A stretch of DNA of 64,000 nt from a bacterium (GTDB taxonomy: Bacteria > Campylobacterota > Campylobacteria > Campylobacterales > Sulfurovaceae), in assembly GCA_018822805.1 (NCBI GenBank), contig JAHJJU010000015.1:1-64000 (forward strand), in the 5' to 3' direction. The notes under the pieces are model-generated. The model had not been told where the DNA came from. It was given only the letters and a program-made list of their open reading frames with translations, and made no database searches. Of the stretch, positions 1 through 64,000 are shown piece by piece (position 1 is the stretch's first letter; every line of letters begins with the position of its first letter). A program made the position numbers and the translations under genes.

Positions 1-95
1 GGTAAGATTTTCAAAATTAAATTCGTAGGACTAGCCGTAGCTAATTCAAGAATTTTATTTAGGAAAGATTGCCTATTTTTAGGCTTCCCTTTGGG

Positions 96-190
96 TTTTA
101 CGAGGTTTCCCATAGGCTTAGACACATTTTTTTGAATTAACTGGTTAGTCCTGCAAAAATGTGCCGTTGCCTATAAAAAACCTCGTAAAA
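96..190 (+). other. Long imperfect hairpin upstream of gltX, possible structured RNA
   Basis: The 242 bases before gltX hold no gene that I can see but are strongly structured. TTTTACGAGGTTT (96-108) pairs with AAACCTCGTAAAA (178-190). Inside that, ATAGGC (112-117) pairs with GCCTAT (169-174), and CACATTTTT (123-131) with AAAAATGTG (155-163), closing a loop of 23 nt. A second small hairpin, GCCTA-TTTT-TAGGC (71-84), lies just before it. AATTCG near base 20 and CGAACT near 210 could extend the rod. This could be a leader, a 6S-like rod RNA or an extragenic palindrome; I cannot decide which. The arms are seen directly, the function is inference. Confidence 0.45.
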
Positions 191-242
191 TTGTGGCTAT
201 GGTATTCCGTCGAACTCAGGTTACTAGATTTTAGGAGAAAAA

Positions 243-1517
243 ATGCTTCGATTTGCTCCATCGCCTACTGGTGATATGCACATAGGTAACCTGCGGGTTG
301 CCATTTTAAATTATATTGTTGCACAACAGAGAAACGATCGATTTCAAATTCGTATGAATGATACCGACAGCCAACGAAATATAGAAGGGAAAGATACAGA
401 GATTATGATGGTATTAGAGAAATTTGCTCTCAAACATGACTCTGTATTTCATCAAAGCGAACACCTTAATATTCATCAAACTTTAGCAATTCGTCTTTTA
501 GATGAAGACAAAGCCTTTGTCTGTAGCTGTAGCGATGCACAGCTTGAAGCTGATCGTGACTCTGCAAAAGCCAATGACGTAGCCTACCGTTACGCTGAAC
601 GTTGTCAAGAGTTAAGCAAAGAAGCGTATACGGAACTCAAAGAGAGTGGACGCCCCTTTGTTATTCGTATTAAGAAACCTGATGAAGTGATTATTGGTCA
701 TGATATCGATTCATTTGTTATTTTAAGAAGCGATAGCACACCAACACACAATTTTGCTGCTGCTTGCGATGATATGTTGAGTGATATTGATTACATTATT
801 TGTGGAGAAGACCACATCAGTGATACACCAAAACAGATACACATTAAAAATCTTTTAGGCTATGAGAACGATACACAGTATGCACACCTACCTGTTATTC
901 TCAATGAAGAGGGTAAAAAAATGTCTAAAGAAGATGAAGCTTCTTCGGTGAAATGGTTGTTTGAACAAGGTTTTGTACCCGATGCCATTTTAAACTACCT
1001 CGTACTTTTGGGAAATTCAAAAGCACCTAAAGAGATTTTTACTTTACCTGAAGCGATTGAGTGGTTTGATATAACCCATATCTCTAAATCGGCTACTAAA
1101 TTTGACATGAGAAAACTACGGTTTATTAACCGTGAACACCTTAAGCTGATGGACGATAAACAGCTTTCGACACTTTTTGGTTTTGCAGATACCGACATAG
1201 GTAAACTGGCAAAAGTTTATTTAGAAGAGTGCAGTACCATTAATGAATTAAAAGAAAAAATAGGTTCAATTTTTACCCCTAAAGATTTTACAGGTGAATG
1301 GGGTGAGCAGATGAGCATTATGGCTAAAATTATTTTTAATGCTCCTGCATTTGAAACCTTTGATGCGTTAACAAAACACATTACGGATGAGAGTGGATTA
1401 AAAGGAGAAAACCTCTTTAAACCACTACGGTACCTCTTAACCGGAGCAGGAAATGGGCCTGAGTTAAGTGAAGTTTACCCATATATTAAATCTTATATTT
1501 TGGAGGTCGCGTCATGA
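243..1517 (+). CDS. gltX2: Glutamyl-tRNA synthetase, GltX2 (GluRS2) type
   Basis: Class Ib synthetase that attaches glutamate to tRNA in the cytoplasm. The class I signatures are present: the HIGH-type motif in PSPTGDMHIGN near the N terminus and KKMSK near residue 227. At 424 aa, and with the N terminus MLRFAPSPTGDMHIGNLR, it matches the shorter second GluRS of Helicobacter and relatives. That enzyme mischarges tRNA-Gln, which is then amidated by GatCAB. A second gltX should therefore exist outside the window. The start is supported by AGGAG seven bases upstream. The segment that reads RIEDTD in most GluRS is RMNDTD here, replacing the Glu that contacts the amino group of the substrate. It overlaps yggT by 4 nt. 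Confidence 0.93.
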   Translation: MLRFAPSPTGDMHIGNLRVAILNYIVAQQRNDRFQIRMNDTDSQRNIEGKDTEIMMVLEKFALKHDSVFHQSEHLNIHQTLAIRLLDEDKAFVCSCSDAQLEADRDSAKANDVAYRYAERCQELSKEAYTELKESGRPFVIRIKKPDEVIIGHDIDSFVILRSDSTPTHNFAAACDDMLSDIDYIICGEDHISDTPKQIHIKNLLGYENDTQYAHLPVILNEEGKKMSKEDEASSVKWLFEQGFVPDAILNYLVLLGNSKAPKEIFTLPEAIEWFDITHISKSATKFDMRKLRFINREHLKLMDDKQLSTLFGFADTDIGKLAKVYLEECSTINELKEKIGSIFTPKDFTGEWGEQMSIMAKIIFNAPAFETFDALTKHITDESGLKGENLFKPLRYLLTGAGNGPELSEVYPYIKSYILEVAS

Positions 1518-1792
1518 GCGCATTAATTTTTGCTATTGTTCAACTTTTACACTCGGTTATTAACCTATATATTTGGGTGGTTATTATTGCTGCTGTACTC
1601 TCTTTTGTACAGCTGGATCCTCGTAATCCTATTGTTGAAATACTCAACCGTCTAACACAACCGGCATTTAACTTTGTACGTCAAAAAATACCATTTGTGG
1701 TTGTTTCCGGAATTGACTTATCTCCGATTGTTATTATTTTTGGATTACAATTTCTTGATACTTTAATGATGCATGCTGTAATGGGAATGTAA
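1514..1792 (+). CDS. YggT family membrane protein
   Basis: A 92-aa protein with two hydrophobic segments (about residues 5-28 and 62-85) separated by a loop with the family-typical DPRNPIVEILNRLTQPAF. YggT proteins are small inner-membrane proteins of uncertain role, linked in other bacteria to osmotic tolerance, cell division or plastid-type membrane organisation. The ATG overlaps the gltX stop (ATGA), and the next gene starts on its own stop, so the three are translationally coupled. The family call is secure; the function is not known. Confidence 0.85.
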   Translation: MSALIFAIVQLLHSVINLYIWVVIIAAVLSFVQLDPRNPIVEILNRLTQPAFNFVRQKIPFVVVSGIDLSPIVIIFGLQFLDTLMMHAVMGM

Positions 1793-3396
1793 TGAAAAAT
1801 AGCAAGAAGATTGTTTTTTTAACCCTCTTCTGCTGTTTTATACCCTATCTTTATGGACAAAACCTCTCTTTCCAAGAGATAGAGGCAATGCCCAACTCCT
1901 ATGCTAAAGATTACTACACTTGGCGTTTTTTACAAGAAGAAAGTACCTCTAAAGAAGAAGCGCTCACTGCCTATGAATGGACAAAACGTAAAAGTTATAA
2001 ACTGCGTAAAGCCATTCAAACTAAAATAGGATACACACCTCAAGAAAACACGGCTGAGACTAAAAAAGATCCAAATAATTATATTATTTACCCTTCAGTT
2101 GCAGCAAATAAGCGTAAAAAAGAATTAAAAAAGCTCTATGAAAAAATTCAAGCTCAAGGAAAATACTCAGATGTTTTAAAAGTTATGAGCAGTAACAAAC
2201 CTTTTAAAATGCTCGCTACCATGACCCCAAAAACCCAATGTTACATTTTTAATGGTGTGGGTTCAAAATATAGAAAAGCCTACTTTAATAAACCCTTTTC
2301 AAAAGAGCAACTGCAAAAGCTCATTCAAGAGGAGCAGTTTAACAGCTCTGTCCATAAAATAGTCACCACACATGCCCTACAACAAAGTAAAAAATCTTTG
2401 CTTTTAATCGAGGAAAACAACTTAAGTTTTGAATCAAACTTTTTACTTGCCATGAATGCTGTAGAGTACAATGAAAACACGATTGCCATTAACTTTTTAA
2501 ATTATGCAAAAAGTAAAACAAACTCTCAAGGTCACTATGACCAAATAGATTTTTGGTTCTATATGCTTACTAAAGATGAAAGCTATCTTCAAAACCTCAT
2601 AAAAAGTCATCAAGTAAATCTCTATACCTTACGGGCTAGAGATATTTTGAAAGAGCCCTACCCTAAAGTAGAAACTCCTGATTTAGGTTTTAATACAGTA
2701 AATAATTTTGATATTAATAACCCAATAGATTGGGAACATATAAAAATTAAAATGCTAGAGAATCCTGAACAACTTGATGCATTGGCTGAAAAATATAACG
2801 CTTATGAAACCGTAGGTATTTATGCCTACATCAAGGAAAAAGCATCAAAATATACCATTGCTTATTACCCTATGCCTTATCGTGAAGCAATGTGGGGCTA
2901 CAGTAGAGAACGTATGGCCATTCTTTATGCCATAGGTCGACAAGAGAGCCGTTTTATTCCTGCTTCGGTTTCGCCCTCTTATGCATTGGGAATGATGCAA
3001 ATCATGCCTTTTCTTATTAAACATTTGGCAAAAGAGCGAAAAGAAAAACTGGATTTAAATGAGATGTTTAACCCCTATGTTGCTGTATCTTATGCCAATC
3101 AACACATGAATTATTTGAACAAATGGCTCTACCATCCACTCTTTGTTGCCTATGCTTATAATGGAGGTATTGGATTTACAAAACGTACCATTCAAAGTGA
3201 GCACATGTTTAAAGAGGGGCAGTATGAACCCTACCTCAGCATGGAGCTTGTAGATTATTTAGAGTCCAGAGAGTATGCTAAAAAAGTCCTAACAAACTAC
3301 GTTATCTACCTAAATCTCTTAGGGTCTCAAACAAAGGTTTCTGACCTTTTGAATACTCTAAAATATCCTTCCCAAACCGATCGTTTTCGAAAATAA
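1792..3396 (+). CDS. slt: Soluble lytic murein transglycosylase (Slt family)
   Basis: Periplasmic enzyme that cleaves peptidoglycan glycan strands to form 1,6-anhydromuropeptides. It has an N-terminal signal peptide (about residues 1-22), a long alpha-helical superhelical region rich in Lys, and a C-terminal lysozyme-like GH23 domain from about residue 380. The catalytic Glu is in AIGRQESRF, followed by the family motifs SYALGMMQIMP and AYNGG. The start overlaps the yggT stop (TAATG). Its 3' end overlaps the converging lipoprotein gene by 95 nt, so the last about 30 codons are coding on both strands. At 534 aa it is of usual size for this group. Confidence 0.9.
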   Translation: MKNSKKIVFLTLFCCFIPYLYGQNLSFQEIEAMPNSYAKDYYTWRFLQEESTSKEEALTAYEWTKRKSYKLRKAIQTKIGYTPQENTAETKKDPNNYIIYPSVAANKRKKELKKLYEKIQAQGKYSDVLKVMSSNKPFKMLATMTPKTQCYIFNGVGSKYRKAYFNKPFSKEQLQKLIQEEQFNSSVHKIVTTHALQQSKKSLLLIEENNLSFESNFLLAMNAVEYNENTIAINFLNYAKSKTNSQGHYDQIDFWFYMLTKDESYLQNLIKSHQVNLYTLRARDILKEPYPKVETPDLGFNTVNNFDINNPIDWEHIKIKMLENPEQLDALAEKYNAYETVGIYAYIKEKASKYTIAYYPMPYREAMWGYSRERMAILYAIGRQESRFIPASVSPSYALGMMQIMPFLIKHLAKERKEKLDLNEMFNPYVAVSYANQHMNYLNKWLYHPLFVAYAYNGGIGFTKRTIQSEHMFKEGQYEPYLSMELVDYLESREYAKKVLTNYVIYLNLLGSQTKVSDLLNTLKYPSQTDRFRK

Positions 3397-3862
3397 GTTG
3401 CATATCATTTCCCTTTACGATGGGAAACTTTACTTTATAATAGGTACTCCAGTTGTTCATCATCGGCATCTGATACCGTAGAGGGTCATCTTTTTCCAAC
3501 TTCTTAATCTCTATAGGTTCGGCACCGTTGAGGGTTAAGAGATATCCTTTATTATTAAACTCACTTTTTTCACTGTCGGTAATGTATACTCCCACAAAAA
3601 AATACTCTGCATCGCTAACCGACATACATAAATTTTTACAATTATCATGGGTATAAACCGGGTTCAAATAGGTTGCTGTTAGCAATGCTTTTGTCTCCAA
3701 TGAAGCAATGAGTTGTGCTTTTTTTGTGTTTTGTAACGAGATGTGATAAATATCATCTTTTTTAAAAAGCTGCGAGATGTTTGAATTCTCTTTAAGTGTA
3801 CATCCACCTAAAATAAATGCTGTGCTAAGTGCTGATGAAAGTAGTAATATTTTTTTATACAT
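3302..3862 (-). CDS. Predicted lipoprotein of unknown function
   Basis: The ORF track starts 33 codons too early. The ATG at 3862 follows AAGG and gives MYKKILLLSSALSTAFILGGC, a lipoprotein signal ending in the lipobox LGGC. The mature part (about 165 aa) is hydrophilic with two further Cys close together (HDNCKNLCM), possibly a disulfide. I do not recognise a family. It is transcribed towards slt and overlaps its 3' end by 95 nt. It is divergent from mobB. Confidence 0.75.
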   Translation of the reverse strand: MYKKILLLSSALSTAFILGGCTLKENSNISQLFKKDDIYHISLQNTKKAQLIASLETKALLTATYLNPVYTHDNCKNLCMSVSDAEYFFVGVYITDSEKSEFNNKGYLLTLNGAEPIEIKKLEKDDPLRYQMPMMNNWSTYYKVKFPIVKGNDMQLIFENDRFGKDILEYSKGQKPLFETLRDLGR

Positions 3863-3939
3863 TAAGAACCTTTTAATTTGATCCATTTTAACACATTTCC
3901 TATAAAATTTTCTGTATAATTTGCACTTAAAGGAGAGAT

Positions 3940-4434
3940 ATGAAACGCATTGCTGTTGCATTTACCGGTCCATCAGGGAGTGGAAAGACCACACTTGTTG
4001 AAAAAATTTCAAAAATTTTGATTAAAGAGAGAGAAGTCGCGATTATCAAACATGACCCCAAAGATAAAGCTGTGTTTGACAAAGAGGGGAAAGACAGTCA
4101 CAAGTTCTCACAAACAGGTGCAGAAGTTGTGGTTGCTTCACCTACTCGTACCACATACTTCTCTAAACGTAACAAAACATTAGATGAAATCATTAAAATG
4201 TTTGATAATTTTGATATATTATTGGTTGAAGGTTTAAAGACTTTGGATCTTCCACGAATTGCAATTTTTAGAAACTCCATTGAAGAGAGTTATTTAACTT
4301 GCAGTGAAGCCATTGCCATTGATGAGACCATCAATGTAAGTGATTACAATATTCCTAATAATATTGATATTTTAAATTTAAACCATCCCCATGAGATTAT
4401 TGAGTGGATAGACAAAAATGCTAAACGCGTATAA
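3940..4434 (+). CDS. mobB: Molybdopterin-guanine dinucleotide biosynthesis adapter MobB
   Basis: GTP-binding accessory protein for attaching a guanine nucleotide to molybdopterin, needed by enzymes of the Nap nitrate reductase/formate dehydrogenase type. The P-loop GPSGSGKTT is at residues 10-18, followed by the MobB-typical IKHDPKD and DILLVEGLK segments. AGGAGAG precedes the start. It is followed at 9 nt by fbp in the same direction. A role in maturing respiratory molybdoenzymes fits the nitrogen-oxide respiration genes elsewhere in the window, but none of those molybdoenzymes is encoded here. Confidence 0.9.
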   Translation: MKRIAVAFTGPSGSGKTTLVEKISKILIKEREVAIIKHDPKDKAVFDKEGKDSHKFSQTGAEVVVASPTRTTYFSKRNKTLDEIIKMFDNFDILLVEGLKTLDLPRIAIFRNSIEESYLTCSEAIAIDETINVSDYNIPNNIDILNLNHPHEIIEWIDKNAKRV

Positions 4435-4443
4435 AGGATAACA

Positions 4444-5295
4444 ATGAACGATATATTTGAGACCATTAAAACAATTGCTTTTGAGATTGACCATGTCATT
4501 AAAGCTGAAGACGTGGGTTACAGTGATTCAGAAAACTCTTCAGGTGAAGATCAACTAAAACTTGATGTTCAATCAGACCTTATTATAGAAAAAGCATTTG
4601 CCGATGTGGCTTCGGTTAAAGCACTCGTTAGTGAAGAGAAAGAAGGTGTTTTAGAATTGAGTCCTACAGGAAAATATACCGTATGTTATGACCCTCTCGA
4701 TGGTTCAAGTCTCGTCGATGTTAATCTCTCTGTAGGTTCAATTTTTGGAATTTATGAAGGCGAATTAGAAGGTAAAAATCTTGTTGCCTCTGCTTATACG
4801 GTTTATGGTCCAAGGGTTGAGCTGATTATTGCTACCCGAAAGGGTAAACCGAAGGTTTCTCGTGTTATTGATGGTAAATTTCAAGAGGTTTTTGAGCTAA
4901 CTATGAATGAAAAAGGAATATTTAACGCCAGTGGAGGAACCCAACAAAACTGGTGTGATTACCATAAAACGTTTATTGATGATCTCTTTGAAGAGGGTTA
5001 TCATTTACGTTATTCCGGTGGAATGGTACCGGACCTTCATCAGATTATGGTCAAAGGTGGGGGAATTTTCTCTTACCCGGGCACCTCGGATAAACCAAAT
5101 GGAAAACTACGACAACTTTTTGAAGTCATTCCTTTTGCACTGATGTATGAACAAGCAGGTGGACAAGCCATCAATAATAAAGGGATGAGACTGCTTGAAC
5201 TTGTTCCTTCACACCCACACGATACCAGTCCGTGTTTCTTTGGTTCAAACTATGAAATAACTGCTCTACGTGAAGCTTATGGGATCAAAGTGTAA
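4444..5295 (+). CDS. fbp: Fructose-1,6-bisphosphatase class I
   Basis: Gluconeogenic/Calvin-type hydrolysis of fructose 1,6-bisphosphate to fructose 6-phosphate. The metal-site signature [13 protein letters not shown] (about residues 81-93) is intact, with the conserved [12 protein letters not shown] and [11 protein letters not shown] segments further on. The length of 283 aa is short compared with about 330 for the Escherichia enzyme, but normal for Campylobacterota. It lies within a co-directional run mobB-fbp-small protein-heme protein with gaps of 3-10 nt. Confidence 0.93.
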
Positions 5296-5298
5296 TAG

Positions 5299-5496
5299 AT
5301 GAGTGAAATTTCACTTGACGAATGGGAACTGACACTTCAAGTTAAAAAAAAAGAGCTTGAAGCGTGTCAAGTAACTCAAGGAGTAAAATCCTGTCTCTCC
5401 TGTCCTAAATTAAACCATTGTGAAATTCGTGATGCCTATGTTCATGCTGTGTACAATAGCATGAGTAAAGGTGCCGGAGGGGGATTTGAATTTTGA
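5299..5496 (+). CDS. Small conserved protein with Cys cluster (CxxC-x5-C)
   Basis: A 65-aa protein with an acidic, helical N-terminal half and a Cys cluster CLSCPKLNHC, ending in the glycine-rich tail GAGGGFEF. The cysteines suggest metal binding. I do not recognise a named family and propose no function. It starts 4 nt after fbp, and the following gene starts at a TTG that overlaps its stop codon, so it is coupled in the operon. Its regular spacing and coding character argue that it is real. Confidence 0.7.
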   Translation: MSEISLDEWELTLQVKKKELEACQVTQGVKSCLSCPKLNHCEIRDAYVHAVYNSMSKGAGGGFEF

Positions 5497-5933
5497 TATT
5501 TAAAAGTTTTTGGTTCTGGACACTCATTACTCTTGTCGCCATACAATTTATTCCAATGGATGTTCCTGAACAATTAGAAGGTAAAGCAGAAAATGAGATT
5601 AAAGCTCCTGAAGAGATAATGAACATTCTCAAACGTTCTTGTTATGTCTGCCACTCTAACAGTCTGGTTTATCCTTGGTATGATAAAATCGCTCCTGCTT
5701 CATGGTATGCCAAGAATCATGTTAAAAATGGTCGTAAAACACTCAATTTCTCACTATGGAGCGAATACACTAAAGAGGAACAACTCAAGTTGCTTGATAA
5801 CATTCCTAAATCAATAGCTATTCGTATGCCTCTTCCTTCTTATTTATGGCTTCATGAAGAAGCTACATTAACCAAAGAAGAGAAACAAAAATTCTCAAAA
5901 TGGGTAAAAAAATTAAAAGAAGAAGTTAAATAG
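5493..5933 (+). CDS. Haem-binding domain protein (single CxxCH, membrane-anchored)
   Basis: The start codon is TTG, overlapping the preceding TGA and preceded by a GGAGGGGG tract. A hydrophobic N-terminal segment (residues 1-20) is a signal/anchor, followed by one c-type heme site CYVCH near residue 51. SLVYPWYDKIAPASWY and the C-terminal LTKEEKQKFSKW segment fit the PF14376 haem-binding domain. It is predicted periplasmic, and its redox partner is unknown. It is the last gene of the mobB-fbp operon. A short inverted repeat (ATAGGA...TCCTAT) spans its stop codon. Confidence 0.8.
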   Translation: MIFKSFWFWTLITLVAIQFIPMDVPEQLEGKAENEIKAPEEIMNILKRSCYVCHSNSLVYPWYDKIAPASWYAKNHVKNGRKTLNFSLWSEYTKEEQLKLLDNIPKSIAIRMPLPSYLWLHEEATLTKEEKQKFSKWVKKLKEEVK

Positions 5934-5950
5934 GATAAATATTGTCCTAT
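5930..5950 (+). terminator. Weak inverted repeat at the end of the fbp operon
   Basis: ATAGGA (5930-5935) and TCCTAT (5945-5950) form a 6-bp stem that includes the TAG stop of the haem-binding gene and is followed by TTAAAAAAAG. A poor terminator at best. Confidence 0.3.
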
Positions 5951-5966
5951 TTAAAAAAAGTTTTGC

Positions 5967-5972
5967 TATAAT
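5967..5972 (+). promoter_or_regulatory. -10 element of the superoxide reductase gene
   Basis: TATAAT preceded by TTTTGC, 32 nt before the ATG, in an AT-rich region with A/T runs upstream. No clear -35 is seen, as is usual for sigma-70 promoters in Campylobacterota. Confidence 0.6.
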
Positions 5973-6004
5973 ACAAAATATAAAATTAATTACAAGGAAA
6001 CAAA

Positions 6005-6388
6005 ATGCCAAAAATCAACAAATACCAAGACATCTCTGAAATCGATAGAGAAGCAAAAAAAGACCTTATTGACAGACATTCACCATTCATTCACTGTGCT
6101 GATACAGCAACAGCCGGAGAGCCGTTTGAAGTAACTGTAAAAATGGGTAACGAGTACACTCATCCGGATGATTTTGATCACTTTATTGAGTCTGTAACAC
6201 TTTTCAATGGTGACACACAATTGGCAAAAGCTTCATATGTTCCGGGAACTCTTGGTAATACAAAAGCACATAACACAACTACCTTTACAATTATTCCAAC
6301 AGGAAAAAAACTTAAATTGGTAGCACATGGTTACTGTACTAAACACGGTATCTGGGAAGGTACTGAAGTAGAAGTTCCTGTTAACTAA
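6005..6388 (+). CDS. sor: Superoxide reductase, class II (neelaredoxin type)
   Basis: Non-heme iron enzyme that reduces superoxide to hydrogen peroxide without making oxygen, in the cytoplasm. The 127-aa protein lacks the extra N-terminal desulforedoxin iron site. The four His and one Cys expected for the catalytic Fe(His)4Cys centre are visible: RHSP, EYTHPDD, DHFIE, and YCTKHGIWEG near the C terminus. It is a single-gene unit with its own promoter and a hairpin after it. The presence of a reductase rather than a dismutase at this site fits a low-oxygen lifestyle. Confidence 0.9.
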   Translation: MPKINKYQDISEIDREAKKDLIDRHSPFIHCADTATAGEPFEVTVKMGNEYTHPDDFDHFIESVTLFNGDTQLAKASYVPGTLGNTKAHNTTTFTIIPTGKKLKLVAHGYCTKHGIWEGTEVEVPVN

Positions 6389-6411
6389 GCTTAATTTTCA
6401 ATTTTTAAAAG

Positions 6412-6431
6412 TCCCATCATCTTTGATGGGA
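6412..6431 (+). terminator. Hairpin after the superoxide reductase gene
   Basis: TCCCATCA-TCTT-TGATGGGA, an 8-bp perfect stem 24 nt after the stop codon. It is not followed by a U run, so termination efficiency is uncertain. Confidence 0.5.
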
Positions 6432-6486
6432 ACAGTTACTGTATATATTTTTACTGCAACTTGATACAAAAATAATCTCTTTAAGC

Positions 6487-6492
6487 TATAAT
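6487..6492 (+). promoter_or_regulatory. -10 element of speA
   Basis: TATAAT preceded by AAGC, 42 nt before the chosen speA start. A TTGATA at 6461 is 20 nt upstream, slightly far for a -35. Confidence 0.55.
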
Positions 6493-6533
6493 ACTTTTTT
6501 GAATTTAAGAACCTGAGTTCTATGGAGAAAGCA

Positions 6534-8405
6534 ATGAACAAAAGCTATGGTATTAATATTTGGGGAGACAACAATTTTGTCATAAAAAACAGTACAGTAA
6601 ACATCAATTACAAAAGTCAACCCTCCTTACTTGAAATAACCAATCAAATACGTAACAAAGGCTATAAAGGCCCCCTACTTTTACGTTTTCCACATCTTAT
6701 AAAAAAACAGATTTCTACCTTATATAATGAATTTAATCGAGCAAGAGAAGAGTTCAATTATCAAGGAAAATTTCAAGCTGTTTTTCCTTTAAAAGTAAAC
6801 CAATTTCCTAATTTTATAAACACACTTATAGATGTTTCTAAAGCGTACAATTATGGATTAGAAGCAGGAAGTAAAGCTGAATTGGTCATTGCTATTACCC
6901 ATACGCCTATGGGTGCTCCTATAACCGTTAACGGCTTTAAAGACAAAGAGATGATCTCTTTATGTTTTATTGCAGCCAATATGGGACACAACATTACCAT
7001 TACTATCGAAGGTCTTGGTGAACTTGAAACCATTATTGAAGTAAACCAAGAGTTTAATAAAAAAAGAAAAACACCTGTTATACCTAAAATTGGTGTGCGT
7101 ATACGACTTCATAGTTCAGGCATTGGTATCTGGGCAAAAAGTGGTGGATACAGTTCTAAGTTTGGGCTCACCTCTACCGAACTCTTAGAAGCCTATGAGC
7201 TTATAAAAAAACATGCTCTATTAGAACAACTTTGGATGGTTCACTTTCATATTGGTTCACAAATGAGCGATATTGCACCCCTAAAAAAAGCACTAAGAGA
7301 AGCCGGAAACATCTATGCCGATTTAAAAAATCGAGGAGCTACAGCACTTAATGCCATTAACATTGGAGGGGGATTGGCTGTAGAGTACAGTCAACATGCC
7401 CATTCTAAAGAGATTAACTATGCTCTATCTGAATTTGCTAATGATGTGGTTTACTTAATTAAAGAGATTGCCAAAAATAAAGGCATAGATGAGCCTGATA
7501 TTTTTACGGAATCAGGAAGATACATTGCTGCAAGTCACTCAGTGCTTATTGCTCCTGTATTAGAGCTTTTTTCTCAAGATTACCATGAAAAATCTTTACG
7601 ATTAAAAGAGACCAATCCACCTCTTATTTCTGAACTTTATGATTTATGGACATCCCTGAACCGTTCTAATGCGAGAGAGTATCTGCATGATGGACTAGAC
7701 CATATGGAGAGTTTGTTAACCCTCTTTGATTTAGGATACATTGATTTAGAAGATCGCTCTAATGCTGAACTTTTGGTCAATATGATTATTAAAAAATCGA
7801 TACTTTTACTCAACAATGATGATACTGAAGAGCTTAAAAAGCTACAGAATAAGATTCAAGAACGCTATTTGGTTAACTTTTCAGCATTCCAATCACTACC
7901 GGACTTTTGGGGTTTACAGCAACATTTCCCAATGATGCCTATTGATAAACTGGATATAAAACCATCCAATCCGGCTACCATTTGGGATATTACCTGTGAC
8001 AGTGACGGTGAAATCGCATTTAATGGAAATGCCCCTTTATATCTTCATGATGTTGATGTTGATACCGATGAATATTTTCTTGCCTTCTTTCTAACAGGAG
8101 CCTATCAAGAAGTTTTAGGAATGAATCATAATCTCTTTACGCATCCAACTGAAGTGGTTGTAGATTTTGATAAAGAAGGGAATTATCTGCTTAACAAGCT
8201 TATTGAATCCCAAAATATCATGGATGTTTTAGAAGACATGGATTATGATAAAAATCACTTAGATAAAAAGTTAAAGTACCAAATTGAGGAATCTACCTTG
8301 ATTAATAAAACTCAAAAACGAGAATTGTTGGGCAAACTCTATCTCTATTTAAGCGAAAATAGTTATCTTAAAACCATACAAGCCAATAATGAGGATCCAT
8401 CTTGA
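6534..8405 (+). CDS. speA: Biosynthetic arginine decarboxylase
   Basis: PLP enzyme converting arginine to agmatine, the first step of polyamine synthesis. The fold III (alanine racemase-like) barrel carries the PLP lysine in [19 protein letters not shown] and [11 protein letters not shown] are family-typical phosphate-binding segments, and [10 protein letters not shown] is the C-terminal active-site motif. The full length of about 623 aa is normal. The ORF track begins at ATG 6522, but GGAG at 6524-6527 is correctly spaced for ATG 6534, which gives [12 protein letters not shown]. The downstream cysE starts inside its stop codon. Confidence 0.92.
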
Positions 8406-9100
8406 ATATTTTTAGTACCATCAAAGAAGATTTTTTAAATGTCAAACGTAATGACCCTGCTCTACACTCTACCTTTGAACTTTTTTTTAACTACCCAGGT
8501 CTCTGGGCTCTTTTTTTTTACCGTATTGCCAATGCATTGTATAAAAAAGGCTTACGCTTTATTCCACGATTTATCTCTGCTATTGGTCAATTTTTAACAA
8601 CGGTTGACATTCACCCTGCTGCCACCATTGGTTGCCGTGTCTTTATTGACCATGCAGTCGGTGTGGTTATCGGTGAGACTGCCATCATTGGTGATGATGT
8701 GGTTATCTATCAACAGGTTACTTTAGGAGGGGTAAGTACTTCTCATGGAAAAAGACATCCAACCGTGGAAAATAATGTGGTCATAGGTGCCGGTGCTAAG
8801 GTCTTAGGAAATATTTCTATTGGTCAAGGAGCAAAAATTGGTGCCAACTCGGTTGTGGTTAAAGATGTACCTGCCTATGCAACAGCTGTCGGTATTCCTG
8901 CACGAATCATTAATTGTGATACAAAAAGCACAGACCTTCGACATGACATGTTACCCGATGTCAACAAAGAAATTTTTCACTATCTTATTAAAAGAATTGC
9001 TGTTCTTGAAGAAACCTTAAAAACAGGAAATGTAGAGCTTATGGAAAAAGAAGATCATGAGTTGACCGAAATTTACTCAACCTTTATTAAATCAATGTAG
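8402..9100 (+). CDS. cysE: Serine O-acetyltransferase
   Basis: Makes O-acetylserine from serine and acetyl-CoA for cysteine synthesis. After a helical N-terminal part it has the left-handed beta-helix hexapeptide repeats ([32 protein letters not shown], ending GIPARII) with the catalytic His in DHAVG and HGKRHP. The start codon is TTG, overlapping the speA TGA and preceded by GAGG; no in-frame ATG is better placed. At 232 aa it has the short form common in Campylobacterota and Firmicutes. Confidence 0.92.
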
Positions 9101-9138
9101 CAATAAAAAATCTACCATCTTCTTAATTTATTTTTTAG

Positions 9139-9164
9139 TATAATTTCAAAATTTCGATTATAAT
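9139..9164 (+). promoter_or_regulatory. Two -10 elements upstream of the aspartate aminotransferase gene
   Basis: TATAAT occurs at 9139-9144 and again at 9159-9164, 41 and 21 nt before the ATG. The distal one gives a conventional leader. The proximal one would give a very short leader that still includes AAAGG. Confidence 0.5.
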
Positions 9165-9184
9165 CAAAAATTAAAGGTGCTTTC

Positions 9185-10354
9185 ATGCTTTCCAAACGTA
9201 TTCAAACACTCTCTTCTTCTTTAACCATTGCCATTACAACTTTGGCTCAAGAGCTTAAAGCAGAAGGTAAAGACATTCTTTCGTTCTCAGCCGGAGAACC
9301 GGATTTTGACACGCCTGAGGTCATTAAAAATGCTGCAAAAGATGCGTTAGATGCCGGTAAAACCAAATATACTGCTGTACCTGGAGTGCCTGAACTCCTT
9401 TCTGCTGTTGCAGGAAAACTAAAAAGAGACAACAACCTTGATTATGAACCAAAAATGATTCAAACCAACAACGGTGCAAAACACTCTCTTTTTAACCTTA
9501 TTCAAGCACTTGTTGATGAGGGTGATGAAGTAATTATTCCTGCTCCATACTGGGTAACTTACCCTGAGCAAGTTGAATATTCCGGTGGAGTTTCTGTTAT
9601 TATTGAAACGGATGATAAAGCTGGGTTTAAAATTACTCCTGAACAACTTAAAGCTGCCATTACGCCTAAAACAAAAATCTTGATGCTTAACACGCCATCT
9701 AATCCAACCGGTGCTATCTACTCAAGAAAAGAGTTAGAAGAACTGGCAGAAGTTCTTAAAGGAACAAATATCATTGTTATTTCAGACGAGATGTATGAGA
9801 AGTTGGTTTATGGTGGTGAAGAATTTACGGCAACAGCTTCTATTTCTGAAGACATGTTCCAAAGAACCATTACTGTAAATGGTTTAAGTAAAGCTGCTGC
9901 CATGACGGGTTGGAGATTTGGTTACTTAGCAACACCAAATATGGAGCTTATCTCTGTACTCAACAAACTTCAGTCACAAAGTACTTCCAACATCAACTCT
10001 ATTACTCAAGCAGCTGCCATTCCCGGTCTTGATGGGACAATCGATACCGTTGTAGAAGAGATGAGAGAGGCTTTTGAAGCTCGATGTAATGAAGCAACTG
10101 AACTCTTTAACAAAATTGATGGACTAAGCGTTGTCAAACCAAACGGTGCATTCTATCTTTTCGTGAACATCAAAGAGATTAGCACTGACTCTATGCAGTT
10201 CTGTAAAGATTTACTTTCAGAGCAAGGTGTGGCTGTTGTTCCGGGTATTGGTTTTGGAGCAGAAGGTTACTTTAGATTCTCATTTGCCACTGACATCGAA
10301 ACCATCCGTGAGGGTATTCGACGTATTGAAGCTTTTGTTAAGAGACAAAAGTAA
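9185..10354 (+). CDS. aspC: Aspartate aminotransferase, fold type I (subgroup Ib)
   Basis: PLP-dependent transfer of an amino group between aspartate and 2-oxoglutarate. The PLP lysine is in NGLSKAAAMTGWRFGY. NTPSNPTGAIYS and the C-terminal FRFSFAT (substrate-carboxylate Arg) are intact, as is SAGEPDFDTP near the N terminus. The length of 389 aa is standard. A monocistronic unit with its own promoter region; its 3' end faces queC. Substrate preference within the family (Asp versus other amino acids) cannot be told from the sequence alone. Confidence 0.9.
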   Translation: MLSKRIQTLSSSLTIAITTLAQELKAEGKDILSFSAGEPDFDTPEVIKNAAKDALDAGKTKYTAVPGVPELLSAVAGKLKRDNNLDYEPKMIQTNNGAKHSLFNLIQALVDEGDEVIIPAPYWVTYPEQVEYSGGVSVIIETDDKAGFKITPEQLKAAITPKTKILMLNTPSNPTGAIYSRKELEELAEVLKGTNIIVISDEMYEKLVYGGEEFTATASISEDMFQRTITVNGLSKAAAMTGWRFGYLATPNMELISVLNKLQSQSTSNINSITQAAAIPGLDGTIDTVVEEMREAFEARCNEATELFNKIDGLSVVKPNGAFYLFVNIKEISTDSMQFCKDLLSEQGVAVVPGIGFGAEGYFRFSFATDIETIREGIRRIEAFVKRQK

Positions 10355-10361
10355 AAAATAA

Positions 10362-10382
10362 GGTGTTGTCTTTGACAACACC
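10362..10382 (-). terminator. Terminator between aspC and queC
   Basis: GGTGTTGTC-TTT-GACAACACC, a perfect 9-bp stem. Read on the minus strand it directly follows the queC TAG and is followed by TTATTTTTTAC, a good rho-independent terminator for queC. It may also act for aspC, since an A-rich tract precedes it on the plus strand. Confidence 0.8.
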
Positions 10383-11045
10383 CTACACATACTCTATAGG
10401 ATCAACCATTCCTGCTTTTTCAAATCCATTCAACCGTAACCTGCAACTGTCACATACTCCACAAGCTTTATCTTCATTTTTATAACATGACCATGTATCT
10501 TCTAAGGGTACGCCCAACTCTATAGATTTTTGAACAATTTCTGATTTTTTCATATGTACCAATGGCATTTTAATGCTTAATTGTGTTTCATCTTTGGTTC
10601 CCAAATTAATAGACTTTTCCATCGACCTGATATACGTATCACGACAATCAGGATAACCTGAACTGTCCTCTTCCACTACACCTATAAAAAGAGCCTCTGC
10701 AGCATGCTTTTCAGCAAGAGCTGTAGCAATAGAGATAAATATACCATTCCGAAAAGGTACATAAGTAATAGGTACACCAGATTCGATTCCTCCAATTGGA
10801 ACGTCTAAAGTTTTATCAGTTAAAGCCGAAGCTCCTATCTGTTTAAAAAAATCTAAATCGATCTCATAATGCTCAATGGCTTCTAGTTTTTTAGCTATTT
10901 TTCGAAAAGATTCCAACTCTTTTTTTTCAGTTCTTTGTCCATAATTAAAATGTAATGCTATAAGTTCATAACCCTTATTTTTAGCTATTTTAGCACTCAA
11001 TGCACTGTCCATTCCACCCGATATTACACATACTGCTTTCTTCAT
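10383..11045 (-). CDS. queC: 7-cyano-7-deazaguanine synthase
   Basis: ATP-dependent conversion of 7-carboxy-7-deazaguanine to preQ0 in queuosine synthesis. The PP-loop SGGMDS is at residues 9-14, and the C-terminal zinc site is C-x8-CGVCDSCRLR. At 220 aa it is complete. It is divergent from ybeY with a 78-nt gap. QueH, which acts at the last step of the same pathway, is encoded at 23.3 kb. Confidence 0.95.
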   Translation of the reverse strand: MKKAVCVISGGMDSALSAKIAKNKGYELIALHFNYGQRTEKKELESFRKIAKKLEAIEHYEIDLDFFKQIGASALTDKTLDVPIGGIESGVPITYVPFRNGIFISIATALAEKHAAEALFIGVVEEDSSGYPDCRDTYIRSMEKSINLGTKDETQLSIKMPLVHMKKSEIVQKSIELGVPLEDTWSCYKNEDKACGVCDSCRLRLNGFEKAGMVDPIEYV

Positions 11046-11123
11046 AGAATATAACCCTTTTTAAATAAAATTATTCGCTTTACTTCCTTGTTATTTTACC
11101 TCTTTTTGGGTAAACTTTGCCCT

Positions 11124-11549
11124 ATGTTAAACATTGAAAATCTCACCAACCTAACTGTCAATGCAGTACCATTAGAAGATATTGCCAAAGAACTCACATC
11201 AAGAGAGATCGACTTAACCATATGCAACAATGAGACCATTCAAGAATACAATAAGGAGTATCGAGGGAAAGATACACCTACAGATGTATTGAGTTTTCCA
11301 ATTGAGAGTGATATGGAAATAATGCCTTTAGGTTCTATTGTCATCTCTGCTGATTATGTTCTTCAAAAAGCCACTGAGCTTGGTCATAGGCAAGAGGATG
11401 AACTGATGCTTCTTTTTATACATGGATTACTGCACCTTTTGGGGTACGATCATGAAGTAGATAATGGAGAAATGAGAAAAAAAGAAGAGTCAATAATTCA
11501 TACATTGAATCTTCCAAAAAGTTTAATTGTAAGAACTGAGGAGTCTTAA
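11124..11549 (+). CDS. ybeY: Endoribonuclease YbeY
   Basis: Zinc-dependent single-strand endoribonuclease of 16S rRNA maturation and ribosome quality control. The metal site HGLLHLLGYDH is intact, with the family segment PTDVLSFP upstream. The ORF track begins at a TTG (11088), adding 12 residues with no homology and no ribosome site. I prefer ATG 11124 (MLNIENLTNL). Neither start has a strong Shine-Dalgarno sequence. The next gene starts in its stop codon (TAATG). Confidence 0.9.
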   Translation: MLNIENLTNLTVNAVPLEDIAKELTSREIDLTICNNETIQEYNKEYRGKDTPTDVLSFPIESDMEIMPLGSIVISADYVLQKATELGHRQEDELMLLFIHGLLHLLGYDHEVDNGEMRKKEESIIHTLNLPKSLIVRTEES

Positions 11550-12493
11550 TGGATTTTGTTATATTTATTTTAGCCATGGGTGGATTAATTTTTGGAGCCG
11601 ACTTTATTGTCAATCAAAGTGAACGTATCGCCCTACGTTTTAATATTTCTGAATTTGTAATTGGTTCAACCCTTATTGCATTTGGAACAAGTTTACCTGA
11701 AATGGCTGCAAGTGTAGCTGCAAGTTTCAATGGTAAATCAGAAATTGCTATTGCCAATGCTGTGGGAAGTAACATTATAAATATAACCCTTGTTTTAGCA
11801 CTTATTTTCATTATTGCTAAATCTTTTCGCTCAGATAGAGACTTTTTTGCAAAAGACAGTATTTGGGCACTAATGCCAATTTTGGTCTTTTTATTAATGA
11901 GCATAGATGGGAAAATAGGAACCTTTGATGCTGTGTTACTTTTAGTACTCATGCTGGCTTACTTAATGTTTTTACTTGAAGATTCTAAAGGTTTAGCACT
12001 TGAAGAGATTGATGATAAACTCAAAGAGAACTTTTCATGGATTAGTAGTATTGGGTTCCTTATATTGGGGTTCCTCATGGTTGTTGTTGGAGCACATTTT
12101 GCTGTGGACAGTGCTTCAAGTATTGCAAAAGATTTTGGTGTCAGTGAATGGGTTATAGGTGTTATTTTGATCAGTTTTGGTACCTCTTTACCTGAACTTG
12201 TTATCTCTGTTTCTGCTGCGTTAAAAGGTAAGGTTGAAATGGCCATCGGTAACATTATTGGTTCAAACTTAGCCAATACTACCATGGTTATTGGAACTGC
12301 TGCCTTAGTCAAAAATTTAGATATCTCTTTGGGAACCTATTACTTCGATTTATCATTAATGACAGCTGCAACAATTATGCTTATTTACATTACAGCAAAC
12401 AAACTCTACAGTAGACCGGCCGGAATTAGTTTGTTAATTCTATTGGCACTCTTTTTACAAAACACGCTATCTACTATGCAAACTTCTGCATAG
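11549..12493 (+). CDS. CaCA-family Na+/Ca2+ antiporter (YrbG-like)
   Basis: Inner-membrane cation exchanger of 314 aa with about ten hydrophobic segments in two inverted halves. Each half has the ion-binding alpha repeat: GSTLIAFGTSLPEM near residue 40 and GVILISFGTSLPELV near 205, each followed by a GSN motif (VGSNIIN, IGSNLAN). It is coupled to ybeY by a TAATG overlap. The direction and ion (Ca2+ against Na+ or K+) are inferred from the family. Confidence 0.88.
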   Translation: MDFVIFILAMGGLIFGADFIVNQSERIALRFNISEFVIGSTLIAFGTSLPEMAASVAASFNGKSEIAIANAVGSNIINITLVLALIFIIAKSFRSDRDFFAKDSIWALMPILVFLLMSIDGKIGTFDAVLLLVLMLAYLMFLLEDSKGLALEEIDDKLKENFSWISSIGFLILGFLMVVVGAHFAVDSASSIAKDFGVSEWVIGVILISFGTSLPELVISVSAALKGKVEMAIGNIIGSNLANTTMVIGTAALVKNLDISLGTYYFDLSLMTAATIMLIYITANKLYSRPAGISLLILLALFLQNTLSTMQTSA

Positions 12494-12495
12494 TA
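12472..12495. terminator. Inverted repeat across the antiporter stop codon
   Basis: TACTATGCA-AACTTC-TGCATAGTA, a perfect 9-bp stem covering the last codons and stop of the antiporter gene, between converging genes. No U run follows on either strand. Confidence 0.4.
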
Positions 12496-12525
12496 GAACC
12501 CTTCTAAAAGAGTAAAGGTTTAAGA

Positions 12526-14118
12526 TTAAAGCTGTGGTCCGGCTTTAGAATAATCGAACTCTGAACCGTTATCGTTATAACGATTAAAGTTTGCTATAAA
12601 CATACCAGCAAGTTTTGCCAATGATCGGTCATACTCTTCTCTATTCTTCCAAGTATTTCTAGGATTCAATACAGCATTGTCCTTTACACCTTCAAGTGTT
12701 TTAGGAATTTGAAGATCAAACATTGGTAGTACTTCAAACTCTGCATTATTAATAGAACCATTTAGAATACCATTAATACATGCTCTTGTATCTTTAATGC
12801 TCATACGTGTACCAACACCATAAGCACCACCACTCCAACCGGTGTTCACTAAATAAACATTTACACCATGCTCATCAATCTTGTCTCCAAGAAGTTTTGC
12901 ATACTCTGTTGGATGTAGTGGTAAAAATGCTTCACCAAAACACGCTGAGAATGTTGCAACCGGTTCAGTAATACCACGCTCCGTACCGGCCACTTTTGCC
13001 GTATAACCACTTAAGAAGTAGTACATCGCTTGTTCTTTTGTTAACTTAGATACCGGAGGCAAAACACCAAATGCATCTGCTGTCAAGAAAATAATATTAC
13101 TTGGATGTCCAGCTTGCATATCTTCTTTATGATTTTCTATATGCTCTATTGGATAAGAGACCCTAGTATTCTCTGTTTTTGATTTATCATCATAATCTAC
13201 ATTACCGACTTCATCACTAACAACATTTTCTAAAAGAGCACCTTTTCTAATTGCTGCAAAAATTTCAGGCTCTGATTTTTCATCAAGATTAATTACTTTT
13301 GCATAACATCCCCCCTCAAAGTTAAAGACACCGTTATCATCCCAACCATGTTCATCATCACCAATTAATGCTCTATCCGGATCAGTTGAGAGTGTTGTTT
13401 TTCCTGTTCCTGAAAGACCAAAGAAAAGACAGACATCATCATCTTTACCAACATTCGCTGAACAGTGCATTGCAAGTTTACCTTCCAATGGTAACCAGTA
13501 GTTCATCATAGAGAAGATACCTTTTTTCATCTCTCCACCATACCATGTACCACCAATAATAGAGACATTATCTTCTATATTAAAACAAACATAAACATCA
13601 GAATTTAGCCCTTGCTCTTTGTAATCTTGGTTTGATATTTTACAAGCATTGTAAACCACAAAGTCCGGTTCGAACGTCTCTAACTCTTCTTCAGTTGGAC
13701 GAATAAACATATTTTTTACAAAGTGAGCTTGCCATGCTACTTCTGAAATAAAACGAATCGATCTTCTACTTGCAGCACTGGCTCCTGCGTAAACATCCAT
13801 AATATAAATACTCTTACCGGAAAGTTGTTCTTTGGTTAAATCAAAAAGTTTATCAAACGTCTCTTTATCAATTTTTTTATTAATGTCACCCCATGAAATA
13901 TGTTCATTTGACGGTGCTTGATCTACAAAATATTTATCTTTTGGACTTCGTCCCGTAAAGATACCTGTATCACACATTGCTGTACCTGTTGATGAAATTT
14001 TACATTCATTCCTATTGACTTCGTGTGCTTGAAGTTCATCGTAACTTAAATTGTAGTAAACATTAGCAATGTTTTCAAGTCCTAATTTATCAAGACCGTT
14101 TGGTGTACGGGTGCTCAT
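12526..14118 (-). CDS. pckA: Phosphoenolpyruvate carboxykinase (ATP)
   Basis: Interconverts oxaloacetate + ATP with PEP + CO2 + ADP. The P-loop [10 protein letters not shown], the upstream [12 protein letters not shown] and the metal site [10 protein letters not shown] are intact, and FTGRSPKDK is present near the N terminus. The length of 530 aa is usual for the ATP-dependent family. It lies downstream of, and in the same direction as, the oad operon, which interconverts pyruvate and oxaloacetate. The pair can therefore connect pyruvate to PEP for gluconeogenesis. Confidence 0.95.
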
Positions 14119-14258
14119 TTTATGTACCTTTAGTTTTTATAATGTAATATTTTGCTAATTTTAAGAGATTAAAACAACATAACCAATATAGCAAATAAAA
14201 AGAGAAGACCTTCGTCTCATTTAATTTACCATATGTAGTAATAATCTATTTTACTATC

Positions 14259-14291
14259 CAATAAGTATAATTTATTAAAATTATACTATTG
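14259..14291. promoter_or_regulatory. A/T-rich palindrome between oadB and pckA
   Basis: CAATAAGTATAATTT and AAATTATACTATTG form inverted arms with one bulged A around ATTA, inside the 206-bp gap between oadB and pckA. It could be a weak terminator of the oad operon or an operator of pckA. A -10-like TATAAT is part of each arm. Confidence 0.4.
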
Positions 14292-14324
14292 AATAGATAT
14301 TAAGAAACTTACTTAATAATACAC

Positions 14325-15659
14325 TTATTTAAATATTGAGAGTAAGACACCTGCTGCAACAGCTGAACCTATAACACCTGCCACATTTGGGCCCATGGCA
14401 TGCATCAGTAAAACGTTACCCGGTTTCTCTTCTGAACCAACTTTAGAGACAACCCTTGCTGACATTGGTACGGCAGAAACTCCTGCTGCACCAATCAATG
14501 GATTAATCGGTTCTTTTGAAAACCTATTCATAATTTTAGCCATAATAACACCGGCTGCTGTACCAGCAGAGAATGCAATAAGACCAATAATCATAATTCC
14601 CATGGTTTCAAGAACCAAGAACTTATCAGCTGCCAGTTTAGAACCGACACCAAGTCCTAAGAAAATGGTTACAATATTAATCAATGCATTCTGCATGGTA
14701 TCGCTTAATCTGTCAACCACACCTGACTCTTTTGCAAAGTTACCAAATGCAAAGGCACCAATTAACGGTGTAGATTCTGGTAAAACTAAAATAGAAAGTA
14801 CCAAAACAACAATAGGGAAAATCAGCTTCTCTAATCGGTGTACTTGACGTGTTGTTTTCATTACAATTACACGTTCAGCTTTACTTGTTAACGCTCTCAT
14901 TATCGGAGGTTGAATAACAGGTACCAACGCCATATATGAGTAAGCAGCAACAGCAATGGCACCCAACATATCGGGAGCCAATCTATTCGCAATAAAAATT
15001 GATGTTGGACCATCGGCACCACCAATAATAGAAATTGCAGAAGCAGACTGAAGATCAAATCCGATCATTACAGCCCCAACCAATGAACCAAAGATACCAA
15101 ACTGAGCAGCTCCACCAAGCAATGCTGTTTTAGGGTTAGCCAAAAGTGGACCAAAGTCCGTCATGGCACCAACACCCATAAAGATGAGTAGTGGGAAGAA
15201 CTCATTGGCAATACCCATGTTATAGATAATACCCAACATTCCATGTTCTCCACCCATACCTGCAAGAGGAATATTGGCAAGAAGACCACCAAAAGCAATC
15301 GGAATCAAAAGTAATGGTTCAAAGTTCTTAGCAATCGCTAAATAAAAAAGCAAAAAGACAATCAAAATCATCATAATACGACCTAAAGATGACTCAAACC
15401 ACGTCATCTCTCTCTCATATGCATGACCTTTTGGTTCAGACGTGGTTTCACCGTCATTTACATCAAAAATGGCATTAATACCTGTCGTTTGCCAAAAACT
15501 TGTTGCCAATTCGGCAATTGTTTTAGGCTCATATGCTTTTTTTTCTGTACTCACTTCTGCCACAACAGGTGCTGTAGCATCTTGTCCCGTTGCTTGTGAC
15601 ATTGAAGTCAAAGCAATCATGGCAAAGAGCAATGAAATAAAAATCTGTTTTAATTTCAT
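14325..15659 (-). CDS. oadB: Sodium-translocating decarboxylase beta subunit (OadB-like)
   Basis: Membrane subunit that couples decarboxylation of a biotin-bound carboxyl group to Na+ export. Multiple hydrophobic segments are seen, with the family motifs [12 protein letters not shown] and the Gly-rich [16 protein letters not shown] near the C terminus. An unusual feature is a long N-terminal extension: a signal-like hydrophobic start, then a Thr/Ala/Glu-rich stretch of about 70 residues before the first core helix. It follows oadA by 3 nt. Confidence 0.9.
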
Positions 15660-15662
15660 GGA

Positions 15663-17465
15663 TTACTCCATTGTAGCAAGAAGCTGACCATCAATAACAG
15701 CATCATTGACTTTAACATCAATGGATTTAATCACACCTGTTTTATCGGCTACAATATCGATTTCCATTTTCATTGCTTCAAGAATCATAATTTGCTCACC
15801 TTCATTGACACTGTCACCCGGAGCTTTTAAAATTTTCCACACGTTACCCGGTGTTTGAGAGTGAATCTCAACAGAACCTTTTCCTCCTGCTGTTACCGGT
15901 GCTGCTGCAGGCGTTGCTGCAGGCGTTGCAGCAGGTGCTGCTGTAGGTGTTACTTGAATCTCGGCATCACCTTCTGCTACTTGTACACTGTATTGTTTAC
16001 CGTCTACTACTACTGTATAATTTCCACTCATTTCTTCTCCTCCACTTTGTTGATTGTTTTTACCTTTTCTGATCATTAAAGGACCTTCACCCTTTAAGAA
16101 CGCAATACCTTTTTGATCACATGATGCTGCAATAAAGATATTCTCTTCTGTTGTTGGCAACTTTTCATCTTCTAGTACTTTTTTCCAATACGCCATTGAT
16201 TTAGTTACTTCTCTGTCTGCATAATCTAAAGGATTTTCAGTTGTTGGTTCTAAATTTAACTTTTCTGCTGCCAATTTAATGATTTCAGGATCAGCTTCAA
16301 CCGGTGTTTTACCGAAATAACCCAATACCATACGTCCATAACCGGGAGCAATCTGCTTCCATGGACCAAACATCACGTTTGCATACGCTTGTTGCCAGTA
16401 GAATTGACTCACTGGTGTTACAGATGTTCCGTAACCACCACGTTCAACCACCTCTTTCATCGCTGCAATAACTTCATCAAACTTATCTAAGTTTCCTGAA
16501 TCTCTCATCATCTGTGTGTTTGCTGTTAACGCACCACCAGGCATTGGTGAAAATGGAATCAAAGGTGATACTTGAGTTGCTTCTGGTGGAATCATATACT
16601 CAGTCAAACACTCATGTAAACGCTCTTCATATTTAAGTACTTTATTTAACTGTAAATCACCAAGATTATAGTCCATACCTTTTGTAGCATGTAACATGGT
16701 TAAAATATCCGGCTGTGATGTACCACCACTTACCGGAGATGCTGCCATGTCAATACCATTGGCACCGGCTTCAAGTGCTGCTAAATATGAAGCAACCGAA
16801 ACACCTGCTGTCTCATGAGTATGTAACCTTAAGTGAACCTCTTCACCAAGCAATTTTCTAGCCATTGCAATGGTCTCATAAACTTTACGTGGGTTCGCTG
16901 TACCTGATGCATCTTTAAAACATACACTGTCAAAAGTGATTCCGGAATCAAGAATATTTCTTAATGTTTTCTCATAAAAAGGTACATCATGTGCCCCTTT
17001 ACATCCCGGTGGTAAATCCATCATGGTGACAACCACTTCATGGTTCAATCCATGACGCTTAATACACTCGGCAGAGTATGCCAAGTTGTTAACATCATTC
17101 AGTGCATCAAAGTTTCTAATGGTTGTTGTACCATGCTTTTTGAATAATTTAGCATGTAAATCAATCAATTCTCTACTACCTGTGTCAAGCATTACCGTGT
17201 TAATACCACGAGAAAGCGTTTGTAAATTTGCCTCTGGTCCAACAATCTCTCTAAATTTATCCATCATATCAAATGCATTTTCCTGCAGGTAGAAAAACAG
17301 ACTTTGAAATCTAGCCCCTCCACCAAATTCAAAGTGATTAATACCTGCTTGTTTGGCAGCTTCCACTGCCGGGAAAAAGTCATCCATGAGAACACGACCA
17401 CCAAAGACAGATTGGAATCCATCTCTAAAGGTCGTGTCCATCACATCAATATATTTTTTTGCCAT
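15663..17465 (-). CDS. oadA: Oxaloacetate decarboxylase alpha / pyruvate carboxylase subunit B
   Basis: Carboxyltransferase plus biotinyl protein. The N-terminal DRE-TIM barrel begins MDTTFRDGFQS, and the metal-binding LHTHETAG is present. An Ala/Pro linker of repeated PAATPAA units follows, then a biotinyl domain with the acceptor lysine in EAMKME. It may work with OadB/OadG as a Na+ pump, or with a separate biotin carboxylase as pyruvate carboxylase. The adjacent beta and gamma subunits favour the pump complex. At 600 aa it is of normal length. Confidence 0.93.
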   Translation of the reverse strand: MAKKYIDVMDTTFRDGFQSVFGGRVLMDDFFPAVEAAKQAGINHFEFGGGARFQSLFFYLQENAFDMMDKFREIVGPEANLQTLSRGINTVMLDTGSRELIDLHAKLFKKHGTTTIRNFDALNDVNNLAYSAECIKRHGLNHEVVVTMMDLPPGCKGAHDVPFYEKTLRNILDSGITFDSVCFKDASGTANPRKVYETIAMARKLLGEEVHLRLHTHETAGVSVASYLAALEAGANGIDMAASPVSGGTSQPDILTMLHATKGMDYNLGDLQLNKVLKYEERLHECLTEYMIPPEATQVSPLIPFSPMPGGALTANTQMMRDSGNLDKFDEVIAAMKEVVERGGYGTSVTPVSQFYWQQAYANVMFGPWKQIAPGYGRMVLGYFGKTPVEADPEIIKLAAEKLNLEPTTENPLDYADREVTKSMAYWKKVLEDEKLPTTEENIFIAASCDQKGIAFLKGEGPLMIRKGKNNQQSGGEEMSGNYTVVVDGKQYSVQVAEGDAEIQVTPTAAPAATPAATPAAAPVTAGGKGSVEIHSQTPGNVWKILKAPGDSVNEGEQIMILEAMKMEIDIVADKTGVIKSIDVKVNDAVIDGQLLATME

Positions 17466-17480
17466 TTTATACCTTCATTG

Positions 17481-17726
17481 TTATGATTTGTTTTTACGAA
17501 ATTCTGATACGGCAGCGATAATCGCAGCCACTCTACGATTTTCATCTTCTACTGTATTACCTACCGGAGTAGTAGGTATTTTTGGAGTATTTTCTGGAAA
17601 ATATTTTGCAATTAGAGCAGCTTGAACTTTAACCAATACCACCAAGATATAGAGAAAAAGAAAAACAACTCCCATTCCAAGTGCCATAAATTTCAATGCT
17701 TCGACTACATTATTCACTTCAGCCAT
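17481..17726 (-). CDS. oadG: Oxaloacetate decarboxylase gamma subunit
   Basis: An 81-aa protein with one N-terminal membrane helix (FMALGMGVVFLFLYILVVLVKV) and a charged C-terminal tail, typical of OadG, which assembles the alpha and beta subunits on the membrane. It is the first gene of the gamma-alpha-beta operon; oadA starts 15 nt later. Confidence 0.85.
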   Translation of the reverse strand: MAEVNNVVEALKFMALGMGVVFLFLYILVVLVKVQAALIAKYFPENTPKIPTTPVGNTVEDENRRVAAIIAAVSEFRKNKS

Positions 17727-17794
17727 AAAAAAACCTTCTGTACATAAATTTTGATAGCAATATTCTAAGCTATTTTTACTTGAAAATGCATAAT

Positions 17795-19186
17795 TTATCT
17801 TCTCTTTCGTTTACGATTATTTTGCCGTGCTACTTTTTGTTCACCTTCAAACTCATCTAGCATACCAATAACCGTATTTTCGTCAAATCCGATCTGCCCG
17901 GAAGCTGATGTTTTTTGTTGTAAGAGGATCGAAACAACCCGTTCTACAAACTCATGATAATCCATATCTTCCATACTGTCAATAAAATCAATTGCTTTAT
18001 CATTTACCTCAACTTCTCGAACCATTGTCTCTAAAGAATCAAAATTCATTACTTCTTCCAGATCCATCTCATCTTCAATGTGAATCGTTGCCAATTTCAT
18101 CTCGGCACCCACTTCTTTTTGAATACGTTGAAGTTCTCTAAACTCTTCAGTGGAAACTAAAGTAATTGCTTTACCACTTTTTCCTGCACGCCCTGTTCGT
18201 CCTATTCTGTGTACATACGATTGAGGATCAAAAGGGATATGATAATTAAATACATGGGATACATCTTTAACATCTAAGCCTCTTGCAGCCACATCTGTAG
18301 CAACCATAATCTGAGTCTCACCACGGCGATACGCTTTAACAATGGTCTCTCTTTCTAGTTGTTCTAAGTCACCATGCAAACCTGATGCATTAAATCCCAT
18401 GGCTTGTAGATGCTCTGTTAATCGATCGACTTCACGTTTCATTCGACAAAAGACAATACATTTTTTGATCTTTTCAGTCTCCAATAACGTTACTATGGCT
18501 TTATCACGTTGTGCTTCATTAATCACATAATAGTATTGTTCTATCACATTATTCGTTGTACTCTCATCTTGACCTACAACCGAGATAAATTGAGGCTGAG
18601 TCAAAATGTTGTTTGCCAACTCTTTAATAGGATCAGGCATGGTTGCTGAAAAAAGCAACGTTTGTCTATTTTGAGGAATGTACTCAAATATCTCTTTTAT
18701 CTCTTCTAAAAATCCCATATCAAGCATCTCATCTGCTTCATCAAGAACCACGATTTCAGGATTAAAAGCGTCTATTTTCCCTTTTTTATAAAGGTCTTTC
18801 AGTCGTCCGGGCGTTGCAACCACGACCTGTACGCCTTTATTAATTAATGCAATTTGTCGTCCATAACCCACACCACCATAAACGGTAATGGTTCGTATGC
18901 CACAAAAACGTCCCAAGTGATAAAGCTCATCACTTACTTGCGTTGCCAACTCTCGTGTTGGTGTAATTACTAATGCACGTTCAATCTCTTTATTAGCAAT
19001 TTTATTTATCAAAGGCAAACCAAACGCTGCTGTTTTACCTGTTCCTGTATGGGCTTGCCCCACCAAATCTTCACCCTTTGCTATAATAGGGATTGCCATC
19101 TCTTGAATGGGACTGGCTTCTCTAAAACCGGCTATTTTAATACCCTTCAAAAGCTCCTTATGAAAACTAAATTCATTAAATGTCAA
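17795..19186 (-). CDS. DEAD-box ATP-dependent RNA helicase
   Basis: RNA helicase with all core motifs: Q motif segment, AHTGTGKTAA (I), PTRELA (Ia), DEAD as VLDEADEMLD (II), SATMP (III), and ARGLDVKDV and HRIGRTGRAGKSG (V, VI). A C-terminal tail of about 100 aa is acidic and then ends in a basic RKRKRR. It is of RhlE/CsdA general type; Campylobacterota usually carry a single such gene. It probably remodels structured RNA or ribosome precursors. Transcribed alone. Confidence 0.93.
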   Translation of the reverse strand: MTFNEFSFHKELLKGIKIAGFREASPIQEMAIPIIAKGEDLVGQAHTGTGKTAAFGLPLINKIANKEIERALVITPTRELATQVSDELYHLGRFCGIRTITVYGGVGYGRQIALINKGVQVVVATPGRLKDLYKKGKIDAFNPEIVVLDEADEMLDMGFLEEIKEIFEYIPQNRQTLLFSATMPDPIKELANNILTQPQFISVVGQDESTTNNVIEQYYYVINEAQRDKAIVTLLETEKIKKCIVFCRMKREVDRLTEHLQAMGFNASGLHGDLEQLERETIVKAYRRGETQIMVATDVAARGLDVKDVSHVFNYHIPFDPQSYVHRIGRTGRAGKSGKAITLVSTEEFRELQRIQKEVGAEMKLATIHIEDEMDLEEVMNFDSLETMVREVEVNDKAIDFIDSMEDMDYHEFVERVVSILLQQKTSASGQIGFDENTVIGMLDEFEGEQKVARQNNRKRKRR

Positions 19187-19264
19187 ATCATTACCTTATC
19201 TCTCAGTAAAATGCTCTTTGAATCAAATTCAAAAAACTACGCCAACGATAAGTTTTACTTCAAA

Positions 19265-19296
19265 AATTGCTTTTTTGTCGACTCACACAAGCAATT
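19265..19296 (-). terminator. Candidate terminator after uppP
   Basis: AATTGCTT (19265-19272) and AAGCAATT (19289-19296) form an 8-bp stem. Read on the minus strand, downstream of the uppP stop, the 3' arm runs into TTTTTG. The loop is 16 nt, so the terminator is of moderate quality. Confidence 0.4.
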
Positions 19297-19322
19297 GTTT
19301 GTTACATAAATCTTAGCGTCTA

Positions 19323-20087
19323 CTACATAATCATCAACAGAAGAACACCAAATGCTATTCTGTAAATACCAAATGCAACAAAAGTAAATCGTTGCAAAAA
19401 AACAATAAAAAGTTTTATGGTTAAATATGCTACCACAAAAGCCACCACAAAACCGACCACAAATGCAGTCAAATTAGCACCATCAAACTCATGGTAGTGC
19501 TTTAACAAATCATATCCACTTACAGCCATCATTACAGGAATTGCCAATAAAAATGAAAACTCTGTTGAAGCTTTACGGTTCACACCGGAAAGCATCCCTG
19601 CGATAATGGTAGAACCTGCTCTACTCGTTCCGGGTACCAACGAAAAAACTTGTCCAAAACCTATTGCTATGGCTTGAGTCCAAGTAACCTCTTCTATATC
19701 TTTTGATGCAGAGGCTTCATCTTTATGAAAATACTCAACAATAATAAAAATAATTCCACCAACGATAAACATCCATGCAACAGTTGAGGTTACAAAATGC
19801 TCTTTTACCCAATCTTTTAATAAAAAACCTATAACAGCCAACGGTAAAAATGCCACCATGATTTTCTGCCAAAGCACAATCTCTTTAAGATTGATTTTCT
19901 CTCGATAAAGCAACATTACAGCCAGTATCGCTGCAAACTGTATAATCACCATGTATGCTTTACTGACTGCATTCTCTTCAATGCCTAAAAACTCTCCTGC
20001 AACAATCATATGACCTGTTGAAGAGATAGGTAAAAACTCGGTAAACCCTTCTATAATTCCTATTATAATGGCTTGTAAAATGTCCAT
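19323..20087 (-). CDS. uppP: Undecaprenyl-diphosphatase (BacA/UppP)
   Basis: Inner-membrane phosphatase that recycles undecaprenyl diphosphate for peptidoglycan and polysaccharide synthesis. The two signature regions are present, GFTEFLPISSTGHMI near the N terminus and SLVPGTSRAGSTII in the middle, with about eight hydrophobic segments. At 254 aa it has standard length. Transcribed with serB upstream in the same direction, after a 116-nt gap with no gene. Confidence 0.94.
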   Translation of the reverse strand: MDILQAIIIGIIEGFTEFLPISSTGHMIVAGEFLGIEENAVSKAYMVIIQFAAILAVMLLYREKINLKEIVLWQKIMVAFLPLAVIGFLLKDWVKEHFVTSTVAWMFIVGGIIFIIVEYFHKDEASASKDIEEVTWTQAIAIGFGQVFSLVPGTSRAGSTIIAGMLSGVNRKASTEFSFLLAIPVMMAVSGYDLLKHYHEFDGANLTAFVVGFVVAFVVAYLTIKLFIVFLQRFTFVAFGIYRIAFGVLLLMIM

Positions 20088-20203
20088 GTATCTATAATCC
20101 TATATTAATATATTTAAAACCAGTTGTTATTTTTCAAAATTTTATTCAAATATTTGAAGTTTTCACAATTAAGTGTCATATCTTTACGACTTCAGTTCAT
20201 CTT

Positions 20204-20827
20204 CTAATCAATTATTTTTAAAATCTCTTGTAAATCTTTGGTATCAACACAATGTGTTGCTGCTTCACGTAAAATAGGCTTCGCACAAAATGCTACTTTT
20301 GTTTTAGCATGTGCAAACATACTCAAATCATTTGCTCCATCACCTACAACCAAGGTCTCTTCTTCCGTAATGCCCAATAGATTTTGTAATCGAACAATCA
20401 TGTCGCCTTTTGAAGAAGAGAACATCATATCACCCCCCACTCTACCGGTTAAAATACCATTTTCATCATGTAAAATATTTGAAAAATCAGCATCAATTCC
20501 TAGTGCTTTACAAACAGGAGTTGTGGCAGATCTAAATCCTCCGGAGAAACAAACAACCGTATAACCACGCTCTTTTAATCCATGAACTACCTCTTTGGCT
20601 CCAGGCATCATCGGTAATGTCTGACAAATTTCATCTACTTTGGATTTTTCTAATCCTTTTAATAAGGCAACACGGGTAGTTAATGATTCAAAAAAATCCA
20701 ATTCTCCTGCCATGGCTCTTTCTGTAATGGCAGCAACCTTTTCTTCTAATCCCAAAGGAGCTGCAAAAAAATCGATGGTCTCCCCATCCATCAATGTTGA
20801 ATCAAAATCAAATACGGCCAATTTCAT
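20204..20827 (-). CDS. serB: Phosphoserine phosphatase
   Basis: HAD-family hydrolase for the last step of serine synthesis. The motif I nucleophile is in FDFDSTLMDGE, motif II is CFSGGF, and motif III is VVGDGANDLSMF. At 207 aa it is the short form, without the N-terminal ACT-like domain of the Escherichia enzyme. It is divergent from metF across a 72-nt promoter region. Confidence 0.93.
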   Translation of the reverse strand: MKLAVFDFDSTLMDGETIDFFAAPLGLEEKVAAITERAMAGELDFFESLTTRVALLKGLEKSKVDEICQTLPMMPGAKEVVHGLKERGYTVVCFSGGFRSATTPVCKALGIDADFSNILHDENGILTGRVGGDMMFSSSKGDMIVRLQNLLGITEEETLVVGDGANDLSMFAHAKTKVAFCAKPILREAATHCVDTKDLQEILKIID

Positions 20828-20899
20828 TACTATCCTTATATTTTGTAAATTTTTGATAGAATTATAACCAATTAAGATAATTAGGACTTAAATTAAAAT

Positions 20900-21853
20900 A
20901 TGTTTGATAAATTTTGCAAAAAACTTCATAGCAACGAGCCATTTATTACGGTTGAAATAACTCCTCCTCATGGTGCCTCTATAGAACCTATCTTAGAAAG
21001 AATAGAAGCACTAAAACTACATGAGCAAGTGGCAGGTTTTTCAGTGACGGACAATCCCTTAGCTAAACTCAAAATGTCTGCCGTACTCTCTGCCATTAAA
21101 ACGCAACAACGTTTTGGAAAACCGGTTATTGCTACCATGAGCATGAGGGATAAAAATAAACTTTCACTGCAATCAACCCTTTTAGGTGCCAACGATTTTG
21201 ACTTAAGATGTATTTTGGCACTTACCGGTGACCCTGCAAAATTTTCTGATCAACCGGAAGTTAAAGGTGTTCTAGAGCGTGACTCTACCCTTCTTTTAAG
21301 TATTATTTATCGTTTAAACAATGGCATAGACTACTCAAATAAAGAGTTAAATCCTAAGCCAAAACCCATCTATCCTTTTGCTGTCACCAATGCCTATGCA
21401 AAAGATATAAGACACATACAAAAAAAGATGATTAAAAAATTGAATTATGGTGCACGAGCCATTATTACCCAACCTGTTTATGATGTTGATAATGCTAAAG
21501 AACTTATAGAGATGTTTGAAGAAGCAAAATCGATAAGTGTACGCGACACAGCCAAAGAAGCAGAATTGATACTGGGTCAATTCCCTGTGGTACGTGCAAG
21601 AACAGCCAATTTTATATCTGACAAAGTTCCAGGTATTACCGTTCCTAAACAGATTATAGATGAAATGAATTTAGCAGCAATGGACAGTGAAGAAAAAGAA
21701 CAAGAAGTTGGATTCAATATCTCAAAAAAACTCTTTGATGATATTTTAAAAATTCACCCTAAAATGCACCTAATGACACACAATCGTTTTGACTTATGTT
21801 CTGAGCTAATTGGAAACAATAAGTCAACAAAATTAAATTATAATACAGACTAA
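20900..21853 (+). CDS. metF: Methylenetetrahydrofolate reductase family protein
   Basis: FAD-dependent reduction of 5,10-methylene-THF to 5-methyl-THF for methionine synthesis. The TIM-barrel segments FITVEITPPHG (N terminus), FSVTDNP, LALTGDPAKF and IITQPVYDV are recognisable. The sequence is more divergent than the classical MetF and matches the 315-aa type used by Campylobacterota. AGGA precedes the ATG. The next gene follows after 23 nt. Confidence 0.85.
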   Translation: MFDKFCKKLHSNEPFITVEITPPHGASIEPILERIEALKLHEQVAGFSVTDNPLAKLKMSAVLSAIKTQQRFGKPVIATMSMRDKNKLSLQSTLLGANDFDLRCILALTGDPAKFSDQPEVKGVLERDSTLLLSIIYRLNNGIDYSNKELNPKPKPIYPFAVTNAYAKDIRHIQKKMIKKLNYGARAIITQPVYDVDNAKELIEMFEEAKSISVRDTAKEAELILGQFPVVRARTANFISDKVPGITVPKQIIDEMNLAAMDSEEKEQEVGFNISKKLFDDILKIHPKMHLMTHNRFDLCSELIGNNKSTKLNYNTD

Positions 21854-21876
21854 AATTAAAAAAAAGGTTTACTAAA

Positions 21877-22272
21877 ATGAATGAAAATCAACCTTATGGC
21901 AACCCTTATGGGCAAGAACAATTTGGACGAGAGATCTACAGTCCGGACACTACAGTAGATCCATCTGGTTCCGGATTCCCTTTTTTAGAGATGGGAACCA
22001 GTTTTATTATCGGTTTGGCTATAGGCTATTTTTTAAAGAAAAGTTTTAAAATTCTTCTTTTACTTTTAGGTGTTGGACTGGTTGTCCTTTTTGTGATGGA
22101 ATCAAAAGGTATGTATACGGTAGATGATGCAGCCATTCAAAACGGTGTCTCTTCCGGCGTAAACTCTTTTCAATCACTCGTAGAGATGTTAAAAACCAGA
22201 CTCAGTAATATGGAAGTCACAACAGGAGCCGGTGCGATTGCCGGTTTTTTTGCCGGTTTAAAATTCGGTTAA
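21877..22272 (+). CDS. FUN14-like small membrane protein
   Basis: A 131-aa protein with a Gly/Pro/Tyr-rich cytoplasmic start, two adjacent hydrophobic segments (about 45-57 and 62-76, with IGLAIGYFLKKSFK between) and a glycine-rich C-terminal segment GAIAGFFAGLKFG. This layout resembles the FUN14 family, of unknown role in bacteria. It is 3 nt upstream of lpxB, so it is probably co-transcribed with it. The family call is tentative. Confidence 0.6.
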   Translation: MNENQPYGNPYGQEQFGREIYSPDTTVDPSGSGFPFLEMGTSFIIGLAIGYFLKKSFKILLLLLGVGLVVLFVMESKGMYTVDDAAIQNGVSSGVNSFQSLVEMLKTRLSNMEVTTGAGAIAGFFAGLKFG

Positions 22273-22275
22273 CAC

Positions 22276-23322
22276 ATGAAACTTCTTGTCTCTGCTCTTG
22301 AACCCTCTTCCAATCTTCATTTGAAAGAGGTTCTTAAACACAGTAATAATATAGAACTTTTAGGTATTTTTGACAAATCTCTAGGTGACCCTCTCTATGA
22401 CATCAGTGACATGGCGATCATGGGTGTGGTTGATGCCATTAAAAAATTACGATGGTTTTTTAAAGTTGCTGACGAGATGGTGACACTGGCAAAAAATGCC
22501 GATAAAATTTTACTTATGGATTCATCAGGATTTAACCTTCCTCTTGCAAAAAAGCTAAAAACCACTTACCCAAAAAAAGAGATCATCTACTATATTCTTC
22601 CACAAATTTGGGCAAGCCGTCCCAAAAGAGCTAAAAAGTTGGAACGCTACTGTGATAAACTTTTAGGCATTTTACCGTTTGAAGTCAACTATTATCAGAG
22701 TAAAGCTCAATATGTCGGTCACCCTTTACTTGATGAAATAAAGGTTAACGGAAGTGGCGACTTCAGTCCCACAAAAAACCAAAATACCATCGCTTTTATG
22801 CCGGGAAGTAGAAAAAGTGAAATATCTAAACTGCTCCCCATTTTTAAAGAAGTACGTCAAAAACTCTCTGACAAACGGGCTATTTTAATCATTCCTAAAA
22901 CCTTTTCTGATGAAAAAATCAAAATACTTTACGGCGATGTATCCGAATTTGAAATAGAAAAAGAGACCCATACAGCTTTAGCTAAGTCCGAGTTTGCTTT
23001 TATCTGTTCAGGTACGGCCACTTTAGAAGCAGCCCTTATCGGAACTCCGTTTACGTTAAGTTATATTGCTAAAAAAATAGACTTTTTCATTGGTACCAAG
23101 ATTTTAGGCATTACTCAAGTAGGACTTGCCAACATCATTCTAACCCACCACAACCATACAACTTTACATAACGAACTGTTGCAAAAAGCAGTAAATGTTG
23201 AAAACTTGTTAAAAGAATATTATGAAACAGACCGAACCATTTTTTCTCAGAAAGCTCAAGAATTAAGAGCGTATCTTGGTCATGGCAGTTCTGAGAATGT
23301 TGCACGGATTATTCAATCTTAA
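22276..23322 (+). CDS. lpxB: Lipid-A-disaccharide synthase
   Basis: GT19 glycosyltransferase joining UDP-2,3-diacylglucosamine and lipid X in lipid A synthesis at the inner membrane. YYILPQIWASRPKRAKKLE, YVGHPLLDEI, FMPGSRKSEI and CSGTATLEAALIGTPF are typical. At 348 aa it is of normal length. Its TAA stop is in the same frame as queH, six codons before the queH ATT start. Confidence 0.93.
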   Translation: MKLLVSALEPSSNLHLKEVLKHSNNIELLGIFDKSLGDPLYDISDMAIMGVVDAIKKLRWFFKVADEMVTLAKNADKILLMDSSGFNLPLAKKLKTTYPKKEIIYYILPQIWASRPKRAKKLERYCDKLLGILPFEVNYYQSKAQYVGHPLLDEIKVNGSGDFSPTKNQNTIAFMPGSRKSEISKLLPIFKEVRQKLSDKRAILIIPKTFSDEKIKILYGDVSEFEIEKETHTALAKSEFAFICSGTATLEAALIGTPFTLSYIAKKIDFFIGTKILGITQVGLANIILTHHNHTTLHNELLQKAVNVENLLKEYYETDRTIFSQKAQELRAYLGHGSSENVARIIQS

Positions 23323-23337
23323 ATTAAAGGAAGCACC

Positions 23338-24420
23338 ATTTTAGTTCATATCTGCTGTGCTGTAGACAGCCACTATTTTTTACAAAAGCTTCAAAATGAG
23401 TATCCAAATGAAAAACTTATAGGGTTTTTTTATGATCCGAATATTCATCCTTATAGTGAATATAAACTACGTCTACTTGATGTTCAACGCTCCTGCAAAA
23501 TGCTTGGAATCGAACTTATCGAAGGTGAATACGATACTCATAATTGGTTAGAGGCTGTACGTGGTTTTGAAAGAGAACCTGAAAAAGGTGCCAGATGTGC
23601 CATCTGTTTTGACAGACGTTTTGAAATCACAGCCCAAAAAGCAGATGAGTTGGGCGAAAAGATCTTTACCTCTACACTCTTAACCAGTCCTAAAAAATCT
23701 TTAAGACAGCTCAAACATGCCGGTGAGGCACTGGGTGAAAAATTTGGAATTAGCTTTGTTGCTCCAGATTATCGAAAAGCTTCGGGAACACAAGAACAAA
23801 ATATCTTAGCGAAACAAGATGCCCTCTATCGTCAAGACTATTGTGGTTGTCTTTTTGGACTCACCATGCAACGTGAACAGCAACAAAAGCTGGCTGATGA
23901 ACTTTTTTCACCTCTCTCCAAACAGATACAACCTGAGTCCATTGAAGCACGCATTGAGCTCTATGAACAACGATGGAGTTATGAAGAGAATAACATGGCG
24001 TACAAAATAGTCAAAGAGCGTTTTTTAAATTGGCGTCAACTGCATGGTCTATTAAAAGTGAAAAAAGAAACCGTTCCGGCTCATTTTCTACCCTACTCTA
24101 CGCTAAAAAGTCACTATACACGAGGAAAGATAGATGTTCAAATTGGCAACTTACACTACATGAACCGAGATGAAGTCAAGTTTATAACATTAAGCTGCTA
24201 TAATGAACTAGGAGAAACAAATTTTGCAACGGTAAATGAATTAATCTTCAATACTCCATCATTTGAAAAAGAGCTTAAAATTAGAAATCAGTTAATTAAT
24301 AATGCTTATGATTTATCCTCAATATTGGTCGTTGACTCAATTCCAACACAAAAAGTTGAAATTGGTTATAAAAGCCACATTTATGAAGATGTAAAAGAGG
24401 TTCTTATAAAGATTTCATAA
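23338..24420 (+). CDS. queH: Epoxyqueuosine reductase QueH with apparent ATT start
   Basis: Fe-S enzyme for the final step of queuosine synthesis in tRNA wobble position 34. The ORF track starts at ATG 23500, but homologous sequence begins 54 codons earlier: ILVHICCAVDSHYFL carries the invariant double Cys, and FFYDPNIHPYSEY follows. Between the lpxB stop (same frame) and this motif there is no ATG, GTG or TTG. The only candidate with AAAGGAAG at correct spacing is ATT at 23338, exactly where the initiator Met is expected. Other conserved Cys are in GARCAICFDRR and YCGCLFGL. A further 160-aa C-terminal region follows. The start codon is rare or a sequencing error. Confidence 0.85.
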   Translation: MLVHICCAVDSHYFLQKLQNEYPNEKLIGFFYDPNIHPYSEYKLRLLDVQRSCKMLGIELIEGEYDTHNWLEAVRGFEREPEKGARCAICFDRRFEITAQKADELGEKIFTSTLLTSPKKSLRQLKHAGEALGEKFGISFVAPDYRKASGTQEQNILAKQDALYRQDYCGCLFGLTMQREQQQKLADELFSPLSKQIQPESIEARIELYEQRWSYEENNMAYKIVKERFLNWRQLHGLLKVKKETVPAHFLPYSTLKSHYTRGKIDVQIGNLHYMNRDEVKFITLSCYNELGETNFATVNELIFNTPSFEKELKIRNQLINNAYDLSSILVVDSIPTQKVEIGYKSHIYEDVKEVLIKIS

Positions 24421-24475
24421 TATTTTAGTTATTTTTAGATAAAATTATTAAAATTTTTCTCTAAAGGCTTAATGT

Positions 24476-24925
24476 ATGCTATTTGATGTAGTTCAAATTC
24501 AAAAAATCTTACCTCATAGATACCCTTTTTTATTACTTGACCGTGTTAGTAAACTTGAAAAAGGTGTTAGTATTGAAGGGTATAAAAATGTCTCTATCTC
24601 TGAACCTATTTTTCAAGGTCATTTCCCTGATCATCCTATTTACCCCGGTGTAATGATTATAGAAGGTATGGCTCAAGCAGGTGGCGTACTTGCATTTAAA
24701 AGCTCTAGTGAAGCTGATCAAGAAGCAGCAGCCAATAAAGTTGTTTATTTTATGAGTATTGATAAAGCAAAATTTCGTTCACCTGTTACACCGGGAGATC
24801 AATTGGTTTATAAATTAACGGTTCTAAAACAAAGAGGAACTATTTGGCAACTCGATGCAAAAGCATACGTGGATGATAAACTGGTTGCTGAAGCTGAATT
24901 AAAAGCCATGATTGTAGATAAATAA
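24476..24925 (+). CDS. fabZ: 3-hydroxyacyl-ACP dehydratase FabZ
   Basis: Hot-dog fold enzyme dehydrating beta-hydroxyacyl-ACP in fatty acid synthesis. The active-site His is in [12 protein letters not shown], and the partner Glu is in [23 protein letters not shown]. First gene of the five-gene run fabZ-lpxA-clpX-mreB-mreC, a conserved order in Campylobacterota as far as I recall. AAAGG precedes the start. Confidence 0.95.
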
Positions 24926-24935
24926 AAGGAGCACT

Positions 24936-25727
24936 GTGTCAAATATACATTCAACAGCTGTTATTGAAGATGGAGCCATCATTGGAGACAATGTTACCAT
25001 TGGACCATTTGTAACCATTTCTTCAACAACAACCATAGGCGATGACACGATTATTGATGCTCATGCCATCATTGCAGGTCGTACGACTATAGGAAAAGGT
25101 AACCATATCTTTTCTCATGCTGTTGTAGGTTCTATTCCTCAAGATTTAAAATTTTCCGGTGAAGATGTTGAACTCATTATTGGTGACAACAATAAAATTC
25201 GAGAATTTACGCTCTTAAATCCAGGTACCCAAGGTGGTGGAAGCATCACTAAAATTGGAAATAACAATTTACTTATGGGTTATGTTCACTTGGGACATGA
25301 TGTCATCATGGGAGACAACTGTATTTTAGCCAATGGAGCAACGTTGGCCGGTCATGTTGTATTGGGGAACCATGTGGTCATTGGAGGATTAACTCCAGTC
25401 CACCAGTTTGTTCATATCGGTGACTATGCTATGATTGCAGGAGCTTCTGCTTTAAGCCAAGATGTTCCTCCATTCTGTATGGCTGAAGGAAACAGAGCAA
25501 CCTTAAGAGGTCTCAACTTAACCGGTCTAAGACGTCATTTAGAAAGAGATGAAGTGAATGCTTTAAAAACAGCCTATAGAGAACTTTTTGAAAGTGGAAA
25601 AGCACTTCAAGAGACAGCAGAAGCACTACTTAAGAACAGTGAATCTGAAAATGTAAAAAAATTAGTAACGTTTATCACAGAATCAAAGCGTGGTATTCCG
25701 TTTGTAAGGAAAAATAATAATGGCTAA
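24936..25727 (+). CDS. lpxA: UDP-N-acetylglucosamine O-acyltransferase
   Basis: First step of lipid A synthesis. The left-handed beta helix is made of hexapeptide repeats ([19 protein letters not shown] and so on); the catalytic His region [15 protein letters not shown] and [19 protein letters not shown] are intact. The start is GTG with AAAAGGAG upstream. It overlaps clpX by 8 nt. 263 aa, normal length. Confidence 0.94.
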
Positions 25728-26937
25728 AAAAGTATGTAGTTTTTGTAGTACTACGGAGAAAGAAGATAACCCATTTATAGCTGGTAATAATGTATATATC
25801 TGTTCAAACTGTGTTACTTCTGCTTATAAAATCCTTTTTGGTGAAGAAGAAGATATAAGACATGTACATCATGAACCTCAAACCCTTCTTATTCCAAAAG
25901 AGATTCATAAAATATTAAATGACTATGTTATTGGTCAAGATCAAGCAAAAAAAACCCTTTCGGTTGCTGTCTACAATCATTATAAAAGAATTTTTAAACA
26001 TCTTCACGACAACGATACCAGCATTGATAAATCAAATATTTTACTTATTGGTCCAACAGGATCAGGTAAAACCCTGTTGGCACAAACCATTGCACGATTT
26101 TTAGATGTACCAATTGCCATCTCAGATGCAACCAACCTCACAGAAGCCGGTTACGTTGGGGAAGATGTAGAAAATATTTTAACAAAACTCCTTCAAGCTG
26201 CCGATGGTGACATTGAAAAAGCAGAACGAGGCATTATTTTTATTGATGAGATGGACAAAATTGCACGTATGGGTGAGAATCGCTCTATTACCAGAGATGT
26301 ATCAGGAGAAGGGGTACAACAAGCCCTTCTTAAAATCATTGAAGGTTCGGTTGTAAACATTCCACCAAAAGGTGGAAGAAAGCATCCAAATCAAGATTTT
26401 CTTCAAATTGACACCTCCAACATACTCTTTATTTGTGGTGGTGCTTTTGATGGTGTTGAGGAGATTATACGAAGACGACTGGGTGCCAATCAGTTAGGAT
26501 TTGGTCAGAATAAACGTAGTAATAAAGAGAATGATAATGTCATGCATCTGATTGAGTCTGATGATCTTGTTCACTTTGGAATTATTCCGGAACTCATAGG
26601 ACGTTTGCATGTTACGGCAACTTTAGAACAGATCACACTAGAAGATATGGTACGTATTTTAATTGAACCCAAAAATTCAATCATTAAACAGTATCAGAAA
26701 CTCTTTGAAATTGATAATGCTCTTTTAACATTTGAAGATAATGCTTTAAAAGCCATCGCTAAAAAAGCAATTAATAGAAAAACCGGAGCAAGAGGATTAC
26801 GTTCAATTATGGAAGAAGGTTTATTAGAAGTGATGTATGAGCTTCCTGAACTTGATGGTTATGAGGTGATTATTACAGAAGATGTAATCAACAATGGTAT
26901 CAAACCAATTTATATAAAAAATTCAAAAACAGCATAG
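25720..26937 (+). CDS. clpX: ATP-dependent Clp protease ATP-binding subunit ClpX
   Basis: AAA+ unfoldase that feeds proteins to ClpP. An N-terminal zinc domain with CSFC and CSNC is followed by [15 protein letters not shown] (Walker A), [10 protein letters not shown] (Walker B), [16 protein letters not shown] (with the pore/IGF-type region after it) and a sensor 2 region [11 protein letters not shown]. The start overlaps lpxA. clpP is not in the window. Confidence 0.95.
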
Positions 26938-26945
26938 GAAAAAAA

Positions 26946-27980
26946 ATGTTTAAAAAACTTTTAGGAATGTTTTCAAACGATTTAGCAATAGATTTAGGAA
27001 CTGCTAATACATTGGTATTGGTTAAAGGAAAAGGAATCAGTATTAATGAACCTTCGGTTGTTGCGATTCAATATGATAAGCATGGTAGAGAACACATTCT
27101 AGCTGTAGGACAAGAAGCCAAAGATATGGTTGGAAAGACACCGGGGAATATTAAAGCCATTCGTCCAATGAGAGATGGAGTTATTGCAGACTTTAACATT
27201 ACAGAGATGATGATTCGATACTTTATTGAAAAAGTTCATAACCGTAAAGGTCTCTTCTCTCCACGAATTATTATTTGTGTTCCATTCGGATTAACTCAGG
27301 TTGAACGTAAGGCTGTTAAAGAGTCTGCAATGTCTGCCGGAGCTAGAGAAGTTTACCTTATTGAAGAGCCTATGGCAGCTGCAATTGGTGCAGGTATTCC
27401 GGTAAAAGAGCCTAATGGAAACTTGGTGGTAGACATTGGTGGTGGAACCACCGAGATCGGTGTTATCTCACTAGGTGGATTGGTACTTTCAAAATCAATT
27501 AGAACAGCCGGTGACAAACTTGACAAATCCATTATTGACTACATGAGAAAAAACTTTAACCTTCTTATTGGAGATAGAGTTGCAGAAGAGATGAAAATCA
27601 ATATTGGTACAGCTATTCAACTTGATGAAGAGTTAACCATGCAAGTTAAAGGTCGTGATCAAGTTGCCGGTCTTTTAAGTTCGATTGAAATTACATCAGA
27701 GCACATGAGAGAAGCAATGAAAGAACCAATCAAAGAGATTGGTGAAGCACTTAAATTGGTACTTGAGCAAACACCTCCTGATTTGGCCGGTGATATTGTA
27801 GAAAACGGTGTTGTTTTAACCGGTGGTGGTGCGTTAATTCGAGGACTCGATAAATACCTATCTAACATTATTAAACTACCTGTATATGTTGCTGAAGATC
27901 CACTACTTGCTGTTGCAAAAGGGACAGGAAAAGCTCTTGAAGAGATAGATTTATTACAACAAACTGTTTATGAAGAATAG
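26946..27980 (+). CDS. mreB: Rod shape-determining protein MreB
   Basis: Bacterial actin that guides lateral wall synthesis. It has phosphate-1 LAIDLGTANTLV, the conserved EPSVVA, phosphate-2 VVDIGGGTTEIGV and adenosine segment LTGGGALIRGLD, at 344 aa. It overlaps mreC by 11 nt; the mreC ATG lies in the last codons. Confidence 0.96.
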   Translation: MFKKLLGMFSNDLAIDLGTANTLVLVKGKGISINEPSVVAIQYDKHGREHILAVGQEAKDMVGKTPGNIKAIRPMRDGVIADFNITEMMIRYFIEKVHNRKGLFSPRIIICVPFGLTQVERKAVKESAMSAGAREVYLIEEPMAAAIGAGIPVKEPNGNLVVDIGGGTTEIGVISLGGLVLSKSIRTAGDKLDKSIIDYMRKNFNLLIGDRVAEEMKINIGTAIQLDEELTMQVKGRDQVAGLLSSIEITSEHMREAMKEPIKEIGEALKLVLEQTPPDLAGDIVENGVVLTGGGALIRGLDKYLSNIIKLPVYVAEDPLLAVAKGTGKALEEIDLLQQTVYEE

Positions 27981-28791
27981 TAAGTTTATTTTTTTTTCCA
28001 TTCTTATTTTAGCTACGCTACTCCTCTTAAAACAAGAGGAATCCTTTCAAAATAAGTTTGCCCAACTTACCTTACCCATCAAAGAGAGTTATTTAAATAT
28101 GAGTAACTCTATTCAAGGGTCTATTGATAAATATCTCTACCAAGCTGACTCAATAGAGCAATTACAAAAAGAAAATATTGTTCTACGTAAGTACCTCTAT
28201 CAACAAAAAATCAATATTAATCGACTCGAACAACTGAGTCTCTATAGTGAACAAAAATTTGATTTACATAAAAGTATATTGCGTGTTCAAACCATCTCAT
28301 ATAAAAAACTTAATGATTTCTCTCAAATTTATCTTACTCAAAATGAAGAACTAGAACAAGATAAAATTTATGGACTTATTCAAAAAAATGTTGCAGCAGG
28401 TATTGCCATAAAGGAAGATGGACCTCTAAAAGGTATTTTAATTTCAAATCCGGAATGCCAATTCTCAACCTTTATAGGAGATAAAAAAACACCTGGAATT
28501 GCTAAAGGAATTGATGCCCAAAGCATGGAAGTCAATTTCATACCAAAATGGTCTAAAGTCAATATAGGTGATAAAGTCATAACTTCAGGTTTGGACAATA
28601 TCTTTTTACCCGATATTCCTGTAGGCGTTGTCACAAAAATTATTACTAAAAGTACCTACAAAACAGCCATTATCAAAACTTATGCTGATGTACTGCACCC
28701 TAACTTTTTTTACTTGGTTAAAGAAGTTTTACATAAAGCAGAAGATATTAATATATCAAAAATAAAACTCGAAAATAATGCCACACATTAA
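27970..28791 (+). CDS. mreC: Rod shape-determining protein MreC
   Basis: Inner-membrane scaffold with one N-terminal helix (residues 6-18), a coiled coil (about 55-95) and the periplasmic beta domain with GDKVITSGLDNIFLPDIPVGVV. It links MreB to the elongasome synthases. 273 aa. It is the last gene of the fabZ-mreC run; no mreD follows, which is common in Campylobacterota. Confidence 0.92.
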   Translation: MKNSKFIFFSILILATLLLLKQEESFQNKFAQLTLPIKESYLNMSNSIQGSIDKYLYQADSIEQLQKENIVLRKYLYQQKININRLEQLSLYSEQKFDLHKSILRVQTISYKKLNDFSQIYLTQNEELEQDKIYGLIQKNVAAGIAIKEDGPLKGILISNPECQFSTFIGDKKTPGIAKGIDAQSMEVNFIPKWSKVNIGDKVITSGLDNIFLPDIPVGVVTKIITKSTYKTAIIKTYADVLHPNFFYLVKEVLHKAEDINISKIKLENNATH

Positions 28792-28846
28792 TGGTGTATT
28801 AATGAAGTTGTGATATTGTTTTATAAATTGAAATAGAGGAATCTAC

Positions 28847-29980
28847 ATGTCAAATACCAACAGTTCGAATGCACCTTGTTTTATAAATTATCTTGTTCTT
28901 GCCTTACTTCCAACACTGTTTTTCGTGGGTATTCTTTTAGGCTATTTAGGAATTATTCCATTAAAAGTTAATCTACACTCTTTGGCTATTATTGGTATAA
29001 TCTACTTTATTTATCTACTTTTTATCCAACATAATGCCAACTACGTTGTTTGTAAAATGCGTAAAGAGTACATTAACTTACAAAAAGATTTACAAAAAGA
29101 TATTAAAAACAATTCATTGACCATTTTTAATGAAACAAAATCAACCATCAACATTAATGATTTTATCTCTGAGTACTATAAAACATTTCGAAATGACAAC
29201 TTTGCATCGGTTGCTCCTTCTTTTTTTCCTATGTTGGGTATTTTAGGAACTTTTACGGCCATTGCTATCTCCATGCCTAATTTTTCTATTAGTGATACAG
29301 CAGCACTTGATCATGAAATTTCATTACTTTTAAGTGGTATCGGTACAGCATTTTATGCCTCTATTTATGGTATTTTTCTCTCCATTATATGGAACTTTTT
29401 TGAAAAAAGAGGACTCTCAAAAGTTGACAAAGACAGTCATCAACTTCATGAGGTTTATCATGACTATATTTGGAATGACAGTGAACTCAAACGTCATGAG
29501 CACATGCAACATGAGATGCGTGATCAAAAGATGATTCAAGCACTTAAAGAGACTTTTAACTTAGAATTTATACAAACGCTCAATGAAAAACATTTAGAGA
29601 ACTTTCAAACCATTATTGCTGAGACCAATAAAAATTTTACAACCATTACCAATCATATGCAGATGGTATCTACCGATTTAAAAGAAACCATAGCAAAAAT
29701 TCACCACTCACAAACAGCACTGACGGCTAGTGACAGAATTGAGCAAAATATCAGAGAGTTTAATAAAACAACTCAAGAACTTAACAACAGCATTACAAAG
29801 TTTGATGCATCATTAGAAAATGCACTGACACTAACTTTCCATAAAATTGATGATGAGTTAAGCGATATTATTGTTAAACTTGCGAACTTTGCCAATAGCA
29901 CCAGTCAACAAAACTCTATACTTCAAGAGACCATTACTAAGTATCATAATCAGATATCAAGTCAGATAGTGAACCGATAA
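28847..29980 (+). CDS. MotA/TolQ/ExbB-like proton channel with coiled-coil tail
   Basis: 377 aa. Hydrophobic pair at about 16-60, a cytoplasmic stretch, then the MotA/TolQ core: SFFPMLGILGTFTAIAIS near residue 125 and LLSGIGTAFYASIYGIFLS near 165. These are the two channel-lining helices of the family. The rest (about 205-377) is a charged helical coiled-coil tail. It is 2 nt upstream of a MotB/OmpA-like gene, so the two should form a 5:2 ion-driven motor. Not flagellar MotA (no match in the N-terminal region) and not clearly TolQ/ExbB, because no TolR or TonB gene is near. The role is unknown; a Zorya-like or envelope function is possible. Confidence 0.75.
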   Translation: MSNTNSSNAPCFINYLVLALLPTLFFVGILLGYLGIIPLKVNLHSLAIIGIIYFIYLLFIQHNANYVVCKMRKEYINLQKDLQKDIKNNSLTIFNETKSTININDFISEYYKTFRNDNFASVAPSFFPMLGILGTFTAIAISMPNFSISDTAALDHEISLLLSGIGTAFYASIYGIFLSIIWNFFEKRGLSKVDKDSHQLHEVYHDYIWNDSELKRHEHMQHEMRDQKMIQALKETFNLEFIQTLNEKHLENFQTIIAETNKNFTTITNHMQMVSTDLKETIAKIHHSQTALTASDRIEQNIREFNKTTQELNNSITKFDASLENALTLTFHKIDDELSDIIVKLANFANSTSQQNSILQETITKYHNQISSQIVNR

Positions 29981-29981
29981 A

Positions 29982-31139
29982 ATGTTTAAAAAAAATTCTA
30001 ACAACAACGAAGCCACCAATTTCTGGATCTCTTATGCCGATTTGATGGCCGGTTTACTGTTTGTTTTTATCCTATTAATTGGTGCGATTATTGTTAAATC
30101 TACCATTCTAAAAAGTGCTTTAGATGAAAAAGAGTCTACACTCAATGAACAAAGCGAGACATTAGTGGAGCAATCAGACCACTTAATTACCATGTCCCAA
30201 ACGCTACTTATGAAAGATGATGAGATTACAAAACTACAAAATCTATTGGCAAAACGTGAAGTTGATTTAAATGAACGTCATAAGGAGTTAATCATCTCTA
30301 ATAATGCATTAAAATTAAAAAGTGATGAGCTAGAGAAACTGAACCAACTTCTTTTAGCACAAAACTCTAAAATAGATGATTACTCTGAGCATATTGTTCT
30401 TCTTCAGAACCTTAGCGATGAACAAAATAGAACCATTAGTGAACATAAAATGGATTTAGAAGAACATAAAAATCGTGTTATACTGCTCTCCAATAATCTA
30501 ACTAAAAAAGATGAAAATCTAAAATTAAACGAGCAAAAACTGCTTGAACTGCTTAAAGCACTCGATAACAAACAGACCAAGTATGACGAACTTTTAACCA
30601 AACTTCAAGCTCAAAAAGCAAAAATAAAATCGCTTACCGGTATTAAACTTAAAGTCATTACAGAGCTAAAATCATCCTTAGGAAATAAAATCAATATTGA
30701 TAAAGAGAACGGTTCCTTACGTTTGGCATCGAACATTCTTTTTGACAAAGGCTCATCAAACTTAAAAGAGAGTGCAAAAAGTGAACTAAAAGCCAATTTT
30801 ATAGAATATGTAAACACGCTTATTACCAATAAAAACATTGCAGAACATTTAGATAAAATTATCATTGAAGGACATACAGACAGTGATGGTTCATACCTTT
30901 ACAACCTCAATCTTTCGCAACAACGAGCCTTTGCCGTAATGAACTATCTGCTTACCTTAGACTATATTAGAGAGCATAATATTAAAGACAAATTGGTTGC
31001 TAGTGGACGATCTTATCAAGATACTATAAAAATAGATGGTATAGAAGACAAAGATGCATCAAGAAGAATAGAAGTTAAATTTAGACTCAAAAATGAAGAT
31101 GCCATGTATGAAATAGAGAGAATTTTAGATGCAAATTAA
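29982..31139 (+). CDS. MotB-like OmpA-family protein
   Basis: 385 aa. A single membrane helix at about 18-40 begins WISYADLMAGLLFVFILL, with the Asp in the YAD position that is proton-binding in MotB. A long coiled coil follows (about 45-205), then an OmpA/Pal peptidoglycan-binding domain from about 230 with IIEGHTDSDG and NLSQQRAFAVMNYL. It is paired with the MotA-like gene 2 nt upstream. Wall anchoring of a proton-driven stator is the inference. The coiled coil is longer than in flagellar MotB. Confidence 0.8.
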   Translation: MFKKNSNNNEATNFWISYADLMAGLLFVFILLIGAIIVKSTILKSALDEKESTLNEQSETLVEQSDHLITMSQTLLMKDDEITKLQNLLAKREVDLNERHKELIISNNALKLKSDELEKLNQLLLAQNSKIDDYSEHIVLLQNLSDEQNRTISEHKMDLEEHKNRVILLSNNLTKKDENLKLNEQKLLELLKALDNKQTKYDELLTKLQAQKAKIKSLTGIKLKVITELKSSLGNKINIDKENGSLRLASNILFDKGSSNLKESAKSELKANFIEYVNTLITNKNIAEHLDKIIIEGHTDSDGSYLYNLNLSQQRAFAVMNYLLTLDYIREHNIKDKLVASGRSYQDTIKIDGIEDKDASRRIEVKFRLKNEDAMYEIERILDAN

Positions 31140-31278
31140 TTTTACACCGAAAAAAATAAAAGCTGCAAAAGCCTATGTCGATAGATTAACACCTGTTGAT
31201 GTAGTAAAAATAGAAAAAAAAACAAAAGAGCCTAAAGGCTCTTTTCTCAAAAGTATTCTAAAGTTTCTGTTTAAGTAA
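31129..31278 (+). CDS. Possible 49-aa Lys-rich protein
   Basis: An ORF too short for the track begins at an ATG inside the end of the ompA-like gene (GATGCAAATTAA) and runs 49 codons: MQINFTPKKIKAAKAYVDRL, then Lys-rich, ending LKSILKFLFK. It has 10+ Lys and could be amphipathic. Against it: the bidirectional hairpin 31224-31245 lies within it, and its end overlaps the 3' end of the converging HIT gene. It may be a third small component of the motor operon or chance. Confidence 0.3.
   Translation: MQINFTPKKIKAAKAYVDRLTPVDVVKIEKKTKEPKGSFLKSILKFLFK
31224..31245. terminator. Bidirectional terminator between the ompA-like and HIT genes
   Basis: AAAAGAGCC-TAAA-GGCTCTTTT, a perfect 9-bp stem. On the plus strand it ends in TTTTCTC; on the minus strand it is followed by TGTTTTTTTTTC, a strong U run for the HIT gene. 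Confidence 0.8.
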
Positions 31279-31647
31279 GTCTAAAAATAATTCAAAGTTT
31301 TCAAGCTTATAGCTACCCTCTCGCTGTTTTGACCCCCACATTGGTTCAGGAAAAAAGCTGTCCTCCTCAAAACGTGCCATAATATGCCAATGCACATGAG
31401 GCATATAGTTCCCAAAACTGGCAATGTTTATTTTACAAGGTTTAAAAAAATTCAACATCTCTTTTTCTATACTATCCAAAAGCCTAAATATCTCTAACTT
31501 CTCTTTGGCACTGCACTCTGAGAACTCTTTATGTGCCTTTTGTGAAAATATCTTCAACCATGGTATTTCACTCTCTTCAACCTCTACTTTTACCAATTCA
31601 TTTTCATAAACCAACAAAAAAGACTCCTTTATATGACAATTTGACAT
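31258..31647 (-). CDS. HIT-family (histidine triad) protein
   Basis: A 129-aa nucleotide-binding hydrolase-type protein with the triad HVHWHIMARF near residue 85. The N-terminal SNCHIK and VYENELVKVEV segments fit the Campylobacterota HIT proteins that resemble diadenosine tetraphosphate hydrolases. The exact substrate is unknown. Its 3' end meets the motor operon at a shared terminator; upstream, a divergent 108-aa gene starts 66 nt away. Confidence 0.85.
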   Translation of the reverse strand: MSNCHIKESFLLVYENELVKVEVEESEIPWLKIFSQKAHKEFSECSAKEKLEIFRLLDSIEKEMLNFFKPCKINIASFGNYMPHVHWHIMARFEEDSFFPEPMWGSKQREGSYKLENFELFLDLLKQKL

Positions 31648-31712
31648 TTTTTTAGCTCTTATTTTACTTCTATGTTATAATCAAACAACTTAAACTCAAA
31701 GGTGAATCCAAA

Positions 31713-32039
31713 ATGCAAGGAAAAATAAAAGTGACCTACCATCTTATTTGCGATAATGATACATATGAAGAGATATCTCTACAACAAATTTTAGAGAATG
31801 AAAAAATTGTTAAATTACTTAAAAGTGAATTTGCAAAAGGAGTTCGAAACCTAGCACTCTCAACCAATGCAAGTGATGCACAAGTTATATTAAGTACCCA
31901 AAAAGAGCTTTATACCTTTGAAGCACAAAAGAAAGACTTTGCCGATCTAATCGAACTCGCCGAAGAAGATGCCAAAGCACGTAAACTCTTTAAAAAAGGG
32001 TGTGAAGCTGTGGCTATTGTTGATTTTATCACCTTATGA
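31713..32039 (+). CDS. Conserved hypothetical protein, 108 aa
   Basis: A soluble, charged protein with no signal and one Cys (KKGCEAVAIVDF). A TATAAT at 31676-31681 and AAAGG before the ATG support expression. I do not recognise the family. It ends 6 nt inside the converging siroheme decarboxylase-like gene. The codon pattern and complete signals suggest a real gene; I infer no function. Confidence 0.65.
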   Translation: MQGKIKVTYHLICDNDTYEEISLQQILENEKIVKLLKSEFAKGVRNLALSTNASDAQVILSTQKELYTFEAQKKDFADLIELAEEDAKARKLFKKGCEAVAIVDFITL

Positions 32040-33044
32040 TAAGGTACTTAAGGCTACGTTATCTTCCCATGCTTGAAACTCGGGAGTAAAATATCGGATA
32101 CGAACTTTTTTAAACTCACGTGTAGAGTAAAGAGGTCGTCGTGCAAAATGTTCTATCTCATTTGCCATCTCTTTAATGATGCCATTGGTCTCTTCTGTTG
32201 TTTTTCCATGTACCATGGTAAAAAGATTATAAGGCCAATTATCGTATTTTGGACGTAGATAACAGTGACTAACGGCTGAAAACTGTGCTGCAATCTCTCC
32301 CATTGCTTCACCTTTGCTCTCATCTATATCCCACACTACCATGGCATTGGCATTAAAACCTGCTTTTCTATGGTTCAGTATGGCTGCAAAACGACGCATC
32401 ACTCCTGCTTCTTTTAACTCATTTAAAATAGCAAAAAATTCCTCATAACTCAACCCCAACTGATCTACAACCTCTTTAAAGGGTTCAGCCACAAGAGGAA
32501 TATCATTTTGTACCAAAGCAATAACTCTATAATATAAAGGTGTTAATACTATCAATTTTCGATTGGGTTTTATTACCACTTCTTTTTTAGCATCTTCTCC
32601 TGTCGTATTGAGTTTAACGGCAATTTTAAAAAGTTTTAATGTAGGCAACATAATATAATCAATCGCCTGTGCTTCATTTGCCAATATTTCCACTGTTTGT
32701 CTTAAGCCCAGTTTTGAGTCCGGTGCCACAGCCAATGTGAACCAAATATTAAAGGGATGCTCTCGTTCATAGTTATGCGACACCCCCGGATGTGCATTAA
32801 TCACTTCTACAGCTCGATCAATATTTTCACGCCTTACTTTAAATGAAATCAATGAAGAGCTATACCCTAAACGTTTGGTATCAAAAATTGGAGAGATTTG
32901 TCTAATAATTTTATTGGATTTCTCTTCAGATAACAGTTTAATAATTGTCTCTTCATCACTGCCTAACTCTTGAGCAATGACAGCAAAAGGTCTGGGAGTT
33001 AAAGGGAATCGTTTTTGGATGATGGATAATAGTTCAGATTTCAT
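32034..33044 (-). CDS. Siroheme decarboxylase, fused two-domain (AhbA-AhbB / NirDL-like)
   Basis: Removes the acetate carboxyls of siroheme at C12 and C18 to give 12,18-didecarboxysiroheme, the branch to heme d1 (or Ahb-route heme). The 336-aa protein has two Lrp-like halves. Each starts with a winged helix (FPLTPRPFAVIAQELG and DIPLVAEPFKEVVDQLG), and each has a ferredoxin-like domain with the HNYEREHPFNIWFT-type and HCYLRPKYDNWPYNLFT-type segments. This is the NirDL/NirGH arrangement in one chain. It is preceded by a perfect FNR-type box and -10 and transcribed alone. NosZ and NirJ nearby favour d1 synthesis. Confidence 0.85.
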   Translation of the reverse strand: MKSELLSIIQKRFPLTPRPFAVIAQELGSDEETIIKLLSEEKSNKIIRQISPIFDTKRLGYSSSLISFKVRRENIDRAVEVINAHPGVSHNYEREHPFNIWFTLAVAPDSKLGLRQTVEILANEAQAIDYIMLPTLKLFKIAVKLNTTGEDAKKEVVIKPNRKLIVLTPLYYRVIALVQNDIPLVAEPFKEVVDQLGLSYEEFFAILNELKEAGVMRRFAAILNHRKAGFNANAMVVWDIDESKGEAMGEIAAQFSAVSHCYLRPKYDNWPYNLFTMVHGKTTEETNGIIKEMANEIEHFARRPLYSTREFKKVRIRYFTPEFQAWEDNVALSTLS

Positions 33045-33084
33045 AAATACACCCCTGAATATAATATTTTAATGTATAAATATT

Positions 33085-33126
33085 ATTATAGTTATTTTAA
33101 ATGCAGATATGTTTGATATGTATCAA
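33085..33126 (-). promoter_or_regulatory. FNR-type box and -10 for the siroheme decarboxylase gene
   Basis: TTGATATGTATCAA (33113-33126) matches TTGAT-N4-ATCAA perfectly. On the minus strand TATAAT (33090-33085) follows with its first base 29.5 nt from the box centre, i.e. a class II site near -41.5 with a predicted start near 33078. Confidence 0.8.
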
Positions 33127-33135
33127 CGTTCTTTT

Positions 33136-33702
33136 TTATTTAAACTCTTTCTCCATGAATTTATCGGTTTTTTCTTCAAAAAATCGCATTCGCTCTTTAC
33201 CTTTTGGCATTGTTACACGTAAAACTCTCATCTCTTGCAAAAAAGTCTCTATTCTCTGAGGAATAAGTTTTTCAATATAGGTACGAAGTCGTTTTGCCAA
33301 AGCAGGTGAAGCCCCACTTGTAGAGATAGCGATGGTTAAATCTCCTCGTTTAATATAAGAAGGAAAGATAAAATCACAATAAGCCGTGTCATCGACAGAG
33401 TTCACTAAAATTCTAGAACTTCTACTCTCTTCATAAATCTCTTTATGCAGTGTTACGGTATCCGTCGCTACAATGACAATGTCAAATCCATTAATATCTC
33501 CTATTTCATAAGCTCGTTGCTCTATAATGATGTTATGCTCTGTCGCAAAAGCTAAAAACTCATCAGAGACCTCTTTGCTAATCACTGTAATCTCTTTCGT
33601 AAAGTTAACCAGCTTTTCCAGTTTTTCTAAAGCAATGTACCCTCCACCGACAAGCAGTATTTTTCGATTATCAAGACTAAAATATGCAGGAAAAAATGAC
33701 AC
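33136..33702 (-). CDS. Precorrin-2 dehydrogenase / sirohydrochlorin ferrochelatase (CysG N-terminal type)
   Basis: NAD-dependent oxidation of precorrin-2 to sirohydrochlorin, with possible iron insertion to siroheme. It has the Rossmann signature LLVGGGYIALEKLEKL, then NSVDDTAYCDFIFPSYIKRGDLTIAISTSGASPALAKRLR, typical of Met8p/CysG-B. 188 aa. It overlaps the upstream Crp/Fnr gene start-stop (ATGA), so it is co-translated. Siroheme is the substrate for the decarboxylase encoded next. Confidence 0.9.
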   Translation of the reverse strand: MSFFPAYFSLDNRKILLVGGGYIALEKLEKLVNFTKEITVISKEVSDEFLAFATEHNIIIEQRAYEIGDINGFDIVIVATDTVTLHKEIYEESRSSRILVNSVDDTAYCDFIFPSYIKRGDLTIAISTSGASPALAKRLRTYIEKLIPQRIETFLQEMRVLRVTMPKGKERMRFFEEKTDKFMEKEFK

Positions 33703-34412
33703 TATTTTTTCCCTTCTAAAAGTGCTAGTTTTGCTTTAAATGTACTAATACAATCCGTACACTCTTTAACAGTATTGGTCTCAATAATCATATGTAGAGC
33801 TTCAATATTTAGTATTTTAAACTTAGAATTCTCTATTGTAATAATGCTCTCTTTTTTAAATTTTGTAAGAATACGGGAAAAAGTCTCAGGCGTTAAATTT
33901 AAAATCGCTGCAATTTCATTGTTTTTTAAACGGTTAAAAATCGACAGTTTTTCAAGCATTAAATCAGCAACTTTTGCTTCAGAAGATAAAATTGTCTCTT
34001 TATGTACCAATGCAGAGAGCAACATGACTTTACCTGTAAGTGAACGAATCAATCCTAATGCAAACTCTTTATTTTCAAGATACTGGTAGACCTTATCAAA
34101 ATGCAACAGTCCCATCACCCCATCGCTAATAAACTCACACGTTGCAGGAAACGGCTCTTTTTCAAAACAAGCATACTCCCCAATGGTATCAGGAGCATTC
34201 ATTCGTTTTATCTGAACTTGTGTTCCTTTAGGTGAGGTCTTAAAAAGTCTCACACTCCCCTCAAGTAAAATATAGAGATAGTCACTTTCATCACCCTCAT
34301 AAAAGACAATACTATTTTTAGTAAATTTCTTTATATGAATACTGCTTTGAAGCTCTTTGTGAAACTTTGTATCTAAATCAGCAAACATGGAAATTTTTTC
34401 TAAATCAATCAT
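33702..34412 (-). CDS. Crp/Fnr-family regulator, candidate DNR/NNR-like controller
   Basis: An N-terminal cyclic-nucleotide-binding-type beta roll (VFYEGDESDYLYILLEGSVRLF), a long dimer helix and a winged HTH with recognition helix LTPETFSRILTKFKKE. The E..SR pattern is the one FNR and DNR use to read TTGAT half-sites. The N-terminal four-Cys cluster of oxygen-sensing FNR is absent. Two Cys flank YACFEKEPFPATCEF, and a CTDC lies in the C-terminal tail. Its position between d1-heme genes and the ten matching boxes in the window make it the plausible regulator of that regulon. 236 aa. Confidence 0.85.
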   Translation of the reverse strand: MIDLEKISMFADLDTKFHKELQSSIHIKKFTKNSIVFYEGDESDYLYILLEGSVRLFKTSPKGTQVQIKRMNAPDTIGEYACFEKEPFPATCEFISDGVMGLLHFDKVYQYLENKEFALGLIRSLTGKVMLLSALVHKETILSSEAKVADLMLEKLSIFNRLKNNEIAAILNLTPETFSRILTKFKKESIITIENSKFKILNIEALHMIIETNTVKECTDCISTFKAKLALLEGKK

Positions 34413-34486
34413 TAACTTACCTCACTATTTAATATTCATTCTTATTATACAATATATTCATCAAAATAATCTATAAGCTAATCTTT

Positions 34487-35230
34487 TTATTCATTACTAC
34501 TCTCAAACCAATTTAACTGCTCTCGTAATTTCACCACTTCCCCCACCACAATTAATGCCGGTGTCGGTAAATCTTTTGCCAATGTCCAAATGCTTTCTAG
34601 TGTTCCGACCACTGTTTTTTCATATTTTGTGGTTCCACGACTAATGACTGCTACGGGATAATCCTTAGGTTTTCCAATTTCAATGAGCTTTTTACTAATG
34701 GTCTTAAGACGATGTAAGCCCATTAAAAAAACGATGGTATCATCACTTTTGTAGTTTTCCCAAGGAATTTGTGAATGATCTTTATTCTTGCTCTCATGCC
34801 CTGTTACTACCCTAAAAGAGACAGTTACACCCCGATGCGTTACGGGAATTCCGGCATATTCGGGCACAGCAATCGCCGAGGTAATACCCGGAATAAACTC
34901 AAACTTAATGTTTCGTTCACGTAGATAAATCCCCTCTTCTCCTCCTCGTCCAAAAACCAAAGGGTCTCCCCCTTTTAAACGAACCACTGTCTTATGTTTC
35001 AAAGCACTCCGGTAAATTACTTCATTGATCTCTTCTTGTGGAAGACTGTGGTGTTTGTCCTCTTTGCCTACATAGATAAATTCACACCCATCTTTTGCCT
35101 CTTTAAGTATGTCTGGATTTGCCAAACGATCATAGATAATCACATCAGCCTCTTTGACCACACGTAATGCTTTAATCGTCAAGAGCTCAATATCTCCTGG
35201 ACCTGCACCTGTTAAATATACCTTTCCCAT
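34487..35230 (-). CDS. cobA: Uroporphyrinogen-III C-methyltransferase (CobA/NirE)
   Basis: SAM-dependent double methylation of uroporphyrinogen III to precorrin-2. The N-terminal GKVYLTGAGPGDIELLTIKALR, VVRLKGGDPLVFGRGGEE and the Pro-rich GIPVTHRGV are diagnostic. 247 aa, single-domain form. It sits between nirJ and the Crp/precorrin-2 dehydrogenase pair on the same strand. It starts the siroheme and heme d1 branch here, so NirE is a fitting name. Confidence 0.93.
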   Translation of the reverse strand: MGKVYLTGAGPGDIELLTIKALRVVKEADVIIYDRLANPDILKEAKDGCEFIYVGKEDKHHSLPQEEINEVIYRSALKHKTVVRLKGGDPLVFGRGGEEGIYLRERNIKFEFIPGITSAIAVPEYAGIPVTHRGVTVSFRVVTGHESKNKDHSQIPWENYKSDDTIVFLMGLHRLKTISKKLIEIGKPKDYPVAVISRGTTKYEKTVVGTLESIWTLAKDLPTPALIVVGEVVKLREQLNWFESSNE

Positions 35231-35329
35231 TACCTTATCTCCCTTATTTATATTTTAGAAGTGGACACTTTAGTTCCACCAATACTCACTTTATGCCAAT
35301 TTTTTGTGCAACTAGTACCACTCAAAACT

Positions 35330-36442
35330 TTACACATCTTCTAAATAACATGAGGGATCTTCAGCCCACATATCCCCATAAATCGCATAAGCTCTACTTC
35401 GTGACCCTCCATTACAAATTTCCAAGTATTGACACTTTTCACATTTACCGAATAACTCTCTAGGATGAACCCTTAATTGCTCTAGTAAAGCTGTAGGTTC
35501 CTTTGTCCAAATATCTGAAAAATCTTGCATAAAAATGTTACCAATGATACTCGGAAAAAATGGATCAGGTTTAACATTACCCTCACTGTCAATATTGAGC
35601 AGTTTTCGTCCTGCAGCGTTACCACCCCAAGCAATCAATCGCTCTTTCATTTCATCGGCATGTTCAGGATATTTTTTTATAAACTTATCATAAAAGAGAA
35701 TAGAATCCATCTCCATATTTCCTGTCACTATCTCAATGTCACGCTTTGTTTCATGATACTCAAACGCTTTATCTAAAATGTAATTCACGGCTCTAACACG
35801 TTGCTTTTTACTTAAATCCATGGTTAAATTATCAAGCCCTCTACCACTATAAACGAGATGAGAGATATAAACTTTAGGAATGTTATGTTTCTCTGCCAAC
35901 TCAAAGATAAATGCCAAATCATCATAGGTATCTTTGGTTAATGTAAAGCGAATACCTACTTTTGTTTGATTATAACTGTTCAGTAAATCAACGGCTTTCA
36001 TAGAAGCTATAAATGAACCTTCTAATCCTCGAAATGTATCATGTACTTTTTGGCTACCGTCTATACTGATGCCGATATAATTAAAAGTATCTAAAATTTT
36101 TCCGGCATTACTCTTTTTAACATAAAGTCCATTGGTCGAAAGATACGTCACAATCCCCAGTTCTTTACACCTATGGGCAATCTCAAAAATATCTTTTCGC
36201 GTCAAAGGTTCACCTCCGGAAAAAATAAGAAATTTCACTCCATTTTCTTTGAGTTTGGGTAGTGTTTCAAGTATTTTCTCGGTAGTTAACGTATCCACAG
36301 CATCCAAATCAGCCTTGGAATAGCAGTGTAGACAAGAGAGATTACAACGATTGGTAAAGTTCCAAATGGCAATGCTACCATTAAGAGAACGTGTCGGTTT
36401 TCCTTCGACCACAGAGTTTAGAAGATTAGAAAGTCTAAACAT
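35330..36442 (-). CDS. nirJ: Radical SAM protein NirJ-like (heme d1 synthesis)
   Basis: Radical SAM enzyme with the cluster motif CNLSCLHC near residue 33 and IFSGGEPL. A SPASM/twitch-type C-terminal Cys set (CEKCQYLEIC...SC) binds a second cluster. NirJ replaces the propionates at C3 and C8 of didecarboxysiroheme to form the d1 macrocycle oxo groups; AhbC of heme synthesis is a close relative and an alternative. 370 aa. Its ATG overlaps the stop of the upstream cytochrome c gene, so both read from one FNR-type promoter. The cytochrome and nos context favour NirJ. Confidence 0.85.
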   Translation of the reverse strand: MFRLSNLLNSVVEGKPTRSLNGSIAIWNFTNRCNLSCLHCYSKADLDAVDTLTTEKILETLPKLKENGVKFLIFSGGEPLTRKDIFEIAHRCKELGIVTYLSTNGLYVKKSNAGKILDTFNYIGISIDGSQKVHDTFRGLEGSFIASMKAVDLLNSYNQTKVGIRFTLTKDTYDDLAFIFELAEKHNIPKVYISHLVYSGRGLDNLTMDLSKKQRVRAVNYILDKAFEYHETKRDIEIVTGNMEMDSILFYDKFIKKYPEHADEMKERLIAWGGNAAGRKLLNIDSEGNVKPDPFFPSIIGNIFMQDFSDIWTKEPTALLEQLRVHPRELFGKCEKCQYLEICNGGSRSRAYAIYGDMWAEDPSCYLEDV

Positions 36443-36816
36443 TATTTTTTCTCCTCTATCTTAGCGATATTGGGATAAGGATTTTGAATAATCGTCTTAT
36501 TCTCTTCTACTTTAACAGGTTTATATGAGGTAATGTACGTTGTTATTGCTGTTAAATTCTCATCTGAAAGCTGAAATGCCGGCATGGCATTACGTGCATA
36601 CCCTAAAATTTTAGAGACCTCTTGGGGACTTGTAATCATGGCTCGTATCTCTTCTACATTACGTTTAGCAGCTATCTCTTCAAAAGGAGGACCAAAAGCC
36701 ACAGCCGTTTGATGATGACAGCCCCAACAGTAGGTCTCAAACACTTTTTTACCATCTTCTGCCATCAAAGAACTATTAATAAGTATAAAGAGTAGTAAAT
36801 AGATAATTTTATTCAT
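36442..36816 (-). CDS. Periplasmic monoheme cytochrome c (nirJ operon)
   Basis: 124 aa with a signal peptide (about 1-19), one heme site CWGCH and an axial Met in NAMPAFQL, the usual class I layout. A Lys/Glu-rich tail follows. It overlaps nirJ. A paralogue with the same GY-x2-NAMP segment lies at 37.5 kb. In nir clusters such proteins (NirC/NirM) donate electrons to cytochrome cd1 or act in d1 maturation; which one cannot be told here. Confidence 0.85.
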   Translation of the reverse strand: MNKIIYLLLFILINSSLMAEDGKKVFETYCWGCHHQTAVAFGPPFEEIAAKRNVEEIRAMITSPQEVSKILGYARNAMPAFQLSDENLTAITTYITSYKPVKVEENKTIIQNPYPNIAKIEEKK

Positions 36817-36847
36817 AGTCAGCCTCCTAAACTATTTTTATAAAACA

Positions 36848-36889
36848 ATCATAACACTCTTTATTTCTTTAATTCTTGATGTAAAACAA
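36848..36889 (-). promoter_or_regulatory. FNR-type box and -10 for the cytochrome c-nirJ operon
   Basis: On the minus strand TTGTTTTACATCAA (36889-36876), one mismatch in the left half-site, is followed at the same 29.5-nt spacing by TATGAT (36853-36848). Confidence 0.6.
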
Positions 36890-36917
36890 GTGATCAAAGC
36901 TAAAACCTGAGTTTTTC

Positions 36918-36959
36918 TTAATCCACATCAAAACCCATCATACCATCATTGGTTACAAT
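36918..36959 (+). promoter_or_regulatory. FNR-type box and -10 for the nosL-like gene
   Basis: TTAATCCACATCAA (36918-36931, one mismatch) with TACAAT (36954-36959) at the 29.5-nt spacing. It lies back to back with the box of the divergent cytochrome c-nirJ operon. Confidence 0.6.
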
Positions 36960-36982
36960 ACATCAAAAAAAGAGAAATTTTA

Positions 36983-37423
36983 ATGAAAACACTACTCTTA
37001 ACCTTTATTCTCACCCTACTGTTTCAAACAGGCTGTCAAGAACGTTCTACAACTGAAGTTGCCGAAGTTCACTGGGACAGAGACATGTGTGCTAGATGTG
37101 TCATGGTGGTCAGCGATCGAAAAAACACCGTACAGGTCAGAGAACCCAAAAGTGGCAAAAAATATATGTTTGATGATATAGGCTGTATGGTCTTATGGTT
37201 TCAAGAGAACAACATCACATGGAAAAACCAAGCCACCATCTGGATAACCAATGTCACTACAGAAGAGTGGATAGATGCACGAACAGCCTTTTATGATACC
37301 GAAAACATCACTCCTATGGCGTATGGTTTCTCAGCTCACAAAACCAAAGATACCATCAAAGAGGGTCAAGAGATTATCAACTTTACAGAAGTAACGCGTA
37401 GAGTTTTAAAGATAGGAAAATAG
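36983..37423 (+). CDS. NosL-family copper-binding lipoprotein
   Basis: 146 aa. Lipoprotein signal ending LFQTGC, then the NosL metal motif DMCARCVMVV (CxxCxM), FDDIGCMVLWF and TPMAYGFSA. NosL binds Cu(I) and helps build the copper sites of nitrous oxide reductase in the periplasm. It is one of three NosL-family genes in the window, and it lies outside the nos operon with its own FNR-type promoter. It could serve another copper protein. Co-directional with a cytochrome c gene downstream. Confidence 0.85.
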   Translation: MKTLLLTFILTLLFQTGCQERSTTEVAEVHWDRDMCARCVMVVSDRKNTVQVREPKSGKKYMFDDIGCMVLWFQENNITWKNQATIWITNVTTEEWIDARTAFYDTENITPMAYGFSAHKTKDTIKEGQEIINFTEVTRRVLKIGK

Positions 37424-37432
37424 ATTTTTAGT

Positions 37433-37490
37433 AATTAGGAGTAAAATTATCCGATTTATATTTTAATTAAGAGTAATTTTATCTTATTTA
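37433..37490. repeat. Imperfect tandem repeat upstream of a cytochrome c gene
   Basis: Two 26-bp segments, 37433-37458 and 37465-37490, agree at 21 of 26 positions with a 32-bp period. Both start AATTA, contain GAGTAA and end ATTTA. They sit 45-100 nt upstream of the cytochrome c start, in the only promoter region of this part that lacks an FNR-type box. They look like paired operator sites. TATTAT (37494-37499) directly follows as a possible -10. Confidence 0.5.
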
Positions 37491-37534
37491 GACTATTATG
37501 CTTTAACTTATAAAAATTATAATGGAGCATTATT

Positions 37535-37915
37535 ATGAAAAGATTGATGATTTTACTCACCCTTTTAGCTGGAACCCCATTACTAGCTGATGTGGTAGCT
37601 GGAGAGAAAGTATATAAAGCAAACTGTGCCATTTGCCATACTATTAATGGTGGGTCATCTTTAGGACCCGACTTTAATATGGTCTCTTATAAAAGGTATA
37701 AAGAAGAGATAGAGTATTATGCCAAAGATCCTTATGCTCTTGCAGAAGCATTTGGATACAGTGCCAATGCCATGCCCACTCTACCATTAGAAGATCAAGA
37801 GTTTAAAGATGTTGCTGAATACATCTCTTCTTTGCAACCTTTTAAAGAATGGATGAAAAAAGAGACCGTAGTGGTTAAAAGTAAAGAGAACAATCAGATA
37901 AAAAAAGAGGAGTAA
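37535..37915 (+). CDS. Periplasmic monoheme cytochrome c
   Basis: 126 aa. Signal peptide (about 1-18), heme site CAICH and axial Met in ANAMPTLPL. It resembles the cytochrome of the nirJ operon in the GYSANAMP segment and in having a charged tail. ATGGAGC precedes the start. Likely an electron carrier to a nitrite or nitrous oxide reductase. Its 3' end faces the converging NosL-like gene after 15 nt. Confidence 0.85.
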   Translation: MKRLMILLTLLAGTPLLADVVAGEKVYKANCAICHTINGGSSLGPDFNMVSYKRYKEEIEYYAKDPYALAEAFGYSANAMPTLPLEDQEFKDVAEYISSLQPFKEWMKKETVVVKSKENNQIKKEE

Positions 37916-37930
37916 GCTCTACTCCCAATC

Positions 37931-38455
37931 CTATATCTGACCATTCAACAGCCGAATCAACGAATCAGATACCTCATCAAATTTAAATATACGTTTACCA
38001 CCATATTTTTTTGAAAATGCTTCTGCTCTCTCTTTGGTCTCGATAGCCACCAAATCATCACCAGCAGGAGAGATAGCCCTACTACCATAAATATAAAAAG
38101 CACGCTCTGCGTTTATGGGTTCAAGTGTCTCATAGTCTGTCACCACTATTTTAGAAAAGTCTCGTTCACTTTTCACGCCTACATCAAACCATTTTCCCGG
38201 CTGATGGTAGAACTCAAAGAGTGATTTTGGACTAGAAAAATAGACGGTTTTCCCATTTCGTATCTCTATTTTTGCCACCCATTTTGGCTCTTTATAGAGG
38301 GCTATCTTTCGTACCAGACAGGTGCTGTTTTTGTCGTAGTTTATGGTGTACTCTTTTTCAAGAGGGTTGGTAGTCCAAGTGCTAGAGTTTGTTTCATTGA
38401 CATCAGCAACAATAAATGATGAGAACAACAAAAGCATCATAACTGTTTTTTTCAT
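37931..38455 (-). CDS. NosL-like protein lacking the CxxCxM motif
   Basis: The ORF-track start adds 13 residues encoded by the GTAGGG palindrome. ATG 38455 follows AAGGA and gives a true signal peptide (MKKTVMMLLLFSSFIVA). The rest aligns with NosL by its KWVAKIEIRNGKTVYFSSPKSLFEFY and ERAFYIYGSRAISPAGDDLVA segments. Where NosL has CxxCxM, only one Cys is left (STCLVRKIAL). It may be a structural or non-copper NosL paralogue. Last gene of the nos cluster, the place nosL occupies in Wolinella. Confidence 0.75.
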   Translation of the reverse strand: MKKTVMMLLLFSSFIVADVNETNSSTWTTNPLEKEYTINYDKNSTCLVRKIALYKEPKWVAKIEIRNGKTVYFSSPKSLFEFYHQPGKWFDVGVKSERDFSKIVVTDYETLEPINAERAFYIYGSRAISPAGDDLVAIETKERAEAFSKKYGGKRIFKFDEVSDSLIRLLNGQI

Positions 38456-38470
38456 AATAATCCTTTCACG

Positions 38471-38500
38471 TGTAGGGTGCGATTGCCATCGCACCCTACA
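38471..38500. repeat. REP-like palindrome (GTAGGG type) at the nosY stop
   Basis: TGTAGGGTGCGAT-TGCC-ATCGCACCCTACA, a perfect 13-bp stem with a 4-nt loop. The nosY stop codon TAG is part of it on the minus strand. It belongs with the elements at 44.5 kb and 41.3 kb. Confidence 0.8.
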
Positions 38501-39323
38501 CCAAATCTTTTTTAGTAAATATTCTAAACCCTAAAAAGGCAAACAGCAACCCCACCAAAATAGGATAAACTATAGATAAAAGCACAAAGAGTATCTGCGA
38601 AATCGTGTCTAAAATATAAAATGCCACAGGTCCCATCACCGTTAACTCCGGATCAAAGAGTGAAATGGCAGCCACCCTAAATATCTCCATAGGATTCATC
38701 AGTGCAATCCCTATAATTAGCTCTTCGTTAAATCGCTGCTGCATCATCAACGCTATCAGAGCAATGTCTATAAATGCCAAGAGAAATATCCAAACAAAAA
38801 AGGCAATCCCCAACGCCACCTCGGAGGATTTTACAAATGAAGAGATAAAAAAAGCAATACCCAAAAAGGCAGAACTCAATGCAAAGAGTAGCCCCGTATA
38901 AAGAAAAAAGATAGCCCAAGGTATCTCAGCCCCCTTAATCGCCCCATAGATTATCGCTATGACCATCGCAAAAAGCACAGGCAGGTAAACCGTAATAAAG
39001 CGTCCTATCACCTTACCCCAATAGTACTGCTTTAATGAAATAGGGAACGAAAGCATGTACTCTAAAATATGATTATCTCTATCCCCTGAAATCGACCGTA
39101 CCGTGGTAATCAAAATAAAAATCGGCAAAATAATAATGGTAATCTGAATATACATCAACAGCAACCTACTAAGCCCTGAAAACCCCATCACCTGTGACTC
39201 GGTCACCCCTGCAATAAAAAAAAGAGCAATTAATCCACCAAAAACTAAGGAATAAACTAAAAACCACTTTGCCCGAATCGACTCTCTTAAATCCAAATAG
39301 GCAATCAACCATAAATTTTTCAT
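38496..39323 (-). CDS. nosY: ABC transporter permease NosY
   Basis: 275 aa with six hydrophobic segments of the ABC-2 type, starting with a soluble DLRESIRAKWFL amphipathic helix and containing SGDRDNHILEYMLSFP. NosY forms a complex with the ATPase NosF and the periplasmic NosD to deliver copper or sulfur for the CuZ site of NosZ. The stop codon lies inside the palindrome 38471-38500. It follows the NosL-like lipoprotein gene directly. Confidence 0.9.
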   Translation of the reverse strand: MKNLWLIAYLDLRESIRAKWFLVYSLVFGGLIALFFIAGVTESQVMGFSGLSRLLLMYIQITIIILPIFILITTVRSISGDRDNHILEYMLSFPISLKQYYWGKVIGRFITVYLPVLFAMVIAIIYGAIKGAEIPWAIFFLYTGLLFALSSAFLGIAFFISSFVKSSEVALGIAFFVWIFLLAFIDIALIALMMQQRFNEELIIGIALMNPMEIFRVAAISLFDPELTVMGPVAFYILDTISQILFVLLSIVYPILVGLLFAFLGFRIFTKKDLV

Positions 39324-39758
39324 CTACTCTCCCAATATCTGTTTTCTTATTTTTGGATTTGCCATATGTTCACCCCTTAACATTCTAAGTTGCATCTCAT
39401 CAAACCTTATGCTGTTTGGTGGAGGCTTCTTATAAGCACTAAAACCATAATTCATGGGTGTTTGCTCATTGATCGTATAGTGGGCATCATCTGCTTTAAT
39501 ATACTCTTTGGTATCTTTGGTAAATACCTTTGCATCTCTTGACTCTCTGCCCTCTTTTTTTGTCCATAGGATGAGACACCCTACATCATCAAAATAGATC
39601 TGTTTATCTAGGTGAGAACTGTACTCTTTTGACTCGGGTATGGGCATATTACATTGTGGACAGATGGGTTTATGGGTTGAAGTTGAGGAGTCACAACCAA
39701 GAAAGAAAATAAATAGTGAATAGTGAATCATGAATAGTGGAAATCTAAATTTTTTCAT
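39324..39758 (-). CDS. nosL: NosL-family lipoprotein in the nos operon
   Basis: The ORF track begins at 39794, but ATG 39758 gives MKKFRFPLFMIHYSLFIFFLGC, a lipoprotein signal. The metal motif CPQCNM is intact, followed by IYFDDVGCLILW and TPMNYGFSAYK. It overlaps the end of nosF by 14 nt and abuts nosY. As the intact CxxCxM copy within the operon it is the best candidate for the true NosL, although its place between nosF and nosY differs from the Wolinella order. Confidence 0.82.
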   Translation of the reverse strand: MKKFRFPLFMIHYSLFIFFLGCDSSTSTHKPICPQCNMPIPESKEYSSHLDKQIYFDDVGCLILWTKKEGRESRDAKVFTKDTKEYIKADDAHYTINEQTPMNYGFSAYKKPPPNSIRFDEMQLRMLRGEHMANPKIRKQILGE

Positions 39759-40383
39759 CTGAAACCACCTTGCCCAAATCCATGTAGACCTCACGGTTCA
39801 CCAACGCTTCTACCTCTTCGAGCCTATGGGTCACAAAAAGTAAAACTTTATCTTTCTGTTTCCCCTCCAAAAGCCGATAAAAATCATCTCTCGCCTTGGG
39901 GTCAAGGTTGGCTGTTGGCTCATCAAAGATAATAATATTGCTCTCTTGTGCCAAAGCAATAGCAATCAAAAGTTTTTGCTTCATTCCACCGGAGAGTTTA
40001 AAAAACGACTTATGCATATTGAATTGAATATCCAGTTTCATCTCATTGGCATGGTGTAAAATCTGCTCTCGTTTGACATTGGCACTCACCTCAATATACC
40101 CAATCAGTTCATCAATACTAAGCTTAATAGGTGGAGGAAGTTGAGGAACAAAACTTATGTTTTTTAAAACCTCTTGACGCTCTTTAACGGGGTCAAGACC
40201 ATTCACCAACACCGAACCACTGTTGGGATGATAATAACCTAAAATCGACCGAATAAGCGTCGTCTTCCCTGCCCCATTGGCTCCCATAAGGGCTACAGAG
40301 TCATTTTGATTAAACGCGATGGATACATCATCCAGTGAAAGAGTCGAGCCAAATTTTTTGGTAAGGTTTTTTATCTCTATCAC
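39745..40383 (-). CDS. nosF: ABC transporter ATPase NosF
   Basis: 212 aa. Walker A GANGAGKTTLI, signature LSGGMKQKLLIAIAL, Walker B NIIIFDEPTANLD and the H-loop FVTHR. Partner of NosY and NosD. At 212 aa it lacks the C-terminal extension of the Pseudomonas protein (about 300 aa), as in other clade II nos clusters. Its ATG overlaps the nosH stop (ATGA). Confidence 0.92.
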   Translation of the reverse strand: MIEIKNLTKKFGSTLSLDDVSIAFNQNDSVALMGANGAGKTTLIRSILGYYHPNSGSVLVNGLDPVKERQEVLKNISFVPQLPPPIKLSIDELIGYIEVSANVKREQILHHANEMKLDIQFNMHKSFFKLSGGMKQKLLIAIALAQESNIIIFDEPTANLDPKARDDFYRLLEGKQKDKVLLFVTHRLEEVEALVNREVYMDLGKVVSDEKI

Positions 40384-41285
40384 ACCAACCCCTTCAACCG
40401 AAAATCAAATTTCAACGCATCAGCATGACAGACATCCACACAACGCCCACAAAGTGTACAGTCAGCTCCTGTGATGTACTCTTGGGTTATCCCTTTCTCT
40501 TCTCGCTGTTTGTCATATTTGGCTTTGGTAATCTCCAGTACTTGGTTCTCAAAGCAGACATCGTGGCAGACCATGCAGTGGTCGCAGTTGTCGTTCCATT
40601 CAATTCTCAGGGCAGAGACTTTTCCTATCATTCCATAAGTCGTACCAATAGGACAGATGTAGCTGCACCATGCTCTTCTTGAAAAAAACACCTCTATCGC
40701 AAAGACCACAGCGACCCAGATAAGGGCTACCGACCAACCATACGCAATCGCTCGGCTAAGTATACCTACCACTGAAAAGGTCTCAAAAACGATATAGCCA
40801 CTAAAAAATGCCATAACCAAAAATGCCACCCAAAAGATGTATTTTACCCTATGGTCAAACTTTCGCTCTTTAATAATCTTTTTACTCAGCAGTGTGTTGT
40901 GCAACTTCTCACCATATTCGCTCAAAATTCCATAAGGGCAGACCCACGCACAGTAGCTTCGACCACCCACCAGCAGATAGACAATCACTATCGTTGCTGT
41001 ACCGATAACAATATTGATAGGAATATGATAGGTCGCCAACCACACCTCTAGCGTGGAAAAAGGGTCAATCAGGTGAAAGCCTAAAAATCGTGAACCATTC
41101 AGCGTTCCTTCTAACACTTGCAGATCGATAAAAAACGACAAGAAAAAGAGCAGATGAATCGCAATCACCAAAATCCATCGTTTCATTCGGTAGCTAAACT
41201 TTTTTTTACCCTCTTTGGTCACATCCCAAAAGGTTGACCAAAAGGTACTGTTTTTGATGGTCTCACGGTTATTAAACTTGTCCAT
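40380..41285 (-). CDS. nosH: Polyferredoxin membrane protein NosH
   Basis: 301 aa, NapH-like. Four to five membrane helices; two CxxxCP motifs (CAWVCPYG, CSYICPIG) after helices; and two C-terminal 4Fe-4S ferredoxin sites (CDHCMVCHDVC, CTLCGRCVDVC). With NosG it is thought to pass electrons from menaquinol towards the periplasmic cytochromes NosC1/C2 and NosZ. It follows nosC2 after 51 nt holding a palindrome. Confidence 0.9.
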   Translation of the reverse strand: MDKFNNRETIKNSTFWSTFWDVTKEGKKKFSYRMKRWILVIAIHLLFFLSFFIDLQVLEGTLNGSRFLGFHLIDPFSTLEVWLATYHIPINIVIGTATIVIVYLLVGGRSYCAWVCPYGILSEYGEKLHNTLLSKKIIKERKFDHRVKYIFWVAFLVMAFFSGYIVFETFSVVGILSRAIAYGWSVALIWVAVVFAIEVFFSRRAWCSYICPIGTTYGMIGKVSALRIEWNDNCDHCMVCHDVCFENQVLEITKAKYDKQREEKGITQEYITGADCTLCGRCVDVCHADALKFDFRLKGLV

Positions 41286-41307
41286 TTTTTATGCTCCTCT
41301 TAACAGA

Positions 41308-41329
41308 GGGTAGAGACAGGGCTCTACCC
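41308..41329. repeat. Short palindrome after nosC2 (GTAGGG type)
   Basis: GGGTAGAG-ACAGGG-CTCTACCC, an 8-bp stem. On the coding (minus) strand it reads CGTAGGGGTAGAG just after the nosC2 TAA, the same GTAGGG start as the two longer elements in this cluster. Confidence 0.55.
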
Positions 41330-41336
41330 CTACGGT

Positions 41337-41837
41337 TTATCTATTATTTGCCTCTTTGGAACGAATAGGAAACTCCCCAATCTCATCAGCAAAGACACGT
41401 AACTCCTCTTCACTTAGCTTAATCAGAAGCCCTTTCATAATCATGTTCTCTTTGCGTCCGGCTTTGAAGTCGACCAAATCTTGATAAATTTTTTCACTAC
41501 TCTGACCAAAGAGTTTTGGTCCCATCAGCTTTTTACCATTCTGTTCTCCTGAACCATTCACCCCATGACAAGAAGCACACTTACTTTTGTAGGCTTGACT
41601 CACCTCAAATGCTCCTGCATTTCCTGCTTTGTCTCGTAGGGCATTGAGTTTGTCCATCTCTTTGGCTCGGTCATCTTTCTCTTCTATTTTGGTGGCTGAA
41701 GCATTGTTCATCTTGTCACCAAAATCCTCAATCACCTTGGCGTGTTCACCTCCATGATATGCCCCACCAGCCATAAAGGTCATCACCATCAGAGCGATGA
41801 TTCCCAGCGTTAGAACCCCTACAATTATATTTTTCAT
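41337..41837 (-). CDS. nosC2: Monoheme cytochrome c NosC2
   Basis: 166 aa. An N-terminal hydrophobic anchor (IIVGVLTLGIIALMVMTFM), a helical spacer, then a class I cytochrome domain with CASCHGVNGSG and a Met ligand in NMIMKGLL. In Wolinella the two NosC cytochromes link NosGH to NosZ. It follows nosC1 by 3 nt. Confidence 0.88.
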   Translation of the reverse strand: MKNIIVGVLTLGIIALMVMTFMAGGAYHGGEHAKVIEDFGDKMNNASATKIEEKDDRAKEMDKLNALRDKAGNAGAFEVSQAYKSKCASCHGVNGSGEQNGKKLMGPKLFGQSSEKIYQDLVDFKAGRKENMIMKGLLIKLSEEELRVFADEIGEFPIRSKEANNR

Positions 41838-41840
41838 CTC

Positions 41841-42440
41841 TTACTTCCTCATCTCTTTAATCTTCTTGTTAAACGCGTAAATCTCATCAGCCAGTTCACG
41901 AATCTGAGCATCTTCCATCTGATTAATCAGTCCATCCATCAGTACATTACTCTTTTCCCCACTCTTAAACGCCTGAATGTTGTTAAAAATCTCATCCGAA
42001 CTCTTACCCAACAGCGAAGGACCAATCACCCCATTGGCATAGTCGCTATGACAGGCTGAACACTTGACGATAAAGGTTTTACTTAACTTACTTATCAGAA
42101 GTGAAAGCTCAACCTTCTCATAGGGGCTTCGCACATTCATATTGGCTTCAATTTGGGTTCGTGGCTTGACCCGTACCGAGGCATCGGCATTGGCTGGTCG
42201 GCTGTTTTGGTCATACTCACTCTTGACATTGTAGTCATAGTAATAGGTATCTTCACTGCCTGAACTGTTTCGGTCTCGTTGCTCTTTTTGGGCAACCTTT
42301 ATGGCTTTGGCGTGCTCATTGGCGACTATCTCAATCTGTGGTGCTTCTGCTATTTTAAGAGCTGTTTGCTCTGTTTTTGTCTCTTCACCACAACCGACCA
42401 ATAGAATAAACATTGAACCCAACACTATTTTTTTTATCAT
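41841..42440 (-). CDS. nosC1: Lipoprotein monoheme cytochrome c NosC1
   Basis: 199 aa. Lipoprotein signal ending ILLVGC, then an acidic and Tyr/Asn-rich spacer of about 90 residues. The C-terminal heme domain has CSACHSDYANGV and a Met near NVLMDGL. It is paralogous to nosC2 in the heme domain (GPSLLGKSSDEIFNNIQAFKSG against GPKLFGQSSEKIYQDLVDFKAG). It overlaps nosG by 4 nt. Confidence 0.88.
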   Translation of the reverse strand: MIKKIVLGSMFILLVGCGEETKTEQTALKIAEAPQIEIVANEHAKAIKVAQKEQRDRNSSGSEDTYYYDYNVKSEYDQNSRPANADASVRVKPRTQIEANMNVRSPYEKVELSLLISKLSKTFIVKCSACHSDYANGVIGPSLLGKSSDEIFNNIQAFKSGEKSNVLMDGLINQMEDAQIRELADEIYAFNKKIKEMRK

Positions 42441-43177
42441 AATTTTCCTCCATACTGCTCTTCGTAAGTAACGCGTGGTTTAATCACAATCGACGGCACA
42501 GAAGTTGGACAAACCTCTTCACACACCCCACACCCTATACACCCATCATAAATCACAGGTCGTGTAATGCCACTCGGTTTTCTTACCATCTCAATAGCCG
42601 AGAGTGGATTGGGTATCGGACACATATCAGCACACAAAGTACAAGGGTCACCCTCTCGGTTGTCAAACTTCTCTAACACCTCTCGTTCATACTCGGTGAC
42701 ATTGTTGACATCTTTGACAAACTGAAGCATCTTGTCGTTATACCCGGCAGGAATCGGTGTTTGTGTCACAGCCAAACAGGTTCGAGGAAACTCCAAAACA
42801 GCAATCCCCATCTGAATATCTTCTGCTTTCTCACAACTGTGATCTAACGCTCCCGTAGGACAAGCCAAGACACAAGGCACAGCCTCACACGCCCAACATC
42901 CACGAACCGAGGCATCGATATAAGGCGTTCCCACCCCATGACCTTTCCCCCAATCGGCCAACTCTATGGCATGATAGGGACAGACCTGAAGACACTGCCC
43001 ACACTTGATGCAAAGCCCCAAAAACTCATGCTCGTCCACAGCCCCGGGTGGTCGAAGTCGCCTCTCATCAGCCAACAGATAGGGACTCAACCCCACACCA
43101 CCAGCGAGTGCAAGACCCAAAACACCCAGTGTCGAGTACTTGATAAACTCTCTTCTCTCTGTTTGTACTTTTGCCAT
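42437..43177 (-). CDS. nosG: Ferredoxin-type protein NosG
   Basis: 246 aa, NapG-like periplasmic iron-sulfur protein. A Tat-type signal with RREFIKYSTLGVLGLALAGG, then four 4Fe-4S sites: CIKCGQCLQVCPY, CWACEAVPCVLACP, CTLCADMCPIP and CIGCGVCEEVCP. With NosH it forms the quinol-oxidising side branch of clade II nitrous oxide respiration. A strong FNR-type promoter precedes it, so nosG starts a separate transcript (G-C1-C2-H-F-L-Y). Confidence 0.92.
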   Translation of the reverse strand: MAKVQTERREFIKYSTLGVLGLALAGGVGLSPYLLADERRLRPPGAVDEHEFLGLCIKCGQCLQVCPYHAIELADWGKGHGVGTPYIDASVRGCWACEAVPCVLACPTGALDHSCEKAEDIQMGIAVLEFPRTCLAVTQTPIPAGYNDKMLQFVKDVNNVTEYEREVLEKFDNREGDPCTLCADMCPIPNPLSAIEMVRKPSGITRPVIYDGCIGCGVCEEVCPTSVPSIVIKPRVTYEEQYGGKL

Positions 43178-43227
43178 TAACTATCCCTCAACTTATGATT
43201 TGTATAGTTTTATCTTAATTTGTAACG

Positions 43228-43269
43228 ATTATAGTGTAAAGGGGAGCGTGGAGGGATGATTTGTATCAA
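43228..43269 (-). promoter_or_regulatory. FNR-type box and -10 for nosG
   Basis: On the minus strand TTGATACAAATCAT (43269-43256), then TATAAT (43233-43228) at the common 29.5-nt spacing. It lies in the gap between nosD and nosG. Confidence 0.75.
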
Positions 43270-43288
43270 GAGTAGGTTAAGTTCCTAA

Positions 43289-44500
43289 TCACCCCTCCAA
43301 CTTCACCATAGGCTCCTCATCCTCCAACAAAAAGATAGGTTCTGAAAAAGGAGCCAACTTTGCCAAAAAATTCAACAACGAAATCACAGGTGAGCCATAA
43401 AAGAACTTCACATCAGGATTATAAACCCACAGTTGGTCAGCGTACTGGTAGACCTTGTGAGGGGTGTCACCTATGTTGTTGGCATCTCTATCAAATCCTG
43501 CGTAGTTGTCCCAGTAGTTTCCTACTATCTCATTTTCATTGGTTTTACTGCCTCGGCTATCGTTGACGATATCTTCAATATTGCCCATAATCGTATTGTT
43601 TTTGATGATATTGTTTTCACTCAATGAATGAAAGTGCAATGCTTCGGCATTATAGAGTACACGATTTCCCTCTATCCAGTTGTTGGTATCGGGTTCAAAA
43701 GGTGACCTATCGATGTAGACTCCTTGAGCACAATAGATAACGGTGTTGTCCTTAATCGTAAAATTAGAGACATCCTTTAACCCTATCCCCATACCTGTCG
43801 CCCCCAGTGAACTCTGCACCACATTCCCCGTTGCAATGGTATCTTTGGAGTACATAAAAAATATCCCTACCGAGTTGTATCTGTAGGTGTTGTTGCGTAC
43901 CAAGTTTTTACCTGCGTACATAAAGTGCAACGAGTAGCGACAATGCTCTCCATAGTTTTCAACAATATCGTTTCCATGTGAATACCACACCACCATATCG
44001 CGTGATTTGATGAGCCTATTTTTTTTAATAATGTTATCGTTGCTGTACCAAAGACGCAATCCATCACCACGAAGTCCCAAATCGAAATCTTTGGAGGTGA
44101 TGCTGTTGTTCTGTACCAATGAATTGGAGACCATCTGCATATCAATCCCAAAGAGACAATCATCTATCACGCAATCACTAATCTCACACTGCTTGGCATC
44201 TTTGATTAAAATACCTGCATCGAGCGTATGGGTCATCGCTCCACTGTTTACAATTTTTAGATTTTTGAGTGTCACAAAAGAACTCTCTACGGTAATGACG
44301 GTTCCTTTTCCCTCTCCATCGATAATCACCCCATCCTCTTTGCCTATAATGGTAAGGGGCTTGTTAATGACCACTGAACCCTTATAAAGACCTGCTGGAA
44401 GCTTCAAGATGGAACCCTCGGGGGCTTTGTCTATTGCGTCTTGCAACGCACTTCCGTTTGCAAGAGTCAACAGTAGTAAAAAAATAAAAAATAGTCTCAA
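43289..44500 (-). CDS. nosD: Periplasmic copper-processing protein NosD
   Basis: 403 aa. Signal peptide (about 1-18), then a right-handed parallel beta helix of CASH/PbH1 repeats (IEGNRVLYN, IIKNNTIMGN and similar). NosD receives copper in the NosDFY complex and donates it to NosZ. Towards the C terminus it has the family-typical NEIVGNYWDNYAGFDRDANNIGDTP. It follows nosB after the 44513-44605 palindromes. Confidence 0.92.
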   Translation of the reverse strand: MRLFFIFLLLLTLANGSALQDAIDKAPEGSILKLPAGLYKGSVVINKPLTIIGKEDGVIIDGEGKGTVITVESSFVTLKNLKIVNSGAMTHTLDAGILIKDAKQCEISDCVIDDCLFGIDMQMVSNSLVQNNSITSKDFDLGLRGDGLRLWYSNDNIIKKNRLIKSRDMVVWYSHGNDIVENYGEHCRYSLHFMYAGKNLVRNNTYRYNSVGIFFMYSKDTIATGNVVQSSLGATGMGIGLKDVSNFTIKDNTVIYCAQGVYIDRSPFEPDTNNWIEGNRVLYNAEALHFHSLSENNIIKNNTIMGNIEDIVNDSRGSKTNENEIVGNYWDNYAGFDRDANNIGDTPHKVYQYADQLWVYNPDVKFFYGSPVISLLNFLAKLAPFSEPIFLLEDEEPMVKLEG

Positions 44501-44512
44501 ATTTTAACCCTT

Positions 44513-44605
44513 GTAGGGTGCGTTTCCCAACGCACCACCCATTTCATTTTCAAAACAGATATTTAATTTATGCCGATTTTTGGTGCGTTGGGAAACGCAC
44601 CCTAC
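44513..44605. repeat. Pair of inverted 25-bp REP-like elements between nosB and nosD
   Basis: 44513-44537 and 44581-44605 are perfect inverted copies of a 25-bp unit that starts GTAGGGTGCG. Each unit holds its own 8-bp stem GGTGCGTT-TCCC-AACGCACC. The 43 bp between are AT-rich. The nosB TAG stop is inside the distal copy. REP doublets of this build are typical targets of RAYT transposases, none of which is in the window. Confidence 0.82.
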
Positions 44606-45381
44606 GCTGTCTCACGCATCGCTTTTTGTTTAGCAAAAAATGCCAACAAACTAAGCAACGAAATCGCCACCAACAGATAGAATCCAATCGTAGGGTAAGA
44701 GTGCGTCACAAACTGTGCAATCTTTCCATCTCCAAATACCGTTGGCATAAAGGGTTTGATTTTAAACGCTCCCCAGTCGTGCAGATTATGCCCAAACCAG
44801 TACAACCAATAGGAGTAGTCAGCAATAAAGAGTATCGGTAACGAGACAGGAATCAACATTACATAGGTGAAGATTTTTTTATTATAAGCAATAAAATAAA
44901 TCATAAAAAGCGTTAACAGTAACAGAGCATAAATCCCAATCTCTCGCTCTATCGTACCCCCAACCCACATCGGGTCCATCCCCACATAGTGGTTAATGGT
45001 GTTCATCTCATGAATCTCTCCACTAAATCCATCAAAATGAAAAAAGACAGGAATCCCCTCTGGAAATGCCTCTTTTGGGTAGTTGGGTGCTTCAAGTGAA
45101 ACAGCCCAAATAGGTAAGGAAGCGACCCCTATCTCTGAAGCACTTTTTACCATCTCCTCCAGATTGTTATGAGCCTCTTTAGGGGTTGCAATACTCTTAT
45201 ATCTTCCCTGATTGTAGAAGTTCCAAACCGACTGACTAAACGCTGAAATTTCTTCACTCTTACCCTCATCTACTTTGTTGAGCGTACCATGAAACGCTAT
45301 CATAGGAAAAGTAAAAGAGAGCGTCAAAACAATCAACGCCAAAGAGGCAAAAATCTTTGCCTTTGTAAAACTTGGATGCAT
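44602..45381 (-). CDS. nosB: Nitrous oxide reductase cluster membrane protein NosB
   Basis: About 259 aa. The ORF-track start (45414) is 11 codons too long; ATG 45381 follows GAGGAGAAA. One N-terminal helix, a periplasmic stretch (WNFYNQGRYKSIATPKEAHNNL), then four hydrophobic segments. NosB is found only with clade II (cytochrome-fused) NosZ, and its role in electron transfer or assembly is not established. It has its own FNR-type promoter, separated from nosZ by vapBC. The stop lies within a palindrome. Confidence 0.85.
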   Translation of the reverse strand: MHPSFTKAKIFASLALIVLTLSFTFPMIAFHGTLNKVDEGKSEEISAFSQSVWNFYNQGRYKSIATPKEAHNNLEEMVKSASEIGVASLPIWAVSLEAPNYPKEAFPEGIPVFFHFDGFSGEIHEMNTINHYVGMDPMWVGGTIEREIGIYALLLLTLFMIYFIAYNKKIFTYVMLIPVSLPILFIADYSYWLYWFGHNLHDWGAFKIKPFMPTVFGDGKIAQFVTHSYPTIGFYLLVAISLLSLLAFFAKQKAMRETA

Positions 45382-45432
45382 ATTTTCTCCTCGAAGTTTA
45401 TGATTTGTTATCATAATTATAACTTTGGGTTT

Positions 45433-45474
45433 AGTATAGGGTAAAAAGGAAAGAAGAAGTATGATTTATATCAA
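45433..45474 (-). promoter_or_regulatory. FNR-type box and -10 for nosB
   Basis: On the minus strand TTGATATAAATCAT (45474-45461) followed by TATACT (45438-45433) at the 29.5-nt spacing. The predicted start is near 45426, giving a 45-nt leader. Confidence 0.7.
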
Positions 45475-45595
45475 GGGTTGGAGGGTTTAGTTATTTTTCA
45501 AAGGTGACTACTGAATCTGTTCTCACTTATCATAAATATATAAGCCCTCAAACAGCTCTTTTTTTCTCTCTAATTACTTTAGAATATACTCTAAC

Positions 45596-45997
45596 CTAAA
45601 CCCAATTATCCAATTCCAACCCCTCAACTCTCTCAAACTCCCTAATATTATTAGTAACCAGCACCAAATCTAAAGCACGAGCGTGACCTGCTATCTGCAT
45701 ATCCATATTGCCTATCACTTGACCTTTTTTCTCTAAATTGGCTCTAATCTTTCCATACTCTATCGAAGCCGTAAAATCATAATCAACTATCTCAAAAGGC
45801 ATTAAAAAACTTTCTATTGCCTTTAAATTTTTTTCTCTATGTTCACTCTTAAAAGCTCCATACATTAACTCTGAAACGGTAATGGTTGAGATAGATAATT
45901 CACCAATCTCAAACTCTCTAAATCGCTCTTTGACACTTTTTGGCTTATTTTTAATTATATAGATACAGATATTGGTATCAAGCATCATTTTTTTCAA
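45596..45997 (-). CDS. vapC: VapC-type PIN-domain ribonuclease toxin
   Basis: 133 aa. PIN acidic residues are visible in MLDTNICIY (Asp), ITVSELMYG (Glu) and GNMDMQIAGHARALDLVLVTNN (Asp). VapC toxins cleave tRNA or rRNA and are neutralised by VapB. It overlaps vapB (ATG in the vapB stop region). The cassette lies between nosZ and nosB on the same strand. Confidence 0.9.
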   Translation of the reverse strand: MKKMMLDTNICIYIIKNKPKSVKERFREFEIGELSISTITVSELMYGAFKSEHREKNLKAIESFLMPFEIVDYDFTASIEYGKIRANLEKKGQVIGNMDMQIAGHARALDLVLVTNNIREFERVEGLELDNWV

Positions 45998-46233
45998 AAC
46001 AGATTCTCTCTCTCTTGTTTAGGCTCTGTTCTAATCTGCATAAAGTCATCAGAAAAATCATCAAGATTATCAAACATGGTATCCCATACTGTTTTATCTG
46101 ATTTTGGAATAAGTACAACCATCCCATTTATTTTTTTTATGAAGACCTCTTTTAGGTTCTCAAATCGAAACTCTTTAGGTAATCGAACAGCTTGACTTTG
46201 ACCATTTTGAAACAGTTTTGCAGTTGCCATCAT
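45994..46233 (-). CDS. vapB: VapB-type antitoxin (SpoVT/AbrB-like)
   Basis: 79 aa. An N-terminal swapped-hairpin DNA-binding domain (AKLFQNGQSQAVRLPKEFRF) followed by an acidic toxin-binding tail (DNLDDFSDDFMQIRTE). AAGGAG precedes the first ATG. It should bind the direct repeats directly upstream and repress its own operon. Confidence 0.88.
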   Translation of the reverse strand: MMATAKLFQNGQSQAVRLPKEFRFENLKEVFIKKINGMVVLIPKSDKTVWDTMFDNLDDFSDDFMQIRTEPKQERENLF

Positions 46234-46248
46234 AGTAGGCTCCTTGAG

Positions 46249-46273
46249 TTAGTATATATTTTTTAGTATATAT
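46249..46273. promoter_or_regulatory. Direct-repeat operator of vapBC
   Basis: TTAGTATATAT occurs twice, at 46249-46259 and 46263-46273 (14-nt period), 16 nt upstream of vapB. The position and repeat suit autoregulation by VapB/VapBC. Confidence 0.6.
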
Positions 46274-46358
46274 GATTTTTGAGTTTATGTCAAGGGTTGA
46301 AGGGTTATAATGCAAGACAGACCCAAAAGCCCATCTCGCAAAAGATTAAAAAAAATCA

Positions 46359-48959
46359 CTAAAACAAATTAGCATTCTCATCAATCCATTTGAAGTATTC
46401 AATCATATCTTTAACTTCTTCATCACTCATATGCTGGTTAGGCATTTTAAGGTTGAAGTAATCAATCATCCCTTTTACATAAGGGTCATCGTACATCTTT
46501 TCCGGCTCTTTAATGAAATTGGCAACCCATTTTTCACCATCGGCACCGTGTCGTTCAAGTACACCTGTTAGGTCTGGACCAGAGCTTACTTTACCAACCA
46601 CGTGACAACCTGAACATCCACCCTCATCAAAGACTCTGGCTCCTCTTTCTGCTGCAGGAGATTGCTTGGTTGCGATAAGCCTTACCAATACATCTTTGGC
46701 TCTGATTCCAACATCGGCTGTTTTTACCATGAGCTGCCAAATCATGTTCTCGAAAAGAATGGCTTTCTCCATGTCACCGGCTTTAACAGCCTCATCAGAG
46801 AGTTTTTTCTGTGCAGGAATTTGACCATACTGTGCAAAGGCATCATCCACAAGGTCAGCGACTACTTTGTGGTCTTGGAACTTGTTCTCTTTTAGGAACT
46901 TCACCACCGACTGAATAACAGCGTCTGTTGCAGCGTTGACGGCAACCGTTTTGTCATACTCAGCTTTAAGCTCTTCTGCTGTCATGGTTTTCATCTTAAG
47001 CTTTTGAGCCGATTCATACTTTTTGTCCGGGTCTTTAACCATGAGGTAACCCATCATTTCTAAGTGCAGTGCTGAACAGAACTCGGTACAGTAGTACGGG
47101 AATACACCTTCAATATCTGCTGTAAATTTAATGGTCGAAGTCTCACCTGGCTCCAATGACGCATGAACATCATAGTGGTCAACGGTAAATCCATGGGTCT
47201 CATCTTGAGCTCTCTCTAGGTTTGTGAGGTGCATGGTAACCACATCACCTTTGTTCACCGTAATTCGCTCTGGGTTAATATGTGAACGAACCATGGTTGC
47301 ATAGACCGTTACATTTTTACCATCTCTTACGATTTTCTCTTGACCGGCCAGTGTTTTACCTTCGTGGATTTTACCTGTTTTGGTATTGGTTCCCATTGGA
47401 TAGCGTACATGTGGGTGCAGTTTCTCTGCTCTGATCGCTACAGCTTGGTGAGGTTCACCTAAAGGTAGAGGCATGTCCACCAACAAATCCATCGTCTTAC
47501 CACTCACATCAATCAGCTGGTGATTTTGTGGATGCAGAGGACCAACATTTTGGAATCTATCAATTGCCAATTTATTCAAAGAGATAATATACTTCCCTTG
47601 TGGGTCAGCCGATTTCCCTTCCATTCCACAAAGATGTCCTACATTGTAATGTACATTCTCTTTATCAAGCACTTTGAGGTCTTTGTAGTTCCATTTTACA
47701 ATCTGACTGTCCACATAGAGTGACGTATAAATCTCCCCATCTACATTGGAGTACTGATTGTGCAATGGTCCAAGACCCAATTCAACTTGACCATGAAGTG
47801 ACGCTTTCATATCTAAAATAGGAATACCATAAGGGTCTTTTCCTACATACTTTTTGTCTGCAATCAGTTTTTTGATTTTACTCCATTTATAGACAGAAGC
47901 ATGGGTATCTAGTTTACCACAAACCGTAATGTACTCACCATCTGGACTCACATCGACACCATGTGGAGATTTTGGTTCAGGAATCAAGAAAAGAGCATCA
48001 TTTTTAATCGCCACATCCATAGGTACAATGGTGTGACCATTAACCGTTTGAATGTTTTTCTTATCTTTTGCCAGTTCTGCTAACTTTTTCCAGTTATAAA
48101 CATGTAAAAAGTCCGTGTCATTTCTACTCATACCAGCCTCATTTGGTGGCATACCCACTTCAATTCCCCCTGTATACATCTCAGAGTTAAATGAGTTGGT
48201 AAACGCCCAACCGTCACTCACTCCTTTACCTGAATCGGACAAATCTTGCATGTACGGAGGCATCTCAATAGTAAAGGAGTTCTCCTCTTTGATTCGCCCC
48301 TCTTTGTTGTCAAACTTCCACATGGTTACCCCACCACGATAAGTCTCTTTGTACTCTTCAATTGAGTGATAGTTGTTATCAAACGGTGCAGCATACTGTG
48401 CAGCTTCAATAATATAGTCAGAGTTTTGAGTAAAAAATGCACCACCGTGAGCCGATTTGAACACAGGGTTCACCACAATCTGCTTGGTCTCAAAATCCTC
48501 TAGGTCAATAATTGCAATTCTAGGGTTCGCTTTATCGTTAATCGCCAACCATCGACCATCATACTTACCATCTTTTTCAGAAATCGCCGGGTGGTGTGTA
48601 TCACCCCAATTAATCTCTCTACCTCGTACATTACCCTGTCTAAGAACTTTGAGAGAATCCTCATCAAACCCATACCCTTGCCAAGGCTCCGGCGTAAATA
48701 CAGCAATGTATTTCAAAATTCTCATCGATGGAACCCCATAAACAATCACTTGTCCACTCTGTCCACCTGAACTAAAAACCACAAACTCATCTCTACCACC
48801 TGTAGGATTGTAGGTTTTGGCTGCACGAATTACATCATTCTCTGTTAACCCTCTCTTCTTCATTACCTTTTCAAGTTCACCACTATCTGCCTGTGCTACC
48901 GAAACAGCCAGTGTTGTTCCCAAAATAAGTGAAGAGAGTCTACTAAACATACCAGTCAT
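46359..48959 (-). CDS. nosZ: Nitrous oxide reductase, clade II with C-terminal cytochrome c (cNosZ)
   Basis: 866 aa periplasmic enzyme reducing N2O to N2. A Sec-type signal (no twin Arg) at 1-24. The seven-bladed propeller carries CuZ histidines, including WGDTHHPAI, FKSAHGGAFF, SPHGVDVSPDG and LGEPHQAV. The cupredoxin domain has the CuA motif CTEFCSALHLEMMGY. A C-terminal monoheme domain of about 100 aa has CSGCHVVG and an axial Met near LKMPNQHM. AGGAG precedes the first ATG. The fused heme and Sec signal are as in Wolinella succinogenes. It is separated from nosB by vapBC and is divergent from nrdD. Confidence 0.97.
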   Translation of the reverse strand: MTGMFSRLSSLILGTTLAVSVAQADSGELEKVMKKRGLTENDVIRAAKTYNPTGGRDEFVVFSSGGQSGQVIVYGVPSMRILKYIAVFTPEPWQGYGFDEDSLKVLRQGNVRGREINWGDTHHPAISEKDGKYDGRWLAINDKANPRIAIIDLEDFETKQIVVNPVFKSAHGGAFFTQNSDYIIEAAQYAAPFDNNYHSIEEYKETYRGGVTMWKFDNKEGRIKEENSFTIEMPPYMQDLSDSGKGVSDGWAFTNSFNSEMYTGGIEVGMPPNEAGMSRNDTDFLHVYNWKKLAELAKDKKNIQTVNGHTIVPMDVAIKNDALFLIPEPKSPHGVDVSPDGEYITVCGKLDTHASVYKWSKIKKLIADKKYVGKDPYGIPILDMKASLHGQVELGLGPLHNQYSNVDGEIYTSLYVDSQIVKWNYKDLKVLDKENVHYNVGHLCGMEGKSADPQGKYIISLNKLAIDRFQNVGPLHPQNHQLIDVSGKTMDLLVDMPLPLGEPHQAVAIRAEKLHPHVRYPMGTNTKTGKIHEGKTLAGQEKIVRDGKNVTVYATMVRSHINPERITVNKGDVVTMHLTNLERAQDETHGFTVDHYDVHASLEPGETSTIKFTADIEGVFPYYCTEFCSALHLEMMGYLMVKDPDKKYESAQKLKMKTMTAEELKAEYDKTVAVNAATDAVIQSVVKFLKENKFQDHKVVADLVDDAFAQYGQIPAQKKLSDEAVKAGDMEKAILFENMIWQLMVKTADVGIRAKDVLVRLIATKQSPAAERGARVFDEGGCSGCHVVGKVSSGPDLTGVLERHGADGEKWVANFIKEPEKMYDDPYVKGMIDYFNLKMPNQHMSDEEVKDMIEYFKWIDENANLF

Positions 48960-49033
48960 CTCATTCTCCTTTTAAGTTTTGAGATTGTCAAAAAACAATA
49001 CTCAATAGTGATATGATAATGAATTTGTTTAGG

Positions 49034-49061
49034 TTATAATTTGACTAAGGGCAAATTATAA
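49034..49061 (-). promoter_or_regulatory. Palindrome in the nosZ promoter region
   Basis: TTATAATTTG (49034-49043) and CAAATTATAA (49052-49061), a perfect 10-bp inverted repeat with an 8-nt loop, 75-102 nt upstream of nosZ. The minus-strand TATTATAAT (49063-49055), the likely -10, overlaps its distal arm. It may be an operator. Confidence 0.5.
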
Positions 49062-49089
49062 TACCATTCATAAAAAAGGTGATTTGGGC

Positions 49090-49103
49090 TTGATTTGGGT
49101 CAA
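49090..49103 (-). promoter_or_regulatory. FNR-type box upstream of nosZ with non-standard spacing
   Basis: On the minus strand TTGACCCAAATCAA. The nearest -10-like hexamers (TATTAT, TATAAT) begin 33.5 and 36.5 nt from its centre, not 29.5 nt as at the other ten sites. Confidence 0.55.
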
Positions 49104-49147
49104 TAAAATGAAAAAATAAACTACAAAAAAATAACTAAAAAACTTCT

Positions 49148-49189
49148 TTGACACAAATCAAACACTAAAAAAATAACTTATATTATAAT
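49148..49189 (+). promoter_or_regulatory. FNR-type box and -10 for the nrdD operon
   Basis: TTGACACAAATCAA (49148-49161) and TATAAT (49184-49189) at the 29.5-nt spacing. The predicted start is near 49196, 25 nt before the ATG. Confidence 0.8.
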
Positions 49190-49220
49190 GCAGAAAAAAA
49201 ATTAAAGAGAGATACACATA

Positions 49221-51314
49221 ATGATAAAAACCATTATAAAAAGAGATGGAAGCTCTCAAAAATTTATCCCTTTTAAAATTGAAGATGTCATTAAAAAAGC
49301 TTTTAGTAGTGAGGCTAAGCCTTATGATAAACAGGTATTTTTAGTAGTTATAAAAGCCATTGGTGCCAAAGAGGAGATAAGTGTTGAAGAGGTTCAGGAC
49401 ATTATCGAGAAAGTATTTTATCAAGAGGGGCATTTTGAAGTGATGAAATCGTTTATGCTCTATCGACATATTCATAAACTTCAAAGAGAGCAGATTTTAG
49501 AACTTAATAAAGATACCACCTACATTAACTCCTCTCAAACCATTAAAGAGTATATTGATAAAGCTGATTGGAGGATTAGTGCCAACTCCAACACAGGCTA
49601 CTCTCATGCCGGGCTTATTAACAACACAGCAGGGAAAGTTATTGCCAACTTTTGGCTCGATACCATCTACTCCAAAGAGGAGGGGTATGCTCATCGTGAT
49701 GGTGATTACCATATTCATGATTTGGATTGTTTAAGTGGCTACTGTGCTGGCTGGAGTTTAAGGGTACTGCTCGATGAAGGGTTTAATGGCGTACGAGGAA
49801 GAGTCGATAGCAAAGCCCCCAACCATTTTAGAGAAGCCTTGGGACAGATGGCAAACTTTTTGGGAATTTTACAAAGTGAGTGGGCTGGAGCTCAAGCATT
49901 TTCGTCATTTGATACCTATTTGGCCCCCTATGTTTTTAAAGACAACCTTCCCTATGATGAGATAAAAAAAGCCATTAGAAGCTTTGTCTATAATCTTAAT
50001 GTTCCTGCACGCTGGGGGCAATCTCCTTTTACCAACATCACCATTGATTGGACGGTACCTGATGATTTAAAAGAGCAGATACCCACTAGAAATCAATGGC
50101 ATCTCTTTAAAGATTTAGAAGATGACACACTTTTAAAAGAGGCAGAACAAAGAGGTATTTATACATTAGAAAGTATGACTTTTAAGCATTTTCAAAAAGA
50201 GATGAACCTTATTAACAAAGCCTACTACGAAGTGATGACCGAGGGGGATAGCAGTGGACAACCCTTTACTTTTCCTATTCCTACGGTAAATATTACCGAA
50301 GCGTTTGATTGGTATGGAGAGAACACCGATATACTGTTTGAAAATACAGCCAAAATTGGCTCATCCTATTTTCAAAACTTTATAGGAAGTCAATATATCA
50401 GAGATGAAAATGGTCAACTCATTGCCAATGAAGAGGCGTATAAACCTGGGCATGTACGCAGTATGTGTTGTCGTTTACAATTGGATTTACGAGAACTTCT
50501 AAAAAGAGGTGGGGGATTATTTGGCAGTGCTGAAATGACAGGCTCTATCGGGGTGGTAACCATCAATATGGCACGACTCGGTTACCTCTATGCAGGAGAG
50601 GAAGAACAACTATTTGAAAAACTTACCAAACTGATGGAGTATGCCTACTCGACACTGGAAAAGAAGAGAATATTTATCCAAGAGATGTATGATAGAGGAT
50701 TATTCCCTTACACCTCTCGATATCTTGTTGGCTTTAATAACCACTTCTCGACCATCGGGGTCAACGGAATGAATGAGATGATACGTAACTTCACCAATGA
50801 TAGATACAATATTACCGATAAGTCTGGTGAAGAGATGGCTCTAAAAATTTTAGACTTTATGAGAGAACAGCTCAAAGATTTTCAAAATAGGTCAGGCAAT
50901 CTCTATAATTTAGAGGCGACACCGGCAGAGGGAACCACCTACCGATTTGCCAAAGAGGACATCAAACGCTATCCTGATATACTTCAAGCAGGAACAAAGG
51001 AGAACAACTACTACACCAACTCCTCTCAAATCCCTGTGTTTCATACCGATGACCCCTTTGAAGCACTCTTTTTACAAGATGAGTTACAGTGTAAATATAC
51101 CGGTGGAACCGTTCTACATCTCTATATGAGAGAGAAGCTAAGCTCAACAGAGGCGACAAGAAAACTGGTAAAAAAGGTGATTAGCAACTTTAAATTGCCC
51201 TATATTACGGTCACCCCTACCTTTTCAATTTGTGAAAAACATGGGTATTTATCAGGTGAGTATGAGTACTGCCCCAAGTGTGATGAGGAGCTATTGGAAC
51301 GGAGGCAAACATGA
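49221..51314 (+). CDS. nrdD: Class III ribonucleotide reductase NrdD, ending before the glycyl-radical tail
   Basis: Oxygen-independent reduction of ribonucleoside triphosphates. An ATP-cone regulatory domain (about 1-95) is followed by the ten-stranded barrel with NSNTGYSHAGL, the active-site Cys pair in RSMCCRLQLD (C416/C417) and GGLFGSAEMTGSIGVVTINMARLGYL. Near the C terminus is the zinc site SICEKHGYLSG...CPKCDEELLERRQT, where the protein stops at residue 697. NrdD proteins normally continue with the glycyl-radical motif RVxGY; it is missing here and is found in the small gene at 52138. AGAGAG precedes the start. The stop overlaps the next ATG (ATGA). Confidence 0.93.
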   Translation: MIKTIIKRDGSSQKFIPFKIEDVIKKAFSSEAKPYDKQVFLVVIKAIGAKEEISVEEVQDIIEKVFYQEGHFEVMKSFMLYRHIHKLQREQILELNKDTTYINSSQTIKEYIDKADWRISANSNTGYSHAGLINNTAGKVIANFWLDTIYSKEEGYAHRDGDYHIHDLDCLSGYCAGWSLRVLLDEGFNGVRGRVDSKAPNHFREALGQMANFLGILQSEWAGAQAFSSFDTYLAPYVFKDNLPYDEIKKAIRSFVYNLNVPARWGQSPFTNITIDWTVPDDLKEQIPTRNQWHLFKDLEDDTLLKEAEQRGIYTLESMTFKHFQKEMNLINKAYYEVMTEGDSSGQPFTFPIPTVNITEAFDWYGENTDILFENTAKIGSSYFQNFIGSQYIRDENGQLIANEEAYKPGHVRSMCCRLQLDLRELLKRGGGLFGSAEMTGSIGVVTINMARLGYLYAGEEEQLFEKLTKLMEYAYSTLEKKRIFIQEMYDRGLFPYTSRYLVGFNNHFSTIGVNGMNEMIRNFTNDRYNITDKSGEEMALKILDFMREQLKDFQNRSGNLYNLEATPAEGTTYRFAKEDIKRYPDILQAGTKENNYYTNSSQIPVFHTDDPFEALFLQDELQCKYTGGTVLHLYMREKLSSTEATRKLVKKVISNFKLPYITVTPTFSICEKHGYLSGEYEYCPKCDEELLERRQT

Positions 51315-51640
51315 TATCTGCTGGTAGAGATAAATACAGGGTCAACTTACAACATCTAGCAATAGGTCAAGATATCTTGGTCATTATTACAGGAGGTAAA
51401 GAGCATATCGGGGGTCTGAGTCTAGCAGAAAATGACTCCTGCTCAACACTAAGTAAAAAAGGTCATAAAGAGAGTCTGATTACGAAGAGCGTAGCTCCAA
51501 TGATACAGAGTACTTTAAATAGGGATGTTTTGGTAGTTTGTGGTATCCATATCGATAATGCAACAGCCAATGAAATTAAGATACTCGTAACAAATACCCA
51601 AACCTGTGTCAATATTTTTTTAAAGGAGATTGATGATTGA
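51311..51640 (+). CDS. LpdD-like (prenylated-flavin chaperone/proteasome-assembly-chaperone-like) protein
   Basis: 109 aa, soluble. GQDILVIITGGKEHIGGLSL near residue 17, GHKESLITK in the middle and VLVVCGIHIDNATANEI towards the end match the pattern of the small LpdD-like domain known from gallate decarboxylase gene clusters. No UbiD-type decarboxylase is encoded nearby. Sitting between the two parts of NrdD, it may help enzyme assembly; that is inference only. The start overlaps the nrdD stop by 4 nt, and it overlaps the next gene by 8 nt. Confidence 0.6.
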   Translation: MISAGRDKYRVNLQHLAIGQDILVIITGGKEHIGGLSLAENDSCSTLSKKGHKESLITKSVAPMIQSTLNRDVLVVCGIHIDNATANEIKILVTNTQTCVNIFLKEIDD

Positions 51641-52115
51641 TAATGAAACATTAAAAGCTCATGGTTACAACCTAACAACCGAGCAGAAAGATAGATTAAA
51701 TGAACACTACCATAACCCAAAAAATCGTTGGGCATTGAAAGAGTATAATGCAAGAGGAATAGGCAGAAACCCAAACAACTATGGGCAAGTCGATATGTAC
51801 CTGCTGATTGATGATAAAATGACCATAGAGAATATAGGGTATGAGTTTAAAGGGTGTCCAACCATCGGTTTTGCTGCCTCGATATTTACAGAGGATGTGA
51901 AAGGTATCTCATTAGAAGAGGGACAGAAAACAACACAGTCATCATTGGATGAGATGCTCAAGCAGGACAACTGTGAAGAGTGTACCACCATGATTTTGGT
52001 AGCATTTTTGGCATCTTATGAGAATTATCAAAAGAGACAAAATGGTAGTGATGAAGAGTATACCGTCAAGATGATAGAGACCAACTTAGAGTTTACACAA
52101 ACCACATGTGGATAA
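51633..52115 (+). CDS. NifU-like iron-sulfur scaffold family protein
   Basis: 160 aa. The ORF track starts at TTG 51630, only one nucleotide after AGGAG; ATG 51633 is better spaced. The core has the scaffold layout: HYHNPKNRW, then IGYEFKGCPTIGFAASIFTE with the first Cys, and DNCEECTTMILVAFLASYENY with more Cys, close to the three-Cys pattern of IscU/NifU-N. It probably handles Fe-S clusters, and NrdG encoded next needs a 4Fe-4S cluster. A second, housekeeping scaffold would be elsewhere. Confidence 0.7.
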   Translation: MIDNETLKAHGYNLTTEQKDRLNEHYHNPKNRWALKEYNARGIGRNPNNYGQVDMYLLIDDKMTIENIGYEFKGCPTIGFAASIFTEDVKGISLEEGQKTTQSSLDEMLKQDNCEECTTMILVAFLASYENYQKRQNGSDEEYTVKMIETNLEFTQTTCG

Positions 52116-52137
52116 CAAACAGAATTAGGAGAGAGAT

Positions 52138-52293
52138 ATGAAAAGTAAAATTTTAAAAGAGAATGAAAAGCAACGAACCAAGTGTGTCGTCTACACCAGA
52201 GTTATGGGATACCATAGACCTGTAGAGAGTTTTAATATAGGTAAAAAAGGTGAACATAAAGAGCGAAAATTTTTTATAGAGAAGGCTTCGTAA
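52138..52293 (+). CDS. Separate glycyl-radical domain of the anaerobic ribonucleotide reductase
   Basis: A 51-aa gene too short for the ORF track, with AGGAGAG before its ATG. The product, from RTKCVVYTRVMGYHRPVES onward to FNIGKKGEHKERKFF, corresponds to the C-terminal glycyl-radical segment of NrdD (Escherichia has RVCGYL...RPFNAGK). The Gly of RVMGY would carry the radical made by NrdG. NrdD itself lacks this segment. It therefore probably docks on NrdD to complete the active site, comparable to YfiD/GrcA replacing the damaged domain of pyruvate formate-lyase. It is 4 nt before nrdG. Confidence 0.88.
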   Translation: MKSKILKENEKQRTKCVVYTRVMGYHRPVESFNIGKKGEHKERKFFIEKAS

Positions 52294-52297
52294 CCTG

Positions 52298-52972
52298 ATG
52301 CTTGAACGACCTCTCTATGATATTACACCCTTTACAGCCTTGGACTACCCCGACCATTTGGCAACTATCTTTTGGTTTGCCAAGTGCAATATGCGATGTC
52401 TCTACTGCTACAACAGAGATATTGTGTTGGGTGAGGGAAAAATAAGCCAAGCAGAAGCCCTAAGCTTTTTAAAAAGTCGAAAAGGTCTGCTCGATGGGGT
52501 GGTTTTATCAGGAGGAGAGGCAACCAACTATACGGGGTTGATACCCTTATGCCAAGCGATTAAAGCGTTGGGTTTTAAAATAAAACTCGATACCAATGGA
52601 CTTAACCCCAATATGGTAGAACGGCTCATTGCAGAAGAGTTAATTGACTATTTAGCACTGGACTACAAAGCTCCTAAAGAGAAGTTTTTAGCCATTACCA
52701 AAAACAGACACTTTGACGATTTTTCCAAAACACTCAATTTTTTAATTAAACAAGCCTTCCCCTTTGAAGTACGAACCACGGTTCACGGTGATTTAATTCG
52801 GGTCGAAGAGGTCAATAGAATTATTAAAGATTTACTCAAAAGAGGTTATAGAGGAACCTATTACCTCCAACCCTTTCTTTTTACCGATACCCTCATGAGC
52901 AGAGTGAAAAAAGAGAAAAATTCATTTGAGCGTTCTAAACTCTGTTCAGGCTTAAAAGTGGTTTGGCGATAG
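52298..52972 (+). CDS. nrdG: Anaerobic ribonucleotide reductase activating protein
   Basis: Radical SAM activase that generates the glycyl radical. The cluster motif CNMRCLYCYNRD is at about residue 32, with GVVLSGGEATNY and LGFKIKLDTNGLNP after it. At 224 aa it is longer than Escherichia NrdG (154 aa), as in other NrdG of this type. It lies directly after the glycyl-radical gene and ends one base before the next ATG. Confidence 0.92.
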   Translation: MLERPLYDITPFTALDYPDHLATIFWFAKCNMRCLYCYNRDIVLGEGKISQAEALSFLKSRKGLLDGVVLSGGEATNYTGLIPLCQAIKALGFKIKLDTNGLNPNMVERLIAEELIDYLALDYKAPKEKFLAITKNRHFDDFSKTLNFLIKQAFPFEVRTTVHGDLIRVEEVNRIIKDLLKRGYRGTYYLQPFLFTDTLMSRVKKEKNSFERSKLCSGLKVVWR

Positions 52973-53998
52973 ATGAGAGTACTACTCAACGGTGTAGGAA
53001 GAATTGGCAAAGCGATTTTACGCATAACACTAGCAAACAAAGTATTTGACATTGTAGCCATTAATGAACTCAACCCCAATATTGAGAGTATTGCCTACTC
53101 TATTAATTATGACTCTACTTATGGAGCAATGAATGATAAATTTGTAGCCTCAGGGGATTGTATAGAAAACAGTACAAGTAAAATAGCCATATTCAACCAT
53201 GGCTCACTACAAGAGATTAACTTGCAAAATATTGATATCATTATAGATGCCAGTGGGAGCAAAGTTGATATAAAAGCATTAAAACAACTTCCTGTTAAAG
53301 CCATTTTTTTAACACACCCCAATAAAGATGCTGATATCAATGTTATTTTAGGAGTTAATGAAAAGAGCCTAAATCTAAATGTTCACAAAGTTATCTCGAC
53401 CAGCTCTTGTAATGCCACAGCTCTTCTGCCTGTTCTAAAACTGATAGATGACCACAAAACCATAGCGTGTGGCGATATTGTCACCATTCACCCTCTGCTC
53501 AACCACCAAAGGGTACTCGACAGTGGCTGTATCGGTAGCCAAAACCGAGGTGTAGCGTGTAATTTAGAGTTTGGTCGCTCAGCCACACAAAACATCATTC
53601 CCAGTCAAACCACCACCATAGAAGCATGTTCTTATGTTATGAAAAGTATTCATTCAAAATTTATCTCTTCAAGCTCTTTACGCGTACCCACCAACACTGT
53701 TGGAGCCATAAGCGTAACACTTTTTTTAAAAAATCCCTGCACGAAAGAAGAGATTATAAACTTATGCCAAGCGTATGAAAAAGACCAAAAGTTTGATATT
53801 CTACTCAACAACCATGAACCTTTGGTATCCAGTGATTTTCAAGCACAACGTTATACCACAATTGTTGACCATCGTTTTACCGATGTCAAGGCAGAAAAGA
53901 TGTTAAAGCTTCTCATCTGGTATGATAATGAGTGGGGTTATGCTTCTAAGGTTGCGGATATCGTTCAAAAAATTTTTAACATTAGGAGGGAATCATGA
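52973..53998 (+). CDS. Divergent glyceraldehyde-3-phosphate dehydrogenase-like protein
   Basis: 341 aa. NAD-binding NGVGRIGKAILR at the N terminus, catalytic Cys (C146) in TSSCNATALLP, His in VTIHPLLNHQRVLD, and YDNEWGYASKVADIV near the end. The usual SCTTNC active-site segment is altered to SCNATA. SATQNIIPSQTTTIEA is closer to erythrose-4-phosphate dehydrogenase (Epd) than to standard GAPDH. It could be an Epd-like aldehyde dehydrogenase for PLP synthesis or a GAPDH of altered specificity. It overlaps the next gene by 4 nt. Confidence 0.75.
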   Translation: MRVLLNGVGRIGKAILRITLANKVFDIVAINELNPNIESIAYSINYDSTYGAMNDKFVASGDCIENSTSKIAIFNHGSLQEINLQNIDIIIDASGSKVDIKALKQLPVKAIFLTHPNKDADINVILGVNEKSLNLNVHKVISTSSCNATALLPVLKLIDDHKTIACGDIVTIHPLLNHQRVLDSGCIGSQNRGVACNLEFGRSATQNIIPSQTTTIEACSYVMKSIHSKFISSSSLRVPTNTVGAISVTLFLKNPCTKEEIINLCQAYEKDQKFDILLNNHEPLVSSDFQAQRYTTIVDHRFTDVKAEKMLKLLIWYDNEWGYASKVADIVQKIFNIRRES

Positions 53999-55095
53999 AT
54001 ATAGCGATAGTAGGAGCAGGATTGGTAGGCAGGGTCGTCGCACTGAATCTGTTGAGAGAGGAAGGTCATACCATCACATTTTTTGAACAAGGCAACCAAG
54101 ATGGAACGGCTTCAGCAGGATTTACAGCAGCAGGGATGTTGGCAACGTTTGCCGAATTAGAGACAGCTGAGTCGGTTATTTTTGAGTATGGCAAACGCTC
54201 TGTCAAACTTTGGCCCAAACTGCTACAAGAAACAGGGGTCTATGATGGTTACCAACAAGAGGGGAGCATTATTACGGCTCACTCTCAGGATATGTCGGAG
54301 CTTGAACATTTTATCACTTCCCTGCGTAGTAAAGTAGAGGAGGCAAAAGAGATAAAATGGCTTGGTCAAAAAGAGATTAGCACGCTAGAACCTGAACTTA
54401 ACAACCATCATCAAGCATTTTACCTCAAAGGTGAGGGACAAGTTGATTCACAACGATTTATAGCTTTTTCTACAACCTACTTTAACTCTTTAGCCAATGT
54501 TTTTTGGAGAGAGCATACCAAGGTTGATAAAATTGAAGCAGGTAAAATCCATATCGGTAAGAACATTGAATGTTTCGATTGGGTCTTCGATGCCCGTGGT
54601 TTAGGAGCTAAGGAGTACTTTACCGATCTTAGAGGGGTTAGAGGAGAGCTTATTTGGATAGAATCAAATGATATAACCATTACACGACCGACCAGGCTAT
54701 TGCACCCAAGATACAAACTCTATATTGTTCCTCGAAAAAATGGTTGCGAGGGGATAGAGTTAGAGCATTGCAAAGAGTGTAAAATCGCTCAAACAGCGAA
54801 CTCCAAACGGTATATTGTCGGAGCAAGTGAAATTGAGAGTGAAGACAACTCCCCTATCTCGGTACGTTCAAGCTTAGAACTTCTCTCAGCTCTGTTTACG
54901 ATTCATCCTAGTTTTGGCGAAGCAAGGGTTGTCAATATAGAAACCAACTGTCGACCAGCATTTAAAGACAATCTGCCAAGGATTGAGAATCAAAAAGGAC
55001 TCACCCGTATCAATGGACTCTATCGACATGGATACCTTTTGGCTCCTGCTATTGTCGAAGAGGCGTTGAATAGAGGGATTAGAGAATTTAATTAA
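53995..55095 (+). CDS. thiO: FAD-dependent amino acid oxidase, ThiO (glycine oxidase)-like
   Basis: 366 aa DAO-family flavoprotein. FAD-binding IAIVGAGLVGRVVALNLL at the N terminus, DARGLGAKEYF and RGVRGELIWI in the middle, and NGLYRHGYLLAPAIVEEAL at the C terminus, the usual ThiO ending. ThiO oxidises glycine to dehydroglycine for the thiamine thiazole, using oxygen. Anaerobic members may be dehydrogenases. Its coupling to an anaerobic operon is odd. It ends 4 nt from the converging sensor gene. Confidence 0.78.
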   Translation: MNIAIVGAGLVGRVVALNLLREEGHTITFFEQGNQDGTASAGFTAAGMLATFAELETAESVIFEYGKRSVKLWPKLLQETGVYDGYQQEGSIITAHSQDMSELEHFITSLRSKVEEAKEIKWLGQKEISTLEPELNNHHQAFYLKGEGQVDSQRFIAFSTTYFNSLANVFWREHTKVDKIEAGKIHIGKNIECFDWVFDARGLGAKEYFTDLRGVRGELIWIESNDITITRPTRLLHPRYKLYIVPRKNGCEGIELEHCKECKIAQTANSKRYIVGASEIESEDNSPISVRSSLELLSALFTIHPSFGEARVVNIETNCRPAFKDNLPRIENQKGLTRINGLYRHGYLLAPAIVEEALNRGIREFN

Positions 55096-55099
55096 GCTT

Positions 55100-56032
55100 C
55101 TAAGGTTGTGGATATTGTTCAACAAGCTTATCCAAATCCCCCTTCAAATCCACAAGCCTATCTTTTAACTGCATAAGCGTCTCCAATGAATCTATCACAG
55201 CATCCTCTTTCTTAAACAGCTCATTACTCTGATGCTCTTGCATGGTTGATAGTAGCTCTATAAAGTCTTCGATATTCTGATCTACCCCTTCTAATGCTTT
55301 GGTGGTTTGTTCTATAGATTGGCTTGAATGGTGAATAGATGCGTTGATTTTTTCGACCAGATGGTTATAGTTTGCTGTTGCCTCTTTTAACTCCCTCTGC
55401 TCTATTTCCTTCAGAGGTTTCAACCCTCGAATGGTAGCATTTTCAATAATACTTTTGGAAGTTTTAGAAAACTTTTGAATAAACTCAATCACCACTCGAA
55501 CCTGCATAAAGAGGTAGATTAACAGTCCTATTAAAGTAAAAAAGAGCATGTATTGTACACGTCTATATCCCTCTATATCTTGATGGTACAAGGCTTGTTT
55601 CACCTCTATAAGTCTGTCAAACTCCTTCACCAACAAGACATTGTTGTGGTAGATTCGATTCACAAGCTTTGCTGTAATCACCGAATTGTATCCTGTGCTT
55701 ATTTTCTGCTGATTTCTAAACTTCTGAACATCGGCATAAAAGATGTTCCACAAAGTTGCAATTTGACGATTTTGAGTCAATGCATCTTCATTGACTTTGG
55801 TAGTGTTGAGATACTCTTTAATATTTTTATCTAAAAGTTCAGAGGAGTTTTCACCATTTCGATACGTATAAAATATCGATTTTGAAATCTCTTGGGTAAA
55901 GGCTTTCTGCTCATTAATAAAACTCAGAGCCTCACTGTTTATTCTGTTTTGACTGCTTATAAAACTCGATAAAAGAGCCAACAGAATCGACACAAGAAAA
56001 ATCAGACCACCCACTATTTTGATTCTATTCAT
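55100..56032 (-). CDS. Membrane protein with PilJ/NarX-like sensor domain
   Basis: 310 aa. Membrane helices at about 5-25 and 155-178 enclose a helical periplasmic domain (INEQKAFTQEISKSIFYTYR onward) of the PilJ/NarX input type. A cytoplasmic coiled-coil region of about 130 residues follows with no kinase, cyclase or chemotaxis signalling motif. It may pass a signal to a partner by coiled-coil contact. It overlaps the upstream Crp/Fnr gene by 8 nt, so the two are made together, which suggests a linked sensing function. The domain call is tentative. Confidence 0.6.
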   Translation of the reverse strand: MNRIKIVGGLIFLVSILLALLSSFISSQNRINSEALSFINEQKAFTQEISKSIFYTYRNGENSSELLDKNIKEYLNTTKVNEDALTQNRQIATLWNIFYADVQKFRNQQKISTGYNSVITAKLVNRIYHNNVLLVKEFDRLIEVKQALYHQDIEGYRRVQYMLFFTLIGLLIYLFMQVRVVIEFIQKFSKTSKSIIENATIRGLKPLKEIEQRELKEATANYNHLVEKINASIHHSSQSIEQTTKALEGVDQNIEDFIELLSTMQEHQSNELFKKEDAVIDSLETLMQLKDRLVDLKGDLDKLVEQYPQP

Positions 56033-56699
56033 CCTCTAACCCCTCATACAGTTGCTTTAGCTCTTTTGCATGGACTATTATAACCTTTCCACGGACAATA
56101 TCAATAATACCGTTATTTTTCAGACGATTTAGAACGCGTGAGAGGGTTGAGGGTTGGATATGAAGCATGAGTGAAACATCAGAGCGTTTGAGCTGATTGA
56201 ACATTACAACATCTGAATGGAGCATCATGGCTACTTTGGCAACGGAGTTGAAAACAAACTCTCGACGAACCAAATCTTGCAACAGTTTAGACTGCCGTAT
56301 CACCTCGTTGGCAAGTTCCAAACAAAGCAGACCCCTGTCCAAAAAATGCTTTTTAAACGCTTTATACTCCATGCTCAAAACTTGTGAATCTTCAACAAAG
56401 GTAATGTTAGAATAGGAGGTTAAATGGTCGTCTTTCAGTGAAGAGATTTCAGAAATCATATGATTTTTGTAGATATAGTATAAAAAAATTTCATTTTCAT
56501 GTTTGTCTATCTTATAAGCTTTTGCCAATCCTTTGACCAAAAAAAGCAGTTTGTCACTTTGGCTCTTTTCATAATAAAGTAGAGACGAATTATTATAGTT
56601 TTTAAGTGATGAGATAGCTACCAACTGCTCTAACTCATCTTCACTTAAATTGGTAAAAAACTCTAATGAGTGAATAATACTTTTGATAGCCAACTTCAT
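56025..56699 (-). CDS. Second Crp/Fnr-family regulator
   Basis: 224 aa. Beta-roll sensor domain (LYYEKSQSDKLLFLVKGLAKAYK), dimer helix, and HTH with recognition helix IQPSTLSRVLNRLKNNG. It keeps the SR of the TTGAT readers, but the Glu of E..SR is Ser, so its specificity may differ. There is no FNR-type Cys cluster. A perfect FNR box with a -10-like TACCAT lies upstream at the standard spacing. The predicted transcription start falls on the A of the ATG, and there is no ribosome-binding site, so the message may be leaderless. Confidence 0.82.
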   Translation of the reverse strand: MKLAIKSIIHSLEFFTNLSEDELEQLVAISSLKNYNNSSLLYYEKSQSDKLLFLVKGLAKAYKIDKHENEIFLYYIYKNHMISEISSLKDDHLTSYSNITFVEDSQVLSMEYKAFKKHFLDRGLLCLELANEVIRQSKLLQDLVRREFVFNSVAKVAMMLHSDVVMFNQLKRSDVSLMLHIQPSTLSRVLNRLKNNGIIDIVRGKVIIVHAKELKQLYEGLEDE

Positions 56700-56704
56700 G
56701 ACTC

Positions 56705-56746
56705 ATGGTACTATTTTCATAAATCATCAAGGTTGATATGAATCAA
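56705..56746 (-). promoter_or_regulatory. FNR-type box and -10 for the second Crp/Fnr gene
   Basis: On the minus strand TTGATTCATATCAA (56746-56733) and TACCAT (56710-56705) at the 29.5-nt spacing. The box overlaps the ccp stop codon. Confidence 0.65.
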
Positions 56747-57828
56747 TCCTCAATTGTATACCCCACCAACTCCCCATCAAGCGTCTCTAAAAAAGCGACC
56801 ACCTCTTCTATCTGCTTAGGAGTAAACTCATTACCTATCTGATATTTACTCATAATACGAACGGCTTCACCCAACTCTTTGACAGCACCATTATGAAAAT
56901 AGGGAGCTGTTTTTGAGACATTACGCAAAATGGGAACTCGAAAATAGTGTCTATCCTCACGACCTTTAAACCCACCAATGTTTTCAAAAGGGAAACCATC
57001 CCTACGTATTTGTAAATCCGGTGAGAACATTAAGCCCACATATTCAGAAAAATAACTTCGTAGAGGAAAGCGTTGAACACTTTGTCCACCCACACTCATA
57101 CCTGTATGACACCCTTTGCAACCTTTGGAAATAAACAGAGCCATACCTCTTTTGGCTTTGGCACTGATGGCATTGTTATCCCCCTCTAAAAATCGGTCAT
57201 AATCACCACGTGTTAAAAGGGTTCGCTCATACGCTCCTATCGCTTTTCGCACATTTTCAAAGCTTATTGCTTCACCAAAAACCTCTTGGAACTTGTCGAC
57301 ATAAAGAGGGAGAGTTTTTAATCGCTCTTCAACCTCTTTAGGTGTCATGTTCATCTCAAAGGAAGCTTGAATAGGACCTCCTGCTTGTTCCTCTACATCT
57401 TTGGCTCGTCCATCCCAAAACTGTGACTTTGCCAATGCAGCATTGAGTACCGTTGGTGAGTTTAAGTGAAAAGGATTAGCCAACCCATGATACCCAATGG
57501 CTGTCGGTAGATTATCATCCCCACCCTCTTCTAGTTTATGACATGAAGCACAATTTTGCGTTTTGTCACGCGAAAGGACTCGGTCAAAAAAGAGCTGTTT
57601 ACCCAAGGCTATTTTAGCTTGACTCATGGGATTTTCAGGGTTATCCATAATCCTTAGAAGCGTATTGTAATCTTGAGGTATAGGTAGCATATTGGTTGAT
57701 AGAGCCTGTTGCCGAAGCACATTATTACTATAGATTTTATCCTCTTTTTTAGGAAGTAGTATCGGTAACGAGAGTATCAATGTGACGACAACCATCATAA
57801 TGGTTATGGGGTGAATCAGTTTTTTCAT
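56743..57828 (-). CDS. ccpA: Diheme cytochrome c peroxidase
   Basis: Periplasmic reduction of hydrogen peroxide with cytochrome c electrons. 361 aa; N-terminal signal/anchor (PITIMMVVVTLILSLPILL). The first heme CASCH and second heme CKGCH are spaced as in bacterial CcpA/MauG relatives. FWDGRAKDVEEQAGGPI and APYFHNGAVKELGEAV are typical. It is preceded by AAGGAGAAG and by a decayed gene under an FNR-type promoter. Peroxidase expression under oxygen limitation is common for this family. Confidence 0.93.
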   Translation of the reverse strand: MKKLIHPITIMMVVVTLILSLPILLPKKEDKIYSNNVLRQQALSTNMLPIPQDYNTLLRIMDNPENPMSQAKIALGKQLFFDRVLSRDKTQNCASCHKLEEGGDDNLPTAIGYHGLANPFHLNSPTVLNAALAKSQFWDGRAKDVEEQAGGPIQASFEMNMTPKEVEERLKTLPLYVDKFQEVFGEAISFENVRKAIGAYERTLLTRGDYDRFLEGDNNAISAKAKRGMALFISKGCKGCHTGMSVGGQSVQRFPLRSYFSEYVGLMFSPDLQIRRDGFPFENIGGFKGREDRHYFRVPILRNVSKTAPYFHNGAVKELGEAVRIMSKYQIGNEFTPKQIEEVVAFLETLDGELVGYTIED

Positions 57829-57851
57829 GAGACAACTTCTCCTTTGGTGTG

Positions 57852-58099
57852 TTATATTCTAAAAATCTCTTTAATTTTTTGTTCAAAATCCTTATCACTC
57901 ATACTTTTGATGTGGTAACCATATTTCATACAACTTTTTGTTGATTCATTGTAAATTCTCTAAAATACTTTTTATATGCTTCTCATCAATCTCATCACCG
58001 AACAAATACTAATGCTTTATCATAGTCCCCTAACCAATGTATATGATTTGCATTTAAGCTGAAAACTAAAAGAAACGGCATCAACAACATCTTTATCAT
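57852..58099 (-). pseudogene. Decayed small secreted protein gene upstream of ccp
   Basis: This 359-bp stretch has no intact gene but clear coding relics. From ATG 58099 (AGGA upstream) one frame reads MIKMLLMPFLLVFSLNANHI, a signal peptide, then HWLGDYDKALVF like the start of a periplasmic thioredoxin-like protein, and stops. A shifted frame continues GDEIDEKHIKSILENLQ and stops. A third gives ESTKSCMKYGYHIKSMSDKD to IFRI and stops at 57852. Two frame changes would restore about 85 codons. Either a pseudogene or two sequencing errors. Confidence 0.55.
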
Positions 58100-58134
58100 A
58101 ACTATCCTAACGCAAATCAAAAATTTCATGACTC

Positions 58135-58176
58135 ATGGTACTATTTTCATAAATCATCTATGTTGATATGGGTCAA
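58135..58176 (-). promoter_or_regulatory. FNR-type box and -10 ahead of the decayed gene and ccp
   Basis: On the minus strand TTGACCCATATCAA (58176-58163) and TACCAT (58140-58135) at the 29.5-nt spacing. It is a near copy of the promoter of the second Crp/Fnr gene. Confidence 0.6.
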
Positions 58177-58187
58177 CTCTTGGGGTT

Positions 58188-59372
58188 CTAGTACATCAAT
58201 CCAAACATCCAAAGAGGGATTTTAGCTCCAAAACCAATCTCTATATCATCAGCAACAACAAAAGAGTCTGGAATATCTTTTATCTGTTTAAAACCTTTAT
58301 TTTTACCACCCACTTCAAAAACATATCTATCATCTACTTTAAAATCACCTATATTACTGTACTTTATATCATGTAGCTCTTTGAGTTGTGAAACAAAAAA
58401 GCTCTCTCGAGCGGTGCCACTATTTTTGTCACTGCATAAAATGTTATAGAGATTAATATTGTCCAGATATATCTTATCAGGCTTATTGAGCAGTTTTTTA
58501 TTTTTAAAATTTCCACCAATTATCTCTATAAGGTTTGCTTTTTTTAGATAGTATAGGTAAGAGTAGAGTGTATTTCTACTTATCTCTGAACTTTGAGCCA
58601 GTTTTTGAATGTTTAACTCCAGTGGAACCGATGAACAGAGCAGATGAAGCAGTTTTCTAATGGTATTTATTTTATCACTGTCTACATTATAGATTGTTGC
58701 AACTTCACTATCTAAAATGATGTTCATAATCTCATTGAGACGCAAGTTATACCCCAACTCACCCTCTGTAAAAAATGGATAAGAGCCATACGCTCTATAG
58801 TGGTTAAAATACTCCAATGGCTTAAACTTCTGTTTAACCGATTGTGCTATCTCTTGGTGATTTTCTAAAATATCTTCTAACAACAGAGGTACTAAATCTA
58901 TCTCATATTTTATAGCAAGAAACTCCCGAAAAGAGAGAGAACCCAACTCATAAAAGAGTGAACGCCTGCTAAGGTCAACCTTTGAGTTTTCCAACTCCAA
59001 AGCAGAAGAGCCTGAGAAGATAACCTTGATATCTACAAAATCATACATGGTCTTTAACTCTAAAGCAAAATCATTCGCCTTATGTACCTCATCTATAATT
59101 AACAGCTCTCCACCCAAAGCTGAAAACTCTATGGCAATATCACTCAATTTTTTTCTAACATTATCGGCTGAAATATAGAGCATTTTAGAACTTTTCAGTC
59201 CATAATGTTGTGCTATCTGTCGTATCAAGGTGGTCTTTCCCACACCCCGTTGCCCCAGTATGCCTATAAGTTTTGATTTAAAATCTATTTGAGCAAAAAG
59301 ATAGCGTTTAAATTTTGGTGTAGGAAGGGAAAAATATAAATTAGAGAGTTGTATTAAGCGTTGCATTTTCAA
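58188..59372 (-). CDS. AAA-family ATPase with DUF4143 domain
   Basis: 394 aa. Walker A GQRGVGKTTLIRQ near residue 42, Walker B LLIIDEVHKA, sensor IFSGSSALELE, then a winged-helix region (LAQSSEISRNTLYSYLYYLKKANLIE) and the C-terminal DUF4143 nuclease-like fold (YVFEVGGKNKGFKQIKD). This is a common accessory-genome protein of unknown role. A perfect 18-bp palindrome lies just upstream of its ATG. It is bounded by the duplicated promoter on one side and an FNR-type promoter on the other, which suggests it arrived by insertion. Confidence 0.85.
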   Translation of the reverse strand: MKMQRLIQLSNLYFSLPTPKFKRYLFAQIDFKSKLIGILGQRGVGKTTLIRQIAQHYGLKSSKMLYISADNVRKKLSDIAIEFSALGGELLIIDEVHKANDFALELKTMYDFVDIKVIFSGSSALELENSKVDLSRRSLFYELGSLSFREFLAIKYEIDLVPLLLEDILENHQEIAQSVKQKFKPLEYFNHYRAYGSYPFFTEGELGYNLRLNEIMNIILDSEVATIYNVDSDKINTIRKLLHLLCSSVPLELNIQKLAQSSEISRNTLYSYLYYLKKANLIEIIGGNFKNKKLLNKPDKIYLDNINLYNILCSDKNSGTARESFFVSQLKELHDIKYSNIGDFKVDDRYVFEVGGKNKGFKQIKDIPDSFVVADDIEIGFGAKIPLWMFGLMY

Positions 59373-59375
59373 TCC

Positions 59376-59393
59376 TTTTCAATTGATTGAAAA
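59376..59393. promoter_or_regulatory. Palindrome upstream of the DUF4143 ATPase gene
   Basis: TTTTCAAT-TG-ATTGAAAA, perfect arms of 8 bp, 3 nt from the start codon side. A further ATTGAAAA follows on the minus strand up to the ATG. Possible autoregulatory operator. Confidence 0.45.
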
Positions 59394-59503
59394 TATTATA
59401 ACATATTTTTTATAATGAATTTAAAATTCTTGCATTAATCTCTCTCCATTTTAATTAAAAATTATAATTATAGTTTATAATAATAATTTGTTTTAATTAT
59501 AAA

Positions 59504-59545
59504 TTGACTCAAATCAATCTTTGTATATTTCAAATAAGATAATAT
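59504..59545 (+). promoter_or_regulatory. FNR-type box and -10 for the pentaheme cytochrome gene
   Basis: TTGACTCAAATCAA (59504-59517) and TAATAT (59540-59545) at the 29.5-nt spacing. The 200-bp gap before the gene is otherwise very AT-rich. Confidence 0.6.
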
Positions 59546-59573
59546 CACTCTTATTTAACCAAGGAGATTTACA

Positions 59574-60662
59574 ATGCGTCTACTATTTACCTTACTACTA
59601 CTCATGAGCCATCTATTGGCAACCGATGTCAATACCTGCCAAAGTTGTCACCCCACCATCTACCATGAGTTTGAGCAATCCTTTCATAAAAAGTCATCGA
59701 TAAAAGAAGACAAGGTTCATAAAGCTGTTTGGGACAAGCATCCTGCAAAAGCTAAAGGGGATTACAACTGTGCCAAGTGTCATACGCCAAACAATACAGT
59801 CCATGAAGGAATGACCTGTGTCACTTGCCATACCATTACCGACATAGAGAGCCATCCAACAGCCAACAAAAACATCTATGAGACCAAAGCAAAAACACTC
59901 TACTCTGCTCAAAAAGGGATGGAAGATAAAAAAGTGGTCTACCAAGAGAAAAGTTCATGGATGGGGCTGGTGAAAGAGACCACAGGTTCACCCTATCATG
60001 ACATTGACTATAGAAACGAGAACTACTACACGGGAAAAATGTGTATGGGTTGTCACTCTCATAAACAGAATGCTCATGAGTTCGATGTTTGCCGAACAGA
60101 GATGCATGGAGCCCAAAGTAAAGAGAACAACTGCATCAGCTGTCATATGCCAAAGGTTCAAGGAAGTGCGACAACCATTCGACAGAGTAAAACACACGCT
60201 TTTCATGGTTTTTCCGGGGTGCGAAATGCTCCTGAGATGTTGGCTGACCACATTAATATCGTGTATAAAAAATCTACCAATGGTTTTGAAATCATCGTAC
60301 ACAATAAAGCCCCACACAACCTTTTGACCCATCCTCTACGCGTGGTGCAACTTAAAACCACACTAAAAAGAGAAGGAAAATCAGAGATATTAAAAACAGA
60401 AACCTTTGTTAAAGTTATCGGAACCGACAACAAGCCCTCTATGCCTTGGTTGGCTACACAGGTCGTTAAAGATACGATGATAAAAGGTGATGAAAAACGC
60501 GTGGTTACTTTTGATAAAGAACTACAAAAAGGTGATGAGATTGAGACGGTATTGGGGTACTATATTGTTAACCCTAAGGCTCTTGAGCAATTGGGGCTAA
60601 AAGATGAAAAGGAGCTTGGTAGTTTTAGAGTATTGAAACAAAGATACTTTAAAGTTCCATAA
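59574..60662 (+). CDS. Periplasmic pentaheme cytochrome c
   Basis: 362 aa. Signal peptide (1-17), five heme sites CQSCH, CAKCH, CVTCH, CMGCH and CISCH within the first 200 residues, then a C-terminal domain of about 150 residues rich in beta strands with no heme. The start CQSCHPTIYHEFEQSFHKKS resembles the cytochrome c554-type multiheme proteins. Substrate or partner unknown; an FNR-type promoter points to anaerobic or nitrogen-oxide metabolism. AAGGAG precedes the start. Confidence 0.88.
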   Translation: MRLLFTLLLLMSHLLATDVNTCQSCHPTIYHEFEQSFHKKSSIKEDKVHKAVWDKHPAKAKGDYNCAKCHTPNNTVHEGMTCVTCHTITDIESHPTANKNIYETKAKTLYSAQKGMEDKKVVYQEKSSWMGLVKETTGSPYHDIDYRNENYYTGKMCMGCHSHKQNAHEFDVCRTEMHGAQSKENNCISCHMPKVQGSATTIRQSKTHAFHGFSGVRNAPEMLADHINIVYKKSTNGFEIIVHNKAPHNLLTHPLRVVQLKTTLKREGKSEILKTETFVKVIGTDNKPSMPWLATQVVKDTMIKGDEKRVVTFDKELQKGDEIETVLGYYIVNPKALEQLGLKDEKELGSFRVLKQRYFKVP

Positions 60663-60688
60663 AATATTTTATCAATTCCTTATAGCTA

Positions 60689-60711
60689 TGATATAATAAT
60701 TTATTATATCA
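60689..60711. promoter_or_regulatory. Palindrome directly upstream of the repeat-protein gene
   Basis: TGATATAATAA-T-TTATTATATCA, 11-bp arms around one base, ending 12 nt before the ATG. It contains TATAAT and could be an operator over a -10. AAAGGATG between it and the ATG is the ribosome site. Confidence 0.5.
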
Positions 60712-60723
60712 AAAGGATGTGAC

Positions 60724-61512
60724 ATGAAAAAGATTTTAGTGTTGGTAGGAATACTCTTTTTACTGCCAACCATGAGTATGGCAGAACATATATGGGTGGG
60801 ACTGTTTTCTAAAGAGACACCCTACAGCAGTCAAACGTTTATTTCGAATAAAAAGTTAAAAAACTTAAACCGACTCATTGAAAAAGAATGGGAAAATGGA
60901 TTCTTGATTACCGATATTCAATATGGTGACAATATATGGACAGCAACCCTCTCAAAAGGTACAACCTATACCCATCAAGTTTATATTAAAAAAAGAGTTT
61001 GGAAAGAGTTTGAAACTGCCATTGCACACCATACTAAAGAAGGATTCTCACTTGTTGATGTCGAGTACGGCGATGGAACATGGGTAGCCATACTCGTTAA
61101 AGGTGTACCATATAAGGAAGTAACCTACGATGCCATACGCTATTGGGATGATTTTCAAGTAACTGTAGACAAACGCTGGAAAGAGGGTTATAAACTTATT
61201 GATGTAGAACCGGCCGATGGATTATGGGTGGGTATTTTTGCAAAAAATACAGGTTATAAAGAACAAGCCTACGACCGTTTAGACGATTGGAAGGGCGTTG
61301 ATGAGATTATTAAAAAACGTTGGAAAGATGGATTCAGGCTCTCTAGAATTGAGTATGGAGATGGTCAATGGTTTTGTCTTTTCGTCCAAGATGACAAGAA
61401 AAAAGGGGAATCGTACAGCCAAAATGAAGAGATTGAAACATTCTCACAAACCATCTCAAAGCATTGGAAAAAGGGTTTTCATATGATTGATATGGCAGAG
61501 GGTAGAAGATAA
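60724..61512 (+). CDS. Secreted protein of five about 48-aa repeats (DUF7477-like)
   Basis: 262 aa with a signal peptide (1-20). The mature protein is five tandem repeats: residues about 22-70, 71-118, 119-166, 167-214 and 215-262. Each starts with W[VT]-x-x-[LF]-x-K, has a central Tyr, W-x-x-F and W-K-x-G-[FY], and ends D-[VI]-[EQ]-YGDG. The last repeat is the most divergent. The pattern resembles DUF7477, a predicted beta-propeller or beta-blade repeat of unknown function. Single-gene unit with its own palindromic promoter region and a hairpin after it. Confidence 0.75.
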   Translation: MKKILVLVGILFLLPTMSMAEHIWVGLFSKETPYSSQTFISNKKLKNLNRLIEKEWENGFLITDIQYGDNIWTATLSKGTTYTHQVYIKKRVWKEFETAIAHHTKEGFSLVDVEYGDGTWVAILVKGVPYKEVTYDAIRYWDDFQVTVDKRWKEGYKLIDVEPADGLWVGIFAKNTGYKEQAYDRLDDWKGVDEIIKKRWKDGFRLSRIEYGDGQWFCLFVQDDKKKGESYSQNEEIETFSQTISKHWKKGFHMIDMAEGRR

Positions 61513-61520
61513 ATAAATAG

Positions 61521-61541
61521 AGGTTCGATTGTCTCGAACCT
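61521..61541 (+). terminator. Inverted repeat after the repeat-protein gene
   Basis: AGGTTCGA-TTGTC-TCGAACCT, an 8-bp perfect stem 9 nt after the stop, without a U run. Its last base is the first base of the FNR-type box of the next gene. Confidence 0.5.
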
Positions 61542-61582
61542 TGATACACATCATCTTTAAAACGTCAACTTTTCTCTATAAT
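61541..61582 (+). promoter_or_regulatory. FNR-type box and -10 for the TrpD2-like gene
   Basis: TTGATACACATCAT (61541-61554) and TATAAT (61577-61582) at the 29.5-nt spacing. The predicted start (7 nt on) is the A of the ATG at 61589. Confidence 0.7.
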
Positions 61583-61588
61583 CTGAGC

Positions 61589-62461
61589 ATGAACTTTTTA
61601 CCCTACATAAAAGCCGTCGGTACAGGCAAAAAACGAAACCGTGACCTAAATAAAGATGAGATGAAAATAGCCATGAGAGCCATATTAAATAGTGAGGTTG
61701 CTCCTGAACAGGTGAGTGCTTTTCTTTTGGGTTGGCGTGTTAAAGGAGAAAGCATTGATGAATTTAAAGGAGCTATAGAAGCTTTTGATGAGTTCATAAA
61801 ACCTCATCCTATTGCCAACTCTATTGAATTTGGTTATCCTTATGATGGTAAAGTAAAGAACCCTTATCTTTTTCCACTTATGGCTAAATATCTGAAACCT
61901 TACGGTATTCAACTCTCTTTTCACGGTGATGTACTACAACCTGCTAAAGGAGGCGTTACCCTTAAAGAGATATGTACCCATACCTCACTAGAAGAGAATA
62001 TTCACTTTTTTGACAGAGCGACCTATTTTAAAGAGCTGCATCAACTCAGCCAGATCCGAAATACTTTAGGGATACGAAGCTCATTTAACACCCTTGAAAA
62101 ACTGCTGGGCATTTCACAGAGTGATACAGCAATTATTGGGGCTTTTCATAAACCTTTTATTGACAAGTATATTGAGCTCTTTAAAGACAGATATAAAAAG
62201 CTCATTATTGTTAAAGGCAATGAGGGAACTCCTGAAATCTTCTCTAAGTGTTCGATTTTTATGGTAGAAAATGCTAAAGTAGAGGAGATAAAAGTTGACC
62301 CTAAAGCATTGGGGATTGATTATGAAAAATCATGGAAACCTATTACGTTAGAGGAGTCTTTAACAATGATCAAAAATCCGAGTAATGAACTGGAAAAATT
62401 AGCTGAGTTTAATGCTAAGGTTATTCTTTTTTTAATGAATAAAACCAAAACTTTAATCTGA
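61589..62461 (+). CDS. TrpD2/YbiB-like protein (glycosyl transferase family 3 fold)
   Basis: 290 aa. The ORF-track start at 61529 lies before the promoter; ATG 61589 gives MNFLPYIKAVGTGKKRNRDL, the normal N terminus. The helical N-terminal domain (LNSEVAPEQVSAFLLGWRVKGES) and RNTLGIRSSFNTLEKLLG follow anthranilate phosphoribosyltransferase. The phosphate-binding GTGG-type loop is not conserved, so it is not the tryptophan enzyme. Homologues (TrpD2) bind nucleic acids. There is no Shine-Dalgarno sequence, so the message is probably leaderless. Confidence 0.8.
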   Translation: MNFLPYIKAVGTGKKRNRDLNKDEMKIAMRAILNSEVAPEQVSAFLLGWRVKGESIDEFKGAIEAFDEFIKPHPIANSIEFGYPYDGKVKNPYLFPLMAKYLKPYGIQLSFHGDVLQPAKGGVTLKEICTHTSLEENIHFFDRATYFKELHQLSQIRNTLGIRSSFNTLEKLLGISQSDTAIIGAFHKPFIDKYIELFKDRYKKLIIVKGNEGTPEIFSKCSIFMVENAKVEEIKVDPKALGIDYEKSWKPITLEESLTMIKNPSNELEKLAEFNAKVILFLMNKTKTLI

Positions 62462-63643
62462 CTTTTTATCTAACTTTTTCCCAAAAATCAAAACAGGGAA
62501 AAAACGTCTTGCCCAGAATCCAAACAGAACAAACCAAACCGTAATTGACAAATCAAAAAAGACAAAGAACTTCCAACCATTAGCAACAGCTATAGAGGTT
62601 AAAATACGCATGACTACAACCACTTGTGTCCAATAAAAAAGGATGGTTGTCAATCTATCTGCTAGCATCATATTACCCGAGTGACCAAGGGTAACACGTG
62701 TTCCAAAACCAATTAATATGGTTAAAAGGAATCCTAAAAGTAAGGTATGAATATCTAAATATAAAAAGTTCATACCATAAGAAAGTGTTAAAATATTGGT
62801 CACGGCAGATAAAAAGAAGGTAATCGGTATCCAAAAAAGTGCAATATGTAAAACCCATACCAAAGGATTTGAATTGGGAAATGGTAATTTCCAACGATAA
62901 AGCTCTTTACCTATCAAATAAGCCAACAACAAATCCACTAAAAAAGAAGAGTGTGTTTCAAACACTTCTAACAAAATACGTAAAGCCAGTAATCCTACAA
63001 TAACTTTAAATCTCTCTACATGTTTTTCGATAGGCGAATGAGAGAAAAAAGGCACCATTCTTTGAGCAATGGTAAACGTCAATAAAAAAAGATAAAGGTA
63101 TATGGCTATTTGAACCGATAGTGTATGTAAAACCGGGAACAACATGCTAACAACAAACAAAACATGGGCAACAAGCCCAAATGCCATGGCTATTAAAATC
63201 CACTGTTGATCTTCTTTATCCGTCACATTTGAAGCCTTATAAATACCTAGTAAAATATGACCTGCACCAAGATGACCTAAGAGGGTAAGTAACATTCCCA
63301 CACTTGCCAAAGAAATAGAGACAAATGTTCCAATTTGAAAAAGAATAAAACCGGCAAGAAACAACCCTAAAACTTGTAAGTAGTGCTCTTGAGGAATAGG
63401 ATCCGTTGCTGAAAACCTTGGAAAAGTAGTAAACAAAAATGCTAAAAATGCAGGGGTAAACATTAAAAAAATCAATGAATAAGCATGATAGTTAATTCCT
63501 GTTATTTCAGTAGCCACAATTCCTTTAAACATTAACATAAAAAGAAACATGGATACAAAAGCATTAATAAATGCCAAAACAAAAAAGGGCTGATGGGGTT
63601 GGGATAAGAAAAAGTGATTTTTCACTCTATTAAAGTCTACCAT
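62453..63643 (-). CDS. nnrS: NnrS family membrane protein
   Basis: About 396 aa with some twelve hydrophobic segments; starts QPHQPFFVLAFINAFVSMFL. The conserved HAYSLIFLMFTPAFLAFLFTTFPRFS and FGTRVTLGHSGNMM segments are typical of NnrS, a heme/copper membrane protein that relieves nitric-oxide stress and is found with denitrification genes. ATG 63643 is preferred over the TTG at 63658. It overlaps the preceding gene by 7 nt and converges on the TrpD2-like gene with a 9-nt overlap. Confidence 0.85.
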   Translation of the reverse strand: MVDFNRVKNHFFLSQPHQPFFVLAFINAFVSMFLFMLMFKGIVATEITGINYHAYSLIFLMFTPAFLAFLFTTFPRFSATDPIPQEHYLQVLGLFLAGFILFQIGTFVSISLASVGMLLTLLGHLGAGHILLGIYKASNVTDKEDQQWILIAMAFGLVAHVLFVVSMLFPVLHTLSVQIAIYLYLFLLTFTIAQRMVPFFSHSPIEKHVERFKVIVGLLALRILLEVFETHSSFLVDLLLAYLIGKELYRWKLPFPNSNPLVWVLHIALFWIPITFFLSAVTNILTLSYGMNFLYLDIHTLLLGFLLTILIGFGTRVTLGHSGNMMLADRLTTILFYWTQVVVVMRILTSIAVANGWKFFVFFDLSITVWFVLFGFWARRFFPVLIFGKKLDKKSD

Positions 63644-64000
63644 TCTATTCTCTCGCAATATTTTTGAGTATAACGATATTTTCCTCCGGCATCAAGTAAA
63701 TGGTAAAGCAACCAAGCAAATGATATCAACAAAAGTAAAGACGCTACAACTTTGATGATAAGTATATCTAAAAATGCTACCGGTAGCCAAGATAACAACA
63801 TACCAATATGCATTACAAAGTGAATTTTTGCTTTTTTAGGGTGAATCACATCATGCATCATGGGTGCTTCCATGTATCCTTGATTAGAAAGATGAAACCA
63901 AACCAAAAATGGAACTATTTTATAGACCATTGCAAAAACAATACTCAATGCAAAACCAATAAAAGTAATGTAACTTAAAAGTTGTAACTTATGAGAGAAA
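63637..64000 (-). CDS. Membrane protein, 5' end outside the window
   Basis: The frame stays open to the window edge beyond the track start (a TTG at 63948), reading ...LLSYITFIGFALSIVFAMVYKIVPFLVWFHL. About 120 residues are seen with three or four hydrophobic segments; MVYKIVPFLVWFHL and APMMHDVIHPKKAK are notable. It resembles the C-terminal part of membrane proteins found next to nnrS that are distant relatives of heme-copper oxidase subunit I. The family call is weak. It is coupled to nnrS by a 7-nt overlap. Confidence 0.55.
   Translation of the reverse strand, partial: FSHKLQLLSYITFIGFALSIVFAMVYKIVPFLVWFHLSNQGYMEAPMMHDVIHPKKAKIHFVMHIGMLLSWLPVAFLDILIIKVVASLLLLISFAWLLYHLLDAGGKYRYTQKYCERIEW

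What the first reader, a model, noticed from the sequence alone, without database searches (positions are those of the whole stretch)
23338..23349. queH appears to start at ATT
The in-frame stop of lpxB lies only six codons upstream, and the invariant HICC motif begins four codons downstream. No ATG, GTG or TTG exists between them. ATT sits where Met is expected and has AAAGGAAG at proper distance. ATT starts are very rare and in the known case (infC) are regulatory, so this may throttle queuosine synthesis or reflect a mutation.
Basis: seen in the sequence. Interest (0 to 1): 0.55.

Follow-up and report, generated by a model that had tools for sequence, protein, structure and literature searches.

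The report
Conserved non-AUG start of queH
In a group of sulfur-oxidising bacteria, the gene for a tRNA-modifying enzyme (QueH) begins with a rare, weak start signal (ATT, ATC or ATA instead of ATG); it has been kept, together with a strong ribosome-binding site, across many species, so it is a real and probably regulatory feature rather than a sequencing error.

Summary
queH (23338-24420, PF02677) has no ATG/GTG/TTG between the lpxB stop and HICC; ATT at 23338 has AAAGGAAG at normal spacing. In the window's genus (Sulfurovum-like) 25 of 29 queH genes have ATT, ATC or ATA there; about half of Sulfurimonas do too. Of 148 distinct loci, 47 start at such an AUH codon: 45 have AGG 6-9 bases upstream (most often 7, as for GTG/TTG starts), 44 have TTA as codon 2, and 43 have a pyrimidine at -1. 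The tree needs 13 switches between AUH and canonical starts. ATA is rare at the start but common where the same codon is an internal Ile. Background ATG use is about 84%; in the genus's queH it is 4/29. Three more families with likely AUH starts turned up: an EptA-like transferase, an MscS-like channel and, tentatively, an amidase. The likeliest mechanism is fMet initiation at AUU, rescued by a strong SD, giving low and probably IF3-sensitive output, as reported for infC, pcnB, cvfC1 and ccpN. Initiation at AUH is strongly inferred; the throttle and IF3 steps are untested. New member of a known kind, unusually well conserved.

The parts
23338..23340 (+). ATT start codon of queH (AUU; fMet expected)
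   Evidence: no in-frame ATG/GTG/TTG upstream to the stop; aligned codon is ATT/ATC/ATA/ATG/GTG/TTG in relatives
23326..23333 (+). Shine-Dalgarno sequence AAAGGAAG; its AGG (23328-23330) ends 7 nt before ATT
   Evidence: AGG at 6-9 nt in 45/47 AUH-start loci, mode 7
23341..23343 (+). codon 2, TTA (Leu), nearly fixed behind AUH starts (44/47)
23338..24420 (+). queH, epoxyqueuosine reductase QueH, 360 aa (PF02677 over residues 1-175, C-terminal ~185 aa without a Pfam match)
23347..23358 (+). HICC motif at residues 4-7 of QueH
22276..23322 (+). lpxB, lipid-A-disaccharide synthase; its TAA (23320-23322) lies 15 nt upstream of the queH start
   Evidence: PF02684, TIGR00215

Best explanation
queH is translated from the AUU codon at 23338, decoded by initiator tRNA as formyl-Met, with the AAAGGAAG Shine-Dalgarno sequence holding the 30S subunit in place so that the poor codon-anticodon match is tolerated. 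The weak codon keeps QueH synthesis low and, because IF3 rejects AUH initiation complexes, makes it sensitive to initiation-factor activity. This AUH-plus-SD arrangement has been kept or re-evolved many times in Sulfurovum and Sulfurimonas, probably because little QueH is needed. Shown by comparison: the start position, its conservation, the SD. Inferred: fMet identity, low output, IF3 sensitivity, benefit of low output.
For: 25/29 same-genus genomes have AUH at the start position; 44 distinct loci have no in-frame canonical codon upstream at all, plus 3 whose only upstream canonical codon is 8 or more codons away with the SD at the AUH. AGG 6-9 nt upstream in 45/47 AUH loci against 20/55 ATG loci with any AGG in the last 20 nt; mode 7 is shared with GTG/TTG starts. 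Codon use at the site behaves like a start, not like Ile: ATA 2/47 against 36.5% of Ile codons in the same genes, and 8/25 where the codon is internal (Fisher p 0.002). 10 third-base changes among the AUH rows and 13 AUH/canonical switches on a 139-row tree, at least 7 forced by well-supported branches. ATG is 84% of SD-supported starts in five sampled genomes but 4/29 for the genus's queH. Same context as E. coli infC: AGG 8 nt upstream, T at -1, codon 2 AAA. AUU/AUA starts with strong SDs gave about 10% of AUG output in S. aureus (PMC13009471); IF3 represses non-canonical starts (PMC2268962, PMC5472188).
Against: No protein or ribosome data. Four same-genus species and whole sister genera use ATG, GTG or TTG, so a weak start is not required. 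Upstream neighbours and spacing vary, so no single regulatory circuit is implied. Third-position G is only 8.9% at fourfold sites in these genes, so 4/29 ATG is also near what an indifferent third base would give. Independent-pair tests for SD and TTA point the same way but have only 7 supported pairs (median p about 0.06-0.13). infC is not an AUH gene here, so the classic IF3 feedback partner is absent.
Confidence: 0.68

Rival explanations
1. The AUH codon is a tolerated relic: an ancestral QueH had a longer N-terminus with Ile here, the upstream ATG was lost, and the Ile codon behind a good SD became the start. Its third base drifts because QueH expression hardly matters; there is no selected throttle.
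For: Helicobacter-type and Sulfurovum-family g3 genes have an upstream ATG/GTG/TTG with Ile (or Val) internal; the non-start set is exactly the Ile codons; ATG share in the genus (4/29) is close to neutral third-base expectation given G3 of 8.9%.
Against: ATA is strongly depleted at the start (2/47), so the third base is not free. The SD, TTA codon 2 and -1 pyrimidine are kept with AUH, implying selection for working initiation. Similar AUH starts occur in unrelated families without an Ile history.
Confidence: 0.25
2. The real start lies elsewhere: another non-canonical codon upstream, readthrough of the lpxB stop giving an LpxB-QueH fusion, or a frameshift.
For: The lpxB TAA is in frame with queH in the window.
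Against: SD position is fixed relative to AUH; the peptide upstream of AUH is not conserved and in-frame stops lie 1-8 codons upstream in most loci; many loci have no lpxB upstream or a stop directly before the AUH. No shared slippery sequence.
Confidence: 0.04
3. Sequencing or assembly error, or a private mutation in this strain.
For: The window's genome is a 121-contig draft.
Against: Same codon class in 25/29 same-genus genomes and in single-contig Sulfurimonas genomes.
Confidence: 0.01

Closest known systems
E. coli infC (IF3) AUU start
   Same: AUU, SD with AGG 8 nt upstream, T at -1, A/T-rich codon 2 (AAA)
   Different: infC is autoregulated by its own product; in this genus infC starts with TTG and QueH is not an initiation factor
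E. coli pcnB AUU start (Binns and Masters 2002, as cited in PMC13009471)
   Same: a chromosomal RNA-processing enzyme gene kept low by AUU
   Different: different gene and phylum; details not read here
S. aureus cvfC1 (AUU) and ccpN (AUA) starts (PMC13009471)
   Same: AUH start conserved across species with a strong SD
   Different: Firmicutes with an extended SD; output measured there, not here; here the codon alternates among ATT/ATC/ATA and switches to ATG/GTG/TTG repeatedly
Streptomyces sigR GTC start (PMC5472188)
   Same: non-canonical start with a strong RBS; IF3-repressed
   Different: GTC rather than AUH; a sigma factor whose stoichiometry matters

Membership tests
QueH (PF02677) | profile match over the curated cut-off across the domain | tested here: met
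   203.8 bits, cut-off 23.5, profile 1-173 of 175
QueH (PF02677) | works in a genome with the Q pathway and lacking QueG | tested here: met
   tgt present, QueG domain PF08331 absent; queA and queCDEF not searched
Genes with a genuine AUH (AUU/AUC/AUA) start | no canonical start in frame that could make the protein | tested here: met
Genes with a genuine AUH (AUU/AUC/AUA) start | SD at start-codon spacing | tested here: met
   AGG ends 7 nt upstream; 45/47 loci at 6-9 nt
Genes with a genuine AUH (AUU/AUC/AUA) start | conservation of the codon class across species | tested here: met
   25/29 in genus; 47 loci in two families
Genes with a genuine AUH (AUU/AUC/AUA) start | protein N-terminus or ribosome density at the codon | not testable with these tools
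   no proteomic or ribosome-profiling data at hand
IF3-regulated non-canonical starts (infC, sigR) | expression falls with excess IF3 and rises in IF3 fidelity mutants | not testable with these tools
   needs a bench test

The most novel reading that the evidence does not exclude
Sulfurovum and Sulfurimonas use AUH starts as a recurrent, conserved device in several gene families (queH, an EptA-like transferase, an MscS-like channel, perhaps an AmiC-like amidase), a set of genes whose translation answers together to initiation fidelity (IF3 or initiator-tRNA state) and whose starts are widely mis-annotated.
Probability: 0.2. Interest if true: 0.75.

Novelty: new member of a known kind. Interest (0 to 1): 0.57.

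Why it matters
Conserved AUH starts are known for only a handful of bacterial genes in the literature found here. This adds a metabolic tRNA-modification gene with a deep, repeatedly switching record that shows what context goes with AUH (SD at 7 nt, pyrimidine at -1, A/T-rich codon 2), and it points to more such genes that start-codon callers miss. It makes testable whether weak starts are selected to hold an enzyme low or merely tolerated.

Tried and rejected
Sequencing error or private mutation: rejected by relatives. lpxB readthrough, upstream start and frameshift: rejected on SD position, stops and varied upstream genes. Riboswitch near queH: no Rfam match at E<=1. infC as a clade-wide AUH partner: it starts TTG. 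First control (213 ortholog families) made queH look unique, but that sample lacked orthologs of rarer genes; a scan for late canonical starts then found others, so 'unique to queH' was dropped. A TAG in the +1 frame (ATH-TTA-G) as a coupling stop was considered: the overlap with the upstream gene's stop occurs in a few loci (distance -7) but not in the window, so TTA is better seen as part of the start context. L234 (RluA-like, own genome) was judged a false AUH candidate: an in-frame ATG lies where, from general knowledge of the RluA family, the protein is expected to start.

Full report
What is there. The finding was checked base by base. lpxB (PF02684) ends with TAA at 23320-23322, in frame with the next gene. 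The next gene, queH (PF02677, 203.8 bits), can only begin at ATT 23338: ATT TTA GTT CAT ATC TGC TGT GCT. The next in-frame ATG, GTG or TTG lies deep in the conserved domain, 59 codons after the lpxB stop. AAAGGAAG (23326-23333) stands at normal distance. QueH is the only epoxyqueuosine reductase found in this genome (QueG domain absent) and tgt is present.

Relatives. The genus is Sulfurovum-like (record titles). The start codon is ATT in 14, ATC in 9, ATA in 2 and ATG in 4 of 29 same-genus genomes (last five codons of the list from loci). In Sulfurimonas (g15) 43 of 74 listed genomes have ATH at this position, 29 ATG and 2 TTG; a few of the 43 may have an upstream ATG, because only some were read in context. 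Sulfuricurvum-like g43 listings are all ATG, GTG or TTG. A second set, Helicobacter-type genes and the Sulfurovum-family genus g3, has an upstream ATG/GTG/TTG, so there the codon is an ordinary internal Ile. These are kept apart in all counts.

Is ATH really the start? In 148 distinct loci, 44 have no in-frame canonical codon at all between the preceding stop and ATH (25 ATT, 17 ATC, 2 ATA), and 3 more (L003, L064, L138) have only an implausible one 8 or more codons upstream. In these 47 loci AGG lies 6-9 nt upstream in 45 (29 of them at exactly 7), the same mode as for GTG/TTG starts; only 20 of 55 ATG genes have any AGG in the last 20 nt. Codon 2 is TTA in 44/47 against 15/55 for ATG genes (TTA is 28% of Leu codons in the same genes) and -1 is a pyrimidine in 43/47 against 27/55. 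Within Sulfurimonas alone TTA follows ATH in 42/43 and ATG in 16/29 (Fisher p 1e-5). These p-values ignore kinship; independent-pair tests go the same way but have only 7 well-supported pairs. ATA is 2/47 at the start but 36.5% of Ile codons in these genes and 8/25 where the codon is internal: the site is read as a start, not as Ile. E. coli infC has the same context: GGAGGAATAAGGT ATT AAA.

History. On a 139-row protein tree built without the start residue, AUH versus the rest needs 13 changes (at least 7 on well-supported branches) and ATT/ATC/ATA interchange 10 times among AUH rows. Direction cannot be settled. Upstream neighbours differ between AUH loci (lpxB in several, other genes, or no nearby upstream gene), so the ATH-plus-SD unit travels with queH and does not depend on one coupling partner.

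How unusual? ATG is 652 of 779 SD-supported starts in sampled parts of five genomes, a rough rule-based estimate. Among 213 ortholog families from the same genomes and loci, queH alone had conserved coding reaching tens of codons upstream of the first canonical codon. A scan of long ORFs with late canonical starts then found further families, tested with orthologs: an EptA-like transferase (PF08019 + PF00884) with ATT/ATA/ATC starts behind AAAGGA or a similar purine-rich stretch in 9 Sulfurovum loci, TTG or ATG in others; an MscS-like channel (PF00924) with ATT/ATA/ATC in 7 Sulfurimonas loci, ATG in others; and, less surely, an AmiC-like amidase with ATT/ATC in a few Sulfurovum loci and TTG in others. 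AUH starts are therefore a recurrent minority mode in these bacteria, with queH the most widespread case seen here.

Mechanism. AUH codons pair with initiator tRNA at two positions; IF3 destabilises such complexes (E. coli: PMC2268962; Streptomyces sigR: PMC5472188). In S. aureus, AUU and AUA starts with strong SDs gave about 10% of the AUG reporter, up to 30% for ccpN in rich medium (PMC13009471). By analogy the queH AUU should give low, SD-dependent, IF3-sensitive output. The conserved SD with AUH, and its frequent absence with ATG, fits stabilising selection on a modest rate reached in different ways. None of this was measured. The main rival is that the codon is a tolerated relic of an internal Ile and that QueH level hardly matters; the neutral expectation for G at the third base (8.9%) makes 4/29 ATG unremarkable on that view, while the ATA depletion and retained SD speak against full indifference.

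Verdict. Observation confirmed; mutation or error refuted; throttle plausible. It is a new, unusually well-documented member of the known kind 'conserved AUH-start gene'.

Noticed in passing
L278:287-1853 (-) (G021:C7) and L333-L338, L340, L343, L345: EptA-like phosphoethanolamine transferase (PF08019 + PF00884) with no usable canonical start; ATT/ATA/ATC behind AAAGGA or a similar purine-rich stretch is kept in 9 Sulfurovum loci, while others have TTG or ATG.
   Followed up: yes
L307:18118-19984 (-) (G162:C1) and L354-L359, L380: MscS-like channel with a signal peptide starting at ATT/ATA/ATC behind AAAGGA in 7 Sulfurimonas loci; others have ATG.
   Followed up: yes
L259:7346-8443 (-) (G031:C8) and L384-L388: Signal-peptide N-acetylmuramoyl-alanine amidase-like protein that seems to start at ATT/ATC behind AAAGGA in a few Sulfurovum species and at TTG in others.
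   Followed up: partly
L204, L210, L220, L226, L228 and others (infC of the genus): infC starts with a conserved TTG behind GAAGGTAA, not AUU as in E. coli.
   Followed up: partly
window 23863-24417 (+): QueH here carries about 185 extra C-terminal residues with no Pfam match; the full-length protein is shared across Sulfurovum and Sulfurimonas relatives.
   Followed up: no
L157, L158, L160-L165 (Sulfurovum-family genus g3); L115-L125 (family f2): queH with a short N-terminal extension and an upstream canonical start, so that the same Ile codon is internal; one has GTC (Val) there.
   Followed up: partly
L232:12775-13285 (+) (G000:C1): A 170-codon frame made of a repeated peptide (VIAPYPTQIRYN) with differing spacers, which looks like a CRISPR array.
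   Followed up: no
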